This document shows, in pieces, positions 1-64,000 of a stretch of DNA of 64,000 nucleotides (positions within the stretch are counted from its first letter, which is position 1; the number at the start of each line of letters is the position of its first letter). The notes under the pieces were generated by a model. The model did no database searches, was not told where the DNA came from, and saw only the letters and a list, made by a program, of their open reading frames with translations. The translations under genes and the position numbers were made by a program. This DNA is from Actinomycetota bacterium (GTDB lineage Bacteria > Actinomycetota > Actinomycetes > Nanopelagicales > Nanopelagicaceae): NCBI GenBank assembly GCA_026392825.1, contig JAPLBF010000007.1, positions 1-64,000 of the forward strand. Reading direction: 5' to 3'.

Positions 1-1
1 C

Positions 2-589
2 ACTTTATTTCACTCCGAACCATCACCAACGGGTTTGAGATTTGTTCCAAATATTCTGCTTCCAAAATATGGTTGGGCCCATACACAAGCGGGTCTAAAG
101 TACCCAGTCAGTGAGCGTAGTTTTCGCCAGACAATCAGTGCTTTAAATCGCTCAGACCGTGGCTTTAAAGTTTTAATCGATTCAGAGAAAGTCAATGTTT
201 CCTTTGACTCAAAATCTGTTGGTGAAAAACACAATGAATGGCTTGCGTCCGTTCTCTCTCTCGCGGGACCAAGTGAGCTCGATCCAATGCCCTACTGGGG
301 ATTCTCTGATTTGGAGAAAAAAGTAGCAAGCAAGTTGCACAACACTTTTTATGTCACGGCAGAAGTCAAGAAGGAAGATGGTCAAGAGTTCTTTAGATTC
401 TCAAAACTTGAAATGCTCAGAGGCTTCACACTAGAAGGATTTTTAGATTGTCTAGCAGAAGGAACGGCGTTTGTTGACTTTGATGCGAGGACTGGACACA
501 ACCACGGGACCAAGTTCAGAATCAAGCAAAACAAAATCCCAACACTTTACAAAGATCACTCACTCGTATTTGACTTGGGTAATATGTAA
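2..589 (+). CDS. MvaI/BcnI-family type II restriction endonuclease, C-terminal part (5' end outside window)
   Basis: Frame is open to the window edge (TLFHSEPSPTGLRFVPNILLPKYGWAHTQAGLKYP...); C-terminal FVDFDARTGHNHGTKFRIK resembles MvaI/BcnI-like nucleases from memory. Confidence 0.55.
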   Translation, partial: TLFHSEPSPTGLRFVPNILLPKYGWAHTQAGLKYPVSERSFRQTISALNRSDRGFKVLIDSEKVNVSFDSKSVGEKHNEWLASVLSLAGPSELDPMPYWGFSDLEKKVASKLHNTFYVTAEVKKEDGQEFFRFSKLEMLRGFTLEGFLDCLAEGTAFVDFDARTGHNHGTKFRIKQNKIPTLYKDHSLVFDLGNM

Positions 590-772
590 AGAAGATTCGC
601 CCTATAAGCCGGAAACCGTACTTGTTGATCTTTTGGTTGCTAAGTGAATGATCTTTAGAAACATTAGGTCCCAAAATTAGCCATAAATGATTCGGATGGC
701 GGCGCAGCTAGTCGCGTCAGGCCATCGTGCAAACCATCGTGTGAGAAGTTCATGCTGCTACCCTTCCGACTT

Positions 773-1147
773 ATGAGTATCGATCCTGCCAAAGAAGCGC
801 GTAAGCGTTCTATCGTGTCCACCCTTCTATATATAGAAGGTGCGATCGTGTTAGCCCTAGGAGCGTGGGTAGGAGTCATGGGAATTACTCATGAAAATCG
901 TGAACTGCCGCCGTTGATGGGTGTGCTCGGATTTAGCGTTCTTGGTGGCGTGGGGCTTATTGCTTGTGGGCGGGCATTTGCTGAAGAGAAAAACTGGGGA
1001 AGAGCGCCGGTGGTCTTAGCGAATCTGATTGTTTTAGGCGTTGTTAAATATCAATTCGAAGGTGGCTTCTTAATCGGTGCTATTCCGCTTTTGCTTTTAT
1101 CGCTTCCGATTTTATATTTAGCAATAACCATTATTCCCAATAGCTAA
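773..1147 (+). CDS. small integral membrane protein, hypothetical
   Basis: ORF with several hydrophobic segments; start placed at ATG 773 (MSIDPAKEARKRS). Confidence 0.6.
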   Translation: MSIDPAKEARKRSIVSTLLYIEGAIVLALGAWVGVMGITHENRELPPLMGVLGFSVLGGVGLIACGRAFAEEKNWGRAPVVLANLIVLGVVKYQFEGGFLIGAIPLLLLSLPILYLAITIIPNS

Positions 1148-1210
1148 GTTGTAGCTAGCCATCAAGCATTGCCTTGAATTGCCTTTGATCACAACAGAAT
1201 TATCTGGCGA

Positions 1211-2059
1211 TTACCAAGGAACAACTTTTCGATCTTCCCAAAGTACTCCAGTTACAACTTCGCTTCCGCGCTGCGCAATATCAGCAGTTGCCAACCAAAT
1301 TGCAGTTTCTGCACCTTCTGCAACGCTACGTGGCGCATCGGGTCCGCCCATGTCGGTGCGAGTGTGATTGGGACAAGTAGCATCAATATAAAAACCGCGA
1401 GCGCCGAGTGCGGTCTCGTGTGCCAGATTTCGCACAAGTGAATTTACTCCCGCTTTACTAATTCGATACGGCGCAAGTCCCCCAGCACTTCCGGGTCCTG
1501 ACATACGGCCTAAACATGCGGAGTAGATAACAACTCGACCATCGCGCGCATCGGCCATTGCAGGTGCAATTGCGTTCACTAATATAAAGACTGAATTTAA
1601 ATTAATGTTTATAACGCGGTTCCATTCCGCATCTGTTGTGCGCAGCGTCTTCGACATTTTCTCGCTCATTACACCGTGAGCAAGAACCAATACTTTTGGG
1701 GCTGTAAGTGTTGTACTGATTTCGGTTGCGGTTTTTCGAGTGACGACTTGATCTTCTAAATCAACGGGGTGAGTTGTAATTGTTAGTCCAGTTTGTGTGG
1801 CGGCGAATTCGCTGAGTAAAGATTGGCGAGCGCTATCCAATCGCTGCGCATCCTTTGCGATGAGCGCTAGATCAAATCCTGCAGCAGCTAATCCCCGTGC
1901 AGTTTCCAAGCCGAGTCCGCGACTTCCGCCGCTGACAATCGCCAGTGGTCTTGAAGTCGGGGTGGTTTCTGAATGCATGAGCCAACTCTGCCAACGAAGG
2001 CGGAGACTGTCGCGCTGAGATTCGCTTTTAGCGCCCACATCCGACGTAATTGTGCTCAA
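1211..2059 (-). CDS. SDR-family NAD(P)-dependent oxidoreductase
   Basis: Rossmann motif AIVSGGSRGLGLETARGLA, catalytic-type YRISKAG. Confidence 0.85.
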   Translation of the reverse strand: MSTITSDVGAKSESQRDSLRLRWQSWLMHSETTPTSRPLAIVSGGSRGLGLETARGLAAAGFDLALIAKDAQRLDSARQSLLSEFAATQTGLTITTHPVDLEDQVVTRKTATEISTTLTAPKVLVLAHGVMSEKMSKTLRTTDAEWNRVININLNSVFILVNAIAPAMADARDGRVVIYSACLGRMSGPGSAGGLAPYRISKAGVNSLVRNLAHETALGARGFYIDATCPNHTRTDMGGPDAPRSVAEGAETAIWLATADIAQRGSEVVTGVLWEDRKVVPW

Positions 2060-2170
2060 TATCGCGCCTTGGGTTGGCGAGAGAGGATTTATTCAAGCCA
2101 CGCTCAGCCGATAGGATTAGGCACGCATTAAACGTTTTTTTCCGCGTTAATCGTGAAGAAGGAGTTGCCA

Positions 2171-5100
2171 GTGTCGGCAGATTTCGGAGCCAATGATTGG
2201 CTCGTCGAAGAGATGTACGAGCGTTACCAAGCCGATCCAACTTCAGTCGAACCTTCATGGATTGAATTCTTCAAAACTTACAACCCGAGTGCTGCATCTT
2301 CAGCACCTGTTGCATCAGCGCCAGCGGCAGCGGCATCCGCGCCAAAGGGTGGAACTCCACCAGTTCCAAAAGCTGCACAAAAAGTTTCTGCACCAGTTAC
2401 GCAATCTGCACCGGCACCCGCTGCCGCACCAGCTGCACAAGTAACACCAACATCTGCCGCACCAGCTGCACAAGTAACGCCAACATCTGCTGCTCCAGCT
2501 GCACAAGTAACGCCAACATCTGCTGCTCCAGCTGCACAAGTAACGCCTTCTGCACCAACACCTGCACAGGCGCAAGTTAAGCCAGCCCCAGTTTTAGTTA
2601 CACCAAGTGCTGCAACTATGGAACCGCTTCGTGGAGTTGCTGGACGTGTTGTTGCATCAATGGAAGCATCACTTTCAGTTCCAACAGCAACAAGTGTTCG
2701 TGCAATTCCCGCAAAGTTAATGATTGATAATCGCACCGTTATTACAAATCACTTAAAGCGAACACGTGGTGGAAAAGTTTCATTTACCCATATCATCGCT
2801 TATGCAATGATAAAAGCTCTGCGTCAAATGCCAGAGATGAATGTTTTCTACGGCAAAGTAGATGGCAAACCAGCGCTTGGCCGTCCAGAACATATCAATT
2901 TGGGAATTGCAATCGATTTAGCAAAAGCTGATGGAACTCGCCAATTATTAGTTCCATCAATTAAAGGTTGTGAAGGCTTAGATTTCGGGCAGTTCTGGGT
3001 TGCCTACGAAGAAATCGTTAAGAAGGCTCGTGCCGGAACGCTGACAGTGGAAGATCATTCAGGAACAACTGTTTCGCTAACTAATCCAGGAACAATTGGC
3101 ACTGTCCACTCGGTTCCGCGCTTAGTTCAAGGTCAAGGTTTAATCGTTGGCGTTGGCGCAATGGATTATCCAGCTGAATTCCAAGGTGCCAGTGAAGAAA
3201 CTTTGGCTCGCATGGCAATTAGCAAAGTTGTAACGCTAACAAGCACCTACGATCACCGCGTAATTCAAGGCGCACAATCTGGAGATTTCCTGCGCCGCAT
3301 CCACGAAATTTTGCTTGGCGCAGATGGTTTCTATGATGAGATTTTTTCTGCACTTCGCATTCCTTACGAACCAATTCGCTGGGCCTCTGACTTTGAATTC
3401 TCTAAAGATGAAGAGATCAACAAGACTGCACGCGTTCAGCAATTAATTCAGGCATATCGCATTTATGGCCATTTAATGGCAGATACCGATCCGCTGGAAT
3501 ACGCACAGCGCTCTCATCCAGATTTAGATGTTGTAACTCACGGATTAACTCTTTGGGATCTCGACCGCGAATTTGCAACAGGCGGCTTTGGTGGCGAGAA
3601 GTTTATGAAGTTGCGCCAGATTCTCGGAATTTTGCGTGATTCTTATTGTCGCTCTGTTGGCGTTGAATATATGTACATCTCTAATCCCGAAGAGCGTCGT
3701 TGGATTCAAGAGCACGTTGAAGTTGGTTTCACAAAGCCAGAACGCGAAGAGCAGCTACACATCTTGCAAAAGTTGAGCGATGCCGAAGCATTCGAATCTT
3801 TCTTGCAGACCAAGTTCGTTGGGCAAAAGCGCTTCTCACTTGAAGGTGGCGAATCAGTTATTCCACTTCTTGATGCAGTCATTTCAGCTGCTGCCGAGAA
3901 GAAGTTAGATGAAGTCTGTATCGGTATGCCACACCGTGGCCGCTTAAATGTGTTGGCAAATATTGCCGGTAAGTCATACGGTCAAATATTCCAAGAGTTC
4001 CAAGGCCATTACAAAGAGAATGAAGTTCACGGTTCTGGTGATGTTAAGTACCACTTAGGAACTGAAGGAATTTTCACCGCAGAATCTGGCGCACAGACCA
4101 AGATTTATTTGGCCGCAAATCCATCTCACCTGGAAGCAGTAAACCCAGTACTTGAAGGCATTGTTCGCGCAAAGCAAGATCGTCTAAATGTTAAAGATTT
4201 GTTCTCGGTTCTGCCGATTCTCTTGCACGGAGATGCGTCATTTGCTGGCCAAGGAATTAACTTCGAAACTCTGCAGCTTTCACAACTTCGCGGCTACCGC
4301 ACTGGTGGAACTGTACATATCGTTGTAAATAACCAAGTTGGCTTTACTACCGCGCCACACGCTTCACGTTCTTCACGTTATTCAACTGACGTTGCTAAAA
4401 CAATTGAAGCGCCAGTATTCCACGTAAATGGCGATGATCCTGAAGCCTGCGTGCGCGTTGCCCGACTTGCCTTTGAATATCGTCAAGCATTTAACAAAGA
4501 TGTTGTCGTCGACATGGTTTGCTACCGTCGTCGCGGACACAATGAAGGCGATGAGCCAAGTTTCACCCAGCCACTTATGTACAAGTTAATTGATGCCAAG
4601 CGCTCAACTCGAACCTTGTATACAGAATCACTTATCGGTCGTGGCGATATAACTCCAGAAGATGCGGAAAAGTTAGCGCGCGACTACCAGGTACAACTTG
4701 AAGAGGTTTACGCATCCGTTGCAAATTACCAAGAAGAACACGATCCGAACTTCCAGCCTCCGACAGTTCCAAGTGCTGAGGATGTTCCAACCTTTATCTC
4801 CGAGCCTTTAATCCGCGAAATTGCAGCTACGCAAATAGCGATTCCAGAAGGCTTCCACGTACATCCAAAGTTGTTGCCACAACTGCAGAAGCGTGCCGAA
4901 TCAATCAACGATGGAACCATCGATTGGTCTACCGGTGAAATGCTCGCCTTTGGTTCACTCCTTAAAGAGGGGCGACCAATACGTTTAGCGGGCCAAGATT
5001 CCCGTCGTGGAACATTTAGTAATCGCCACGCAGTTATCGTGGATAAAGAGAATGGCTCTGACTGGACTCCACTGAGTTCTTTGGTTGCAGATCAAAGCCA

Positions 5101-5947
5101 GTTCTTTGTAATTGATTCACTTCTTTCCGAATACGCAGCTATGGGCTTTGAATATGGCTATTCCGTTGCTCGGCCAGAAGCACTTGTCTTATGGGAAGGT
5201 CAGTTCGGAGATTTCGCAAACGGTGCGCAAACGATCATCGATGAGTTTATCTCTTCCGCACTGCAAAAATGGGGCGAGCGATCTTCAATTGTTTTGCTCT
5301 TGCCACATGGTTATGAAGGCCAAGGACCAGATCACTCATCCGCGCGCATCGAACGCTTCTTATCACTTGCTGCTGAACAAAACATGACGATTGCTCAGCC
5401 TTCAACGCCGGCTTCGTACTTCCATTTACTACGTTTCCACGCAGCAAATCCGAAGCGTCGTCCAATGGTTGTCTTCACACCAAAATCAATGCTCCGACTA
5501 CGCGCGGCGGCTTCTTCAATTAGCGATTTCACATCAGGCACATTCTTGCCAGTAATTGGCGATCCAACAGTAAGTAATGCATCTCGCTTGATTTACTGCT
5601 CTGGAAAGATTTACCACGACATAGTTGCAGAGCGTGCGCGTCTTAATGACAGCAGCACTGCAATTGTTCGAGTCGAGCGTTTGTATCCACTTCCAGTTGC
5701 GCAAATGGAAGTTGAAGCGAAGAAGCATCCAAACGCTAATTTGCTCTGGGTCCAAGATGAACCAGCTAACCAAGGACCTTGGCCACACGTTGCGCTAAGC
5801 ACCACCGAAATTCTTGGCGGTAAAGCGATTGATGCGAGAGTCCTTCGCCGCATTTCACGACGCGCCTCGGCATCTCCTGCGACTGGTAATCACCATTTGC
5901 ATGAGGAAGAGGCAAAGGCTTTGATGTATGAAGCGTTTACTCGCTAA
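2171..5947 (+). CDS. kgd: multifunctional 2-oxoglutarate decarboxylase/dehydrogenase (Kgd/SucA type, acyltransferase plus E1)
   Basis: N-term ADFGANDWLVEEMYERYQ, acyltransferase core TYDHRVIQGAQSG, E1 region IGMPHRGRLNVLAN; AAGGAG RBS 6 nt before GTG 2171. Confidence 0.93.
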   Translation: MSADFGANDWLVEEMYERYQADPTSVEPSWIEFFKTYNPSAASSAPVASAPAAAASAPKGGTPPVPKAAQKVSAPVTQSAPAPAAAPAAQVTPTSAAPAAQVTPTSAAPAAQVTPTSAAPAAQVTPSAPTPAQAQVKPAPVLVTPSAATMEPLRGVAGRVVASMEASLSVPTATSVRAIPAKLMIDNRTVITNHLKRTRGGKVSFTHIIAYAMIKALRQMPEMNVFYGKVDGKPALGRPEHINLGIAIDLAKADGTRQLLVPSIKGCEGLDFGQFWVAYEEIVKKARAGTLTVEDHSGTTVSLTNPGTIGTVHSVPRLVQGQGLIVGVGAMDYPAEFQGASEETLARMAISKVVTLTSTYDHRVIQGAQSGDFLRRIHEILLGADGFYDEIFSALRIPYEPIRWASDFEFSKDEEINKTARVQQLIQAYRIYGHLMADTDPLEYAQRSHPDLDVVTHGLTLWDLDREFATGGFGGEKFMKLRQILGILRDSYCRSVGVEYMYISNPEERRWIQEHVEVGFTKPEREEQLHILQKLSDAEAFESFLQTKFVGQKRFSLEGGESVIPLLDAVISAAAEKKLDEVCIGMPHRGRLNVLANIAGKSYGQIFQEFQGHYKENEVHGSGDVKYHLGTEGIFTAESGAQTKIYLAANPSHLEAVNPVLEGIVRAKQDRLNVKDLFSVLPILLHGDASFAGQGINFETLQLSQLRGYRTGGTVHIVVNNQVGFTTAPHASRSSRYSTDVAKTIEAPVFHVNGDDPEACVRVARLAFEYRQAFNKDVVVDMVCYRRRGHNEGDEPSFTQPLMYKLIDAKRSTRTLYTESLIGRGDITPEDAEKLARDYQVQLEEVYASVANYQEEHDPNFQPPTVPSAEDVPTFISEPLIREIAATQIAIPEGFHVHPKLLPQLQKRAESINDGTIDWSTGEMLAFGSLLKEGRPIRLAGQDSRRGTFSNRHAVIVDKENGSDWTPLSSLVADQSQFFVIDSLLSEYAAMGFEYGYSVARPEALVLWEGQFGDFANGAQTIIDEFISSALQKWGERSSIVLLLPHGYEGQGPDHSSARIERFLSLAAEQNMTIAQPSTPASYFHLLRFHAANPKRRPMVVFTPKSMLRLRAAASSISDFTSGTFLPVIGDPTVSNASRLIYCSGKIYHDIVAERARLNDSSTAIVRVERLYPLPVAQMEVEAKKHPNANLLWVQDEPANQGPWPHVALSTTEILGGKAIDARVLRRISRRASASPATGNHHLHEEEAKALMYEAFTR
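2423..2554 (+). repeat. about four tandem copies of a 33-bp unit encoding AAPAAQVTPTS in the Kgd N-terminal linker
   Basis: gccgcaccagctgcacaagtaacaccaacatct repeated at 33-bp spacing from 2423, 2456, 2489 and 2522 (last partial). Confidence 0.9.
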
Positions 5948-6288
5948 CTCTTTTTGATTCTAGTAATTACTTTGCCAACTATTTCTTCGTGTTCCAAATA
6001 ACCCCAGGTGCGCGAGTCGGTACCTGATTCATTATCGCTGCGAACAAAGTAAGTGACCGGTCCAGCGCTTTCGTTTTTAATCTCTGCAATCCTTTTGATG
6101 TAATAGAGTCCGGGTTGCAGTTCGCGCTCAATGACAACAACATCGTCTTCTGTCAGGGAAAGGTGCTTCTTGAAGATTCGGTAACGAATCAGGAGCCAAT
6201 CCTGTGGGTTATAAGTGGGCTGCATAGAAGTGCCCTCAACGACTACCCGTCCAAAGATGCCAAAGATGCCCACGGAGGGTAGTCTCAC
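5944..6288 (-). CDS. sodX: nickel-type superoxide dismutase maturation protease (S26 signal peptidase-like)
   Basis: Ser motif VVVEGTSMQPTYNPQDWLLIRY, Lys motif YYIKRI, adjacent and divergent to sodN; GTG 6288 start chosen because the longer ORF runs into sodN. Confidence 0.85.
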   Translation of the reverse strand: MRLPSVGIFGIFGRVVVEGTSMQPTYNPQDWLLIRYRIFKKHLSLTEDDVVVIERELQPGLYYIKRIAEIKNESAGPVTYFVRSDNESGTDSRTWGYLEHEEIVGKVITRIKKS

Positions 6289-6330
6289 ACATACAGGTTT
6301 TGAAATAAAGAAAAGATAAAGGGAGAAAAA

Positions 6331-6729
6331 ATGAAGAAGTTCTTCACACCAAAGGTAACCGTCCATGCACACTGCGATCTGCCATGCGGTGTTTACGATC
6401 CAGCGCAAGCCAAGATTGAAGCGCAATCTGTAAAAGCTTGCATGGAAAAGTATGCAGCCAATCCAGATGCAGATTTCCGCTCACGTTCAGTTGCAATTAA
6501 AGAAGAGCGCTCACATCAAGTTAAAGAGCACCTCTGGGTTCTCTGGACAGATTATTTCAAGGCTCCACACTTTGAGGCCTACCCACAACTTCACTCACTC
6601 TTCAATGAGGCGACAAAGTTAGCTGGCGCAGCTGGTACAAAGGGAACACAAGATGTGGCAGTAGCGGATAAGTTGATCGCAAAGATCGATGAAATCGCCG
6701 AAATCTTCTGGGCCACCAAAAAAGCCTAA
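6331..6729 (+). CDS. sodN: nickel superoxide dismutase
   Basis: Ni-hook HCDLPCGVY after short leader MKKFFTPKVTVHA. Confidence 0.96.
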   Translation: MKKFFTPKVTVHAHCDLPCGVYDPAQAKIEAQSVKACMEKYAANPDADFRSRSVAIKEERSHQVKEHLWVLWTDYFKAPHFEAYPQLHSLFNEATKLAGAAGTKGTQDVAVADKLIAKIDEIAEIFWATKKA

Positions 6730-6738
6730 TTAAAAAGC

Positions 6739-7155
6739 TTAATTATCTGAACTATTGATTAACGATTGAGCGGCGGTACGCGCGAGGAAAGACACTCGCT
6801 CGACCGCCGTTCTTTCTATTCTGGAGTAAGCGATATGACGTTCACCGTCATAAACATCGCATTCAAAGATCATCGTGCGATCCACAACTTCGATGCATCG
6901 AGCGGTGGCACGCACTTCGGTTCCGATTCCGACTGAATCAATAAGTGAAATATCGAATTTATCAACGATAGTTGTTTCACCATTTTCTAATAATTCAACT
7001 AGCGCTGCCACACAAGCACTCTCCATCACGCTCATAAAGTGACCCGGAGCCAAAATTGGTAGATCAGAAATTCCCATCGCCAAGCAGGTATCACCTGGGC
7101 GAACAGTCATCACCGAAAATCCTACGGCGCCAACGATTTCTTCAGCAGGCTTCAT
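6739..7155 (-). CDS. thioesterase-like (FlK-type hotdog) protein
   Basis: Hotdog-like pattern PILAPGHFMSVMESACVAALVELLENGETTIVDKFDISLID. Confidence 0.65.
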   Translation of the reverse strand: MKPAEEIVGAVGFSVMTVRPGDTCLAMGISDLPILAPGHFMSVMESACVAALVELLENGETTIVDKFDISLIDSVGIGTEVRATARCIEVVDRTMIFECDVYDGERHIAYSRIERTAVERVSFLARTAAQSLINSSDN

Positions 7156-7165
7156 AAATTAACGT

Positions 7166-7564
7166 TTACTTTTCTTCATCGAGAAAGTGTTGAACATGCG
7201 TCTCTTCAATCTGGATTTCGCTGTGCTCGACATTTCCAAACTCATCAATTTCGATTGAGATTTCCGTCATGCTGAACTGCGTGACTACTTCGGTAACTCC
7301 AGCGCCAGTAACCTGCCGCAAAAGCGCTTCATGAATACTGTGCTGAAGATCAACCGGAGCTTTCTCATCACAAGTACGACGCAGAACCTCTTGCAACAAA
7401 GAATGCATCTCTTGCTCGTGCGCTACTTCAGATCGGCAGGCCAGGCAAGAATCAAGGTGAGATGCAATCGCTTGTGGGTTGCGCGCTTCTTCAACTGCAC
7501 CTTCAACAATAAAGACAACGGAGGAGAGAACTTCAAAACAAGGAATCTGTTCGATATGGCTCAT
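7166..7564 (-). CDS. rsrA: zinc-associated anti-sigma factor (RsrA-like)
   Basis: ZAS-type HLDSCLACR motif; 4-bp overlap with sigR-like gene. Confidence 0.75.
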
Positions 7565-8175
7565 GGCTTCTCTCCTTTCGCCTTTTTCGGTTCAGTCGAG
7601 TAGCCAAGTTCTTTGGCGTAATCAGCGAGCTTTTCGCGTAAGAGTTTGCGCCCGCGGTGCAGTCTCGACATCACGGTTCCGGCTGGTATTTCAACGATGT
7701 CGGCGATCTCTTTATAGGAAAAACCTTCTACATCGGCTAAGTAAACTGCGATGCGAAACTCTTCAGGGATTTCTTGCAGGGCACGTTTGATATCGCTATC
7801 TGGCAAGTTCTCAAGAGCTTCTACTTCAGCAGATTTACCTAAATCACTGGTGTGCGATTGTGCTTCGGCTAACTGCCAATCCTCAAGCTCACCTGATGCT
7901 AACTGTGGACGGCGTTGATCTTTACGATAAGTATTTATAAAGGTAGTTGTGAGTACGCGATATAGCCAAGCGCGCAGATTTGTACCTTCTTCGAATTGAT
8001 GAAAAGAGTTAAAAGCTTTTAGGTAAGTGTCCTGCACTAAGTCGCGCGCATCTTCAGGATTCTTGGTGTAACGAAGCGCTGCTGCATACAACTGGTCCAT
8101 AAACACAAGAGCATCGCGCTCGAACCGATCGTTGCGATCAGTAGCGCTTTCTAGAACTAAATCTTTCGATGCCAT
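7561..8175 (-). CDS. sigR: ECF RNA polymerase sigma factor, SigR/SigH-like
   Basis: Sigma2 region [20 protein letters not shown], sigma4 region [27 protein letters not shown]. Confidence 0.85.
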
Positions 8176-8223
8176 CTCTTAAACACTATCCCAAAGCGCT
8201 GGGAAACGCCTACTTAAGCAGAC

Positions 8224-8949
8224 TCAAAAGAGCGTCTGCGCTTCGCCGAGTTCAAAGGGTGCGATCAAATCGGGCCCGTTGTTAGCGACCAGGTTTACCC
8301 GTGGTGCGACGGGTCTGGTTGCTAGACTTTTAGCAGGATCTGAAAGATCCATAAGTGAAATCAAAGTATCAATTTCGCGATTCTTTGGATCGAGCCAATT
8401 ATCCCAACGATCCTCCGGCATAAAAACTGGCATCCGGCTATGAATCGTTGCTAGCTCTCCAACTGCTTCGCGCGTGATGATCGCAGCGCTCTGAATTTCT
8501 GCACCACTTTCACTCTTCCACGTACTCCAAATTCCGGCAATTGATAGCGATTTATTCTCATCTTGCGAGCTTATGTAGAAAGGTTGTTTCGGTGGATATT
8601 TACCTAGCGATGTCGCCCATTCGTAATATCCGGTTGCCGGTATCAAACACCGAGTTGTTCGAAAAGCTTGACGAAATGTTGGCTTTTCATGGATAGATTC
8701 ACTGCGCGCATTTATTGCATGTGATTGCGAGTTACGAGCCTCGGTGAAGTTCTTATGCCAAGGTGCGATTAGCCCCCACGATGCTGAATCTAAAACTCGT
8801 CCACTTTGGTTTTCGCGAATAATGTAAATCTCATTTGTAGGCGCGATATTCCAATTTAGCGGCAGTGATTTATCAACGAGTGATCCATCGAGATCAAACC
8901 TTTCGATGATCTCGTCCATCCCCTGCGCTTGGGCATAACGTCCGCACAT
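8224..8949 (-). CDS. SOS response-associated peptidase (SRAP/HMCES/YedK family)
   Basis: N-terminal MCGRYA with catalytic Cys2; NARSESIHEKPTFRQAFRTTRCLIPATGYYEW. Confidence 0.93.
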   Translation of the reverse strand: MCGRYAQAQGMDEIIERFDLDGSLVDKSLPLNWNIAPTNEIYIIRENQSGRVLDSASWGLIAPWHKNFTEARNSQSHAINARSESIHEKPTFRQAFRTTRCLIPATGYYEWATSLGKYPPKQPFYISSQDENKSLSIAGIWSTWKSESGAEIQSAAIITREAVGELATIHSRMPVFMPEDRWDNWLDPKNREIDTLISLMDLSDPAKSLATRPVAPRVNLVANNGPDLIAPFELGEAQTLF

Positions 8950-8972
8950 AGGTAGAGAGTAGACTGCCGCTT

Positions 8973-10265
8973 ATGCTCTGGCCCGCTCCATTTCGTGGAC
9001 GCAACTCAGTCAGCGCGCGAGTAATAATTCCGGGATCAAAATCGGTTACCAATCGCGCGCTAATTCTCGCTGCCCAGGCACAAGCGCCATCAATCCTAAA
9101 ACGTCCCCTTGTTTCGCGCGATAGCGAGTTAATGGTCGCTGGCCTAAAGGCGATGGGCGTCGGAATTTCCGCACTCGAATTTAATGGAGATTTAGCCTGG
9201 AAGATAACCCCAGCAAATTTACAGGGACCAGCAAAAGTAGATGTTGGAAATGCCGGAACTGTGATGCGCTTTCTTCCGCCACTTTCTGCGCTTGCAACAG
9301 GTGATATTTCATTCGATGGCGATCCACGATCTTACGAACGTCCTCTTGGACCAGTCATCGCCGCGCTGGAAGAACTCGGTATTGAGATTGAACACGGCGG
9401 GCGTTATTCATTGCCTATGGTGATGAAGAGCAAAGGTCTGATTCCGGGCGGCTCGCTAACTATTGATGCAAGTGCATCTAGCCAATTTTTATCTGCGCTA
9501 CTTTTAATTGGACCAAGTACTACTAATGGAATCACTGCAACGCATAAGGGCGGAGCGCTTCCATCTATGCCACATATTGATATGACCGTGCAGATGTTGC
9601 GCGACTTCGGTGCACAAGTCACAGTCGATAAGAAGGCACAGAGCTGGAGCGTTGCCGCCGGCAAATTAAATGGTGTTGATTTAGTAATCGAACCTGATCT
9701 TTCCAACGCTGCGCCGTTCTTATCAATTGCAATGGTCTGCGGTGGCTCTATAACAATTGCGGATTGGCCGAAAGAAACTACTCAGCCCGGTGATCAACTA
9801 CGCGAGATACTCACACAAATGGGTGCACAAGTATCGTTTTCCGCTGAAGGTTTAACAGTTACTGGCACAGATGCGATTCACGGAATTGATATTGATTTGC
9901 ACGATGTTGGTGAGTTAACTCCGGCGATCGCAGCACTTGCCGTACTTGCTGATTCACCTTCACATTTGCGCGGAATTGGCCACTTACGTTTACACGAAAC
10001 CGATCGCTTAGCCGCGCTAACCAGCGAGATTAACTCACTTGGTGGCAATGTTGTTGAAGATCAAACTTCGCTTCGGATTACCCCGGCCGGTAAATTTGGG
10101 GAAGGCTTGCATGCTGGAACTTTTCATACTTACGATGATCATCGTTTAGCTACTGCTGGTGCGGTAATTGGCTTAGTTGTTCCAGGCATTGAAATTGAAA
10201 ATGTTGCGACAACTCGCAAAACGCTTCCAGACTTTCCTGGCCTTTGGCAGAGTTTGATCTCATGA
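8973..10265 (+). CDS. aroA: 3-phosphoshikimate 1-carboxyvinyltransferase
   Basis: PGSKSVTNRALILAA, GNAGTVMRF, HETDRLAAL, DDHRLATAGAV. Confidence 0.95.
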   Translation: MLWPAPFRGRNSVSARVIIPGSKSVTNRALILAAQAQAPSILKRPLVSRDSELMVAGLKAMGVGISALEFNGDLAWKITPANLQGPAKVDVGNAGTVMRFLPPLSALATGDISFDGDPRSYERPLGPVIAALEELGIEIEHGGRYSLPMVMKSKGLIPGGSLTIDASASSQFLSALLLIGPSTTNGITATHKGGALPSMPHIDMTVQMLRDFGAQVTVDKKAQSWSVAAGKLNGVDLVIEPDLSNAAPFLSIAMVCGGSITIADWPKETTQPGDQLREILTQMGAQVSFSAEGLTVTGTDAIHGIDIDLHDVGELTPAIAALAVLADSPSHLRGIGHLRLHETDRLAALTSEINSLGGNVVEDQTSLRITPAGKFGEGLHAGTFHTYDDHRLATAGAVIGLVVPGIEIENVATTRKTLPDFPGLWQSLIS

Positions 10266-11293
10266 CGCCTCGCGAATTTGACGAGTCCGACGCTCGTATT
10301 CGCCCCGGACGCCGCACGCGCCCGCGCAGTAAAGATCGCCCTTCACATTCTGATGCGATCCAAGCACTCGTAACGACTGTCGATCGCGGTCGCACAACTT
10401 GCATTACTAATGACGGAGTTATTGTCACAGCGATGAAGGCCCGTGAAATGGGACCAAAATCTGTAGTTGTCGGAGATTTAGTTAACTTAGTTGGAGATGT
10501 TTCTGGAGCAGAAGGATCACTGGCGCGAATTGTTTCAATTGATGCAAGGCGCAATAGCTTAAGTCGCACGGTAGATGATGCGGCAAAGATGGAGCGCACC
10601 ATTGTTGCCAATATTGATCAACTAGTAATTGTTGTTGCCGCAGCCAATCCAGAACCACGGCGCGGATTAATTGATCGATTCTTGGTCTGTGCTTTTCACG
10701 AAAATATCAAACCTATTCTCTTGGTAACTAAGACAGATGTTGCTGCAGTTCCAGATTTTCTCCACGAATACGAAACGCTCGGTGTAGAAATTGCAACTGC
10801 TGCGATCAAGTCGGATTCGCGAGAAGCAGACCTTGCAAAGCTATTTCAGATGCTAAAAGGTAAAACTTCAGTACTTGTTGGGCACTCAGGTGTGGGTAAA
10901 TCAACGCTAATTAATGCACTTGTTCCGCATGCTGATCGCGTGACAGGTGATGTAAATGATGTAACTGGCCGCGGGCGGCATACATCATCGAGTGCTATTG
11001 CGCTCCCTTTGGCTGCAGATCTATCACCAGCGCAAGGTTGGATTATTGATACACCGGGAATTCGCGCATTTGGTCTAGCGCATTTAGATTCCAATCGCAT
11101 AGTCGCAGCCTTTGAAGACCTTTGTGAAGCAACACAAAGTTGCATGCCCAATTGCTCTCACCATGAAGTTGGCTGCCAATTAAATGAATGGGCGGCGCCA
11201 AAAGGTGTTGTAAATAACGAAAGAAGTGCGCGCGTAGCAAGCCTGCGCTCACTTTTAGAACTGAAGGATTCAAACCCGCCCGCGCTAGACTGA
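10262..11293 (+). CDS. rsgA: ribosome small subunit-dependent GTPase A
   Basis: Circularly permuted GTPase motifs (VTKTD, GHSGVGKSTLINAL, DTPGIR); ATGA overlap with aroA. Confidence 0.93.
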   Translation: MTPREFDESDARIRPGRRTRPRSKDRPSHSDAIQALVTTVDRGRTTCITNDGVIVTAMKAREMGPKSVVVGDLVNLVGDVSGAEGSLARIVSIDARRNSLSRTVDDAAKMERTIVANIDQLVIVVAAANPEPRRGLIDRFLVCAFHENIKPILLVTKTDVAAVPDFLHEYETLGVEIATAAIKSDSREADLAKLFQMLKGKTSVLVGHSGVGKSTLINALVPHADRVTGDVNDVTGRGRHTSSSAIALPLAADLSPAQGWIIDTPGIRAFGLAHLDSNRIVAAFEDLCEATQSCMPNCSHHEVGCQLNEWAAPKGVVNNERSARVASLRSLLELKDSNPPALD

Positions 11294-11297
11294 GAAC

Positions 11298-12098
11298 ATG
11301 TCTTTTACGCGGGGCAATGACCTAGCGCTTGCAATGCGCCTGGCAGATGCCGCTGATTCAATTACCTTAACGCGCTATCAATCTATAGATTTACAAGTTA
11401 CAACTAAGCCAGATAACACTCCAGTTACAGATGCAGATAAGGCATCCGAGGAAGCGATCCGCGCCTTGCTTAAGAGCCACCGCCCCGAGGATGGAATTGT
11501 CGGTGAAGAATTTGGGACAGATGGCGTTGGAGCAAAAAGATATTGGGTGATTGATCCAATTGATGGAACTAAAAACTTTTTACGCGGTGTACCGACTTGG
11601 GCAACTTTGATTGGTTTGATTGAAAAGCAGAGTGATGGATCAGAAGTTGTTGTTGTCGGTGTAGTGAGCGCTCCGGCTCTCTTTCGTCGCTGGTATGCCA
11701 GCGAAGGCAATGGTGCATTTGTTATGGTGAATAAATCAGCGCCAAAGAAAATTTCTGTCTCACAAGTCTCTGAAATTAAAGATGCCTCCATTTCATACTC
11801 TGACTTCAATGGTTGGGGCGAGCGACTTGCTCCATTTCAGGATCTACTTACTAGCGCCTGGCGCACACGGGGTATTGGTGATTTCTGGTCACATATGTTG
11901 GTGGCAGAAGGCGCGGTGGATGTAGCAGCCGAACCGAGCCTTGCCATTTGGGATATGGCCGCGCTCGACATAATTGTTCGCGAAGCAGGCGGTAGATTTA
12001 CCAACGTTGCAGGCGTGGATGGCAGTCTAGGTGGCAGCGGACTTTCAACTAACTCACTCATTCACCGAGAGATTGTAGAAAAGCTAAATGGTCGTTGA
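11298..12098 (+). CDS. hisN: inositol monophosphatase family protein (histidinol-phosphatase HisN-like)
   Basis: GEEFG, WVIDPIDGTKNF, WDMAALDIIVREAGG. Confidence 0.85.
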   Translation: MSFTRGNDLALAMRLADAADSITLTRYQSIDLQVTTKPDNTPVTDADKASEEAIRALLKSHRPEDGIVGEEFGTDGVGAKRYWVIDPIDGTKNFLRGVPTWATLIGLIEKQSDGSEVVVVGVVSAPALFRRWYASEGNGAFVMVNKSAPKKISVSQVSEIKDASISYSDFNGWGERLAPFQDLLTSAWRTRGIGDFWSHMLVAEGAVDVAAEPSLAIWDMAALDIIVREAGGRFTNVAGVDGSLGGSGLSTNSLIHREIVEKLNGR

Positions 12099-14427
12099 AG
12101 ATATAAAGATCGAGCTCTCTCGTCCGCTAAGTGCTGAGCCAGAAAAGTCTGGTAAAGCAATCGACTTAAGCAAAACATCTTTAAGCCCGCGCACGTTTTC
12201 AGTGACCGGAATGACCTGCTCCTCCTGCGTTAATACCGTGGAGAAATCTCTCAATGCAATCAGCGGCGTAAGTGCGAGCGTTAACTTTGCAACTGAGACG
12301 GTTCATATTTTGGCTCCAGCGGAAGTCAAGAGCGGCGAAATTATCAAGAAGATCAAGAGCGAAGGGTACAGCGCCACGCTTATTGAAAATGGCGCAACGC
12401 CAGTGATGCACAGCAAAAAATCGGGTATCGCGCTCTTTTTTGCAATTCTCTTTGCAGTTCCAACAATTGCAATGTCAATGGTTCATCAATGGCACGCCCA
12501 ATTAGATATTCAAATACTAAATGCACTTGCAGCTTTGAATATTCTTCCACCTCTTTATTCGCCAACAGCTTGGCTGGCAATCGGACTTACGACTCCACTG
12601 ATCTTGATTGTTGCATTTCCTATTCATCGTGCTGCACTTCGCAACTTATTGCATCCAACAATGGATTCACTTATTTCGCTAGGTTCAATCAGCGCATTTG
12701 GATGGTCTATCTACGCTAACGCAACTGGTACTGGCGATGTTTACACGGAAGTTGCTGCTGGAGTTCTGCTCTTTGTAATTCTGGGCCGACACCTTGAATC
12801 ACGAGCAAAGCGCCGCGCCAGCACCGCGCTATCTACTCTGCTTTCTCTAGGTGCCAAAGAGGTGACCGTTCTGCGCAATGGGCTAGAAGTGATAATTCCG
12901 ATCTCAGAACTTGCCATTGGCGATGATTTCATCGTTAAACCGGGCGCCCGCGTTGCAACTGATGGATTGGTAATTTCAGGAACTTCATCGGTGAATAACT
13001 CAATGTTGACTGGAGAATCTGTACCAATTGAAGTTTCCCCTGGCTCGCGCGTAATCGGGGCTTCGCTTAATAACAACGCGCGAATAATTGTTAGAGCAAC
13101 GCGTATTGGGAGTGATACTGAACTAGCGCGCATCACATCCATGGTGGTTCAAGCACAAGGCCAGAAAGCCCCAATCCAAAGAGTCGCTGACCGAATCTCC
13201 TCCATCTTTGTGCCAGTTGTCACCTTGCTGGCAATCGCAACTTTCTTCGCTTGGTATTACTTAGGAAATGATGGTGCCGGATCTTCCTTGGCGCAATCGA
13301 TTCAGATCGCAATTACCGTTCTTGTAATCGCCTGCCCTTGCGCACTTGGCTTAGCAACTCCAGTTGCACTGCTGGTTGCTTCCGGACGTGGCGCATCTCG
13401 TGGAATTGTCTTGCGGCAGCCGCGCGTACTAGAACTTGCTCGTAAAGTAGATGTTGTCGTCCTTGATAAAACTGGAACTCTCACGACCGGTGTTATGAAA
13501 GTTCATGATGCAACAATTCCAACAAGCGCGCATAAAGTTTTGGGATCAACTTATTCAAGTTCGCTAAATGAGAAGACGATTTTATCTTCTGCGCTCTCCC
13601 TAGAATTGGCAAATGATCATCCAGTTGGTCAAGCAATTGTTTCGCACGCCTTAGCAAAGGCTGCAACGCGTCACGAGGTTGTTGAATTCACCCAAACACC
13701 TGGTGCGGGAGTCGCCGGTCGCGTTCTGCTCGGTGCGATCTCACCAGTTGTCCTTATCGGTACGCCAAAGGCAATTGCGCACAGCACAACCACATTTGAT
13801 CCAGCGATTGCAGAAGCCATTGCACGTGGTGAAGAAGCTGGCTTATCTGTTGCGGTTCTTGCCTGGGATGGTGTCGCTATTGCAGTATTTGCAGTTGGCG
13901 ATCAAGTGAAGTCAGATGCAGCAGCAACTATTTCTACGCTGATTCAGGCTGGCGCGACTCCTTGGTTGGTAACCGGTGATAACGAGGAGAGCGCTGGAGC
14001 TATAGCGCGCTTGGTAGGAATCAAGGGTGAGAATGTAATTGCTCGCGCACTACCTGATGAAAAGTTAGCACGAGTGACCGCGCTAAAAGATGCTGGCCAC
14101 ACTGTTTTGATGATTGGCGACGGTATTAATGATGCCGCAGCCCTTGCCGCCGCAGATTTGAGTATGGCGATGGGAACTGGCACAGATACTGCGATTTCCA
14201 GCGCGGATATTACGCTGATGCGCCCAGAACTTATGAGCGTGGTTGATGCGCTAACGCTTTCAAAGCGCACCTTGCGAACCATTAAATCAAATTTAGCTTG
14301 GGCATTTGCCTATAACGTAATTGGAATACCTATTGCAGCAGCAGGCTTGTTAACACCAATGTATGCCGCAGGCGCAATGGCAATCAGCTCGTTATTTGTG
14401 GTTACAAACTCTTTAAGAATTAGGTAG
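12088..14427 (+). CDS. copA: heavy-metal (copper-type) translocating P1B ATPase
   Basis: N-terminal HMA GMTCSSCV, CPCALGLATP, DKTGTLTTG, GDGINDAAAL. Confidence 0.93.
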   Translation: MVVEDIKIELSRPLSAEPEKSGKAIDLSKTSLSPRTFSVTGMTCSSCVNTVEKSLNAISGVSASVNFATETVHILAPAEVKSGEIIKKIKSEGYSATLIENGATPVMHSKKSGIALFFAILFAVPTIAMSMVHQWHAQLDIQILNALAALNILPPLYSPTAWLAIGLTTPLILIVAFPIHRAALRNLLHPTMDSLISLGSISAFGWSIYANATGTGDVYTEVAAGVLLFVILGRHLESRAKRRASTALSTLLSLGAKEVTVLRNGLEVIIPISELAIGDDFIVKPGARVATDGLVISGTSSVNNSMLTGESVPIEVSPGSRVIGASLNNNARIIVRATRIGSDTELARITSMVVQAQGQKAPIQRVADRISSIFVPVVTLLAIATFFAWYYLGNDGAGSSLAQSIQIAITVLVIACPCALGLATPVALLVASGRGASRGIVLRQPRVLELARKVDVVVLDKTGTLTTGVMKVHDATIPTSAHKVLGSTYSSSLNEKTILSSALSLELANDHPVGQAIVSHALAKAATRHEVVEFTQTPGAGVAGRVLLGAISPVVLIGTPKAIAHSTTTFDPAIAEAIARGEEAGLSVAVLAWDGVAIAVFAVGDQVKSDAAATISTLIQAGATPWLVTGDNEESAGAIARLVGIKGENVIARALPDEKLARVTALKDAGHTVLMIGDGINDAAALAAADLSMAMGTGTDTAISSADITLMRPELMSVVDALTLSKRTLRTIKSNLAWAFAYNVIGIPIAAAGLLTPMYAAGAMAISSLFVVTNSLRIR

Positions 14428-14444
14428 TTCTACTTAACTTAAAT

Positions 14445-15050
14445 CTACTTAAGTTTAAAGGTCGGATACTTATCTGTGACCAGCAAGAGCATGTAACCCT
14501 GTACTCGGTTCCAGTACGCGATTGTGCCGAAAACAATCTCACCGGCCCAACGAGGATACTTTCCAGTTATTGATGTTTGCACCCAAGCAATTACTGTCAC
14601 AAACAAGGAAATTAAAAGGTAAACAATTCCGACGATGTAATGTGGAATAGCAAGGAACCATTTAACTAGCGGAAGCCAACGGATTAACTTCTTTCCGCCA
14701 TCTACATCAGGAAATACAACTGAAACTTTTGGGCTTGCTTCAATTGATGGATACTTATCATTTAAAATCAATACGTATGCTGCTAATCGAGTTGAAAGTT
14801 CGATCAAAGCGTGATTAAAAGTTAATACATAGCTTGGATATTTTCCGCGAAAGAGCAGCGCCAAGATAGTTGGGAGAACAATTAACCCGGCGGTACCGGC
14901 TGCCCAGTTCTCACTTTCGCTAAATGATGATTGCGCAAAAGTTGCCACAAAAATGATGACTGGAAAGGCGAGAATGCCACGCCAAAATACCGTGGTGCGA
15001 TTGCGATCTTTATGCTTGATATTGATATTAGTTTTTACGTGCTTAGCCAT
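14445..15050 (-). CDS. DUF4389-like membrane protein
   Basis: RLAAYVLILNDKYPS, RWLPLVKWFLAIPHYIV, repeated DKYP motifs. Confidence 0.75.
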   Translation of the reverse strand: MAKHVKTNINIKHKDRNRTTVFWRGILAFPVIIFVATFAQSSFSESENWAAGTAGLIVLPTILALLFRGKYPSYVLTFNHALIELSTRLAAYVLILNDKYPSIEASPKVSVVFPDVDGGKKLIRWLPLVKWFLAIPHYIVGIVYLLISLFVTVIAWVQTSITGKYPRWAGEIVFGTIAYWNRVQGYMLLLVTDKYPTFKLK

Positions 15051-15065
15051 ATCAATACCTATTTC

Positions 15066-15142
<77 letters not shown>

Positions 15143-15206
15143 TCGGAAGTGTCAGTCTAAAGGGTGGGCAAGTAATAGCCAAATCCGCCTATTTAGCGAA
15201 TCAGAA

Positions 15207-18017
15207 TTACTTACGTCCTTCAGCGGCAATAGCGGCAGCAAGTGCAGCCTTTAAGCGATCTTGTGCACGTCCATATGCTGCAAAATCTCCCTTAGCAAGT
15301 GCTGCATTTCCATCAGCGATCGCTTGCTTTGCACTTTGCAGCGCAGATTTTAGATCTGCAGATGCATTATCAGTCGTTGATGTAGTTGGAGTACCAGAAG
15401 AAGATGTTCCGGAGTTGCCACCGAATACTTGATCAAGTGCGCCCTTTAGCGAACTATCGAAACCGATTACATCACCAAATGAGACGAGCACTTTCTGCAG
15501 AAGTGGATAAGCCGCAGTATTAGCAGTTGCTCTTACATATACCGGCTGTACATAAAGCAATCCACCACCGACTGGAAGTGTCAACAAGTTACCGAGCACA
15601 ACATCTGATCCACCTTGGCGAAGCAAGGAGAGCGAGTTGGCAACTTCTGGTTTTGCTTCGAAGTTAGAGGCAACTTGTGAAGGTCCAGCGACGTTAGTGC
15701 TGCGCGGTAGTTGTAGCACGGTAATTTTTCCGTAATTCGGACCGTTATTTGAATCAACAACTGCGAATGCAGATAAGTTTTCACGACCACCACGTGGAAC
15801 AAATGGTGTTGTCAAAGTAAATGTCGGCTTATCTGAACCTGGCATTTCTAGCGTCATGTAATAAGGAGGTTGTGCTCCTGCATTGGCACCGAATGTTGAA
15901 GGATCGCGAGGTACGCGCCAGAAATCTTGTCCGCCATAGAAAGCTGAAGCGGTTTGCACGTGGTACGAGCTAAGCACATCACGTTGTACTCGGAAGAGAT
16001 CTTCTGGGTAACGAATATGCTCAAGAAGTTCCTTAGACATCTTGCTCTTTGGCGTCACTGTATTTGGGAAGGCCTTCATCCAAGTCTTTAGAACTGGATC
16101 CTTCTCATCCCACTGGTAGAGAACAACGGTGCCGTCATAGGCGTCAACCGTGGCTTTTACAGAGTTTCGGATGTAGTTGATATTTCTATTTGTCTGAGCG
16201 GTTATCGCGGCAGAGTTGGTAGTTAGCGCATCTGTCGTTGCGGTGCTCAGTGATGTTGTCTGTGAATATGGATATCCCGCACTCGTTGTGTACCCATCGA
16301 TAATCCATTGGATTTTTCCATCAACAATTGCTGGGTATGGATCGCCATCTAGGGTTAACCAAGGTGCAACCTTGGCTACGCGCTCACGTGGTGAACGGTT
16401 GTAGAGAATCTTTGATTCTGAGTTGATCAAGTTAGATAGAACGATGCGTTGTTCTTGATATTGAATAGCAAAGAGCAACTTCTTAAACAAGCCACCCATT
16501 GGTACGCCACCATCACCGGTGTAGGTGTAATTCTTCTGACCATTTTCAGATGCATCATCTGGATAGTCGAATTCAACTGGCGTATCTGTCTTTGGTCCGC
16601 CGATGATTGAATAATCAGGAACGTTCTCACCGAAGTAGATACGTGGTTGGAATTTTCCAAGTCCGGTTGTTGGTGGCAAATCTCCGACCAAGAAGGTTGG
16701 CTTGCCATCAGAGTCAACGCTATTTCCAAATGCGGAGACAAAACCAAAACCGTGGGTGTAGACCAAATGGTCGTTAATCCAGTTACGACTTGGATTGCCG
16801 TCGATATTGAGTTCGCGCACCGCAACAACAGCATCACGCTGAACGCCATTTACGGTGTAACGATCAATATCTAAAGATTCTGGGAATGTGTAATAAGGCT
16901 TTATTTGTTGCAACTGGCGGAAAGTCGCGGAAAGAACGTTTGGATCCATCAAACGAATGTTTGCAATAGTTGCCGCATCATTAGCTAGCTGTCCAGAATT
17001 TGTAGAAAGCGTTGCTTGATAATCCTTCATTTCTACATCAGCAATGCCATATGCATCGCGAGTTGAATCAATATTGCGCTGAATAAATGGGGCTTCTTTA
17101 GATGATTCAGAAGGTTTTACTTGGAACTGCTGCACGGCGCCAGGGTAAACACCGGCAATCAGTACAGATGCGCCAACCATCAAAGCGGTTCCGGCAGCAG
17201 GCAAAATTAAAGATTTACGAACGATATTGGCAAAGAAGAGAAGTGAACAGATAACTGCGATTGCAGCCAAAATAGATTTCGCAGGTAGCGTTGCATTTAC
17301 ATCGGTGTAAGTAAGACCGGTGATAAGTCTGCTCTCTTTAAGTGCGAGGGCGTATCGATCGAACCAATATGCAACGGCCTTAACCAGAACGATTAGCCCG
17401 AGAAGAATAGAGAGTTGCACGCGCGCAGCAACAGAAATGCGATTTGTGCGAAGCTGCGGACGAATTCCGCCGTAAACATAATGAACAGCAACGCTGGCAA
17501 GTGTCGCCAAGATTAGAGTTGAGATTGCCCAACCAATAAGAGTTTGTAGGAATGGCAAACGGAATACGAAGAATGAAATATCCAGCCCGAACTGCGGATC
17601 TTTAACTCCGAAATCCGTAGAGTTCTTAAACTGCAACCAAGAGCTCCAGAGTTGAACGCCGCTGGTTCCGCCAAAGTAGAAGAGAGCTAGCGCGATTCCA
17701 GGGAAAACTAATTTACGGATTGGATCAATCGTGGCGCGATAACGTTCGAGGTTATCGGATTCCATCGCCATAGAAACATCAAAGGGACGACGACGGTAAG
17801 CAATGTAAATATTTGCAGAAATAATTAGCGATGTGACCAAGCCGGCAACGATAAAGAGGGCAATTTTTGTCGTAAGTACAGTTGACCAAACACCAGTGAA
17901 CCCAACTGATTGAAACCAGAGCCAATCAACATAGACACCGCTGAGCGCAACCACACCTCCAGCGATAACCGCCAAAATAATAAAGGTGAGGGCTAGTGGA
18001 CTTGGTTTCTTCATCAT
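15207..18017 (-). CDS. UPF0182 family large membrane protein
   Basis: Seven-ish N-terminal hydrophobic segments, IYFGENVPDYSIIGGPKTDTPVEFDYPD typical of UPF0182. Confidence 0.92.
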   Translation of the reverse strand: MMKKPSPLALTFIILAVIAGGVVALSGVYVDWLWFQSVGFTGVWSTVLTTKIALFIVAGLVTSLIISANIYIAYRRRPFDVSMAMESDNLERYRATIDPIRKLVFPGIALALFYFGGTSGVQLWSSWLQFKNSTDFGVKDPQFGLDISFFVFRLPFLQTLIGWAISTLILATLASVAVHYVYGGIRPQLRTNRISVAARVQLSILLGLIVLVKAVAYWFDRYALALKESRLITGLTYTDVNATLPAKSILAAIAVICSLLFFANIVRKSLILPAAGTALMVGASVLIAGVYPGAVQQFQVKPSESSKEAPFIQRNIDSTRDAYGIADVEMKDYQATLSTNSGQLANDAATIANIRLMDPNVLSATFRQLQQIKPYYTFPESLDIDRYTVNGVQRDAVVAVRELNIDGNPSRNWINDHLVYTHGFGFVSAFGNSVDSDGKPTFLVGDLPPTTGLGKFQPRIYFGENVPDYSIIGGPKTDTPVEFDYPDDASENGQKNYTYTGDGGVPMGGLFKKLLFAIQYQEQRIVLSNLINSESKILYNRSPRERVAKVAPWLTLDGDPYPAIVDGKIQWIIDGYTTSAGYPYSQTTSLSTATTDALTTNSAAITAQTNRNINYIRNSVKATVDAYDGTVVLYQWDEKDPVLKTWMKAFPNTVTPKSKMSKELLEHIRYPEDLFRVQRDVLSSYHVQTASAFYGGQDFWRVPRDPSTFGANAGAQPPYYMTLEMPGSDKPTFTLTTPFVPRGGRENLSAFAVVDSNNGPNYGKITVLQLPRSTNVAGPSQVASNFEAKPEVANSLSLLRQGGSDVVLGNLLTLPVGGGLLYVQPVYVRATANTAAYPLLQKVLVSFGDVIGFDSSLKGALDQVFGGNSGTSSSGTPTTSTTDNASADLKSALQSAKQAIADGNAALAKGDFAAYGRAQDRLKAALAAAIAAEGRK

Positions 18018-18814
18018 GCTCCTAAGTTAGCGCAACTGCGCGGGGTGGCCGAATTAAGAGCGGTTAGCGCCTCTTTCAAAGTGCTCACCGCCGCTACTTT
18101 TATACCTTTTGGAATAGTTGCAACGCCAGGTGCGAGGTCTTGGCAATTACTTGTAGGCACCAATATCAAAGTTGCACCGGCCTTTTCCGCCGCCAGGATT
18201 TTTTCTGCGACTCCACCTATCCCACCCACATTTCCCTCTGCATCAATAGTGCCTGTCGATGCAACGCTACGACCACGCAAAATATTCTCGGGGGTGAGAA
18301 GTTCCACAATACCTAGTGCAAATGCCAAGCCACCGCTCGGGCCGCCGGTCTTTGCGAGCGAGATCGAAATATCACTTGGCTTTATCGCGCCGGCCTTTAG
18401 ATTCGGGTAGTTGTCCTGTAAATAATTGAGGGCGGCGACTTTGGCGCTCAGTTGTGAATCGACCATCTGGGTCTTAGCAGCAGCTTTCTCTGTTTTTGCG
18501 TTAACACCATCTCTGTAAAAAAGTGAGCGGGGCATGACTGAGAAATCACTTCTGCCCCACGAGTAAATCAATTCAGCACTAGTCACATATGCATCGGGGT
18601 TGGTGATCAAAATTGATAAGAGATAAATATGGCCATCTGCTTCATAGAACTTCAATGCAGGTGCTGCTGTTTTCGATGGGGTGATTATTTCGTTAACGAC
18701 ATCTTGGGCATTTCCTGGTGTCAGTACGACAAATGGAAGTGGCGCGAAAAGGGCAAGGCCGAAAAATAAAGTCAGGGTTGCGGTGGCTAAACGAGGGAGC
18801 CGATTATGGAGCAT
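18014..18814 (-). CDS. Lon-C/PDZ-type secreted serine protease (YlbL-like)
   Basis: SLAKTGGPSGGLAFALGIVELLTPENILRGRSVASTGTIDAEGNVGGIGGVAEKILAAEKAGA. Confidence 0.85.
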   Translation of the reverse strand: MLHNRLPRLATATLTLFFGLALFAPLPFVVLTPGNAQDVVNEIITPSKTAAPALKFYEADGHIYLLSILITNPDAYVTSAELIYSWGRSDFSVMPRSLFYRDGVNAKTEKAAAKTQMVDSQLSAKVAALNYLQDNYPNLKAGAIKPSDISISLAKTGGPSGGLAFALGIVELLTPENILRGRSVASTGTIDAEGNVGGIGGVAEKILAAEKAGATLILVPTSNCQDLAPGVATIPKGIKVAAVSTLKEALTALNSATPRSCANLGA

Positions 18815-19067
18815 CGCTCGCTTTAGCTTCGCCCGTATTGGCTATATCTGTAAGGGCTACATCTTCGGTAGCCTCATCTTCGCCAGCAACAGTTATTTCT
18901 GCATCGCGGAATGACTCCTGGAAGCGCTGAAATTGCGTGACCGAGCGCGTTGTTTCAGATTCAAACTTTGATTTAAATTGAGTAACCCATAGAACATAGC
19001 CGAGTGCGCCTAAAAGCCCGGTCAATGGAACAACCCACCAGATCAGTGCCATTAATGCGTTGGACAT
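18804..19067 (-). CDS. small hypothetical protein with N-terminal TM segment
   Basis: ORF with N-terminal hydrophobic helix and acidic tail. Confidence 0.5.
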   Translation of the reverse strand: MSNALMALIWWVVPLTGLLGALGYVLWVTQFKSKFESETTRSVTQFQRFQESFRDAEITVAGEDEATEDVALTDIANTGEAKASDAP

Positions 19068-19165
19068 GTTAGGTAGCCTATCTCTTGTGGGAAGAAATCT
19101 CGCATCGGTGGTGTTTTAAAGGATTAGCAAGCATTTAAATACAAATTAGAGATTGGGGTCACGTT

Positions 19166-20536
19166 ATGGCTGGCTTTGGCTTTATCCCTAATGACCCTAA
19201 TAACCCAAATGATTCTAGCGATTCTAACGAACCAGAAGATAACCGTCCCGATTTTGAAGCGATGCTGCGCCAGATGCAAGAACAGATGAGAGCGCAATTT
19301 GAGCAGCTCGGAATTAACCCAGTTGGTTTTGTAAATCCATTCACAACACTTTTCGAAGGTGCAGCACAGGGTGGCAAGAGTAAAGATGGAAAAGAAGAAG
19401 TACTTTCTATTTCTGCCGCTCGCGATACCGCCAAAAAATTTGTAACTGCGCAAGGGCTAAAACCAATCGGTGCAAAAGAATTAGCAGTAGTCGCCAGCGC
19501 TTTTGAAATTTCCGAGATCTGGTTGGATGAGGCGCTATCTTTCCCATCAACTGGCATCGCACCGAGCTCGGCGACGCGATCAGATTGGGTTGATCAAACT
19601 ATTTCTGGTTGGCATAAAACAATCGAACCTTTAGCTGCTGGCTTATCCAGCGCAATTTCCAACTTACTTGATCAAGCCATGGATGCCCAGGCAGGTGAAA
19701 GCCCTGAAGGCCAGCCGCCGATTGAAATGATCACGATGCTGCTGCGCTCCTTCATCGGCACAATGATCGCAACGCAATTGGGTCAATCGATCGGCACTTT
19801 GGCGGCATCTGTTACGGGTGCGCACGATGTGGGCCTTTCTCTCCTAGACCCAGCGCACCCAGTTGTGATCCCCGAAAACATTGAGAATTGGGCGAATGAG
19901 TTAGAGATTCCTAAGTCAGAAGTATTTATCTTCCACGCACTTCGCGAAGGCGCTGTTGCTCGCTTATTTGCAAATAATCCCTGGCTGGTTTCCTATATTC
20001 AAAGCGCAATCGTTGAATATGGAAAAGGTATACATATAGATATCGATGCCATTCAACGTCAGGCTCAGAGCGCTTTTGAAAACATTCAGAAAAACATGCA
20101 GGAAAACACCGAAGACAGCATGACCTTTGCTTTGGAGAACGGAATATTCACACCTGAGGAATCACCTGCCCAGAAAATTGCCCTTGCAAAGTTAGAAACT
20201 GTTTTTGCGCTAATCGATGGTTGGACCGATGAAGTAACCGCACTTGCCGCAGGTGATCGCCTACCTGCAATTGAACAACTTAGGGAAACCCTGCGCCGTC
20301 GCCGCGCTGCCGCATCTCCTGCACAACAACTATTTTCTTCAATGCTTGGTTTGGAAGTTTCGCCGAAGTTAACTCGTGAAGCGAGCGCATTCTGGAAGAA
20401 GATTCGCGAAGTTAAATCGATCGCTGAACGCGATCAAATCTGGAGTGGATTCTTACCGACTGCTGAGGATTTACTGAGCCCAGAAAAATTCTTGGCTAGT
20501 ACTTCGATCCCGGATGATCTCTCGGGGCTAATCTAA
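19166..20536 (+). CDS. zinc-dependent metalloprotease-like/putative hydrolase (DUF2342 type)
   Basis: RSFIGTMIATQLGQSIGTLA..., position beside the Lon/PDZ and UPF0182 genes as in other actinobacteria. Confidence 0.75.
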   Translation: MAGFGFIPNDPNNPNDSSDSNEPEDNRPDFEAMLRQMQEQMRAQFEQLGINPVGFVNPFTTLFEGAAQGGKSKDGKEEVLSISAARDTAKKFVTAQGLKPIGAKELAVVASAFEISEIWLDEALSFPSTGIAPSSATRSDWVDQTISGWHKTIEPLAAGLSSAISNLLDQAMDAQAGESPEGQPPIEMITMLLRSFIGTMIATQLGQSIGTLAASVTGAHDVGLSLLDPAHPVVIPENIENWANELEIPKSEVFIFHALREGAVARLFANNPWLVSYIQSAIVEYGKGIHIDIDAIQRQAQSAFENIQKNMQENTEDSMTFALENGIFTPEESPAQKIALAKLETVFALIDGWTDEVTALAAGDRLPAIEQLRETLRRRRAAASPAQQLFSSMLGLEVSPKLTREASAFWKKIREVKSIAERDQIWSGFLPTAEDLLSPEKFLASTSIPDDLSGLI

Positions 20537-20558
20537 TTTCTACTTTAACTTTTGTTTA

Positions 20559-20690
20559 AACTCTTTGACTCTCGGGGCAAAGAAAAGCGAAGTCCCCGGC
20601 CGCTACTTTAAATTATCTGCCTTCCCCTTGCAGATAGTTCAAAGAGTTATCCGAGGACTTCGTAAGCGAAACTTATGACCTAAAGTCCTC
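20559..20690 (+). ncRNA. candidate structured RNA (multibranch fold plus extra hairpin)
   Basis: 10-bp stem 20559-20568/20639-20648 enclosing hairpins 20572-20577/20594-20599 and 20614-20620/20630-20636, followed by 20653-20660/20683-20690 with inner 20661-20666/20672-20677; three G-U pairs exist only in + strand RNA. Confidence 0.5.
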
Positions 20691-20829
20691 AGAATCAAAT
20701 GATTTGGGATTTGACACACCTGTAATTAGCAATGTAACGGAAAAATTTTTGTAGCTAAATCTCTCAACACGTACTTTAGATATTGTCGATATAAATCTAT
20801 TTCGCGAAGTTCAGGAGTACTTTTTATCT

Positions 20830-21420
20830 ATGGCTTTGGATGAATCAGAAGATGGCGATCTAACCCTGCCGGGAATTTCAGAGGGTGAGATAATTGTGAT
20901 TCGTTCGGCAAGGCGTAAGCGAAATATCTCGGCCTATCGCCAAGGTGGACGAATCATCGTCTCCATTCCGGCGCGCATGAGTAAGGCAGATGAGCACGCG
21001 ATCGTCCCCGAGATGATCGCAAAGATACGTAGCCAGGAATCTTCACGGATACCGAGCGAAGAAGCCCTGATGCAGCGCACAGCCGAACTACTGATATCCC
21101 TAGCCCCTGAGATAACGGCGCGACCTGCCTCGATCAACTGGCGGCCAATGCGCGAGCGCTGGGGGTCTTGCACCAGCGTTGATCGCACGATTCGGATCTC
21201 AGACCGGCTAAAACTCGCCCCAGATTACGCCCTGGATTACGTGCTCTTCCATGAGGCGATCCATCTTGAGCACTTTGACCACGGGGAAGCCTTCACCGAG
21301 GTTTTAGCCCGATTTGAGGAGGCAGATCTGGCCAGCGCCTATCTTGATGGCTATGAAGCGGCCGAACGCGCCTTGGCTGAGCCTGTTGAGCTAAAAAAAC
21401 TACGCACAAATAGGGGCTAG
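20830..21420 (+). CDS. YgjP-like M48 family metal-dependent hydrolase
   Basis: RERWGSCTS and zinc motif HEAIHLEHFDHGEAF. Confidence 0.88.
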   Translation: MALDESEDGDLTLPGISEGEIIVIRSARRKRNISAYRQGGRIIVSIPARMSKADEHAIVPEMIAKIRSQESSRIPSEEALMQRTAELLISLAPEITARPASINWRPMRERWGSCTSVDRTIRISDRLKLAPDYALDYVLFHEAIHLEHFDHGEAFTEVLARFEEADLASAYLDGYEAAERALAEPVELKKLRTNRG

Positions 21421-21504
21421 TTCGGCCTATTTGAGCGTAGTCAGGGGTATCGTCAGGCTTGCACGCGTGGGCGCTCAGAGCCCATACGGCGATTGGAGGC
21501 AATT

Positions 21505-21669
21505 ATGACAGCAGAGACATACAAGGGTGACGCTTACTGCGTTAAGTGCAAGGAGAAGCGTGACTTCGAAGGCACTGTGAAGATCTCAGACTCTGGTCGT
21601 CGCATGGCGCAGGGCATCTGCCCAGTCTGTGGCACCAAGGTCAACAGAATTCTTGGCAAGGCTCAGTAA
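21505..21669 (+). CDS. DUF5679 zinc-ribbon small protein (54 aa), absent from the supplied ORF list
   Basis: Direct translation MTAETYKGDAYCVKCKEKRDFEGTVKISDSGRRMAQGICPVCGTKVNRILGKAQ; GGAGG RBS upstream. Confidence 0.88.
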   Translation: MTAETYKGDAYCVKCKEKRDFEGTVKISDSGRRMAQGICPVCGTKVNRILGKAQ

Positions 21670-21700
21670 CTTCACCAACAAGTCTTAAAGACTTTAAAGA

Positions 21701-21748
21701 TTCACCCCGGCTCACACAAGTTGATGAGCACGGGGTGAATTTTTTTTC
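21701..21748 (+). terminator. Rho-independent terminator after DUF5679 gene
   Basis: TTCACCCCG ... CGGGGTGAA followed by TTTTTTTT. Confidence 0.9.
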
Positions 21749-21835
21749 ATACCCGCAGTCAAAGTTCTAGTCCGCAACATCGGCTAGTGCACAGGGGTGC
21801 TGCGGTGATTTCGCCTAAACGCCAATCCTTTGCAG

Positions 21836-22948
21836 ATGACTACTCAAGTAAAAGCGCTCACCTTTAAATCGGGCATTTGCCTCTACGCAGGCCCGCGCGC
21901 AAATGAATATTTCATCGGAACTTCAAGAAGGCGAGTGGCCCTTTTGAACGCTAACGCGCCAGCTATTTATGGCGCGTTTAAGCGCGGGGCAAGCGGTGGA
22001 GAAATTGCAGAGCCATTTTCACTAACCGCCGAGGAATCATCGGCGCTAATCGGTGAGCTACACGACTGCGAATTCTTTGAGACGCAGGCGAGTGAGATTC
22101 AAATTTCAGAAAGGTTTATCTCGAATATCGCAGAACGTGCCGCAAAGGGCGGTGATCAAAGTAAAGATGCATCTTTTGCCCAAATCAAAAAACGGATTCA
22201 GCCTGAGCTGACCGTGTCGCGCTGGTTACCAAATGTTTTAGATTCGGGTATTGCTAAAGTAAGCGCTCGCCAAAGTGCACATATAGAAATCTCAGGGCAT
22301 TCGCGTACTGCACAACATTTATATGCAGCGCTAATCACAAGCGGAGTAAGCAATACACAATTTGCACCATCCTTTCGCCGCGGATACGAGTTGATTTCTG
22401 ATCTAGAGATAACTGGTGGATATATTTCTGCTACCGATATCGGGCAGGTTTTTACCGTAGTCAGTGCCAATAAATCTAAATCTTTAGCGCTATTCCCATC
22501 TGCGAAAGTGGAATCCGCCGAAGAATTGCCAGGGGATTTTTTGGAAAAGGTAATCAAGATCCACTTTGGTGAGATTGATCCCGCAATTCTTGGGCTATGG
22601 ATGTCATCAGGCCAAGAACATTTAATTGTCAGCGAAATTAGCGGTGGGTATTTAACAATTTCTCCAATTGTTAAGCCAGGAAAGAGTCCGTGCAGCCGTT
22701 GTTGCGAGCTAACTTTCGCCGATCAAAGTGGTGTGACTTTGCTAGAAGGCCTAACAAGCAGAGATGAAATGCCAATTGCAGGAGCAAATTATTTGGCGGG
22801 ACTACTCGCCTCAGAAATCATTAGATTTATAGATACCGGTTCTTGTGCCCTTTCGACAGATGCCATTTCCATAGACTTACTAGATCTCTGTAACACAAAA
22901 CACATCGCCGTCAGCCGCCACCCAATGTGTGGGTGTGGCTGGCGTTAG
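21836..22948 (+). CDS. TOMM cyclodehydratase/ThiF-like protein (orphan, no YcaO seen)
   Basis: C-terminal Cys4 pattern GKSPCSRCCEL ... RHPMCGCGWR; LNANAPAIYGAFKRGASGGEIAE leader-binding-like N-terminus. Confidence 0.65.
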   Translation: MTTQVKALTFKSGICLYAGPRANEYFIGTSRRRVALLNANAPAIYGAFKRGASGGEIAEPFSLTAEESSALIGELHDCEFFETQASEIQISERFISNIAERAAKGGDQSKDASFAQIKKRIQPELTVSRWLPNVLDSGIAKVSARQSAHIEISGHSRTAQHLYAALITSGVSNTQFAPSFRRGYELISDLEITGGYISATDIGQVFTVVSANKSKSLALFPSAKVESAEELPGDFLEKVIKIHFGEIDPAILGLWMSSGQEHLIVSEISGGYLTISPIVKPGKSPCSRCCELTFADQSGVTLLEGLTSRDEMPIAGANYLAGLLASEIIRFIDTGSCALSTDAISIDLLDLCNTKHIAVSRHPMCGCGWR

Positions 22949-22992
22949 ATTTTCAATTCGCGCCTTTTGCAATTTCTCTGAACAATAGGCGG

Positions 22993-24348
22993 GTGGCCAA
23001 AAAGGATATAAAGAAAAAAGAAATCACCGAGACGGAGATCCCGAGCTCGACCGTTGCGCGTTCGGCGAAGATGGTTTCTATTCCAGTTGGTTTAGCCGGT
23101 CGCGGTGTATTGGGTTTGGGCAGACAATTAGTTGGCCAATCATCATCGCTGGTCATCACAGATATTCAAGAGAAAACGGCAGAGCAATTATTTAAAGTCC
23201 TTGGTGAGTTAAAGGGCGGGGCTATGAAATTTGGTCAAGCGCTCTCTGTCTTTGAAGCAGCGCTACCTGAGAATATTGCAAAGCCGTATCGCGAGACTTT
23301 AACAAAATTGCAAGAATCCGCTCCGCCCCTGCCAACTCGTGTAGTGCATAAAGTTCTTGCAAAAGAACTTGGCGAAAATTGGCGCGATAACTTCACATCA
23401 TTTGAAGATAAGCCAACTGCTTCGGCATCGATTGGTCAGGTTCACAAAGGTCTTTGGAAAGATGGGCGAGCCGTTGCGGTAAAGATCCAATATCCAGGCG
23501 CTGCTGAAGCGCTGATCTCTGATCTAAATCAAATTCAACGCTTTGCCAAGATTTTCCAATTGGTGCTTCCCGGCCTTGATATGAAACCTTTACTGGAAGA
23601 ACTTCGTGCGCGCATTATTGAAGAAGTTGATTACAAATATGAAGCTGAGGCACAAGAAGCATGCTGGCGCGCATATGAGAATGATCCAGATGTTGCTATT
23701 CCAAAAGTAGTTATGTCCGCAGATAAAGTTTTGGTTTCAGAGTGGTTGGAAGGAACTCCACTTTCCAAGATAATTGCAGAAGGCACACAAGAGCAACGCA
23801 ATAACGCAGGTATGCGTCTGGCTCGTTTCCACTTCACTTGTCCAGAACGCGCTGGGTTATTACACGCAGATCCACATCCAGGGAATTTCCGCTTACTAGC
23901 CGATGGCCGAATCGGCGTTCTTGATTTCGGTGCCTGCAATCGCCTTCCAAATGGCTTCCCAGAACCATTTAAGAATTTGTTAAAGCACGCACTCGATGAT
24001 GATGCGCAAGCGTTATATGACGGATTTAAGAAAGATGGATTTATCCTGGCTGAAGTAGATGTAGATCCCGCTCTGGTCCTAGATTTCTTGGTTCCACTAG
24101 TTGAGCCACTGCGCACCGAAACATTTAAATATTCACGTGGATGGTTACGCGATCAAAGCGCCCGCGTTGGTGATCCACGTAATCCAACCGCCAAGATCGG
24201 CTTCCAACTTAATTTGCCAGCAGAGTATGTCTTGATCCACCGCGTAACTCTGGGCACAACTGGAATTTTCTGCCAGCTAGAAGCTGAAGGAAAGTTCCGC
24301 GATGAAGCGCTCTCCTGGTTCCCTGAGATCGCTCCCGCTAACGCTTAG
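22993..24348 (+). CDS. ABC1/UbiB family atypical kinase
   Basis: KFGQALS, ASIGQVHKG, AVKIQYPG, LLHADPHPGNFRLLADGRIGVLDFG; start moved to GTG 22993. Confidence 0.9.
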   Translation: MAKKDIKKKEITETEIPSSTVARSAKMVSIPVGLAGRGVLGLGRQLVGQSSSLVITDIQEKTAEQLFKVLGELKGGAMKFGQALSVFEAALPENIAKPYRETLTKLQESAPPLPTRVVHKVLAKELGENWRDNFTSFEDKPTASASIGQVHKGLWKDGRAVAVKIQYPGAAEALISDLNQIQRFAKIFQLVLPGLDMKPLLEELRARIIEEVDYKYEAEAQEACWRAYENDPDVAIPKVVMSADKVLVSEWLEGTPLSKIIAEGTQEQRNNAGMRLARFHFTCPERAGLLHADPHPGNFRLLADGRIGVLDFGACNRLPNGFPEPFKNLLKHALDDDAQALYDGFKKDGFILAEVDVDPALVLDFLVPLVEPLRTETFKYSRGWLRDQSARVGDPRNPTAKIGFQLNLPAEYVLIHRVTLGTTGIFCQLEAEGKFRDEALSWFPEIAPANA

Positions 24349-24722
24349 TTAGAGGACTTGCGAACCATTCGCCAGTGATAGAGATAAACAGGAACGGTAA
24401 CTAACAAAGTAACAATAGAACTGGTTATGCCGCGAATCGCGCTGCGGCGGTTTTGATCGATATTGGCTTGCTTAATAACTTCAGGATCTATTTTGGGATC
24501 GTTCTGCGATGCATAAGGATCTACATATCCGGCATCCGGAACAACTAGATCTAACCCACGATTGATCAAACTAATAACTGTAAATAGGCAGACTAAGAGA
24601 GTAATCAGGCTTACGGCATATAGATAAAGTGAACGCCAATCCACACCTGGATGCTCGATTGGCATCTCGATTGTCTTAGTGATGGTTTTCTTCGCTGGGC
24701 TCTTCTTCGCTGTAGTTGCCAT
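24345..24722 (-). CDS. hypothetical two-TM membrane protein
   Basis: Two hydrophobic segments flanking a polar loop. Confidence 0.6.
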   Translation of the reverse strand: MATTAKKSPAKKTITKTIEMPIEHPGVDWRSLYLYAVSLITLLVCLFTVISLINRGLDLVVPDAGYVDPYASQNDPKIDPEVIKQANIDQNRRSAIRGITSSIVTLLVTVPVYLYHWRMVRKSSN

Positions 24723-24746
24723 AAGTTGATGATACTCGCCAAAGGG

Positions 24747-25058
24747 TTAGATGGAAACGATCCAACGCTTAAATGGCGCATCAGCAAATTCGTAGATCAT
24801 CGCAGGTGTGCGCTTGTAAATTGCACAGAAATCTTTCCCGCCTTTAAACCGCATTGTTCCGAGCAGAATTACATAAGGAATTGCGGTGCCGGGTGCTCGA
24901 ACGCCCCGCAAATGTTCCTTGGTCCAAGGATTTGGGACTTCAATTTTTGATATTAATTGGCTACTTGCAACAGAGATATCACCATGGAGCGCGCCAATTT
25001 TTTCTAAGCGAGAAAGCTTTAAGGTCACAACTCCATCGGCTTCAATTACCTTTGCCAC
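24747..25058 (-). CDS. conserved-looking hypothetical protein
   Basis: 103-aa ORF, MAKVIEADGVVTLKLSRLEKIGALHGDISV, position between membrane protein and whiB. Confidence 0.6.
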   Translation of the reverse strand: MAKVIEADGVVTLKLSRLEKIGALHGDISVASSQLISKIEVPNPWTKEHLRGVRAPGTAIPYVILLGTMRFKGGKDFCAIYKRTPAMIYEFADAPFKRWIVSI

Positions 25059-25111
25059 TTTAACTCCACCTTAATCTCTCAACTAGGGTACTGCCCTGAT
25101 ACTTGTTTATG

Positions 25112-25154
25112 GCACGACCCCCGCATTGAAGGTAAATCAATACGAGGGTCGTGC
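25112..25154 (-). terminator. 18-bp hairpin 3' of whiB7, fully paired only as - strand RNA
   Basis: GCACGACCCTCGTATTGA TTTACCT TCAATGCGGGGGTCGTGC on the - strand with two G-U pairs; no strong U-run follows. Confidence 0.55.
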
Positions 25155-25183
25155 GAGTAACGGATCTTTGCCGATAGAAGTAA

Positions 25184-25522
25184 TTACACGAACGCTGCTA
25201 TGCGCGGCGGACGTCCCGCACGACGCTTGCGTTCAATGATTACGCCTTCTTCAATTAACTGTCCGCCCCAAACACCACAAGGTTCTTGGCGAGATAACGC
25301 TCCATCTAAACATTTATTGCGCACGGGGCATCCACCGCAGAGCGCTTTCGCTTGCGCAATGCCCTCATCGCTTTCCGAGAAGAAGAGCTCGGGATCAGCG
25401 TTATGGCATGGCAACGCAAAGGCGATGGCGGAGTCATACGTACCGGTCACTTCATAGAGACCGATCTTCTCGCCTGTTTCTGCCCAACCTGGTACCTGTA
25501 ATTCGCTGTAGAGAACGCTCAT
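25184..25522 (-). CDS. whiB7: WhiB-family Fe-S transcriptional regulator, WhiB7-like
   Basis: CHNADPELFF, CGGCPVRNKC, GVWGG, C-terminal AT-hook-like KRRAGRPPR; alternative GTG start at 25531. Confidence 0.88.
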   Translation of the reverse strand: MSVLYSELQVPGWAETGEKIGLYEVTGTYDSAIAFALPCHNADPELFFSESDEGIAQAKALCGGCPVRNKCLDGALSRQEPCGVWGGQLIEEGVIIERKRRAGRPPRIAAFV

Positions 25523-25570
25523 CGTTCTCACCCACTTTCTTCTCTCTCGTTTTTATTTGCTCGGGATAAT

Positions 25571-25609
25571 AAAAAAAGGCCTTCAACTCCTTTGTGGAGT
25601 TGAGGCCTT
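25571..25609 (-). terminator. strong intrinsic terminator/attenuator in whiB7 leader
   Basis: - strand AAGGCCTCAACTCCACAAAGGAGTTGAAGGCCTTTTTTTATTATC, about 14-bp stem followed by T7. Confidence 0.9.
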
Positions 25610-25629
25610 AGGTTTGGCGTCTATCGGGA

Positions 25630-25803
25630 TTATCCGATCGAACCTCCTGTGGCCTCATCCACGGCGTAAAAAGCTGCGTAAAACGCTGGCTTTGACGCTG
25701 CGGGCCAATTTGAATGCTTCTTTGTAGTCGCATGGAAATTGGCAGGCGAAGTAGCAGCACTGCGTGTAACGCGTGCTGTGGTGAATGAGTTAGATGTAAA
25801 CAT
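25630..25803 (-). CDS. upstream leader ORF of whiB7 (57 aa)
   Basis: AAAAAGGAG RBS then ATG; MFTSNSFTTARVTRSAATSPANFHATTKKHSNWPAASKPAFYAAFYAVDEATGGSIG; stops just before the attenuator. Confidence 0.7.
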   Translation of the reverse strand: MFTSNSFTTARVTRSAATSPANFHATTKKHSNWPAASKPAFYAAFYAVDEATGGSIG

Positions 25804-25912
25804 CTTTCATTCTCCTTTTTCTACTTGGCCTATTAGACCCTCACCAACTTGGTGAAAGGCAAGGGTAAACCACAGATAGAGATATTTGCAAATGAATTAA
25901 ATTGGGCAAAAG

Positions 25913-27595
25913 CTATGCGAGTAAACCAGCCTCACGCAGGAATCGGCTGGGGTTCTGGCGATGGCTGATATGTAAATCAACCTTGGCGCGCGTCATTCCA
26001 ACGTAAAACAAGCGACGTTCTTCATCAATCACTGCATCGGACTGGCCAGTAACCCCAGATTCCAGGGGCAGTATTCCTTCGGATGCACCAATCAAAAATA
26101 CGCGCTCCCATTCCAAACCCTTTGCCGCGTGCAGCGTCGCCAAAGTAATCACCGGCATCGTTGGTGGATTGTTCTGTTGCACGCGATCTTCAATTTCACG
26201 TAAGTAACCGCGCAGTGTCTTCGGGCTGAAGTTATTGTCGCCATCTAATTCGCGCGCTAAGTGCAGCAGCGCTGCAATGCCATCAATACTTTCACCAGTT
26301 AAAAAGGGCTGTGCCAAAGTGCGAAGTTCATCAATCCACGAAACACCTTCGGTTGGCAAGACTGATGCGCGTCGCACTTCTTTGAGAAAATCACGAACAT
26401 CTTGGCGATCAAAGAATCTTTCAGTGCTGCGAACTTGGTAAGGCAGGCTCGCTTTATTCATTGCGCGCTCTACGCCCTTTAATTGGTTATTGGTGCGCGC
26501 CAAAATTGCAATCTCTTGTGCCTGCGTTCCGTTATTTAACAAATCTGTTATCTGGGCTAAAACGCCAGCAATTTCCGCATCTTCGTTGGCATACCCATCA
26601 ACTGATGGTTTGGTGCCGTGATCATTTAAGGCGATTAACTCTTGTCCCATTGCCCCGTGACGCAAGAGTGCGTTAGCAGCAAAGGTTATTTCGGGAGTTG
26701 AGCGGTATCCAGTGCTTAAGCGAATTACTTCTGCATCTGGAAAGCGTTGGGTAAAACTATTGAGAAATACTGGAGTAGCTCCGGCAAATGAATAAATCGT
26801 TTGCGCAGGGTCGCCAACTACGCAAATATCTTGGCGTGAGCCAAGCCAAGCATTGATCAACCGCTGTTGTACGGGAGAAATATCTTGATACTCATCAATA
26901 GTGAAGTAACGGTATTGATCTTGCACGCGCTCACGCACGGTGCGTTCTTCTTCCAACATTGCAGCGGTAAGTAAGAGAACATCTTCGAAATCAATAGCTA
27001 ACTCTTGTTTCTTAACACTTTCATATGCCGTGTAAACCTGTGCTAATTTTTCGGCGCTCACTCTTGGTTTTTGACTGCGCTTAGCAATTTCATTTACAAA
27101 GTCTTCTGGGGCAACTTGTGAAACTTTCGCCCATTCAATTTCGCTAGCGATATCGCGCATTAACTCGCGCGAAGTCGCGCGCAGTTCACCCGATAATCCC
27201 GCGCGATTGATCGCTTCGCCAATAAATCCTGCCTTAGCGGTCATCAACTCGGGTACTCGCCCACCAAATACGCTCGGCCAGAAGTAAACCAACTGCTTAA
27301 GCGCCGCTGCGTGAATTGTTCGCGCGGCCACGGTTGGGACTCCCAATACGCGCAATCGCGTGCGCATCTCACCCGCTGCGCGTGAAGTAAAAGTTAGCGC
27401 CAGAACTTTCTGCGGATCCATCGTTCCGATACTTGCTGCATATGCGATGCGGTGGGTGATTGCTCTGGTTTTTCCAGTTCCGGCGCCGGCAATTACACAA
27501 ACTGGGCCGCGGGTAGCAAGAGCAACTGCCTTTTGATCAGCATCGAGAGCGGCCAAAATTTCCTCAGCGCGGATAGCTCCGGCTTCTTGCGTCAT
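25913..27595 (-). CDS. uvrD2: UvrD/PcrA-type ATP-dependent helicase (UvrD2-like)
   Basis: GAGTGKTRAITHRI, DEYQDISPVQQRLI, GDPAQTIYSFAGA, TLHAAKGLEWERVFLIG. Confidence 0.88.
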   Translation of the reverse strand: MTQEAGAIRAEEILAALDADQKAVALATRGPVCVIAGAGTGKTRAITHRIAYAASIGTMDPQKVLALTFTSRAAGEMRTRLRVLGVPTVAARTIHAAALKQLVYFWPSVFGGRVPELMTAKAGFIGEAINRAGLSGELRATSRELMRDIASEIEWAKVSQVAPEDFVNEIAKRSQKPRVSAEKLAQVYTAYESVKKQELAIDFEDVLLLTAAMLEEERTVRERVQDQYRYFTIDEYQDISPVQQRLINAWLGSRQDICVVGDPAQTIYSFAGATPVFLNSFTQRFPDAEVIRLSTGYRSTPEITFAANALLRHGAMGQELIALNDHGTKPSVDGYANEDAEIAGVLAQITDLLNNGTQAQEIAILARTNNQLKGVERAMNKASLPYQVRSTERFFDRQDVRDFLKEVRRASVLPTEGVSWIDELRTLAQPFLTGESIDGIAALLHLARELDGDNNFSPKTLRGYLREIEDRVQQNNPPTMPVITLATLHAAKGLEWERVFLIGASEGILPLESGVTGQSDAVIDEERRLFYVGMTRAKVDLHISHRQNPSRFLREAGLLA

Positions 27596-28497
27596 GCACT
27601 TAACCAACGATCAATCATCTTGCGCGAGACCGACATATCAGGTGGCAACAAAAGTGTTCCAGCAGAAACTTCAGCTTTTAATTCATCGCGTGATAACCAT
27701 TTAATGGCAACGATTTCTTCGCCATCGGGGCGCGCACTTTCTGGAAAATCGGTGATCGCTTCAAAAGAGATCATGATGGATGCGGGGAATGGCCAAGGTT
27801 GTGATCCCAAATAATTTATTTCACGAACAGCTAGACCAGCTTCTTCAAAAACTTCGCGCTGCACGCATTGTTCGAATGTTTCACCAGGTTCTAGAAAACC
27901 TGCAAAGCATGAGAAGCGACCTTCTGGCCAGATCGCTTGGCGTCCCAGCAAAATCCGATCTTGGCTATCTCGCACCAAGACAATAATTGCGCAATCTGTG
28001 CGTGGGTAATGTTCACTCTTATCTTTATCGCAAGTACGAACTGCGCCACCTAGTGAAACTGATGTAGCCGCACCGCATCTGGCACAGTGTGGGTGAGTGT
28101 TATGCCAATTAGAAAGTGCCACTGCGTGAAGTGCTAGCTCCATCTGCAATTCATCGAGTTCTCCCCCGATTTCGCGCAGCGTTAAATAACCGGTAGGGGC
28201 TTGCTGGTCATCAGTATTTTGGTGTGGAGAATTCCAGGCAAAATATGGTTCGTTATCCACTTGATCTAAACCTAAGAAATAGCGTTCGCCTGATTTAAAT
28301 TCTTCGCTTTCAATCAACGCAGCGATTTGTGATGCGCTAAGCAGGTTTAGTTGCTTTGTATCTGCAGAAACTGCCAAACGACCGGCGCTAAAGTGCACAA
28401 TCTTTGCCTTAGCCCAGAGCTGATCTAGTGAAACCGGATTTTTGCGCAGGTGGGCAGCGCGATCCATCCTCGATACCTGTCCGTTGACCGCGCTCAT
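27592..28497 (-). CDS. nudC: NADH pyrophosphatase, Nudix family
   Basis: Zn site CARCGAATS...RTC, Nudix box GFLEPGETFEQCVQREVFEEAGL, SQPWPFP; start moved to ATG 28497. Confidence 0.92.
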   Translation of the reverse strand: MSAVNGQVSRMDRAAHLRKNPVSLDQLWAKAKIVHFSAGRLAVSADTKQLNLLSASQIAALIESEEFKSGERYFLGLDQVDNEPYFAWNSPHQNTDDQQAPTGYLTLREIGGELDELQMELALHAVALSNWHNTHPHCARCGAATSVSLGGAVRTCDKDKSEHYPRTDCAIIVLVRDSQDRILLGRQAIWPEGRFSCFAGFLEPGETFEQCVQREVFEEAGLAVREINYLGSQPWPFPASIMISFEAITDFPESARPDGEEIVAIKWLSRDELKAEVSAGTLLLPPDMSVSRKMIDRWLSA

Positions 28498-28525
28498 AAG
28501 GGTGAACGCTACTAGCCTTCGCCAT

Positions 28526-29362
28526 ATGCGCATCACCTCGTGGAATCTCCTCCATGGAATGGAGATCCCTCCGAATAAATCCGGGCCCTCGTTGGCAGCC
28601 CTGCATCGAGCCATCGCCGCGCTAGCCACTGATGTGATCGCTGTTCAAGAAATCGATTTCAACTTGCCACGCTCTGGATCGATAAACCAAGTCGCCGAAG
28701 TTGCAAGTGCAATGGGCGCAACAGATTGGGCATTCGCTCCGAGCATTGTCGGTACACCCGGTGAAAAGTGGCGCAAATTAAATGAGAGCGACCCCAAGGT
28801 AATAGCAGATAATTCCAGCGAGGTACTTTTAGGAAGCTATGGAATTGGAATTGCATCGACTATAAGAGTTGTGAAGTGGCATCGCTTCGAACTTGGAAAC
28901 TCTCCAATTGGTATGCCCCTTGTTGTGCCAACTGAAAGTGAGACTAGTAGTCGTCCAAAGATTCGCGCAATTTATGTTCATGATGAGCCACGTGTAGCGT
29001 TGGCAGCAACTTTAGAAAATGGTTTTACCGTTGTAAATACACATCTTTCCTTTGTACCTGGCGTTAACTTGGCTCAGTTAAAGAAGTTGAAGAAGTGGGC
29101 GCTGCAAATTGGTAGCGAGAGTAATACCAAGGTTTTATTAATGGGTGATTTAAATCTTCCAAAGAACCTTCCGGTTGCTCTCTCTAAGTGGCGATCGCTT
29201 ATCACCCAAAATACCTATCCCAGCTGGGGCGCTAAGGTGCAATTTGATTACATTCTTTCCAATGAATTGACTCCCCATGAATATCAAACTTCTAAATACC
29301 CAACTATGGCAATCAGTGATCACTTACCCATTGGCGTCGAAATACTAACTTCGCAACGATAA
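28526..29362 (+). CDS. endonuclease/exonuclease/phosphatase family protein
   Basis: MRITSWNLLHG, AVQEIDF, VVNTHLSF, LLMGDLNLP, ISDHLPIGVEI. Confidence 0.88.
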   Translation: MRITSWNLLHGMEIPPNKSGPSLAALHRAIAALATDVIAVQEIDFNLPRSGSINQVAEVASAMGATDWAFAPSIVGTPGEKWRKLNESDPKVIADNSSEVLLGSYGIGIASTIRVVKWHRFELGNSPIGMPLVVPTESETSSRPKIRAIYVHDEPRVALAATLENGFTVVNTHLSFVPGVNLAQLKKLKKWALQIGSESNTKVLLMGDLNLPKNLPVALSKWRSLITQNTYPSWGAKVQFDYILSNELTPHEYQTSKYPTMAISDHLPIGVEILTSQR

Positions 29363-32300
29363 GAGATCGATTAGTTCTTCCTCTGTTAGTAAATCTGCGC
29401 TGCGATCTGTCTGCCCGCTTGGGACATAGTGAAAAGCGGCAGAAACTTGCGCTGGTTCTATTCCATTTAACTTTGCCCATGCCAAGCGATAAACAGCGAG
29501 CTGCACTGCAGATGATGGACCTAACTTGGTAGACCCGGTCTTCCAATCAATTACTTCGTAGCGACCATTTACTTCATAAACAGCGTCAATTCGCCCGCGT
29601 ACTAATACAGGACCAATCACCGTTTCAAATGGAACTTCCACTGCAAATGGAATGCGCGGTGCCCAATCAGATGCCAACCATTTCTCTTTAAGGCCTTCTA
29701 AAGTTTGATCGGGCTCGAGCGGATCAAGAAAATCAAGATCATCATCATCAAATAAAGTTGCGGCGGTGAAGTGGCGCTCAATCCATAGGTGGAATGCGGT
29801 ACCGCGACGTGAGTATTCATCTTGCGGGCGCGGCATAGGGCGACGAATATTAAGCGCTAATTCAACTGGATCTTTATGTAGCGCAACCAATGTGGAAGTT
29901 GAAAGTCGCGGTGGCAGTGGAATTTCTAACCCGCCGTTGCGCACTTTAGCGTTCTCGGTGATCAACGCTTTCGCATCTTCTACCCAGGAGATAACTTCCA
30001 GATCAGTTGCGGCAAATTTCTCTAAATCAATCGCAGCTGCACTTTCTACCGCTTTAACCTTGGCATCGAATGCGCCACGTTTGTCACCAAGTGGATCGCG
30101 GGGCCAGATTCCGGTTTCTGGGTTCTCTAACTTAGGATTCTTGGCATCATCTTCTGGGCGTTGCACTTGACTTAAAATTACCCCAGAACTTTGTGCAACA
30201 AGTGCAACTTGTTCAAAGATAGATGAAGGTTCCACCCAATCTGCTCCGTTGCGCCACCAAGATGTAGTTGCAATTAAGTGGGTACGTGCACGAGTAAATG
30301 CTACATAACCTAAACGAATTTCTTCGCGGATCTTTGTTGCGCTACAGATCTTCCCGTAGGCATCGATGGCTTTCTTTGCCTCTGAATTCTTAGTTGCGCC
30401 ATTAAATGAGAAACCGGGAAGTTCGGCGCTATCTCCGCGTAAGTGAAAGGGGATATGTTTTTCATTGGTGATCCAGTTATCGGGATCTGATTTGTTTATC
30501 CCCGGGAAAGTGCCTTCGGCTAAGCCTGGAACAGCGACTACATCCCATTCGGCTCCCTTGGAGGTGTGAACTGTAAGTATTTGCACCACATCGCTGCGAA
30601 CTTCTGGGGCAGCAGATTTGAGTCCACCTTCTTCTTCGCCGGTGATATCGAGCCACTGCAAGAATGAGGAGAGAGTGCCACCGCTTCGCGCAAATTTGCC
30701 TGCTTCATCTAAGAAGCGATCAATATGGCGGCGTCCCGAACCAGTGCCATCGCGCAACATAACTTCTTCTTCGAGTGATAAATAACGTTCTATTTCATTG
30801 ATCAAATCTGTGATCGTGCCACCTGCGCGAGAGCGAAGGCGTCGAAGATCAGCAGCAAATACCTTTAACCGGTTAAATCCAACTTCGGTAAATGTCTTAC
30901 GATCGCACTTTTCAATCTCATCTAAAGTATCGATTAGTGAACCTAAGAATTGATCGTCAGCTTCGGCTTGTTCTGGATTGCCAGCGGCGATTTTTTTAAT
31001 CAGCGATTTACTCTCGGCGCGAGATCCGCGGGCGCGATTACGTGAGTACGCACCAAGTGCTGCCAAATCTTTTGCGCCCAGGTTTATTCGGGGACCAACT
31101 AGATGGCGCATCAGCGCAGCGCCAGCATCGGGATCGGCGATCACCTTTAACATTGAAACAATATCTGCAACCTCAGGAACGTGGATCAATCCGCCAAGTC
31201 CGATTACATCTACTGGCATACCAGCAGATCGGAGTGCGCTTTCGATCGCTGGTATTTGAGAACGTTTGCGAACTAAAACTGCGAAGGTGGTTCGTTTCTG
31301 CGATGGCGCTGCTAAACGTTTCTCATCAAACCAGAGCGGAGCAAAGTAATCTGCGATTGCTTGTGCTTCCGCATCAATTGTTTCAAATACTCCGCAAGCT
31401 AAATTGCCCGCACCTGCGCCAGGTCGTGGCGTGAGTGGTGGAACATCTGCACTTCCTTCTGCGCGAATTTGCGCAGAGACCACATTTGCAAGTTCCAAAA
31501 TGGATTTATCGTTGCGGAAAGTTGTGAGCAGTGAATAACGCTCTGCTCCAGTTTGCCCAGAAACCTTAGGGAAATAGCTATTAAATGAGTTTATTGTGCC
31601 GGCAGATGCACCGCGCCAGGTGTAGATCGCCTGACAAGGATCGCCAACTGCCATAACGGGATGACCTCCACCAAAGAGTGCAGAAAGCATGCGTACCTGA
31701 GATTGCGAAGTATCTTGGTATTCATCAAGTAAGACGACCGAATATTTAGCGCGCTCAAGTTCGCCGACATCCGCAAAGTTAACTGCGATATCTGCGGCAA
31801 GTGACATTTGGTCATCGAATGAGAGTTGTCCCGATTGTTGGCGGCGTTTGATAAAACTTTCAACCATTGGCAATAGCCCAATACGTTGGGTGAGCACGCG
31901 GTTTACGCGGCGCACTTGATCATTTTGATCACCAGTCATCTTTGACAGTTCTTCTAAGACAGCCAAGTCGGCGGCTTCGATCGCATCTGGTTTTACCTGA
32001 TGTTCGAGCATCAACTTAGTTAAACCGAGTAAGTCATCAACTACGGTATTTATCTCTGATTCATTTGTGTAATTTGAATCGTGCCAATTACGAACGACAT
32101 CATTTGCAAGTTGCCACATCGCCGCATCGCCCATTGGAGAAATGTCAGCATCAATGCCGAAGCGAATCGAGTGCTCGGATAAGAGTCGTGCGGCGTAAGA
32201 GTGATAGGTAGTAACACTTACTTCAAGCGGAGTGTTTTCGGGAATTAACTTGGCATCGCGTAGCTGACGCAAACGGGTGCGGATACGGATTGCAAGTTCG

Positions 32301-32554
32301 CCGGCGGCTTTGCGAGTAAAGGTAAGTCCCAAAATTTGGTCTGGGCGGGCAAATCCATTTGCAACCAGATAGATGACGCGCGCCGCCATGGTTTCGGTCT
32401 TTCCAGAACCTGCGCCTGCAATGACAACAGCAGGTTCGAGTGGATTGGAAGTAATAGAGATAATCGCGCTCTGTTCTGGAGTTGGTTCATAAACTTTTGC
32501 GCCAACTTTTTGCAGCGCAGTGGCGATATCTTGCGGTGAATATTTCTCAATCAT
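29345..32554 (-). CDS. adnB: AdnB-like ATP-dependent helicase-nuclease subunit
   Basis: GAGSGKTETMAARV, LLDEYQDTSQSQ, GDPCQAIYTWRGA, nuclease motif RYEVIDWKTGS. Confidence 0.87.
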   Translation of the reverse strand: MIEKYSPQDIATALQKVGAKVYEPTPEQSAIISITSNPLEPAVVIAGAGSGKTETMAARVIYLVANGFARPDQILGLTFTRKAAGELAIRIRTRLRQLRDAKLIPENTPLEVSVTTYHSYAARLLSEHSIRFGIDADISPMGDAAMWQLANDVVRNWHDSNYTNESEINTVVDDLLGLTKLMLEHQVKPDAIEAADLAVLEELSKMTGDQNDQVRRVNRVLTQRIGLLPMVESFIKRRQQSGQLSFDDQMSLAADIAVNFADVGELERAKYSVVLLDEYQDTSQSQVRMLSALFGGGHPVMAVGDPCQAIYTWRGASAGTINSFNSYFPKVSGQTGAERYSLLTTFRNDKSILELANVVSAQIRAEGSADVPPLTPRPGAGAGNLACGVFETIDAEAQAIADYFAPLWFDEKRLAAPSQKRTTFAVLVRKRSQIPAIESALRSAGMPVDVIGLGGLIHVPEVADIVSMLKVIADPDAGAALMRHLVGPRINLGAKDLAALGAYSRNRARGSRAESKSLIKKIAAGNPEQAEADDQFLGSLIDTLDEIEKCDRKTFTEVGFNRLKVFAADLRRLRSRAGGTITDLINEIERYLSLEEEVMLRDGTGSGRRHIDRFLDEAGKFARSGGTLSSFLQWLDITGEEEGGLKSAAPEVRSDVVQILTVHTSKGAEWDVVAVPGLAEGTFPGINKSDPDNWITNEKHIPFHLRGDSAELPGFSFNGATKNSEAKKAIDAYGKICSATKIREEIRLGYVAFTRARTHLIATTSWWRNGADWVEPSSIFEQVALVAQSSGVILSQVQRPEDDAKNPKLENPETGIWPRDPLGDKRGAFDAKVKAVESAAAIDLEKFAATDLEVISWVEDAKALITENAKVRNGGLEIPLPPRLSTSTLVALHKDPVELALNIRRPMPRPQDEYSRRGTAFHLWIERHFTAATLFDDDDLDFLDPLEPDQTLEGLKEKWLASDWAPRIPFAVEVPFETVIGPVLVRGRIDAVYEVNGRYEVIDWKTGSTKLGPSSAVQLAVYRLAWAKLNGIEPAQVSAAFHYVPSGQTDRSADLLTEEELIDLLSLRS

Positions 32555-35500
32555 TGGATCACCGCCCGACCCTCATTTTGTATCGGGCAAGAGGCCTTAA
32601 CTACGCATCTTTCGCACATTTCATTGATGCGCGCCTGGAATGTGGCCGCACCCATTCCTTCTGCGATCTCTTCGATCTTCGCCTTTACTTGATCCTGATC
32701 AATGATGAATTGTTGACGAGTGGTGACCTTGACTGAATCTTTCGCTAGATAAACAAGTTCTGCACCCGTTGATTTGGTACCAGATAACTTCTTCTCAAAA
32801 CCGTCTAGGGCAACGGCTAACTGGTAGCAAGCCAGCTGCAGGTTAGATTTTGCTTCCTCTTTCTTAATCATATTTTTACCAGTTTTAAAGTCGATGACAT
32901 AGAAATTTCCATCGGCATCGACTTCTATTCGGTCAACGTTTCCCCGGATTTCTGCGCGGCCAACTTTTATAGTGAAGTTAAGTTCAGCGCCCACCACGGT
33001 TCGGGTGGATGCGGCGTGATATCGCGCAAATCGCTCTAGCATCTTGATCGCGCGCTTTAGCGCCGTCGTACTTACCCAGCCATCTGTTGGATCGATTAGC
33101 GACCAAGAACTCTGCAGTTTTGTTATGAGATCTGCATCTGTAATTCCGGGGTCTTCAACTTTAATACGTGCAAATTCGTGGATTGCTGAACCAAGAATTT
33201 GCGCCGTTGAATCTCCATTGGTTCCGCCGTTTTTCTCGAGGAACCATTTGACTCCACACTCGGTAAAGTTTTCGGCGCCGCTTGGAGAGACTTGAACATC
33301 ACCATCTGCTGGCACGACCGCTTCGGTTGATGAGATAGCAAGTGCACCTGTCCAATTTGTTGGATTTGCAGAGTGAATATTTGATTCAGAGAGTGTCTTT
33401 AAGATCCCAGCAGCAGGATCAGAATGTTGCCCGCTTAGATTTTGACGCAAGGTTGCAACGAGGGCCGATGTAGTAAGCGGACGAGGAACTTCAGTAATTG
33501 GCGCTTCAACTGCGCCAGAGTTTTTATCGAGTTCTTCGAAGTATGCAGATGGTTCGTCATCTTCACGTTGAACTGCTGTGACGATTAAACCTTGGCGGGC
33601 GCGGCTTACAGCCACGTGCAGCAAGCGACGTTCATCCTCGGCCAGTGCGCTGGCTGCGATTACATCTAACTCAAGTCGCGCAAGATCACCGTGACGCTCG
33701 CGTTCTACCAAGCGTTCGCTTCCTAGAAGTGAACTGCGTTGGCGCAGATTCGGCCAAACTCCTTCTTGCAGACCAGCAACAGCGACTAGCTCCCACTGGC
33801 GACCTTTTGCAGAATGAACTGTCAATATTTCTACAACATCGGGGCGAACACCTTGCGAGGTAATGATGTCGCCAACTATTGACTCGCGGGCTAACTCATC
33901 AAGATAGGCAGATGGTTTGGAATAAGGAAAGCGTTCTGTGAATCGTTGTGCTCCATCAAAGAGTTGAATCATTGCATCGAGATCGCGATCAGCACCTGCC
34001 CCACGATTTCCACCACGAAGTGCGGTGTTGCGCCAAGCGGTGCTTAACTTTTCATTGTCACTTGTCTTTGCGTTATCCCAGATCGCCCAGAGTAAATCTT
34101 CGGCGCGGGCATCCCTTGTTCGTAACGCTTTGCGCGCATTTGCTAGCAGTTCGTAAACGCGAGTGAGAGATGCGTTATCTTCAATTGGGATATCGCCTTT
34201 ATCAATTGCATCAATTAGTAACTGCGTTCCGCCACGGGAATCGGTTGCATCATCGCGCGCTTCAAGAAGCGCGGTTCGGATGCGGCGTAGTGATATTGCA
34301 TCGGCGCCGCCAAATTCAGAGATCAAAAGGCGTTCGCAGGTATCAAGATTTAGCGGTTGATCACCAGCTGCAACGCGCGCCAATAAAATAAATGGCACTA
34401 GGGCGGGATTAGCAGATAGCGCTTCTAAATCACCTGCAACGGGAATCGAAACTTGCGCAAAGGCACGACGTAGCGCACTTGCTTGGGTTCCGGCGGTACG
34501 CAAGATAACTGCCATCTGCGAATAAGGGATGCCGTGCATTAAATGTGCGCGCTTGAAATGGTATGCGATGTACTGGGCTTCTTCAGATTGTGAGCGCAGT
34601 CGGGCTAGGTCAAAGGCCTTATCTAACGCTGGTTTTTCGGCGTATGTGCAGATTCGTTTGCGGGTGACAGATGGTGCACGAAATTGCGATATAACAGATT
34701 GGGTAATCTCAAATATCTCGGGGGCGCTGCGATAAGAATTGGCAAGCGTGATTTGCTCTGCGCCTTGAGCTAAGTATTTTTCTACCTCCGCTTTTAAGCC
34801 ATCAGGATCTGCCCCACGGAAGCGACCAACTGCAGAGTCTGCATCGTAGGCAATAACCAAATCGCTTCCGCAAATTAGTTGTAGCAGCTCACGTTGCGCG
34901 GGATCGCTCTCTTGGAACTCATCAACCATAATCGTTTTAAAGCGCGCTTGGAGTTGTGCCCGAAGTGGTTCGTTAGATTTTAAGTAAGCGATGGTGACGC
35001 TAATTAACTCAGATGGATCAATGCGCATCTTGGCATCACCTGCTGCATCTTCGCGAATCGCCATTACTTGTTTGTAGCGTGACCAGAAATCAGCAGCCGG
35101 TGCCCAGTACTTTTCTCCGACGCTATTGCCACGTTCTGCTAATTCGTCGGGAGTGATACCTCGTTCGTTGGCGCGCATAATCAGATCGCGGAGTTCGCGG
35201 ATAAATCCTTGAGTTAAAAGGGGATTACCTTTCTTATCTTCGCCATCGTGTAAATCAGTTGGCCACTTGCGATAACCATCGGTGACATCACCTTGTAGCA
35301 ATTGTTCTATGAAATTTTCTTGTTCTGGGCCCGATAACAAAATAGGTTCGTAATAAGTGTCACCGGTATTCATTTTAAGAATTGAATATGCGAGTGAGTG
35401 AAAGGTGCGAGCAAGTGGTTCGTGCGCTGTTGAGTCGGTGCGCAGGGCAATTGCATCGCGCATTTCAGAAGCGCGTTGGCGCCCGTATGTCAGCAATAAA

Positions 35501-35697
35501 ATTGAATCTGGATCTTGCCCAGAATTTATGCGGCTAACTGCGGCTTCAATTAATACCGACGTTTTTCCGGTGCCAGGACCTCCGGCAATAAATAAAGGAG
35601 TGCCGCGATGTGAAACCGCTTTACTTTGTTGCGGATCGAGCTCCACTGGCGCTGACACAGCAGGGCTGTGCGTTAGCTTGATGGATGGGCTCGTCAT
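32551..35697 (-). CDS. adnA: AdnA-like ATP-dependent helicase-nuclease subunit
   Basis: GGPGTGKTSVLIEAA, VDEFQESDPAQRELL, nuclease motif NFYVIDFKTGK, C-terminal CERCVVKASC; ATGA coupling with adnB. Confidence 0.87.
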   Translation of the reverse strand: MTSPSIKLTHSPAVSAPVELDPQQSKAVSHRGTPLFIAGGPGTGKTSVLIEAAVSRINSGQDPDSILLLTYGRQRASEMRDAIALRTDSTAHEPLARTFHSLAYSILKMNTGDTYYEPILLSGPEQENFIEQLLQGDVTDGYRKWPTDLHDGEDKKGNPLLTQGFIRELRDLIMRANERGITPDELAERGNSVGEKYWAPAADFWSRYKQVMAIREDAAGDAKMRIDPSELISVTIAYLKSNEPLRAQLQARFKTIMVDEFQESDPAQRELLQLICGSDLVIAYDADSAVGRFRGADPDGLKAEVEKYLAQGAEQITLANSYRSAPEIFEITQSVISQFRAPSVTRKRICTYAEKPALDKAFDLARLRSQSEEAQYIAYHFKRAHLMHGIPYSQMAVILRTAGTQASALRRAFAQVSIPVAGDLEALSANPALVPFILLARVAAGDQPLNLDTCERLLISEFGGADAISLRRIRTALLEARDDATDSRGGTQLLIDAIDKGDIPIEDNASLTRVYELLANARKALRTRDARAEDLLWAIWDNAKTSDNEKLSTAWRNTALRGGNRGAGADRDLDAMIQLFDGAQRFTERFPYSKPSAYLDELARESIVGDIITSQGVRPDVVEILTVHSAKGRQWELVAVAGLQEGVWPNLRQRSSLLGSERLVERERHGDLARLELDVIAASALAEDERRLLHVAVSRARQGLIVTAVQREDDEPSAYFEELDKNSGAVEAPITEVPRPLTTSALVATLRQNLSGQHSDPAAGILKTLSESNIHSANPTNWTGALAISSTEAVVPADGDVQVSPSGAENFTECGVKWFLEKNGGTNGDSTAQILGSAIHEFARIKVEDPGITDADLITKLQSSWSLIDPTDGWVSTTALKRAIKMLERFARYHAASTRTVVGAELNFTIKVGRAEIRGNVDRIEVDADGNFYVIDFKTGKNMIKKEEAKSNLQLACYQLAVALDGFEKKLSGTKSTGAELVYLAKDSVKVTTRQQFIIDQDQVKAKIEEIAEGMGAATFQARINEMCERCVVKASCPIQNEGRAVIQ

Positions 35698-35747
35698 ATG
35701 AGGTATTGAACCCCACACCCCTGACTTTTATTCCAATTACGCTCGAA

Positions 35748-37646
35748 TTAGGAAGTCTGGTTCGCCTTCTTGGCACGTGAGGTCGCGCGGGCGCGCTCAT
35801 CACCATTGAGGGTTACCTTACGGATTCGAACCACCGCTGGAGTTACTTCAACGCATTCATCTTCACGACAGAATTCGAGTGCACCTTCCATATTTAACTT
35901 CTTAGGTGGAATCAATCGCTCTGATTCATCAGTACCTGAGGCGCGCATATTTGTTAACTTCTTTTCGCGCACGCAGTTAACATCCATATCTTCAGAACGT
36001 GAGTTCTCGCCAATAACCATACCTTCGTAAACTTCATCGCCTGGTTCAACGAAGATGCTTCCGCGATCTTGTGTTCCGTAAAGCGCATAAGAAGTAACAG
36101 TGCCGAGACGATCTGAAACAAGTGAACCGGTTCCGCGAGTACGGATATCGCCGTGCCATGCTTCATAACCATCGAAAACGTGGTGTAGCAAACCTGTGCC
36201 ACGAGTTTCAGTTAAGAACTCGGTACGGAAACCAATTAAGCCACGAGATGGAACGCGGTAATCAAGGCGGATCCAACCAGTGCCGTGGTTAACCATTTGT
36301 TCCATACGGCCCTTGCGCAGTGCCATCAACTGGGTAAGTACGCCGAGATATTCTTCAGGGGCATCAATTGTTAAACGCTCCATCGGTTCGTGAACTTTTC
36401 CATCAATCTTCTTGATGACTACTTGTGGCTTTCCAACAGTTAATTCAAAACCTTCGCGCTTCATAATTTCAACTAGAACAGCCAACTGAAGTTCGCCACG
36501 ACCTTGTACTTCCCAAGTATCTGGACGTTCAGTATTTAGCACGCGAAGTGAAACGTTACCGACGAGCTCAGCATCAAGGCGACCCTTTACTTGGCGCGCA
36601 GTTAACTTAGTGCCGCTCTTGCCCGCAAGTGGTGATGTGTTAATACCGATTGTCATAGAAATAGATGGCTCATCAACAATAATCAGCGGCAGCGCGTGTG
36701 GATTTTCAGTATCCGCCAAGGTTTCGCCGAGGGTAATTGTTTCAATTCCGGCAACCGCGATGATGTCGCCAGGATGCGCTTCCAGTGCCGGAACGCGTTC
36801 TAGCGCTTCAGTAATTAAAAGTTCGCTGACCTTAACGCGCTCCATTGTTCCGTCAGTCTTAATCCAAGTTACTTGCTGACCCTTTTTAATTACACCTTCG
36901 CGCACGCGACATAGCGCTAGGCGACCAAGGAATGGTGAAGAGTCAAGGTTTGTAACGTGTGCTTGTAGCGGTGCACCTTCGTGATATTCAGGTGCTGGGA
37001 TTGCAGAGAAAATAGTGTCAAATAAAACATCAAGGTTTTCTTCTACCGGCATTCCACCATCTGCGGGACGTGTAAGAGAAGCGCGACCAGCTTTAGCTGA
37101 TGCGTAAACAACTGGGAAATCAATTTGATCTTCATTGGCATCAAGATCTAAGAAGAGCTCGTATGCCTCATCTACAACTTCGGCGATACGTGAATCGGGA
37201 CGGTCTACTTTGTTGATCAACAAAATAACTGGCAAATTCTTTTGTAGCGCTTTGCGCAATACGAAACGCGTTTGTGGAAGTGGACCTTCTGATGCATCCA
37301 CCAGCAAGATAACGCCATCAACCATTTCTAGTCCGCGCTCTACTTCGCCACCGAAATCAGCGTGGCCAGGTGTATCAATAATGTTAACAATCGTGTCCCC
37401 GCGCTTTACCGCAGTGTTCTTGGCAAGAATCGTGATGCCTTTTTCGCGTTCTAGATCCATTGAATCCATCATGCGATCTTGGCCTTCGCCTTGAACCTTG
37501 TGCGCGGCAAAAGCTCCGGATTGCCACAACATGGCATCAACCAGTGTGGTCTTGCCATGGTCAACGTGAGCGATGATTGCGACGTTACGCAGATTTTCGC
37601 GCTTTTTGATTGGCAGATCTTTTAGATGGGCTTGTTGCTTTGACAA
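35748..37646 (-). CDS. typA: translational GTPase TypA/BipA
   Basis: NVAIIAHVDHGKTTLVDAML, DTPGHADFGGEVERGL, NKVDRPD, RTRGTGSLV; TTG 37646 start suggested. Confidence 0.95.
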   Translation of the reverse strand: MSKQQAHLKDLPIKKRENLRNVAIIAHVDHGKTTLVDAMLWQSGAFAAHKVQGEGQDRMMDSMDLEREKGITILAKNTAVKRGDTIVNIIDTPGHADFGGEVERGLEMVDGVILLVDASEGPLPQTRFVLRKALQKNLPVILLINKVDRPDSRIAEVVDEAYELFLDLDANEDQIDFPVVYASAKAGRASLTRPADGGMPVEENLDVLFDTIFSAIPAPEYHEGAPLQAHVTNLDSSPFLGRLALCRVREGVIKKGQQVTWIKTDGTMERVKVSELLITEALERVPALEAHPGDIIAVAGIETITLGETLADTENPHALPLIIVDEPSISMTIGINTSPLAGKSGTKLTARQVKGRLDAELVGNVSLRVLNTERPDTWEVQGRGELQLAVLVEIMKREGFELTVGKPQVVIKKIDGKVHEPMERLTIDAPEEYLGVLTQLMALRKGRMEQMVNHGTGWIRLDYRVPSRGLIGFRTEFLTETRGTGLLHHVFDGYEAWHGDIRTRGTGSLVSDRLGTVTSYALYGTQDRGSIFVEPGDEVYEGMVIGENSRSEDMDVNCVREKKLTNMRASGTDESERLIPPKKLNMEGALEFCREDECVEVTPAVVRIRKVTLNGDERARATSRAKKANQTS

Positions 37647-37900
37647 GAGAACTACTTTCGTAAGGAACCCAGTCGGTCTTTTCGACCAGCTGGCTTCTAA
37701 TGGAGGATCCAAAGAAATAGCGGCCCAAAAGGCGCCGCACAGGCCATATCTTACTAAAGCCCGTGGATATGGACTAATTACCCGCTCATAAAGTAAGTAT
37801 TTAGTGGTGATTTACTCCATAGTTTTATTTTCAGGCTCGGTTTAAGATGGCGCATATCAAGGCGAAGGTATTTGTGAATATTGAGCGAGAAGGTAGAAAA

Positions 37901-39253
37901 GTGACTGAAGCAATTAACGATCCCGCAAAGAGCACAGCAATATCTGCAGAAGATCACGAATATGTCTTTCACTCTTGGTCCGCCCAAGGTGCAATAAAGC
38001 CGCTGCCAATTTCGGGCAGCGCGGGTTCTCGATTCTGGGATTACCAAGGCAATACCTATCTAGATTTTTCTTCACAACTGGTCTTCACCAATATCGGACA
38101 TCAACATCCCAAAGTTGTTAAAGCGATTCAGGAACAAGCCGCTGTACTTACAACGATTGCTCCACAACATGCCAGCGAAGTGCGCAACCAAGCAGCACAC
38201 GCAATTGTGGATTTAGCAGGCGGAGATTTCGCTAAAGTATTTTTCACAGCCGCAGGTGCTGATGCAGTTGAAAATGCCATCCGTATGGCGCGTATTCATA
38301 CTCGCAAACATAAAATACTTTCGACTTACCGTTCTTATCACGGCAACACCGGCGCTGCGATAAATGCGACTGGCGATCCGCGCCGTTTTCCAAATGAATT
38401 CGCATTTGGTCACGTTCACTTCTGGGGACCATATCTTTACCGCACAGCGTTCTGGGCCAAGGATGAAGCCCAAGAATGCGCACGCGCCCTTGAGCACTTA
38501 GAACAAACAATTATCTTTGAGGGTCCAAATACCATCGCTGCAATTTTAATTGAATCAATTCCCGGAACCGCTGGAGTGTTAGTTCCACCAAAGGGTTACC
38601 TTGAAGGTGTTCGCGCGCTCTGCGATAAGTACAAGATTCTGTGGATCGCTGATGAAGTAATGGCGGGCTTTGGTCGCACAGGTAAATGGTTTGCTTTCCA
38701 ACATGCTGCTGCAACGCCAGATTTAATTACCTTTGCTAAGGGCGTTACATCTGGATACATCCCACTTGGTGGCGTTGTAATCAGTGCAGAAATCGCACAC
38801 ACCTTTGATGAGCAAGTATTTCCTGGTGGGCTTACATATATGGGACATCCACTTGCTACAGCAACGGCGGTTGCAACTATTCAGGTTATGAAAGATGAAA
38901 AGATGGTTGAGAACGCTGCGGCCATTGGTGAAAAGATTTTGGGACCTGGAATTCACGAGTTGGCAAAGAAACATAAGTTAATTGGTGACATCCGTGGCGT
39001 CGGAGTTTTCTGGGGCGTTGATTTAGTAACTGATCGCGCAACCCGTGCTCCACTTGCACCTTATGGTGGATCAAGCTCGGCAATGAACGAATTAGTTGCT
39101 GCTTGTCGCAAGAATGGACTGATGCCATTTAATAACTTCAATCGCATTCACTTATGCCCACCTTGCAACATCAGTGAAGCAGATGCCAAGTTGGGGCTAG
39201 AAATTATTGATAAATCACTTGGAGAAGTTGCTCAGCATTACACCGGCGCTTAG
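37901..39253 (+). CDS. class III PLP-dependent aminotransferase
   Basis: FFTAAGADAVENAIRMAR, IADEVMAGFGRTGKWFAFQH, PDLITFAKGVTSGYIPLGGVV. Confidence 0.88.
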   Translation: MTEAINDPAKSTAISAEDHEYVFHSWSAQGAIKPLPISGSAGSRFWDYQGNTYLDFSSQLVFTNIGHQHPKVVKAIQEQAAVLTTIAPQHASEVRNQAAHAIVDLAGGDFAKVFFTAAGADAVENAIRMARIHTRKHKILSTYRSYHGNTGAAINATGDPRRFPNEFAFGHVHFWGPYLYRTAFWAKDEAQECARALEHLEQTIIFEGPNTIAAILIESIPGTAGVLVPPKGYLEGVRALCDKYKILWIADEVMAGFGRTGKWFAFQHAAATPDLITFAKGVTSGYIPLGGVVISAEIAHTFDEQVFPGGLTYMGHPLATATAVATIQVMKDEKMVENAAAIGEKILGPGIHELAKKHKLIGDIRGVGVFWGVDLVTDRATRAPLAPYGGSSSAMNELVAACRKNGLMPFNNFNRIHLCPPCNISEADAKLGLEIIDKSLGEVAQHYTGA

Positions 39254-40323
39254 ACGTTAAATCTAAACTCCACAACATCGCCATCGGCCATTACGTACTC
39301 TTTACCTTCCATACGTACTTTGCCTTTTGCTTTCGCTTCCGCCATTGATCCACATTCAATCAAATCGGTGAAGCTAACAATTTCGGCTTTAATAAAACCT
39401 TTTTGAAAATCGGTGTGAATCACGCCAGCGGCCATCGGTGCGGTGTCACCTTTATGAATTGTCCAAGCGCGCGCTTCTTTTGGACCGGCCGTTAAATAAG
39501 TCTGCAAGCCAAGCACGCTAAAACCGACGCGGGCTAAAGTTGCAAGTCCTGGTTCTTTTAACCCAATTGATTGCAAGAGTTCAAGGGCATCTTCATCACT
39601 TAACTCAGCAAGTTCGGCCTCAGTCTTGGCATCTAGAAAGATTGCCTCGGCTGGTGCGACTAATTCAGCAAGCTTCTTACGAAGATCACCATCATTTAAT
39701 TCGGCAGCATCGACGTTAAATACATACAAGAATGGCTTGGCAGTTAACAAGTGAAGTTCACGCAAAAGTTCTAGATCTAAACCAGATGACGAAAGTGGTT
39801 TACCGCTTTGCAAGTGCGCTTCCGCTTTTTTAACCGCTTCCACAACACTTGCCGTTTCCTTATTGATGCGCGCTTCTTTTTCTAACCGCGGCAGCGCTTT
39901 CTCAATGGTCTGTAAATCCGCGAGCGCGAGTTCGGTATTAATCGTCTCCATATCGCTGCTGGGATCAATTCGTCCATCAACGTGCACGACATCGCCATCG
40001 GTGAAGACGCGAATTACTTGGCAGATCGCATCAGTCTCACGAATATTTGCTAAGAATTTATTTCCAAGGCCAGCACCTTCGGATGCGCCTTTAACGATTC
40101 CGGCGATATCAACAAATGAGAGTGCGGCGGGGAGAAGTTTTTCTGAGCTAAAAATTTGCGCGAGCTTTGCCAGGCGCTCATCAGGTACACCGACTACGCC
40201 GACATTGGGTTCAATCGTTGCGAAGGGGTAATTAGCGGCTAGGACGTTATTTTTGGTGAGCGCATTAAAAAGGGTCGACTTTCCGACGTTGGGCAGGCCG
40301 ACGATTCCAATTGAGAGGCTCAT
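39250..40323 (-). CDS. ychF: redox-regulated ATPase YchF
   Basis: GIVGLPNVGKSTLFNALTKN, FVDIAGIVKGASEGAGLGNKFL, C-terminal TGS-like end. Confidence 0.95.
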   Translation of the reverse strand: MSLSIGIVGLPNVGKSTLFNALTKNNVLAANYPFATIEPNVGVVGVPDERLAKLAQIFSSEKLLPAALSFVDIAGIVKGASEGAGLGNKFLANIRETDAICQVIRVFTDGDVVHVDGRIDPSSDMETINTELALADLQTIEKALPRLEKEARINKETASVVEAVKKAEAHLQSGKPLSSSGLDLELLRELHLLTAKPFLYVFNVDAAELNDGDLRKKLAELVAPAEAIFLDAKTEAELAELSDEDALELLQSIGLKEPGLATLARVGFSVLGLQTYLTAGPKEARAWTIHKGDTAPMAAGVIHTDFQKGFIKAEIVSFTDLIECGSMAEAKAKGKVRMEGKEYVMADGDVVEFRFNV

Positions 40324-40374
40324 AGGAAGCAGAGCCTACGCGTGATTGTCAGTGCTTCCTGCCACGATAGGGCC

Positions 40375-41544
40375 ATGTCAAGCACAGTAGTGGCCATTCT
40401 TACACTCGCCATCGGGCTCTTAATCGGTATCGCCCTCGGTTATTTAATCGCCGGTCGACGCACATCCACCGATGGCGCATCCGCCGCAGAGTTTGTATCC
40501 GTGCGCGCAGAACGTGATCTCTATAAATCCGAACGCGATAACGCAATGGCTGGTTCCAAACTTGCGACCGAAGTTGAAGCGATGAAAACGTCAATGGAGA
40601 AATTGCAGAAAGAAGCAGCCGATGCCGATCGCCGGCGCATCGAAGCTGAATCAGATATCCGCACTCAAGTTCGCGCAATGTCTACCCACAATGAATCACT
40701 TGTTGCGCAAACAAAAGCGATTGCGGGTGCGCTCTCTAATTCACAAACTCGTGGAAAATTTGGCGAAGCGCAATTAGAGTTAATGCTGCAAGGCGCTGGC
40801 CTGCGTAAAGATATTGAGTACACCGCACAGCGTTCCACAACCGATGCTGATTCTTCTGGCATTCCAGATATCACAGTGCATATGCCAGGTGGCACAAAGT
40901 TATTTATTGACTCGAAGTTTCCCTTTGATCGTTTTATCGAAGCGCACGAAGTCGAAGATCCAACAGAGCGCGAGCGTTTATTTACTGAACATAAGAAAGA
41001 TCTCGCCAGCCACGTCGTCACGCTGGCTAAGCGTGGTTATCACGAATCCCAAGATTCGCCAGACTTTGTAATTCTCTTTGTGCCATTTGAATCACTTCTC
41101 ACTGAGGCTCTGCGTATTGACCCGCTCTTCTTAGAGAACGCATTTAAATTAAATGTAACTATTGCTACCCCAACTTCAATGATGGCGCTACTGCGCACGA
41201 TCGGCAATGTTTATTCACGTAACGCTGTTTCACATAACGCCGAAAACATTGCAAAATCTGCTGCGCTATTTATGAAGGATCTCACTCTGCTCCACACTCG
41301 TATCGTCAAAGTCGGCACCGCCATAAACTCACTATCTAAGGCATATGGAGAGCTAATCCCAACCGCGCAGACCACCGTTAAAAAAGCGGCGAAAGATATT
41401 CTTGGCTATGGTGTTTCTGGTGATAAGGCTAAACTTGCGATCGCTTACCCCGATGCGCCAGCAGAAGTGCGTGAGTTAAAAAACAGCGAGATGATCGTTG
41501 ATGAAGATTTTATAGATGCTGAAGAAGTTAAGGATGAAGAATGA
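40375..41544 (+). CDS. rmuC: DNA recombination protein RmuC
   Basis: RGKFGEAQLELMLQGAGL, DSKFPFDRF, FVPFESLLTEAL. Confidence 0.9.
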   Translation: MSSTVVAILTLAIGLLIGIALGYLIAGRRTSTDGASAAEFVSVRAERDLYKSERDNAMAGSKLATEVEAMKTSMEKLQKEAADADRRRIEAESDIRTQVRAMSTHNESLVAQTKAIAGALSNSQTRGKFGEAQLELMLQGAGLRKDIEYTAQRSTTDADSSGIPDITVHMPGGTKLFIDSKFPFDRFIEAHEVEDPTERERLFTEHKKDLASHVVTLAKRGYHESQDSPDFVILFVPFESLLTEALRIDPLFLENAFKLNVTIATPTSMMALLRTIGNVYSRNAVSHNAENIAKSAALFMKDLTLLHTRIVKVGTAINSLSKAYGELIPTAQTTVKKAAKDILGYGVSGDKAKLAIAYPDAPAEVRELKNSEMIVDEDFIDAEEVKDEE

Positions 41545-41954
41545 GCACATCAGTGCAACCAAAGATAAAGATAAGCGGGCCTGGACTTAAGAAGGAAGGC
41601 GTTGTCGTTCTGCAATCACTCTTTATCGCCTTCTTCACCGGAATCGAACTCTTATTTCGCAGCGGCGCCGGGATCATCAGCGGCTTCATTCTCTGCTTAG
41701 TTCTATTTGGTGGCATCCGCTTTGGACGAAAAGGAACAATATACGTCGCAGTAGTAACTCCTCCATTGGCATTTGCGGCAACGGTGCTTCTCTACCAAAT
41801 ACTCTCTGTTGGATTAAGTCCATCGCGTTTAGGTCTGGAATTCATCGCCTCACTTGCCAGCATTGCACCGTTCCTAATGGCAAGTGCTTTGTACGGCTGG
41901 TTTATATTTCTTAATGAGAAAGCAAAAGAGCGCAAGCCAAAGCCACGCGCTTAA
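41541..41954 (+). CDS. DUF6542-like membrane protein
   Basis: Hydrophobic ORF coupled to rmuC by ATGA. Confidence 0.6.
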   Translation: MSTSVQPKIKISGPGLKKEGVVVLQSLFIAFFTGIELLFRSGAGIISGFILCLVLFGGIRFGRKGTIYVAVVTPPLAFAATVLLYQILSVGLSPSRLGLEFIASLASIAPFLMASALYGWFIFLNEKAKERKPKPRA

Positions 41955-42908
41955 TTACTTACTAGCGGTCTTTATATCTTTTCGAAGTTCAGGTGGCAAG
42001 GCAAAGAGCAGAGTCTCTTTTGTGGCAGTAACTTCTTGAACATCGCCAAAACCGCGCTCAGCGAGCCAGGCCAGTAAATCACGTACCAATATCTCCGGAA
42101 CTGATGCACCGCTTGTTACTCCAACGCTTTCCACGCCGTTTAGCCAGTTCTCATCTGCTTCTTCTGCATAATCAATTAAGTAAGCGTTGGCAGCGCCATA
42201 TTCCTTTGATACCTCAACTAAACGCACTGAGTTTGATGAGTTAGTAGAACCGACGACTAAGACCAATTCGACTTGAGGCGCAATCTGTTTGATCGCTTCT
42301 TGCCGGTTCTGGGTGGCATAACAAATGTCATCAGATGGTGGATTGGCGATCTCTGGGAAGCGATCTTTTAAAATCGCAACTGACTGCATAGTTTCATCAA
42401 CGCTTAAAGTTGTTTGGGTCAGCCAGACTAATTTCTTTCCTGGAGTCGGCACAATCGTGCGGGCTTCATCTAAACCATCAACAACGCGAACTTTTCCTGG
42501 CGCTTCACCAGCAGTTCCTTCAACTTCTTCGTGGCCGTTGTGGCCAATTAACAAAATTTCGGTTTCATCATCTGCAAAGCGTTTAACTTCATTGTGCACC
42601 TTTGTTACCAGTGGACAAGTTGCATCGATTGTCTTTAAATTTCGGGCAGCGGCTTGTTCGTGAACCGCAGGTGAAACACCGTGCGCTGAAAAGACGACGG
42701 TTGCACCTTCTGGAACTTCATCGGTTTCATTAACAAAGATGACTCCGCGCGCTTCCAGGGTCGAGACCACGTGTTTGTTGTGGACAATCTCCTTGCGCAC
42801 ATAAATCGGGGCGCCGTAGAGCTCGAGTGATTTTTCGACGGTAATGACCGCACGGTCAACGCCTGCACAATATCCGCGCGGGGCGGCCAGGAGAACTCTC
42901 TTACTCAC
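41955..42908 (-). CDS. ispH: 4-hydroxy-3-methylbut-2-enyl diphosphate reductase
   Basis: [47 protein letters not shown] 42908 start. Confidence 0.95.
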
Positions 42909-42934
42909 GTGGGTCAGTCTATTAGGCTCAGACC

Positions 42935-44122
42935 ATGTTCGAAACTTCAAGTGAATCCCCCGCACCAGTCCGGGTGGTCTCTGAGGCGATCAAAGAATAT
43001 GTAGAACGTTTAGGTCCCATTTGGATAGAGGGCGAAATATCAGAGTTAAATGAACGCAGCGGTGGAATGGCATTTATGCGCCTGCGCGATACTTCAGTTG
43101 ATATGAGTCTTTCAGTGATGTGTTATAAAAATGTTTTAGCTGCGGTGCAACCACTGCCGGCAAATGCGCGCGTCGTAATTCACGCAAAGGCATCTTGGTT
43201 TACAAAAAATGGATCGCTCACTATGTCTGCCAAAGAGATTCGCCAAGTTGGAGTTGGCGAATTATTGGCAAGGTTAGAAGCGTTAAAGGGCGTCTTAGCG
43301 GCAGAAGGTTTATTTAGCGCAGATCGTAAAGTTGCGTTGCCAAAGTTGCCGCGCAAAGTAGGTTTGATCTGCGGTCGCAATACTGATGCCGAGAAAGATG
43401 TTGTTGAAAATGCACGACGTCGTTGGCCGGCTGTTGAATTTGAAATCCGTGAAGTTGCGGTGCAAGGAGCGGCGGCAGTTGTCGAAGTATCTGCCGCGCT
43501 GCGCGAGTTAGAAGATATGGATGAAGTTGATGTCATCATCATCACTCGCGGTGGTGGGTCATTTGAAGATTTGCTGCCCTTTAGCGATGAATCACTTGTG
43601 CGCCTTGCCGCAAGTTGTGAAACCCCCATCGTTAGCGCGATCGGCCACGAGAAAGATTCACCGCTCCTTGATTTGGTTGCCGACTATCGCGCATCGACGC
43701 CGACCGATGCCGCAAAACGTGTAGTGCCAGATATCGAGCAAGAGATTTCAGATATAAATAAAATTCGCGACCGCATGTACCGTCGCCTACTTTCGAGCGT
43801 TGAATATGAGTTGAATCAGATTGCGCAATTACGCAATCGCCCAGTGATGAAAGATCCGGGGGTAATGATCAAGGTCCGCAAAGACGAATTAACAGCTCTG
43901 CGCGATCGCTCGCACCGCGGATTTAAAGCCTTGCTCGATATTGAAAAGAAAGAGATTAAAGGCGTTATTGCGCACCTGCGTTCGCTATCTCCGCAATCGA
44001 CTATGGATCGCGGGTATGCCGTGGTTCAAAGCGATGACGGAAAGATTGTGCGCGATGCCACAAAGTTAAAGGCGGGATCTGTGCTGCGCATACGCGCTGC
44101 CAAGGGCGGCCGAAATCGTTGA
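42935..44122 (+). CDS. xseA: exodeoxyribonuclease VII large subunit
   Basis: [46 protein letters not shown]. Confidence 0.95.
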
Positions 44123-44261
44123 ATCACTCGAAGATGGCAGCGCAACGCTGGAGGAATCGCTAAAGCTCTGGGAGCGCGGCGAAGAGTTAGCCAAGATCTG
44201 CCAAGAATGGTTAGACGGGGCTAAGAAGAAGTTAGATGCCGCAAAGAAACCAGCCGAATAA
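44079..44261 (+). CDS. xseB: exodeoxyribonuclease VII small subunit reading frame without a canonical start codon
   Basis: [50 protein letters not shown] in the +1 frame relative to xseA; only CTG 44079/44097 or ATC available; TAATG overlap with fumarase. Confidence 0.75.
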
Positions 44262-45919
44262 TGTCACCACAATTTTCATACGCTGATTTACTTCCAATTG
44301 GTAAAGATAAAACCAAGTACCGCAACATTGGCAAAGCAGGCGTTAGCGTAATCAAACTCGGTGATCGTGAATTCCTGCAGGTTGAGCCTGAAGCCCTAAC
44401 GCTGCTCAGTGAAACAGCGATCCACGATATTTCACATTATCTGCGCGCAGAACATTTGCAGCAGTTAGCAAATATTTTAAAAGATCCCGAGGCTTCACCT
44501 AACGATCGCTTCGTTGCTTTAGATTTATTGAAGAACGCCAATATCGCAGCCGGTGGAATTCTGCCGATGTGTCAAGACACTGGCACAGCACTAGTGATGG
44601 GCAAGCGCGGCCAATACGTTTTGACTACTGCCAAAGATGAAGTTGCAATCGCGCAAGGAATTTACAACGCATATACCAATTTAAATCTGCGCTATTCACA
44701 GATGGCGCCAACGACTACTTGGGATGAGAAAAACACCGGCAATAACCTGCCTGCCCAAATTGAGATTTTCGCTGATTCAAATCATCAAGATGAGTACAGC
44801 TTTATGTTTATTGCCAAAGGTGGCGGTAGCGCCAACAAATCTTTTTTATATCAAGAGACTAAATCCGTTTTAAATCCGGCATCGTTTATGAAGTGGCTAG
44901 AAGAAAAATTGCGTTCTATCGGAACCGCCGCCTGCCCTCCGTATCACTTGGCAATTGTCATCGGCGGATTGAGCGCAGAACATAACGTTAAGACCGCAAA
45001 GTTGGCTAGTACTAAGTACTTGGATTCACTGCCAACTTCAGGTGATGCCGCCACTGGTCACGGCTTCCGCGATTTAGAACTAGAAGAGCGCGTATTAGAA
45101 CTAACTCGCACGCTGGGAATCGGCGCACAATTTGGTGGCAAGTATTTCTGCCACGATGTTCGCATCGTGCGCCTGCCCCGCCACGGCGCATCTCTGCCAA
45201 TTTCAATTGCAGTTTCATGTTCGGCAGATCGCCAGGCTAAAGCCAAGATCACTAAAGATGGCATCTTCTTAGAAGAGTTAGAGCGCGATCCCGCCCACTT
45301 CTTGCCTGATACAACTGATGAACATCTTGACGATAACGTCGTGAAAATTGATTTAAATCAACCAATGGATGTGGTGCGCGCCGAACTGAGCAAGCATCCA
45401 GTTAAAACTCGAGTTTCGCTAACCGGCACAATCGTGGTTGCCCGAGATTTAGCCCATGCCCGCATAAAGGAATCACTTGATGCCGGCCATGAATTACCGC
45501 AGTACTTAAAGGATTACGCCGTTTATTACGCAGGGCCGGCCAAAACACCAACTGGTTATGCATCTGGTTCTTTCGGTCCCACAACTGCTGGGCGGATGGA
45601 TTCATATGTTGAACAATTCCAAGCTGCAGGTGGTTCCTTTGTAATGCTTGCCAAAGGCAATCGCTCGAAAGCGGTCACTGATGCTTGCAAGACTCACCGC
45701 GGTTTCTATCTCGGATCAATCGGCGGACCGGCAGCGCGCCTTGCCCAAGATTGCATCAAGAAAGTTGAAGTCTTAGATTTTGAAGATTTAGGAATGGAAG
45801 CGATCTGGAAGATCGATGTCGTGGATTTCCCAGCGTTCATTGTTGTTGACGATAAAGGAAATGACTTCTTTGCCGAGACCACAAAGATGGTCTCAATCGG
45901 ACGAAAGCCGGAAGTTTAA
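44261..45919 (+). CDS. fumA: class I fumarate hydratase
   Basis: [71 protein letters not shown]. Confidence 0.93.
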
Positions 45920-45922
45920 AAC

Positions 45923-46513
45923 TTAGTAATAACGGCTACGTTTGAATTTAGCCCACGCACCACAAGGGCTGGTATAGCGTGCTTCAATGTAGCGAAGGCC
46001 CCAACGAATCTGAGTCACCGGGTTGGTGCGCCAATCCGTTGAGATCGAATCCATGCGGGTTGCAGGCAATGCCTGCGGAATTCCGTGAGCGCCAGAGCGC
46101 TTATTGTGTGAGCGGTAATTCCAATGGCTCTCTTTTGTCCAAAGTCGGTTAAGGCAGGTGAATTGATCTGCCCCCCAGGCATATTCGGTGAACATAATTG
46201 ATTTGGCGACCTTCTTCGCACCAATCGAGGTGCGCGCCATTTCCACTTGCTGGCTAATCGCTGCGGCGAGCGCCATCTGAGATGCGAAAAGGTTGGTGCG
46301 TTGATCAAGCTGGGAATAAAGGGCGGCGCCTTCAGAGAGATCAACTTCAGAATTTAGGGCAACTGACATAGTCAGGTTAGCTGATGCCGGAAGAGAAATG
46401 CTCGTGGTCATCGGGAATTCAAGACCGTAGGCAGTTGGTTGCGCCGCAGAAATCAGCAGAAGGGTGCCAACTGTGGTCCAAAGGGCGCGCGAGTTTAAAC
46501 GGTGCTTGGACAT
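45923..46513 (-). CDS. secreted lytic transglycosylase-like (SLT/Rpf-type) protein
   Basis: N-terminal signal-like segment, FTCLNRLWTKESHWNYRSHNKRSGAHGIPQA. Confidence 0.85.
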   Translation of the reverse strand: MSKHRLNSRALWTTVGTLLLISAAQPTAYGLEFPMTTSISLPASANLTMSVALNSEVDLSEGAALYSQLDQRTNLFASQMALAAAISQQVEMARTSIGAKKVAKSIMFTEYAWGADQFTCLNRLWTKESHWNYRSHNKRSGAHGIPQALPATRMDSISTDWRTNPVTQIRWGLRYIEARYTSPCGAWAKFKRSRYY

Positions 46514-46557
46514 CGCTGCCCTCCTTTCCTGCTTCTAATGAACTTCTCTTTGCCTTT

Positions 46558-46587
46558 AGGTCGTGGGCCATCGACCTATAAATAGGT
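46558..46587 (-). promoter_or_regulatory. alternative hairpins in 5' leader of transglycosylase gene
   Basis: - strand ACCTATTTATAGGTCGATGGCCCACGACCT: ACCTAT/ATAGGT and AGGTCG/CGACCT share AGGT. Confidence 0.35.
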
Positions 46588-46785
46588 AAGTGACCATCGG
46601 GGAATGAGTTAAGGGTGGCAATCAGGGTGAGATGTCGCAAATTAAATGATGCGTGTGGCGAAAATTCTCAGGAAAGTCGTTGCCTGTGGACAGATAAAAG
46701 TCCTGCTCAGTTAGGGCAAAGTCCTAAATGTCCTAATTGTGACTGTGAGATTTAAAAAGGGCTGATTCAGGTAGTTAATCAGCGG

Positions 46786-48114
46786 CTAGGAGATCGGTCC
46801 TTCAAGCATCTCGGTCACCAGCGCTGCGATCGGCGAGCGCTCGCTTCGGGTCAAGGTGACGTGGGCAAAGAGCGGGTGTCCCTTGAGGGTTTCCACGACC
46901 GCGACTACGCCATCGTGGCGTCCCACCCGCAAGTTATCGCGCTGGGCAACATCGTGGGTTAAGACAACGCGTGAAGATTGGCCGATCCGCGAGAGCACGG
47001 TGAGCAAGACGCCGCGTTCTAGCGATTGGGCTTCGTCCACGATCACAAAAGAGTCGTGCAGTGAGCGACCGCGGATATGTGTCAGCGGCAGAACTTCAAT
47101 CAGCCCGCGCGCCATGATCTCTTCGACCACTGCCTGCGAAACAAGCGCGCCCAAAGTGTCAAAGACGGCTTGCGCCCAAGGCGACATCTTCTCGCCTTCG
47201 CTGCCGGGAAGATAGCCCAGCTCTTGTCCACCAACTGGGTATAGCGGACGGAAGATCACAACTTTCTTATGGAGGCGTTTCTCCATAACCGCTTCCAGAC
47301 CCGCGCAAAGAGCAAGCGCGGATTTTCCTGTACCGGCGCGACCGCCGAGGGAGATGATGCCGATTTCTGGATCCAATAAAAGGTCTAGCGCGATTCGCTG
47401 TTCTGCGGAACGACCATGTAAACCGAAAGCGTTGCGATCACCGCGGACTAATTGCAACTGCTTATCTGCATTAACGCGAGCTAGCGCACTTCCTTTTTCA
47501 GAGTGCAGAACAATTCCAGTGTGAACCGGCAATTGATGGGCGGCTTCATGGTCTGCGCGATCTGATGCATAAAGCTCGTCAATGATGTTGTGGCCAACGC
47601 TGAGTTCTTCGATTCCAGTCCAACCGCTATTTGAAACTAGTTCGGCTAAATATTCTTGGGCCTCAACACCAACCGATGAAGCCTTAACACGAAGTGGCAA
47701 ATCTTTAGTCACCAAGACCACGTCTTTACCATCAGACATTAAATTCTTAGCGATCGCCAGGATGCGCGAATCATTTGTGCCATCGCGCAAAAAGCCGTGC
47801 GGCAAGGTACTTAAATCAGTGTGGTTTAACTCAACCGAGAGAGTGCCGCCCTCGGGAGTAATTGTGAGTGGCTTATCTAGTCGGCCGTGAGTAACGCGCA
47901 GATCATCTAAAGATCGCAGCGCAGCGCGGGCAAAGTAGCCAAGTTCTGGGTGATCACGTTTGGTTTCGAGTTCGCCAATTACTGCGATCGGGATAATTAC
48001 TTCGTGTTCTTCGAATTTCGAGAGCGCGTTCGGGTCTGCCAACAAAACGCTGGTATCTAAAACATAGGTCTTTTTTGCAGCCTTTTTCTTGCTATTAGAT
48101 ACTGGAGTAGCCAA
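46786..48114 (-). CDS. PhoH family protein (PIN domain plus PhoH ATPase)
   Basis: [42 protein letters not shown]. Confidence 0.93.
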
Positions 48115-48240
48115 TGGCCAGCTCTCGCATTCTCTTTAGTTTTATCCGGCGGGAGTTGCTTCTGACTAGAAAAAGATAGAACGCGGTAGCCCTCTTTTAT
48201 GTGCGACACGCCATAGCGATTTATTAACGCTTGGTTAAAG

Positions 48241-49032
48241 CTATGCACCGAGTCGACGTTGGCGCTGTGAATATGCGCGAAGTGCACGTAAGAAATCTAC
48301 GCGACGAAAATCTGGCCAGTACGCTTCACAGAAATAGAACTCAGAAAGTGCGCTCTGCCACAATAAAAAGCCACCCAGGCGCTGTTCTCCTGATGTTCTG
48401 ATCAATAACTCCGGATCTGGTTGGCCGGCGGTATATAAATACTTCGAAATCGCATCTGCAGTTAAATCACTAGCCGCACTTTCAATACTAGAACCGTGTG
48501 CGCTCTGATCTTGTAGATAACCCTTGACCGCATCCACGATTTCGCGGCGGCCGCCATAACCAATTGCGACATTTACTTCCACCCCGCCGTCGTGAACAGG
48601 AGGCAAATTAGCCAACTTTTCACTTAGCCAAGCTGGCAATAAATCAAGTGCGCCTACCGCTTTGATATTCCACTTACCGGTTGCGTGAAGTTCGTCCACC
48701 GTTTCGCCGATGATCTTCAGAAGACCATCTAGCTCTTCAGGTGTGCGCTTGAAATTTTCGGTAGATAGCAACCACAAAGTAACGACTTCAACTTTGGCTT
48801 CATCGCACCAGCCAAGAAATTCCACAATTTTGCTCGCCCCGCGGCGATGTCCTTTTGGATCAAGGTCGCTGGGATTTGCTTTTGCAAAACGGCGATTGCC
48901 ATCGAGTATTACACCAACGTGGCGCGGAGTTTTAGAGAAATCAAGGCTTCGAACAATTCGCGACTCATAAAAGGGATAGAGCGCAGATTTAATCGCGTTA
49001 CGAATAGGTTTTAACAATTTTGCGTTCCGCAA
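48241..49032 (-). CDS. uppS: isoprenyl transferase (undecaprenyl diphosphate synthase family)
   Basis: HVGVILDGNRRFAKA, LLIRTSGEQRLGGFLLWQSALSEFYF. Confidence 0.93.
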   Translation of the reverse strand: MRNAKLLKPIRNAIKSALYPFYESRIVRSLDFSKTPRHVGVILDGNRRFAKANPSDLDPKGHRRGASKIVEFLGWCDEAKVEVVTLWLLSTENFKRTPEELDGLLKIIGETVDELHATGKWNIKAVGALDLLPAWLSEKLANLPPVHDGGVEVNVAIGYGGRREIVDAVKGYLQDQSAHGSSIESAASDLTADAISKYLYTAGQPDPELLIRTSGEQRLGGFLLWQSALSEFYFCEAYWPDFRRVDFLRALRAYSQRQRRLGA

Positions 49033-49297
49033 TAAATGATGCGATCGGCAGTGTTCCGGCTAGAGCCAACCAGATAACTCGGCGCAATTCCCAGCGCGCT
49101 TTGACTGAAAATTGCAGCGCGGTTAAGAGGTAAACGGCATATACCCAGCCGTGGACAAAAGGAATCCAGGCGACCTTGCTCTTCCAGTCCTCATTGTTAA
49201 ATAGGTAGGCCACTGGCAGATCAACAAACCATAAAAGCAGTGACATTACTCCGGCGGTTAACGCCATTACTCGAAATCTCTTTACGGCACCGGTCAT
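48998..49297 (-). CDS. DUF3817-like membrane protein
   Basis: WIPFVHGWVYAVYLLTALQFSVKARW. Confidence 0.75.
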   Translation of the reverse strand: MTGAVKRFRVMALTAGVMSLLLWFVDLPVAYLFNNEDWKSKVAWIPFVHGWVYAVYLLTALQFSVKARWELRRVIWLALAGTLPIASFIAERKIVKTYS

Positions 49298-50010
49298 GAG
49301 GCAATCCTACGGCGATAAAACGGAAGGTAAAGAACTATGGCGGCCATAAGCCACCAGATCGCAACGTAGGAAATGTGTTGCCAGTAATACCCTGCGATTC
49401 GTGAAACGGGGGTCAGTGGAACAACTCTCTCTCGCTCCAGTTCGCCGTCACGAGTGCTCTCTGATTTAGCGGCGATAAATCCATCGTATAACTGCAGGTC
49501 AACCAACCCAACGATGACGCTGCTATCTAATCTGGAGATTACCCCTGGTTCATTATCTGCGCGATCATCGTATTGACGCGGTTGCAGTGTTCCAACAAGT
49601 GAAATCTTGGTAGACATAGCTACTTCAGGATTAGTTAATCGATCTTCCCAAAGTCCACGAACAACCAAAATTCCGGAGAGCGGATCTGAGCGATCGACCT
49701 GCAACAAGGCAACTTCCCAGTCGCTAACAGTTCCATCTGCATCTTGCTGCAGTGGCGCTCTAAAATTAGCAACATAGAATCCACTGACAGAAACTTGTTT
49801 ATTAACGTTGCGCGAATCCAGAGGCAGCGTGGCCGTAGCTAATTCTTCTAAGGTATAGATCTTTGGATCGACTACCTTCGCTGCGGCGTTACTTTCTTTT
49901 ACAATCGCGGCGCGGTCTAGTTGCCATTTTCCGAGGCCGACCAAAACTAGGACAAGGGTAAGAACAAGTAGTCCCTGGAGAAACTTTTTAATTATCGCTC
50001 TGGTTTTCAT
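49294..50010 (-). CDS. SURF1 family protein
   Basis: GLGKWQLDRAAIVKESNAA, ILVVRGLWEDR, two terminal TM segments. Confidence 0.88.
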   Translation of the reverse strand: MKTRAIIKKFLQGLLVLTLVLVLVGLGKWQLDRAAIVKESNAAAKVVDPKIYTLEELATATLPLDSRNVNKQVSVSGFYVANFRAPLQQDADGTVSDWEVALLQVDRSDPLSGILVVRGLWEDRLTNPEVAMSTKISLVGTLQPRQYDDRADNEPGVISRLDSSVIVGLVDLQLYDGFIAAKSESTRDGELERERVVPLTPVSRIAGYYWQHISYVAIWWLMAAIVLYLPFYRRRIAS

Positions 50011-50131
50011 TATTGCGAGCGTTCATTCGGTTGTAGCGCTTGTAGAAACTGCGCAACAAGAGTGCAACAGAGATGCACAGAGTAAGAACTGTCAGCGATC
50101 CAGCCCAACCCATATCAAAATCTGTTTGCAT
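49988..50131 (-). CDS. small (47 aa) single-TM protein, absent from the supplied ORF list
   Basis: MQTDFDMGWAGSLTVLTLCISVALLLRSFYKRYNRMNARNNENQSDN; overlaps SURF1 start by 23 nt. Confidence 0.5.
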   Translation of the reverse strand: MQTDFDMGWAGSLTVLTLCISVALLLRSFYKRYNRMNARNNENQSDN

Positions 50132-50145
50132 GCCATAATCTTGCC

Positions 50146-50523
50146 ATGGATTTAGATTTCAACGACCGCTATGGCGTGCGCTCAACCAAAGGTTGGATCA
50201 CACCTGCGATCGTATTTGCCGTGATTGGCGGCATTTGGCTGATTTGGGCAGGCTTGCATCATTCCGATCCAGCAATTCGTAGCGAATTAATTTCATTTAA
50301 CGTCACCTCAGAAAGAGAAATTTCAATTCGCTACAGAATTGATCGCACAGACTCAAACCAAGTTGTCATTTGTACTTTGACGGCGCGCGATCTCGATAAG
50401 AATGTGATCGGGCAGATCGATGACACCATCCCTGCTGGCAGTGCCTACAGCGAGCAAACCACTGCAATTCCCGCACGATCTACCCCAGTTACCGCAGCAA
50501 TTGTGCGTTGTCGCGCCAAATAA
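50146..50523 (+). CDS. DUF4307-like membrane-anchored protein
   Basis: DRYGVRSTKGWITPAIVFAVIGGIWLIWAGLHHSDP. Confidence 0.75.
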   Translation: MDLDFNDRYGVRSTKGWITPAIVFAVIGGIWLIWAGLHHSDPAIRSELISFNVTSEREISIRYRIDRTDSNQVVICTLTARDLDKNVIGQIDDTIPAGSAYSEQTTAIPARSTPVTAAIVRCRAK

Positions 50524-50547
50524 TTACTTCGTATACCGTTGCCTCTT

Positions 50548-51024
50548 ATGAGTACCCCACAAACTTGGTTGACCCAAGAAGCCGCAGATCGTTTGCGTGG
50601 TGAACTCGCACACCTTGAAAGTGATGGCCGTAAAGAAATCACCGCAAAGATTGAAGCAGCTCGTGCTGAAGGTGATTTAAAAGAGAACGGTGGCTATCAC
50701 GCTGCGCGCGATGAACAAGGAAAGATGGAAGCGCGCATCCGACAGTTAAAGCAGATGCTTGAAAATGCACATATCGGAACTCCCCCAGCATCTGCCGATG
50801 GAGTTGTTGGGCCCGGAATGGTTATCACTGCCATTATCGCCGGCGATGAAGAAAAATTCTTACTTGGTTCACGCGAGATTGCTTCAGGTGATCTAAGCGT
50901 TTACAGCGAAAAATCTCCGCTTGGCGCAGCAGTTATGGGCGCAAAGATTGGTGACACAGTTTCTTACACCGCACCAAATGGTAAAGAGATTAAAGTAGAA
51001 GTTAAAGCAGCAACTAACTATTAA
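50548..51024 (+). CDS. greA: transcription elongation factor GreA
   Basis: TWLTQEAADRLRGELAHLES, GDLKENGGYHAARDEQGKMEARI, SPLGAAVMGAKIGDTVSYTAPNG. Confidence 0.94.
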   Translation: MSTPQTWLTQEAADRLRGELAHLESDGRKEITAKIEAARAEGDLKENGGYHAARDEQGKMEARIRQLKQMLENAHIGTPPASADGVVGPGMVITAIIAGDEEKFLLGSREIASGDLSVYSEKSPLGAAVMGAKIGDTVSYTAPNGKEIKVEVKAATNY

Positions 51025-51812
51025 TCTGCAGATCGCTTATATTTTCTAACGCTCAATGGAATAAAGATCGCCATGATGATGATCATGTATAAAAATGATG
51101 TCAGCAATGGATTCTCACTTGGGAAAGATCCTGCAGTTGCACCAAATTGATTTTCTAAACCAAATAGCTCACGGCAACCTGCAACCATGGTTGAAACTGG
51201 ATTCCACTCAGCAAAGTATTGAAGCGCACGCGGCATTCCGGTAGTCGGAGCAAAAGCGTTGGATAAGAAGGTAAGCGGGAATGTCACAATAAAGCTGACG
51301 TTTTGAACAACGCGCGCATCTGATGCTGACAATCCAACAAAGATTCCGACCCAAGAAAGTGCATAACCAAAGAGAAGTAGAAAAACGAATCCAATTACTA
51401 CGTTAAGCAGACCCGATGTTGGACGCCAGCCAACTAAAAATCCCGCGATACCCATCACCGCAAGAACCACGATGTTAAGTAAGGAATCCCCTAGGGTGCG
51501 GCCCAAAACAAGCGCCGATTGTGAAATTGGAAGTGATCTAAATCGATCAATCAAACCTTTCTTCATATCTTCGGCTAAGCCTGATGCAGTTCCGGCCAGC
51601 GTAAATGCAACAGTCTGTACAAAGATTCCGGGCATTAAAAGTTGTACATAACCACCTGGCTGATCAGTTGAAATTGATCCACCGAATACATAGCGGAATA
51701 AGAGCACAAACATAACTGGTTGGATCGTTGAGAAAATTAAAACTTCAGGTACGCGAGTTAACAATCGCAACTGGCGTTGCGTGATAATCATTGTGTCTTT
51801 AAAGGCGCTCAT
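51021..51812 (-). CDS. ABC-2 type (DrrB-like) transporter permease
   Basis: VLLFRYVFGGSI, FLSNAFAPTTGMPRALQYFAEWNPVS. Confidence 0.88.
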   Translation of the reverse strand: MSAFKDTMIITQRQLRLLTRVPEVLIFSTIQPVMFVLLFRYVFGGSISTDQPGGYVQLLMPGIFVQTVAFTLAGTASGLAEDMKKGLIDRFRSLPISQSALVLGRTLGDSLLNIVVLAVMGIAGFLVGWRPTSGLLNVVIGFVFLLLFGYALSWVGIFVGLSASDARVVQNVSFIVTFPLTFLSNAFAPTTGMPRALQYFAEWNPVSTMVAGCRELFGLENQFGATAGSFPSENPLLTSFLYMIIIMAIFIPLSVRKYKRSAD

Positions 51813-52801
51813 TTCTTTGCCTTCTTTCTACGTCCAGTTACTTCGGGTTCTTCAATCTTCTCTTCAGCTGCGTGGCCGGTAAGAGATAAGAAAACATCAT
51901 CAAGTGATGGGCGCTTAAGGCCGACATCAAGCGGGTGAATACCCGCAGTATCTAAAGATCGAAGTGTTTCGATCAGCGCAGTTGCCCCGGTCGAAACTGG
52001 CGCAGAAATCATGCGCAAGCCCTCATCTAAAATTGCTTTATTTCCGCTGATTGCGGCAACGACTTCCATTGTCTTGGCAATATTTTGGCTCTCAACAACG
52101 ATTTCTAAACGCTCGCCACCAACTTGTTTCTTTAACGCATCAGATGTGCCACGAGCAATTACTTTGCCGTGATCAATAACCGCGATTTCATCGGCCAACT
52201 GATCGGCTTCTTCTAAGTATTGGGTAGTTAAAAGCAATGTAACTCCGCCCTTTACCAACTCTTCAATAACGCTCCACATTTCTTGGCGCCCACGTGGATC
52301 AAGACCGGTGGTTGGCTCATCTAAGAAAAGAACTTTTGGCTTAACAATTAGTGATGCTGCCAAATCTAGGCGACGACGCATTCCACCTGAGTAAGTTTTG
52401 ATTGGTCGTTTTGCGCTATCTGTGAGCGAAAATCTTTCTAGTAATTCTTCGGCACGAGCAATCGATGCTTTCTTATCTAAGTGATAGAGCTGACCGAACA
52501 TAACTAAGTTATCCCAGCCAGTTAAAATCTCATCGACTGCTGCATATTGACCAGATAGTCCAATTACTTCACGCACTTTTTCAGGGTGTTTGATGACATC
52601 AATTCCACCAACCATGGCGTGACCTGAATCAGGTTTTAAAAGAGTGGCAAGAATTCGCACACATGTTGTCTTTCCTGCACCATTTGGGCCAAGCACGCTT
52701 AAAACAGTGCCTTCTTCAACATCAAGTGACAGGTGATCTAGGGCACGAACTGCCCCATTGCGATAAGTCTTTACTAAGTCTTCGGCTATTACTGATTTCA
52801 C
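51809..52801 (-). CDS. DrrA-like daunorubicin-type ABC transporter ATP-binding protein
   Basis: GPNGAGKTTCVRILATLLKP, YSGGMRRRLDLAASLI, LDEPTTGLDPRGR. Confidence 0.92.
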   Translation of the reverse strand: MKSVIAEDLVKTYRNGAVRALDHLSLDVEEGTVLSVLGPNGAGKTTCVRILATLLKPDSGHAMVGGIDVIKHPEKVREVIGLSGQYAAVDEILTGWDNLVMFGQLYHLDKKASIARAEELLERFSLTDSAKRPIKTYSGGMRRRLDLAASLIVKPKVLFLDEPTTGLDPRGRQEMWSVIEELVKGGVTLLLTTQYLEEADQLADEIAVIDHGKVIARGTSDALKKQVGGERLEIVVESQNIAKTMEVVAAISGNKAILDEGLRMISAPVSTGATALIETLRSLDTAGIHPLDVGLKRPSLDDVFLSLTGHAAEEKIEEPEVTGRRKKAKK

Positions 52802-52865
52802 GGAGTAAACTTACCGTAATTGCATTTCTTATTGCACCCAAATTAGCGTTTCTTGAGAGGTCCCG

Positions 52866-54467
52866 ATGTCTAGCCATGGTCCAGTGAAAGAGCATTCCCA
52901 TAAAGAGATAATGATTATTCTCAGCGGATTGATGACCGGCATGCTTTTAGCGGCCCTTGATCAGACCATTGTTTCAACCGCTCTTAAGAGCATCGTCGAA
53001 GACTTTAACGGACTTAACCATTACACCTGGGTCGTTACGGCGTACCTTCTAACTTCAACAGCATCGACGCCTTTATACGGAAAAATTTCTGATATTTATG
53101 GGCGCCGCATTGTTTTCCAATTCGCAATCGTAACTTTTTTAATTGGTTCATTCCTTGCCGGTGCATCACAGGATATGACACAGCTAATTGCTACACGTGC
53201 GCTGCAAGGTCTTGGCGCTGGCGGGCTTATGGCACTTACTTTCGTGATCATTGGTGACATAGTTCCGCCGCGTGAACGCGGTCGCTACCAAGGTTATTTC
53301 GGTGCCGTGTGGGGTCTTTCTTCAGTTGCCGGCCCACTGCTCGGTGGATTCTTCTCAGACCATGCAAGCATTCTTGGAATTACCGGATGGCGCTGGATTT
53401 TCTACATAAACATCCCATTCGGCATTGCTGCGCTGGTAATTACTTCGGCTGTGTTGCACATTCCAAAAGTTAAACGTGAACACAATATTGATTACCTGGG
53501 TGCACTTCTAATGGTTGCCGCAGTTTCTTCAACACTGCTTGCCGTTTCGGTCTACGGCCCAGAACGCGGTTGGGGTAACTCAACAACGCTTACATATTTA
53601 GCCGCGGGCATTTTGTTAGCGTTGATTTTCCTAGTTTGGGAAGGCAAAGCTAAAGAACCAATTATTCCTCTCTCACTCTTTAAGAATCACACTTTTTCAT
53701 TGACTTCTGCGCTTGGTTTTATCATTGGTGCGGGAATGTTCGGGGCGATCGTAATGTTGCCTCTTTATCTCCAGGTCGTTAAAGGTGACACCGCAACTGA
53801 GGCCGGCCTGAAATTAATTCCATTCATGTTGGGAATTGTCTCTACTTCGATTTATAGTGGTAAAGCAATCACAAAACATGGTTACTACAAGCGCTTCCCA
53901 ATCATCGGGACCGCGGTTATGACAGTCGGAATCTTATTGATGGCAACGCTTAACACGACAACTCCTTTCTGGCAGCTTTCAATTTATGCAATTTTAGTTG
54001 GCGCTGGACTTGGCCTTTCAATGCAGACAATTGTTATTGCCTTGCAAAACTCAGTTGACTTTAAAGACATGGGGGTTGCAACTAGCTCCAATACTTTCTT
54101 CCGCTCATTGGGTTCCGTATTTGGAACTGCGCTATTTGGAGCGATCCTTTCCAACCGTTTAGGCCATTACTTAATCGTGGGACGCGATGAATTAGCGGCA
54201 ACTAATCCCACCGCTGCGCTCTCTTTGAACAGTAGCGACATCGAGAAGTTAAAGCAGAACACCAGTGTCATTGCTCAACTTCCTCCAGAAGCGCAGACCA
54301 CCGCGCTAAATGCATTCGTGAACTCGTTCCACGTTGTATTCCTTGTGGCAGCCCCAATTACAGCCTTCGGTTTCTTGCTTGCTCTCTTCCTTCGCGAGAC
54401 CCCGCTTCGTACTAATAAAGATTATGCAGCAGCTCGTGAAGATTCTGCTGGTGAGGCGCTCGGTTAA
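52866..54467 (+). CDS. MFS transporter, DHA2/EmrB-like (14 TM)
   Basis: [46 protein letters not shown]. Confidence 0.92.
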
Positions 54468-54473
54468 ATCCAA

Positions 54474-55691
54474 TTGACCTCTAGAGAAAAAAGTAAGTTC
54501 ACCAACCCCTTTGCGGAATTTCCGCGAGAGGTTGGTGTTCTTGTCTTTGCCTCGTTCTTTGTTGCTGTTGGATTTGGAATCATTGCACCGACATTGCCGC
54601 TATTTGCGCGCTCCTTTGGCGTAAATAATGCGCAAGTTGGCTCAATCCTTGCAGCGTTCGCCTTTGCAAGATTTGCTAGCGGGCTGGTTTCAGGAAAGTT
54701 AGTCGATTTATTTGGTGAAAGATTGGTTTACACAATCGGTGTTGGGTTTGTAGCGCTCTCATCATTTGCGGCGGCTTTCTCTCAAAGCTATGAACAACTC
54801 TTAATTTACCGCGCAGCGGGTGGACTTGGTTCTTCAATGTTCTCGGTTGCCGCCGGCTCAATAATCTTGCGCGCTACTGATGACGATCACAGAGCGCGTG
54901 CGCAATCCCTGTACAACACCAGCTTCTTGGTTGGCATGATGGCGGGACCAGTCATTGGTGGATTTCTAACCTCAATTTCACTTCGCGCGCCACTGCTCGT
55001 TTATGCAATTCTCTTGGTCGTGTCCAGTGCTGCTGGCGGATTTTTGTTACGCAACTCGATACTCGCTGCGCGCCCAACTGAGAAAATTATTAACGAAAAA
55101 GGTTCGATGCGTGAAGCGCTTTCTAGTAAGCCATATCTAATCGCTCTTACAATTTCATTCTGTAGCGCATCAGTTCTCTTTGGAATGTCGCGTTCGATCT
55201 TGCCCTTATTTATGGTGGAAGAGATGAAATCAACTGCTGGATATCTTGGACTTGGCTTTACGATCTCTTCAGTAATTCAAGGCTTTCTATTACTTAAAGC
55301 CGGCGGACTCTCAGATAAAAGGGGTAGAAAATACTCTGCCCTTTTAGGAACCTCCCTTTTAGGTATTTCCGTTTTGGTTCTGGTCGGAACCGTTCAACCT
55401 TGGATGTTCCTGTTATCAATGGTTATCGCAGCCTTCGGCTCTATTTTCCTTGCATCCACGGCTGCGATTGTGGGCGATGTTATGACAGGCAAAGGCGGAC
55501 AAGTAATCGCTGTTTTCCAAATGTCCGGAGATGCAGGTGCAATGGTTGCGCCAATCGCACTTGGCTTTATCGCCGATCACTATGGCTTCCGCCCCGCATT
55601 CGCGGTTAGCGCCGCTTTAATGTTTATTGCCTTCCTCGTTGCAACAAAATTGCCCGAGACGCGGGCTTCGCATCTCGGGCAATCTCGCTAA
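54474..55691 (+). CDS. MFS transporter, DHA1-like (12 TM)
   Basis: Hydrophobic repeats, VSGKLVDLFGERL, GGLSDKRGRKYS; TTG start. Confidence 0.88.
   Translation: MTSREKSKFTNPFAEFPREVGVLVFASFFVAVGFGIIAPTLPLFARSFGVNNAQVGSILAAFAFARFASGLVSGKLVDLFGERLVYTIGVGFVALSSFAAAFSQSYEQLLIYRAAGGLGSSMFSVAAGSIILRATDDDHRARAQSLYNTSFLVGMMAGPVIGGFLTSISLRAPLLVYAILLVVSSAAGGFLLRNSILAARPTEKIINEKGSMREALSSKPYLIALTISFCSASVLFGMSRSILPLFMVEEMKSTAGYLGLGFTISSVIQGFLLLKAGGLSDKRGRKYSALLGTSLLGISVLVLVGTVQPWMFLLSMVIAAFGSIFLASTAAIVGDVMTGKGGQVIAVFQMSGDAGAMVAPIALGFIADHYGFRPAFAVSAALMFIAFLVATKLPETRASHLGQSR
55650..55682 (-). terminator. hairpin terminator for the convergent Bax1-I-like gene, inside the 3' end of the MFS CDS
   Basis: - strand TTGCCCGAGA-tgcgaagcccgcg-TCTCGGGCAA followed by TTTTGTT. 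Confidence 0.65.
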
Positions 55692-55707
55692 TTTCTAGCT
55701 GATTTTA

Positions 55708-56460
55708 TTAGTCACTGTTACGAAGGATTGAGAGCAATCTCAAAACTTCCATATACAACCAAACAATTGTGACCATCAAACCAAATGCCATACGCCATGA
55801 CTCTTGTTGTGGTGCCCCAGCAGCGATAGTGCGTTCGATCTGATCGAAATCAAGTACCAAGAAGAATGTTGCGAGTGCAACAGCTCCTACAGCTACTAGT
55901 AAGCCTGTCGCTCCACCTGGACGTCCAGTGAACAAAGTGATGAGTGAGAAAACCAAATAACCCATCAACGCACCAAGCATGATGCGAGTGAACTTAGGTG
56001 TTACGCGAATCTTGCCGCTGCGGTAGGCAACCAAGATTCCACCGAATGCACAGAGCGTTCCAATTACAGCCTGGCCAACAATGCCTGAATAAGCTTCGTT
56101 GTAAATACGGCTAATGGTTCCGAGTGCAAGTCCCTGTGCTGCTGCATAAGCAACAATCAGAGGCACGCGAACTTTCTTTGAAAACACGTTGACCATTGCA
56201 AGAACAAAACCACCGAGGAAGCCAACAAGTGCGAGCCCTGGGCTATTAGCACCCCATGCAAATGCACCGACTGCGACCAAGACTGCAAACAAAGTAGCAG
56301 TGCGCATCACAACATCGTCCATGGTCACACGACCGGTGCGAAGTGAAGACGCTGCAGGTGCTGCGTAAGTTGTTTCTAGTGAATCGTTTTCAAGTCGTGT
56401 TGGATCCATTTGAGCAAAACCACGGTTGGAACGAGTTAGTACAGGATTTGAACTGCGCAC
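55708..56460 (-). CDS. Bax inhibitor-1/YccA family membrane protein
   Basis: LAGFVLAMVNVFSKKVRVPLI... multi-TM, AAAQGLALGTISRIYNEAYSGIVGQAV. Confidence 0.9.
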   Translation of the reverse strand: MRSSNPVLTRSNRGFAQMDPTRLENDSLETTYAAPAASSLRTGRVTMDDVVMRTATLFAVLVAVGAFAWGANSPGLALVGFLGGFVLAMVNVFSKKVRVPLIVAYAAAQGLALGTISRIYNEAYSGIVGQAVIGTLCAFGGILVAYRSGKIRVTPKFTRIMLGALMGYLVFSLITLFTGRPGGATGLLVAVGAVALATFFLVLDFDQIERTIAAGAPQQESWRMAFGLMVTIVWLYMEVLRLLSILRNSD

Positions 56461-56544
56461 TAATTTCCCTTTCTAGGAAATCCGCCCCCTTCGGGGTGGG
56501 TTAAGTAGTCCTATTTAAAACCATAAACCTGAGAATTTCATTCC

Positions 56545-56617
56545 AGAGAGCTTTCCACGCTCAACTTGAGCGCCCCTAACCGAGTTAAAGCCCGATCTGG
56601 GAACTCTTAAGCTCTCT
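56545..56617 (-). other. three-way-junction inverted-repeat element at the 3' end of the tail-protein gene
   Basis: 9-bp AGAGAGCTT/AAGCTCTCT enclosing CGCTCA/TGAGCG and GAGTT/AACTC hairpins. Confidence 0.55.
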
Positions 56618-56696
56618 ATTTCTTCTTAAACCCCGCAGGGCACTTGGGGTTAACGGCTGTCACTTTCTTGGTTACCTTGCCTTTGACGCAGGTAAT
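56616..56696 (-). repeat. C-terminal tail module copy 1
   Basis: ITCVKGKVTKKVTAVNPKCPAGFKKK*. Confidence 0.9.
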
Positions 56697-58361
56697 GGTT
56701 CGCTTTACGGTCGGTTTTAATGCGGGAGCAGTCGCTATCGGTGTAGCAGTTGGACTCTCTGGATTGATAGGTGTCGTGCTTTCAGGAGCCTTTGAATTCT
56801 TCGCTCCAATTATTTTCAATTTAATCTCATTTGCGGAATAGTGAAATCCGCTGGCCTTGAAGAGAACATAGCCATCTTTGATCTCTAGAGTAGAAACTTC
56901 GACACTTTGGGAAGTATTTTCGGTGGCGGAAAATATCTGGATCTGAGCTTTAGCCTGAGATAAATCATTTCCCCATAAGCACTTTGCCACGGTGGTTGAA
57001 ACTCGTAACTCGTAAAACCCAGATACTACTTTTCCAGTTGTGTCGAGATGCGTTGATGCTAGATTGTAATCAAGAGATTCATTTTCCTTGTTCCACTTTG
57101 GTGGCGATGGGACTAATAAGGTTGCATTTGAAGACAGCACTCCGCTAGGTTCAATTCTTGAAGAACATTTAGTCAAATCAAAAAAGTCCTGACCCAACGG
57201 ATTCATTGTTTTGAAATTCCACACAGAAACGGGGCTCTTCGGCAAAATTGGGAAGTATTTTTCTAATTCACGCCAAATGACATAACTCTGGTTATCTTCC
57301 GAACTAAAACCATTGTGCAAAGTCATGTCAGCAAAACCATTACAATTTGGATTCGGATTAGCATTTTGGGGAATAGGGTTAAAGCATTGTGTTCGGCTTA
57401 AATCCAATTCAATAGGCTTCAGACCGGGCGATTGTGAAGCCGCAAATGCCGAGTTCCAAATCTTTCTACCGAGCACAAAGTTTTCGAGAGTGGCTGGTCG
57501 ATAAGACTCTGCAGAATTAATCAGGATAGGAGTTCCCTGAAACGTTAAATCTGCCGATCCATCTCCAAGTTTCTTCATAAATATTTCAGTGTTTAGATTT
57601 CGCGCAGTAAACCAGTCAATAATTCTAAAAATATCCAGGTGGGCTTTAAGATTCACAACAATTTTAATTGGTTTGAAATTTGTGAAATCTTCCCTTTGCG
57701 TGCAATATTTCTTTAGCGCAACCGAATCAAAATAGCATCGCGTTTTTGAATTAGGCTCTGAAAGAAGGGCAAGGTAAGGAATCACTCCATCTAATTCTGC
57801 TTTTGTTATGTCTTGCGTTGAATCAGACATTGGAACTATTGCTATTTCAGTCGGTGCGGTTGAGTAGAGAAGTTCTCTATCATTTCCTCCTCTGAATATC
57901 GTAAAAGTTAAAAGAAATTTTGTTCCACCGCTGTGTTCAATTCCCGGAAAAGTCCAAATACTACTTCTGGCAGATTTTGGAAGAATCGAATCTTTCGCAG
58001 GATTTAAGGAATACACGCTGTCGGTAAACTTGTAATTGACCTTTCCTGGGAGGGTTTCATAATCTTCATCTACAGGAAAATAAGACACTACTTTCCCTTC
58101 GATCCAACGTGACTGTGCATCTTGGTATGCAACGCTCTTTATACAATCTGTAGCATCCGTCGGAGTGCAGGCCGGGAAAACACCTCTAAAAGCTTGGCCA
58201 CTTGGGATTCTTGAAGGCCATAATGTGAAATAAGGCTCGGGAATGTCGCTGTTAGAAACTCTCCACTTTGCTTCGTACTGATTGGCTGCCTGGAGAGAGG
58301 GCATGCCTACCGTAAGTAAGGACACAATCAAAAGGCTAATTAGTTTAAGTGTCGACTTCAC
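56616..58361 (-). CDS. secreted protein with shared C-terminal domain and CVKGK...KKK tail
   Basis: Signal peptide MKSTLKLISLLIVSLLTVGMPSLQA; C-terminus ITCVKGKVTKKVTAVNPKCPAGFKKK. Confidence 0.8.
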   Translation of the reverse strand: MKSTLKLISLLIVSLLTVGMPSLQAANQYEAKWRVSNSDIPEPYFTLWPSRIPSGQAFRGVFPACTPTDATDCIKSVAYQDAQSRWIEGKVVSYFPVDEDYETLPGKVNYKFTDSVYSLNPAKDSILPKSARSSIWTFPGIEHSGGTKFLLTFTIFRGGNDRELLYSTAPTEIAIVPMSDSTQDITKAELDGVIPYLALLSEPNSKTRCYFDSVALKKYCTQREDFTNFKPIKIVVNLKAHLDIFRIIDWFTARNLNTEIFMKKLGDGSADLTFQGTPILINSAESYRPATLENFVLGRKIWNSAFAASQSPGLKPIELDLSRTQCFNPIPQNANPNPNCNGFADMTLHNGFSSEDNQSYVIWRELEKYFPILPKSPVSVWNFKTMNPLGQDFFDLTKCSSRIEPSGVLSSNATLLVPSPPKWNKENESLDYNLASTHLDTTGKVVSGFYELRVSTTVAKCLWGNDLSQAKAQIQIFSATENTSQSVEVSTLEIKDGYVLFKASGFHYSANEIKLKIIGAKNSKAPESTTPINPESPTATPIATAPALKPTVKRTITCVKGKVTKKVTAVNPKCPAGFKKK

Positions 58362-58418
58362 ATGACAATTTTAGTCGCAGAATAGAAGTTTACAAGTGAG
58401 AAAGACGTTGGTTATTCT

Positions 58419-58499
58419 CTATTTCTTCTTATACCCCGCAGGGCACTTGGGGTTAACGGCTGTAACTTTCTTGGTTACCTTGCCTTTGACGCAGGTAAT
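58419..58499 (-). repeat. C-terminal tail module copy 2
   Basis: ITCVKGKVTKKVTAVNPKCPAGYKKK*, nearly identical DNA to copy 1. Confidence 0.9.
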
Positions 58500-59429
58500 C
58501 ACTTGAGGAAGTTTCTTATTTAATTCAGCAATTGCGGCATTTGCCTCGTCTAATTGTGATTGAACTTGGCTATTCGAGAGTTTAGCGTTATCTAATTTTT
58601 CGATTAAAAATGAAATTGTCTCGCGTTCTGAACTTATTTTTTCACTTTGGGAATCCATTACATCAATCGCTGCCGAGAAGGCAAGGCTTGCGTATCGCCC
58701 GATGAGCACAAAAAGGGTCAAGGAAGTTCCATCAGCGCTTTTCTTGGAGCACTTAATGCTTCCCGATCCGCCGGTAATTATGCCAACAATCGTTACCTGA
58801 GTTGCGGTGATATTCAAAACTGGTGCTCCGCTATCGCCTTTGCACGAACTAGCTTTAGTCGAAGTCATGTAGGCCGAGTTGGCAACAATAGAATTGAAAT
58901 TGCTGAAATTACCTTCTAAAGATTTTGGAGTAGTTACAACTTCAGTTGAAGTATCTCCATAGGCACCATACCCAAATGCTGTCAAACTAACTTTTGAACT
59001 TCTAAATGCAGTTAATTGTTTTTCAGAAGCAATAACTACGGGTGAACGAAGAGTTTGCGGCTTCCCTAGGGTTAAAAAAGCTAAATCATCTTCATCTACC
59101 ACGGGAGTATTCTTAAATGTAGAGGTAGTTTGAACCGTGGATATTTTATCTTCACTTGTAATTGAGGATAAAGCGCTGCCTGCTATTCCTACATAAACAT
59201 TCCTAGTAACCAATCCATTTACGTCGATTAAACAGTGCGCGGCTGTAACAACAATTGACGGCGCAATTAAAGCCCCCGAGCAAGTAGTACGCTGCGAATT
59301 ACCTCTATCTATAAGAATTGGTACTACGAATCCATTTCCAGTCGCGTCATCTCCGTTTTCAACAGCGTGAGCCTGAATAGGAAGCAAGGTGAGAACCATT
59401 ATCAAGGCTGTCCAAATTCTGGTTTTCAT
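58419..59429 (-). CDS. secreted trypsin-like (S1) serine protease with coiled region and CVKGK...KKK tail
   Basis: TAAHC, DDLAFL, GDSGAPVLN; tail ITCVKGKVTKKVTAVNPKCPAGYKKK; signal peptide from MKTRIWTALIMVLTLLPIQAHA. Confidence 0.88.
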   Translation of the reverse strand: MKTRIWTALIMVLTLLPIQAHAVENGDDATGNGFVVPILIDRGNSQRTTCSGALIAPSIVVTAAHCLIDVNGLVTRNVYVGIAGSALSSITSEDKISTVQTTSTFKNTPVVDEDDLAFLTLGKPQTLRSPVVIASEKQLTAFRSSKVSLTAFGYGAYGDTSTEVVTTPKSLEGNFSNFNSIVANSAYMTSTKASSCKGDSGAPVLNITATQVTIVGIITGGSGSIKCSKKSADGTSLTLFVLIGRYASLAFSAAIDVMDSQSEKISSERETISFLIEKLDNAKLSNSQVQSQLDEANAAIAELNKKLPQVITCVKGKVTKKVTAVNPKCPAGYKKK

Positions 59430-59483
59430 TGCGAAAGAATAACGGAGCACACTAACTTTAAGAGTTCACGCGCTGCCTGCGAG

Positions 59484-59564
59484 CTATTTCTTCTTATACC
59501 CAGTCGGGCAGACGGGTTTTACCGCCGTTACCTTCTTTGAAAGCTTTCCCTTCACGCAGGTAAT
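59484..59564 (-). repeat. C-terminal tail module copy 3
   Basis: ITCVKGKLSKKVTAVKPVCPTGYKKK*. Confidence 0.9.
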
Positions 59565-60958
59565 GGTTGTCTTGGCATTAGCATCCTGGGTTAATTTGAT
59601 TCGAATTGTAGGAGCAGAAAACCCAAATCCATTTATATTAAAATAGTAAAACCCTGATAGTTTCTTGAGAGTTTGACTTACGACCGAACTTTTACCATCA
59701 GCTCTCAATATAGAGACCCTTGCAGATGCATTAGTTAATGATTTACCCCAAATGCAATGAGCTAACTTTTCTGAAACTACAAGGGAATAGGTTCCCTTGA
59801 ACTCTTCATTTGGGCGAATTAAATGTGGAGCGGCTAGCTGATAGGAGAGTTCTTGAGAACTTTCTATGTAAACCGGCGGGGTAGGAGAAAATTGAGTTGC
59901 GTTGGTGGCAAGGATTCCATCGATTTTTCCTTGAGAAACACATTCTGATGAATTGAATTTTTGTAAGTTTAGATTTCCTTCCCCACTTATCTTCCACAAG
60001 GAAGACGAGTCCGTGGCTATATTTGAGAGAAATGGCTCATACGCACTCCACATTTTCAATTCGCCATTCTCAATGCCGGCAGTCGCCGGCCAACGGCTCC
60101 CAAGACTTCTAGGATCCGGTAGCGACGCAGGAACGCCATTGAGTTTGGCCTTCATATACGGGTTTTCCCATACAGACAAATATTGAGATGCATTCATTAC
60201 CGCTATCGCAGAAGGCACTGTTAGTGGAGCTCCTGAGAAGTCAACAAATTCTCTAGAACTTGAGTCAACCCCATAAGTTATTTCAGGGTTCGTCGTTCTT
60301 GAATGCACCCAACCATTGAGGATTTGCTTAAGAATATTAACCCTGACTCTAATTTTAACCCCAGAAATACTTCCAAAGGAATCGTCGATTTTACCGCTTG
60401 GGATTCCACTATTTGAGGTTAGCCAATCATTTGTAGAGATTGGGTAAGATTAAAGTTCAAGAAAAGTCTAAAACTTGAACTGTGCCCTGTTTGCGATACC
60501 TTCCACATGGAGGTAGCTCCACCGGCAGGATAATTATTTTCTGGGTCAGCAGGCGTTGCTACTCTGTTCTTAATCACGAAACTGTTAAATGAACCTTTAT
60601 CTGACCCAACAAGGGGGACTCCTGTTGCGGGAATTGTCCAACTTGAGTCCAACTCAGCTTTTTTCCATTCTTGCGAATTGCTTACTCGATAACTCAATGT
60701 CTCTATGCAATCAGAATCTTCTGCTTTCACGCAGGGGATTAAGAATAAATTTGCACCGTAGTAAGAGTTATAACCTCTTTCGGTAAATTTGAATGATCGA
60801 TGGCCGACAGTAAAAAAGTCCGTCACTCCAATTTCCCCGATTCCAACCTTATAGACCTGTTCACCTGATGCCCCAGGAATCGGGGCAAGAGTGACGATCA
60901 ATAAGGTGGATAAGGGCAACAACACATAATTTCTAAATCTTTGGCGGATAAATTTCAT
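59484..60958 (-). pseudogene. tail-family secreted protein split by an apparent frameshift (ORFs 60419-60958 and 59484-60308)
   Basis: Downstream frame is open to 60449 and reads ...ISTNDWLTSNSGIPSGKIDDSFGSISGVKIRVRVNILKQILNGWVHSRTT..., continuing the paralogue alignment; overlap window 60419-60449. Confidence 0.7.
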
Positions 60959-60967
60959 AGATACTTC

Positions 60968-61048
60968 CTATTTCTTCTTATATCCCGCAGGACACTTTGG
61001 GTTCAGTGCCGTTACCTTCTTAGTTGTCTTGCCTTTCACGCAGGTGAT
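60968..61048 (-). repeat. C-terminal tail module copy 4
   Basis: ITCVKGKTTKKVTALNPKCPAGYKKK*. Confidence 0.9.
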
Positions 61049-62447
61049 CGACTTTTTATTCATTCCCTGGGATTGCTGTGTAATTTTTACTTTTATTACG
61101 GGGTTAGAAAAGTTAAAACCATAAGCAGCTAATTTCAACCATCCATCTTTTTCGTTTACCAAAGTCGTGGCAACTGAAGTTTGATCGCTGCCTGTAATGG
61201 AAACAGAAGCCGATACAGGAGCACTACTAAACCCATATAAACAGCGGGCAACTTCACTTCTCATAACTAAATCATAAGTTCCGGTTGCCAATGTAGAACC
61301 ATCGGGTAAGAAGTGCATTCCAGCTACTTTGTAACTTAGAGTCCCGTCAGAAAATGAGGGAGACCCGCCTTCATAACCCATTGAATTTGTGGTTACGATT
61401 CCAATCACTTTGCTTTTATCGTTAAGGCAATTGTTATCGTTACCCATAGTTACGGATTGAATTGTCCAATAAGTATTACTTCCGATTGCTTTGTCACCAA
61501 CTTTAGGCCGGAAATAATCAATGTATTCAAATATTGATCCGCGATTAGAGCTCTGCGGAGTAGTTTGATTTGATTGACCATTATTCTGCCACCATTGATT
61601 TTCCTGAGCATTAAGGTCGGATCTATTTTTGACATATCCCATAGTTGGAACTTTTACTGGTTCACCTTGCAACGTCACCACATTATTTGTCGCACTAAAT
61701 CTATCAATTGAGATAACAGGATCTTTTAATCTGCCACGAAACCATCCAGCGATCGAATTAACAACCCGCACCTTTAGTCGAAATGTTTTTTGTGCGTCAA
61801 AATCAATCTGAATGCCCGCCGAACCGTTCTCATTTAAGAAATATCTACCGTCACTTCCCCAGGCAATACGATTTGTCGCCGGTAGAGCTGGATCAATTGT
61901 CGGTCCGCGAAAATCACCTGGAACTTCGAGAAATGGGGTTATAGAGAAAGAAATGTCATTTATACCGAATTTTGAGGCGTCTGGCCAATATCCCAAGCCA
62001 TAGCTTGAACTAACGAGATATTTAACCTTTGAACCTGCATCAATATTGGATTCATCCCAAATTAGCGCAGTCGAACCGCCCGGGTAACCTAATTGTTTAT
62101 CAGATGGAATGCTCATATTACTTCTCAGGTTTCGCAAAAAATTTGCGGATTTGAAATTCTTACCATCAATGGCAATCTCAAATGATTCAATACAATTCTC
62201 TTGATCTTTACTTCGACAAAAATCTAGAACTGCATTTCCGCCATTCACCACGTTTATCCGTGCCAGTTACCGCTGCTGGCTGTATCGCTAACGAAGATAC
62301 CGTCGCTGCCGCTTCTTCTGCGATAGTAAAAACGGTCTCTCCCGGATTACCGATTCCCCGAAAACTAAACGCTTCATTCGAACCAAAAGCGGCGGTAGGG
62401 AAAAGCAAGCAAGCGGAACGTGAAGTTATCAAAAGCCGTCTGAACAT
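60968..62447 (-). pseudogene. tail-family secreted protein with apparent frameshift between signal-peptide ORF (62208-62447) and main ORF (60968-62251)
   Basis: MFRRLLITSRSACLLFPTAAFG signal-like start in one frame, VVNGGNAVLDFCRSKDQENCIESF in the next frame matching paralogue GANLFLIPCVKAEDSDCIETL. Confidence 0.65.
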
Positions 62448-62500
62448 CTTGACCCTCTTCCTTGGTGCAATTTGAAGTCAATTATCTGATTATAGATTTG

Positions 62501-62573
62501 TGCCCCGAGTGGGGGTCGAACCCACACTGGGAGGATTTTAAGTCCTCTGCCTCTGCCATTGGGCTATCGGGGC
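62501..62573 (-). tRNA. tRNA with TAA anticodon (Leu by codon), class-I length
   Basis: GCCCCGATAGCCCAATGGCAGAGGCAGAGGACTTAAAATCCTCCCAGTGTGGGTTCGACCCCCACTCGGGGCA; 7-bp acceptor, 5-bp anticodon and T stems, 5-nt variable loop; CCA not encoded. Confidence 0.88.
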
Positions 62574-62586
62574 CATGCGATAAGGG

Positions 62587-63297
62587 TCAGAGTCTACTTG
62601 CTTTTTTTATCACCGAATCCAACGCTTTTTCAGTTAATTTGCCTGTAAAAGTGTTCTGTTGGCTGGGATGGTAACTGCCAACGATTTTTCTTTTGATTCC
62701 ATCTGGGCCAATAAATGTGGCTGTTGCTCCGTGTCCAAATTTAGGTTTTGGTTTTGGGATATCGCATCCGAGTTCTGTAAGAGTCGCAAGAAGTGTGGTC
62801 CAAGCAAGATTTCCAAGTGCAAGAAATGATCGTGCTGTCGGCATCAAAAGTGCGATTTCATCTTTGTAGAAAGGTGCGCAAGTGTTTTTCTCTTCGGTGC
62901 TTGGTTTGTTATCTGGTGGCGCGCAACGCACGGCGCAAAGGATTCGAGTATTAATCAGCTGCTGACCATCATCTTTGCTTTTACTTGTGGGAATTTTGGC
63001 TAGGCCATTTTTATGTAGAGATTTGTATAGCCAATCCCCTGATGAATCACCGGTGAATACGCGACCGGTGCGGTTAGCACCGTGTGCACCTGGGGCAAGG
63101 CCGAGGATTACCAATTGCGCATTGGCGGGGCCGAAACCTGGTACTGGTTTACCCCAGTACTTTTCATTTTCATAGGCTTTGCGTTTTACAACTGCGACTT
63201 CTTCGCGCCATTGCACAAGGCGTGGGCATTTTTTACATTTAACAATTGCAGTATCGAGCAGGTCTAAAGATTTATACAAGCGACCAAGCCATTCCAT
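62587..63297 (-). CDS. uracil-DNA glycosylase (family 5/UdgB-like)
   Basis: GFGPANAQLVILGLAPGAHGANRTGRVFTGD, GSYHPSQQNTFTGKL. Confidence 0.88.
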   Translation of the reverse strand: MEWLGRLYKSLDLLDTAIVKCKKCPRLVQWREEVAVVKRKAYENEKYWGKPVPGFGPANAQLVILGLAPGAHGANRTGRVFTGDSSGDWLYKSLHKNGLAKIPTSKSKDDGQQLINTRILCAVRCAPPDNKPSTEEKNTCAPFYKDEIALLMPTARSFLALGNLAWTTLLATLTELGCDIPKPKPKFGHGATATFIGPDGIKRKIVGSYHPSQQNTFTGKLTEKALDSVIKKASRL

Positions 63298-64000
63298 CGA
63301 GAATGTCAGATTCAGATGCGACAAATTCTGAAGCGCCGGTTGCGCGCATAATGCGAGAGAGAACTAGTGAGCCAGCAGAAATTACATCTACGCGGCCTGG
63401 GTGCATGTAACCGAGTGCTTCGCGTTGGGAACGATCCATTTTGATAAAGGATTGTGAAACCTGGTGCACTTTCTCTGCTGGGATATGTGAAAGATGTATG
63501 GCGTATCGGTCGTATTCAGGTAGATCTAGCGCTGCAGCTGCAACTGTTGTCGCGGTGCCGGCTACGGCGATAAGGGTTTTAGCTTTGGTGATTGGTACTA
63601 ACTTTGCGGCTTGTGCGATTGCTTCATCAATATCTTCGGTTGCCGATGCGACCTGTCCTGGATCAGGTTGATCACCGGTGAAGTGACGCTCTGACATACG
63701 AACACAACCGATGTTCACGCTCTTGGCTGCTTCGACAGATTCGGTTCCAAATACAAATTCGGTTGAACCGCCGCCGATATCAATAACCAGAAATGGGCCA
63801 GCTGATGCGGGCAGGTCCTTGGTTGCTCCCATAAAAGATAGGCGCGCTTCTTCATCACCAGAGATAACTTCGGGGTGAATTCCTAAACGCTCGAATACAC
63901 CCTCGATAAAGAGGTCGCGGTTGGTGGCATCGCGAGTGGCGCTGGTTGCGCAGAATCTAATCTTTTCAACACCGCGCTTAGCGATCTCGATTGCGTAGAT
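63272..64000 (-). CDS. Ppx/GppA family phosphatase, partial (N-terminus outside window)
   Basis: Frame is open to window end (IYAIEIAKRGVEKIRFCATSATRDATNRDLFIEGVFERLG...); FLVIDIGGGSTEFVFG. Confidence 0.92.
   Translation of the reverse strand: MYAIEIAKRGVEKIRFCATSATRDATNRDLFIEGVFERLGIHPEVISGDEEARLSFMGATKDLPASAGPFLVIDIGGGSTEFVFGTESVEAAKSVNIGCVRMSERHFTGDQPDPGQVASATEDIDEAIAQAAKLVPITKAKTLIAVAGTATTVAAAALDLPEYDRYAIHLSHIPAEKVHQVSQSFIKMDRSQREALGYMHPGRVDVISAGSLVLSRIMRATGASEFVASESDILDGMAWSLV

Follow-up and report, generated by a model that had tools for sequence, protein, structure and literature searches.

The window, that is, the whole stretch of 64,000 nucleotides analysed here, comes from an Actinomycetota bacterium of the family Nanopelagicaceae with a genome of 1.38 Mb, and the leader under study lies on its minus strand, upstream of whiB7, an antibiotic-response gene. 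The WhiB7 protein is 97% identical in two named relatives, Actinobacteria bacterium IMCC26103 and Candidatus Planktophila lacus, and Candidatus Planktophila are close relatives of the focal genome. In the order of transcription, the features of the locus are the following:

25862..25900, minus strand: whiB7 promoter, with TTAATT (25900-25895), 3 bp, the -35 element TTGC (25891-25888), 20 bp and the -10 element TACCCT (25867-25862)
25812..25820, minus strand: Shine-Dalgarno (SD) sequence of the uORF, AAAAAGGAG; most leaders of the genus have an SD motif ahead of their uORF
25630..25803, minus strand: uORF MFTSNSFTTARVTRSAATSPANFHATTKKHSNWPAASKPAFYAAFYAVDEATGGSIG, 57 codons, ATG start, stop codon TAA at 25632-25630
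25646..25662, minus strand: antiterminator arm 1, within the 3' end of the uORF; pairs and coevolves with 25594-25612
25616..25644, minus strand: hairpin around the uORF stop codon, the apex of the antiterminator, with the core ATCGG-ATAATC-CCGAT
25594..25612, minus strand: antiterminator arm 2, overlapping the terminator 5' arm (25609-25596)
25571..25609, minus strand: Rho-independent terminator, 14-bp stem with one bulge, 5-nt loop, T7
25184..25531, minus strand: whiB7 (WhiB7 orthologue, Pfam Whib), start codon GTG at 25531 or ATG at 25522

The original prediction had placed a WhiB7-like gene at 25522, and actually the product of the gene starting at 25531 or 25522 matches Pfam PF02467 (WhiB) with 64 bits and carries four Cys and a GRP AT-hook core. 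The relatives have the four Cys, GVWGG and the GRP core, and the downstream gene has the WhiB domain, the four Cys, the GVWGG and the AT-hook of a WhiB7 orthologue. Two details of the focal protein deviate: the AT-hook core is AGRP and not RGRP, and EPWGVWGG is replaced by EPCGVWGG. EPWGVWGG is kept in all 40 genomes fetched from outside Nanopelagicaceae (46 entries, since some genomes were fetched twice), whereas within the family EPCGVWGG or EP(A/V/L/I)GVWGG is found almost throughout and the Trp is kept in 4 of around 200 redundant entries. In M. smegmatis the corresponding Trp has been studied under the number W65 (PMC3905903). Its apparent loss in Nanopelagicaceae is possibly less known. 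Three more WhiB-family genes are present elsewhere in the focal genome (G000:C10 and C6, L001-L003). Upstream of the whiB7 locus and adjacent to it lies a UvrD-like helicase gene, together with a gene that we take to be NUDIX-like, and on the other side there is a presumably ABC1-kinase-like gene, the last two being named from their sequences. In M. tuberculosis uvrD2 and whiB7 are also adjacent (PMC10272870).

For the comparisons we used three sets of leaders. The first contained 114 distinct family leaders with a uORF of at least 40 codons. The second, used for the swap and recoding tests, contained 45 representative leaders less than 85% identical to each other, 43 of them from Nanopelagicaceae and two (L127 and L128) from outside the family. 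The third contained 29 leaders from families of the same class other than Nanopelagicaceae. Furthermore, the recurrence of the promoter was checked in 11 Planktophila genomes. Three public MAG records (L137, L150, L167), titled Bifidobacterium breve or Streptomyces griseus, hold Nanopelagicaceae-like whiB7 loci, and therefore their titles look wrong.

Regarding the promoter, the motif TTAATT-N3-TTGC-N20-TACCCT starts around 12 nt past the stop codon of the helicase gene. It occurs a single time in the 1.38 Mb of the focal genome, at whiB7, and it was found at whiB7 in all the 11 Planktophila genomes searched. WhiB7-activated SigA promoters have an AT-rich motif just 5' of the -35 element, which the AT-hook of WhiB7 recognises (PMC3905903), and the focal promoter, with an AT-rich motif directly before its -35, fits this published layout. 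Judging by the -10 box, transcription would start at about 25855, around 50 nt ahead of the uORF. At this presumed 5' end of the transcript there is a small hairpin, TCACCAAGTTGGTGA, at 25841-25855, and the relatives have differing sequences with similar inverted repeats at the same site. When the focal genome was searched with the promoter motif allowing up to 3 mismatches, the counts were not above those of a reversed-pattern control, and thus a regulon beyond whiB7 itself is not apparent from this search.

The uORF and its SD sequence lie exactly where they had been predicted, with 57 codons followed by TAA between 25803 and 25630, and the presence of a ribosome-binding site predicts that this frame is translated. 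In the family, a uORF of at least 40 codons is open in 114 leaders and ends around 46-55 nt ahead of the U-run, and a Rho-independent terminator stands between the uORF and whiB7 in nearly all the leaders. One could argue that the hairpin merely serves to terminate the upstream helicase gene and that the uORF is a chance open frame; indeed, from its position downstream of that gene the terminator could stop helicase transcripts too. However, the conserved WhiB7-type promoter separates the helicase gene from the uORF, the other two frames over the same interval contain 1.7 stops on average in the 114 leaders in which the uORF frame is open, and the end of the uORF coevolves with the terminator arm (see below), so we consider this explanation extremely improbable.

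The uORF had also been described as unusually long. Actually its 57 codons are ordinary, because the median is 54.5 codons (range 41-89) in Nanopelagicaceae and around 72 (43-160, with uncertain start choice) in the class. The AGGAGG noticed at 25648-25643 is present, but the proposal that it acts as an SD-like pause site did not hold, since it is not conserved and is replaced by TGGAG or TGGTGG in many relatives; these bases belong to the antiterminator. The body of the uORF has a dN/dS of 0.38-0.60 in three clades, which means moderate purifying selection, and selection of this strength does not by itself identify a stalling peptide. In 14 leaders the uORF start follows a predicted -10 box by 12-13 nt, and in a further 14 such a predicted box lies 12-15 nt ahead of an alternative in-frame start. 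With boxes this near to the start codons, around 28 uORFs look leaderless, in a family where others use an SD sequence. They include L020, L070, L094, L096-L099, L102, L106, L123-L125, L162 and L166, as well as the group L064-L084, and they occur even within one Planktophila clade (L020, L162, L166). Such apparently leaderless whiB7 uORFs are possibly less known.

The terminator proposed at 25609-25571 was confirmed, with a stem formed by 25609-25596 and 25590-25576, a T7 tail reaching 25571 and a folding energy of -22.5 kcal/mol. The competing pairing between the end of the uORF and the terminator 5' arm, originally described as 6 plus 4 bp, is real and larger. The segment GTGGATGAGGCC at 25662-25651 pairs with GGCCTCAACTCCAC through 7 plus 5 bp (25657-25651 with 25601-25607, and 25662-25658 with 25594-25598), 3 more bp (25648-25646 with 25610-25612) extend this pairing, and a 10-bp hairpin within 25644-25616 holds the stop codon of the uORF in its loop. 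The complete antiterminator fold of the focal leader comprises 25 pairs and reaches -34.5 kcal/mol. The two folds share the 5' arm of the terminator and exclude each other, as had been predicted. In the full-leader fold of the focal sequence an early-uORF segment, CUCAUUCACC, holds arm 1; this element is absent in the folds of most relatives and in that of the focal uORF alone, and we discarded it. Searched against Rfam, the leader had no match at the gathering score or at E values up to 1.

The original prediction named covariation of both helices across related genomes as a check of the switch. Column covariation on the MAFFT alignments A1 and A2 was defeated by register shifts of the helices between clades, and therefore we used alignment-free swap and recoding tests. 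RNAalifold on the gapped class alignment gave no consensus either, so the support for the fold rests on these own-versus-foreign and recoding comparisons. In the leaders with a recognised terminator, the duplex of the uORF end with the terminator 5' arm mostly lies at around -35 to -11 nt from the end of the uORF, with some exceptions. The energy of pairing of a uORF with its own arm was -23.5 kcal/mol and with foreign arms -19.0 kcal/mol, the own arm being preferred in 41 of the 45 leaders (permutation 0/5000), a swap comparison in which shared ancestry and coevolution are not fully separated. In the recoding test the real uORF paired better than the mean of its synonymous recodings in 45/45 leaders (mean z -2.15; Wilcoxon p 3e-14) and was within the best 5% or less in 29 of them; for the focal uORF just 1% of the recodings match its pairing with the arm. 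Compensatory sets can also be seen by eye, for example CTGGAG/CTCCAG, TTTGAG/CTCAAA and CCTCGAGG/CCTCGAGG.

The two halves of the stop-codon hairpin behave in the same way (own -11.8 vs foreign -9.1 kcal/mol; own better in 41/45; permutation 0/5000). All 29 class leaders have 8 or more pairs closing around the uORF stop codon, and in each of the 29 own halves beat foreign halves (-34.2 vs -26.0 kcal/mol). From these tests across 45 and 29 leaders, the end of the uORF and the terminator 5' arm make up a single long hairpin, and the stop codon lies close to the apex of this hairpin. Both the uORF frame and the alternative helix, on whose conservation in relatives the original prediction depended, are thus conserved, with 114 open frames and coevolving arms.

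We also folded the RNA that is left outside the footprint of a ribosome placed at different codons. A ribosome standing no farther than codon 33 leaves room for 16 pairs of the antiterminator ahead of the synthesis of the terminator 3' arm; one at codon 45 leaves room for 7, and one at codon 50 or beyond, or at the stop codon, for none. At equilibrium, nevertheless, a complete terminator is the favoured fold for most early stalls, and therefore we infer that antitermination must be kinetic, by trapping. RNA polymerase would start around 50 nt before the uORF and a ribosome would follow through the uORF. A ribosome that has advanced to the final twelve or so codons and the stop would cover arm 1 and open the stop-codon hairpin, thus letting the terminator form and ending transcription before whiB7. 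Ribosome-targeting drugs, or a shortage of amino acids, would hold the ribosome farther upstream and leave arm 1 and the hairpin free; these would capture the terminator 5' arm before the 3' arm exists, whiB7 would be transcribed, and WhiB7 would then probably boost its own promoter.

Ribosome-controlled attenuation of whiB7/wblC is established in Mycobacterium and Streptomyces (PMC11550727, PMC9618640, PMC13393426, PMC4128351). Those attenuators, described in Lee 2022, Dinan 2014 and Poulton 2024, reportedly have the same SD-led uORF, Rho-independent terminator, alternative antiterminator and WhiB7 orthologue, and they also share the AT-rich box before the -35; in the focal leader too, the antiterminator is formed with uORF sequence and excludes the terminator. 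What differs is the lineage, Nanopelagicaceae, which is new. The original prediction of attenuation as in mycobacterial whiB7 is therefore supported by the conserved uORF frame, the coevolving and exclusive antiterminator and the published mechanism. With this anatomy, the coevolution of both helices and the promoter motif, the leader is very probably a whiB7/wblC-type ribosome-controlled transcription attenuator of a Candidatus Planktophila genome, and from this we infer the ribosome-dependent switching, the inducers and the autoregulation of the focal whiB7.

What the ribosome senses can be read in other ways. The uORF might be a strict amino-acid attenuator, an Ala-rich sensor of charged tRNA-Ala (or of Trp or His), with antibiotic sensing being secondary in a streamlined organism. 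The family uORFs contain 21% Ala against 10.9% in the proteins of the window, Thr, Ser, His and Trp are also over-represented in them whereas Leu is scarce, and alanine starvation is reported to induce mycobacterial whiB7 (Poulton 2024, as cited in PMC11550727). However, no single-codon run is conserved at a fixed distance, a G+C-rich structured RNA by itself favours Ala codons, and stalls anywhere before around codon 45 would act alike, so that a general sensor is simpler; we regard the amino-acid reading as unlikely. Actually, trp/ilvB-type attenuators, such as ilvB1 of M. tuberculosis, likewise use the position of the ribosome in a uORF to choose between terminator and antiterminator, but their uORF is short, with a defined regulatory codon run, and the gene makes the sensed amino acid (PMC13236596).

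A drug-dependent arrest peptide acting at a fixed site, for instance a basic segment followed by Trp (K-K-H-S-N-W here), could be needed instead of any slowed ribosome. Segments of this kind are found in many uORFs of the family, and a ribosome stalled at such a segment leaves arm 1 uncovered, but the sequence and spacing of the segment vary, several Planktophila uORFs (L013, L016, L018) keep the switch while 14 codons are missing there and KRW remains, and the uORF peptides from other families have little in common apart from the C-terminus. This makes a required arrest site quite unlikely. Leaders of ARE-ABCF genes (vmlR, are5sc, tiaA) resemble the whiB7 leader in having an antibiotic-controlled uORF with a terminator and an antiterminator, but they control a resistance protein directly, their sequences are unrelated to the focal leader, and the uORFs of are5sc and tiaA encode 3 and 9 residues (PMC9226507, PMC12421871).

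The general sensor can be taken one step further. The antiterminator may be, throughout the class, one long hairpin with the uORF stop at its apex, and the switch would then read the arrival of the ribosome at termination and not the site of the stall, a proposal for which we see about equal chances of being right or wrong. If it were true, it would explain the tolerance of varied uORF peptides, lengths (around 41-160 codons) and start modes (SD-led or leaderless), as well as the breadth of inducers. The type of switch is already known from the published whiB7/wblC mechanism; here it is found in a new lineage, conserved across the family and the class and built round the uORF stop, and such a stop-codon-centred antiterminator is possibly less known. 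The comparative definition of its parts (arm 1, stop-codon apex, arm 2 and terminator) makes the arrival-at-termination model directly testable. The switch appears to let whiB7 be transcribed only upon ribosome stalling. The full whiB7 translation-stress switch is kept in a bacterial group that is among the most streamlined and most abundant in fresh water.

Follow-up and report, generated by a model that had tools for sequence, protein, structure and literature searches.

Four minus-strand genes in the window, the 64,000-nucleotide stretch of actinobacterial DNA analysed here, end in the same 27-residue module, TITCVKGKxTKKVTAVxPKCPxGYKKK (56616-62447). The module recurs on exported proteins encoded by Nanopelagicales genomes and by viral contigs, and we think it somewhat probable that it is a non-covalent envelope-retention module, which would hold exported proteins through a putative ligand. 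The four copies in the window were matched with E-values of 7e-10 to 4e-13 (for one genome), and are arranged as follows.

56616..58361, minus strand: gene 1, exported CL0-family protein of 581 aa with the module at its C-terminus (ORF, clustering, AF2)
56619..56699, minus strand: module copy 1, TITCVKGKVTKKVTAVNPKCPAGFKKK (module search)
58419..59450, minus strand: gene 2, exported trypsin-like protease of 343 aa with a coiled stalk and C-terminal module (ORF and Pfam)
58422..58502, minus strand: module copy 2, identical to copy 1 at 76 of 81 nt (module search, matching 58422-58499; DNA alignment)
59484..60308, minus strand: gene 3 (broken CL0 gene), C-terminal part bearing the module (ORF, comparison with a relative)
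59487..59567, minus strand: module copy 3 (module search)
60419..60958, minus strand: gene 3, N-terminal part carrying the signal peptide, in another frame (ORF, comparison with a relative)
60968..62251, minus strand: gene 4 (broken CL0 gene), C-terminal part bearing the module (ORF, comparison)
60971..61051, minus strand: module copy 4 (module search)
62208..62447, minus strand: gene 4, N-terminal piece in another frame (position and sequence; unmatched by the relative L154)
62500..62573, minus strand: tRNA-Leu (taa), edge of the hotspot (tRNA call)

A first-pass annotation of this DNA had reported near-identical tails on four minus-strand genes, joined to one trypsin-like protease and to three proteins of another family. 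Both observations were borne out. Gene 2 encodes a trypsin (Pfam E 7e-16) with TAAHC and GDSGAP motifs in its protein sequence, and genes 1, 3 and 4 belong to one family, CL0. Genes 3 and 4, however, are not intact, each being broken into two ORFs. Gene 3 (60958-60419 and 60308-59484) changes frame and is missing about 33 codons of its relative, and the two parts of gene 4 (62447-62208 and 62251-60968) lie in different frames; with one genome as the basis, the splits reflect either decay or assembly faults. The fold of the gene 1 ectodomain found no credible match in the PDB. Weak Pfam matches to the lectin phloem protein 2 (PP2) were obtained for 10 of 47 CL0 members (best E 4e-5), the match lying under Pfam's cut-off in the one member checked. 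Judged from these matches, the CL0 ectodomain, including that encoded at 60968-62251, is possibly carbohydrate-binding.

Among 61 diverse copies of the module, Cys4, Gly7, Cys20, Pro21 and Gly23 were invariant, position 24 was either Tyr or Phe, and the net charge ranged from +5 to +9. A 39-residue construct was modelled by AF2 as a beta-hairpin with a mean pLDDT of 93-94 over residues 11-39, and the same hairpin was obtained in full-length gene 1 at a pLDDT of about 85-92, following a linker below 50. The module is predicted from these models to fold independently on its linker, and this property, together with the five invariant residues and the charge, argues for retention. We infer a single disulfide between the two cysteines, as initially proposed: the invariance of both residues fits such a bond, but VKOR, as disulfide oxidant, was not found in the eight genomes searched (set G000, G461-G464, G468-G470, G373), which counts against the bond and against retention alike. 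Exported proteins of these genomes carry conserved Cys pairs although VKOR was not found in them.

We collected 138 distinct module-bearing ORFs, nearly all of which end 0-3 residues past the module. By sequence, their upstream parts form 21 clusters of up to 74 members, and include trypsin, LRR_5, RCC1, kelch, fn3 and Ig-like domains (Pfam). The linkers that precede the module are PTPTP-rich or consist of long Ala/Lys/Glu helices, and the attachment of so many unrelated proteins through such stalks supports retention. Signal peptides, called by a simple home-made script, were predicted for 18 of 18 carriers in the closed genome G463 (1.34 Mb read), as against no module in the 1,141 proteins of that genome without a predicted signal peptide; 16 of the 18 carriers belong to CL0, and the 18 are not independent observations. 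Carriers make up 16 of the 87 predicted soluble exported proteins of G463. The contrast between proteins with and without signal peptides favours retention, tempered by the script and by the predominance of one family. The earlier suggestion of a transferable module on exported proteins thus stands, on the 21 upstream clusters, the signal peptides of the G463 carriers and transfer at the DNA level (see below), and the cytosolic carriers that would have contradicted it did not appear among the G463 proteins.

The position of the module within its protein is not fixed. KKK lies at the very C-terminus in most copies and is nearly constant, and in the window's own genome, which is 97% complete, all ten copies are C-terminal (10/10). 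The first-pass view that the tail is always at the very C-terminus is correct for that genome but fails across the order: in locus L027 the module directly follows the signal peptide, ahead of the main domain, and in L158 three copies lie toward the C-terminal end with linkers between them. By their coordinates, ORFs of 749-774 aa in four further genomes (G462, G464, G469 and G470) contain three to five module matches. Because it may follow a signal peptide or occur in several copies, the module behaves as portable binding domains do, and not like a sorting signal that is cut off.

To place the module among described elements, 58 copies were compared with Pfam and NCBIfam. No family matched the module, and weak matches were isolated to single members; sequence and fold searches of the PDB with the module returned nothing significant. 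A known curated domain or solved structure was rejected on this basis, and with it the possibility, raised at the outset, that the tail is a known domain. Within open-licence papers, we found none that prints or describes the motif, and no account of how acI actinobacteria retain surface proteins. Short C-terminal and wall-binding modules are already known as a kind; this one matches no library searched. It resembles LPXTG/sortase and CTERM-type signals in being a short C-terminal element with a basic end on many unrelated exported proteins, but differs in its two invariant cysteines and in its ability to be N-terminal or multi-copy. The profile of 61 copies contains no LPXTG-like motif and no hydrophobic segment, so that the basic end alone is shared, in agreement with the first-pass statement that the tail is not LPXTG. 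Sortase (PF04203) was absent from 16 of 17 near-complete relatives, while three control genomes were positive; the single sortase among the 17 genomes of the family lies at G585:C2:680875-681237 (L163). A sortase signal was rejected from the profile, the non-terminal copies in L027 and L158 and this near-absence of the enzyme.

LysM, choline-binding, GW and SLH modules bind the wall non-covalently, and are portable, repeatable and attached by linkers to many exported ectodomains. The present module shares these habits, but has no sequence relation to them in Pfam or NCBIfam and is a Lys-rich hairpin of 27 residues. LysM occurs exactly once per genome in 16 genomes, which, with the scarcity of sortase, is in keeping with a retention role for the module. 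SHOCT is likewise a short, mostly C-terminal domain found on many different proteins, with its function unsettled (PMC3581485); the module differs from it in lacking a Pfam match, in its tie to exported proteins and in being almost confined to one order.

This distribution was established with a profile built from the ten copies of the window's genome, a search proposed in the first-pass annotation. At least one copy was present in 209 of 298 Nanopelagicales genomes, with up to 24 in one. Outside the order, a first draw of 299 genomes from the phylum gave weak partial matches only, and a second of 399 gave a full-length match in two related genomes and one weak partial match. In 199 genomes of the order to which those two belong, no further carriers were found. 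In the two related genomes (L256, L257) the module sits on a small exported protein that, judged by eye, looks like the neocarzinostatin family. Carriers among named records include Ca. Planktophila lacus MMS-21-148, IMCC26103 and IMCC26077, and some few with the title Acidimicrobiia or Acidimicrobiaceae have the module on one protein family; the taxonomy of carriers rests mainly on the order-wise search, as titles of MAG records are often wrong (Bifidobacterium, Streptomyces). Matching coordinates identify G462 as P. lacus, which places the window in the Planktophila genus group. The module is thus almost confined to Nanopelagicales.

Copy number varies within the order. Two closed genomes of the same genus, G461 and G468, have no copy, and others, closed ones among them, keep only one or two. 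No CL0 was found in near-complete genomes with 0-3 copies, as searched, and in six closed genomes 91 of 93 CL0 domains were followed by the module within 600 bp. In the 1.2 of 1.35 Mb of G468 that was read, there was no homolog of any of the 18 G463 carriers, while 70 of 87 other exported proteins of G463 have homologs there.

A scan of IMG/VR yielded 39 contigs with the module (L319-L357). In all 39 the carrier begins with a Sec-type N-terminus and ends in the module, an occurrence that supports retention. The viral carriers comprise a protein of about 562 aa, encoded by many of the contigs, and a set of trypsin-like proteases; the proteases are related to host tail proteases, including that of gene 2, and distant relatives of the 562-aa body occur in a few genomes of the order. 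Where checked, the neighbouring genes are viral. In L338 (1595-9083), for example, a terminase large subunit lies directly upstream (PHROG, E 1e-14) and a CHAP endolysin downstream; L349 has WhiB, L341 a collagen-like tail fibre and L342 a tryptophan halogenase. The GC content of the viral loci is 0.29-0.37, compared with 0.47 in the window. The contigs appear to derive from phages of Nanopelagicales-type hosts. The 27 residues used as a query, a sequence that a low-complexity filter may have masked, found no match in isolated phages and plasmids, and two viral tail proteins found none in annotated phage records.

The tail genes of the window occupy a hotspot (55708-63324) between a BI-1-like gene and the tRNA-Leu with its upstream gene, the tRNA bordering the cluster. 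In G463 two other tail genes lie between the same flanking genes, and a matching tRNA sequence lies beside other tail genes in L096, L138 and L132; L096 contains a 74% identical relative of gene 1. The same flanks with different content are thus found in the window, G463, L096, L138 and L132. This arrangement is like the replacement flexible genomic islands of aquatic prokaryotes, fixed loci with varying surface genes and homologous recombination at the edges, for which a link to phage pressure has been proposed (PMC4033161). Here, in distinction, the differing cassette genes share a 3′ module, and viral contigs carry it too.

The DNA of copies 1 and 2 is nearly identical from the second module codon to about 6 nt past the stop, between unrelated flanks that are at background, as expected from the recent spread or conversion suggested at first pass. 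The module therefore moves between unrelated genes, by a module-sized conversion in genes 1 and 2. Elsewhere, syntenic pairs have differing gene bodies and a downstream flank that is 0.80-0.97 identical; in several, the first two thirds of the tail differ as the body does, and the last third matches the flank (0.74/0.70/0.96, then 0.94). These values are suggestive of replacement of a gene with most of its tail, any crossover falling at the stop or within the last third, and no more than suggestive because the last third is the best conserved by default. The tail as usual 5′ breakpoint of gene swaps was rejected, since in the clearest pairs it is less alike than the downstream flank.

Under the retention model, a Sec-exported protein would end in a flexible or coiled stalk tipped by the module, or exceptionally would carry it after the signal peptide or in several copies. 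Outside the membrane the module would form its hairpin, probably closed by the Cys-Cys bond and presenting a conserved aromatic residue and a net charge of about +8, and would bind non-covalently to a widespread surface constituent, anionic or polymeric. In this way proteases, repeat proteins and beta-rich surface proteins would be kept on the cell, by a module replacing the sortase/LPXTG route that nearly all these bacteria lack. Phages of such bacteria would add the module to their own exported proteins, which would be retained on the infected cell. The first-pass proposal of a sorting, anchoring or wall-binding module survives in part: anchoring is plausible and fits an order mostly without sortase and phages that use the same module, but the sorting form is disfavoured by the lack of a hydrophobic segment, by L027 and L158, and by the failure to find a partner enzyme.

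The main rival is docking, in which the hairpin would bind one specific surface protein, a receptor or scaffold, as dockerin binds cohesin. A small, conserved, modular element with many partners would suit this role, and the absence of all 18 G463 carriers from G468 beside the 70 homologs kept fits loss of a shared partner. However, a single family accounts for 16 of these 18 proteins, and comparison of G463 with tail-free G468 revealed no partner gene in the part read, a large block of core genes being unseen. Closed genomes with one or two copies would still need the receptor, and phages of several kinds use the module. We regard docking as unlikely, and a general surface component is favoured over a dedicated machine by those low-copy genomes and by phage use. 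Retention is itself challenged by the two closed genomes that live without any copy and by the bias of KKK to the very C-terminus, which a simple binding domain does not explain. That bias, and the near-constancy of KKK, would be accounted for if a dedicated enzyme or exporter recognised the tail and removed or attached it. Such processing is less likely again: the N-terminal copy in L027 and linked copies in L158 do not suit it, no hydrophobic segment is present, sortase is nearly absent, and carriers already have Sec signal peptides.

A basic, disulfide-capable, terminal module might instead mainly serve its own protein, as a folding cap, protease protection or solubility aid, with no shared ligand; conservation of the same residues across unrelated domains and viral proteins, set apart by disordered or coiled linkers, makes this very improbable. 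We give least credence to the idea that the repeated 3′ DNA persists mainly because it offers a patch for recombination by which surface genes are swapped. The conversion between genes 1 and 2 and the last tail third that matches the downstream flank, where body and first two thirds differ, would agree with it, but that third is best conserved in any case, and non-syntenic tails share on average only 67% DNA identity while the protein is conserved. Retention accommodates a module that can be relocated and multiplied, and that genomes keep in one or two copies.

The acI actinobacteria, the most abundant bacteria of fresh water, dominate lake plankton. With a single recognisable module, sequence could be used to predict much of their surface proteome (16 of 87 predicted soluble exported proteins in G463), and the module ties variation at the surface to phages, which appear to use it as well. 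More tentatively, and we consider this wider picture possible but doubtful, Nanopelagicales may have a nearly private, sortase-independent display system, in which one hairpin holds many exported proteins, under pressure from phages their genes are shuffled as variable surface cassettes at fixed hotspots, and the anchor has been captured by phages, which place proteases and other proteins of their own on the cells they infect, for rival exclusion or lysis.
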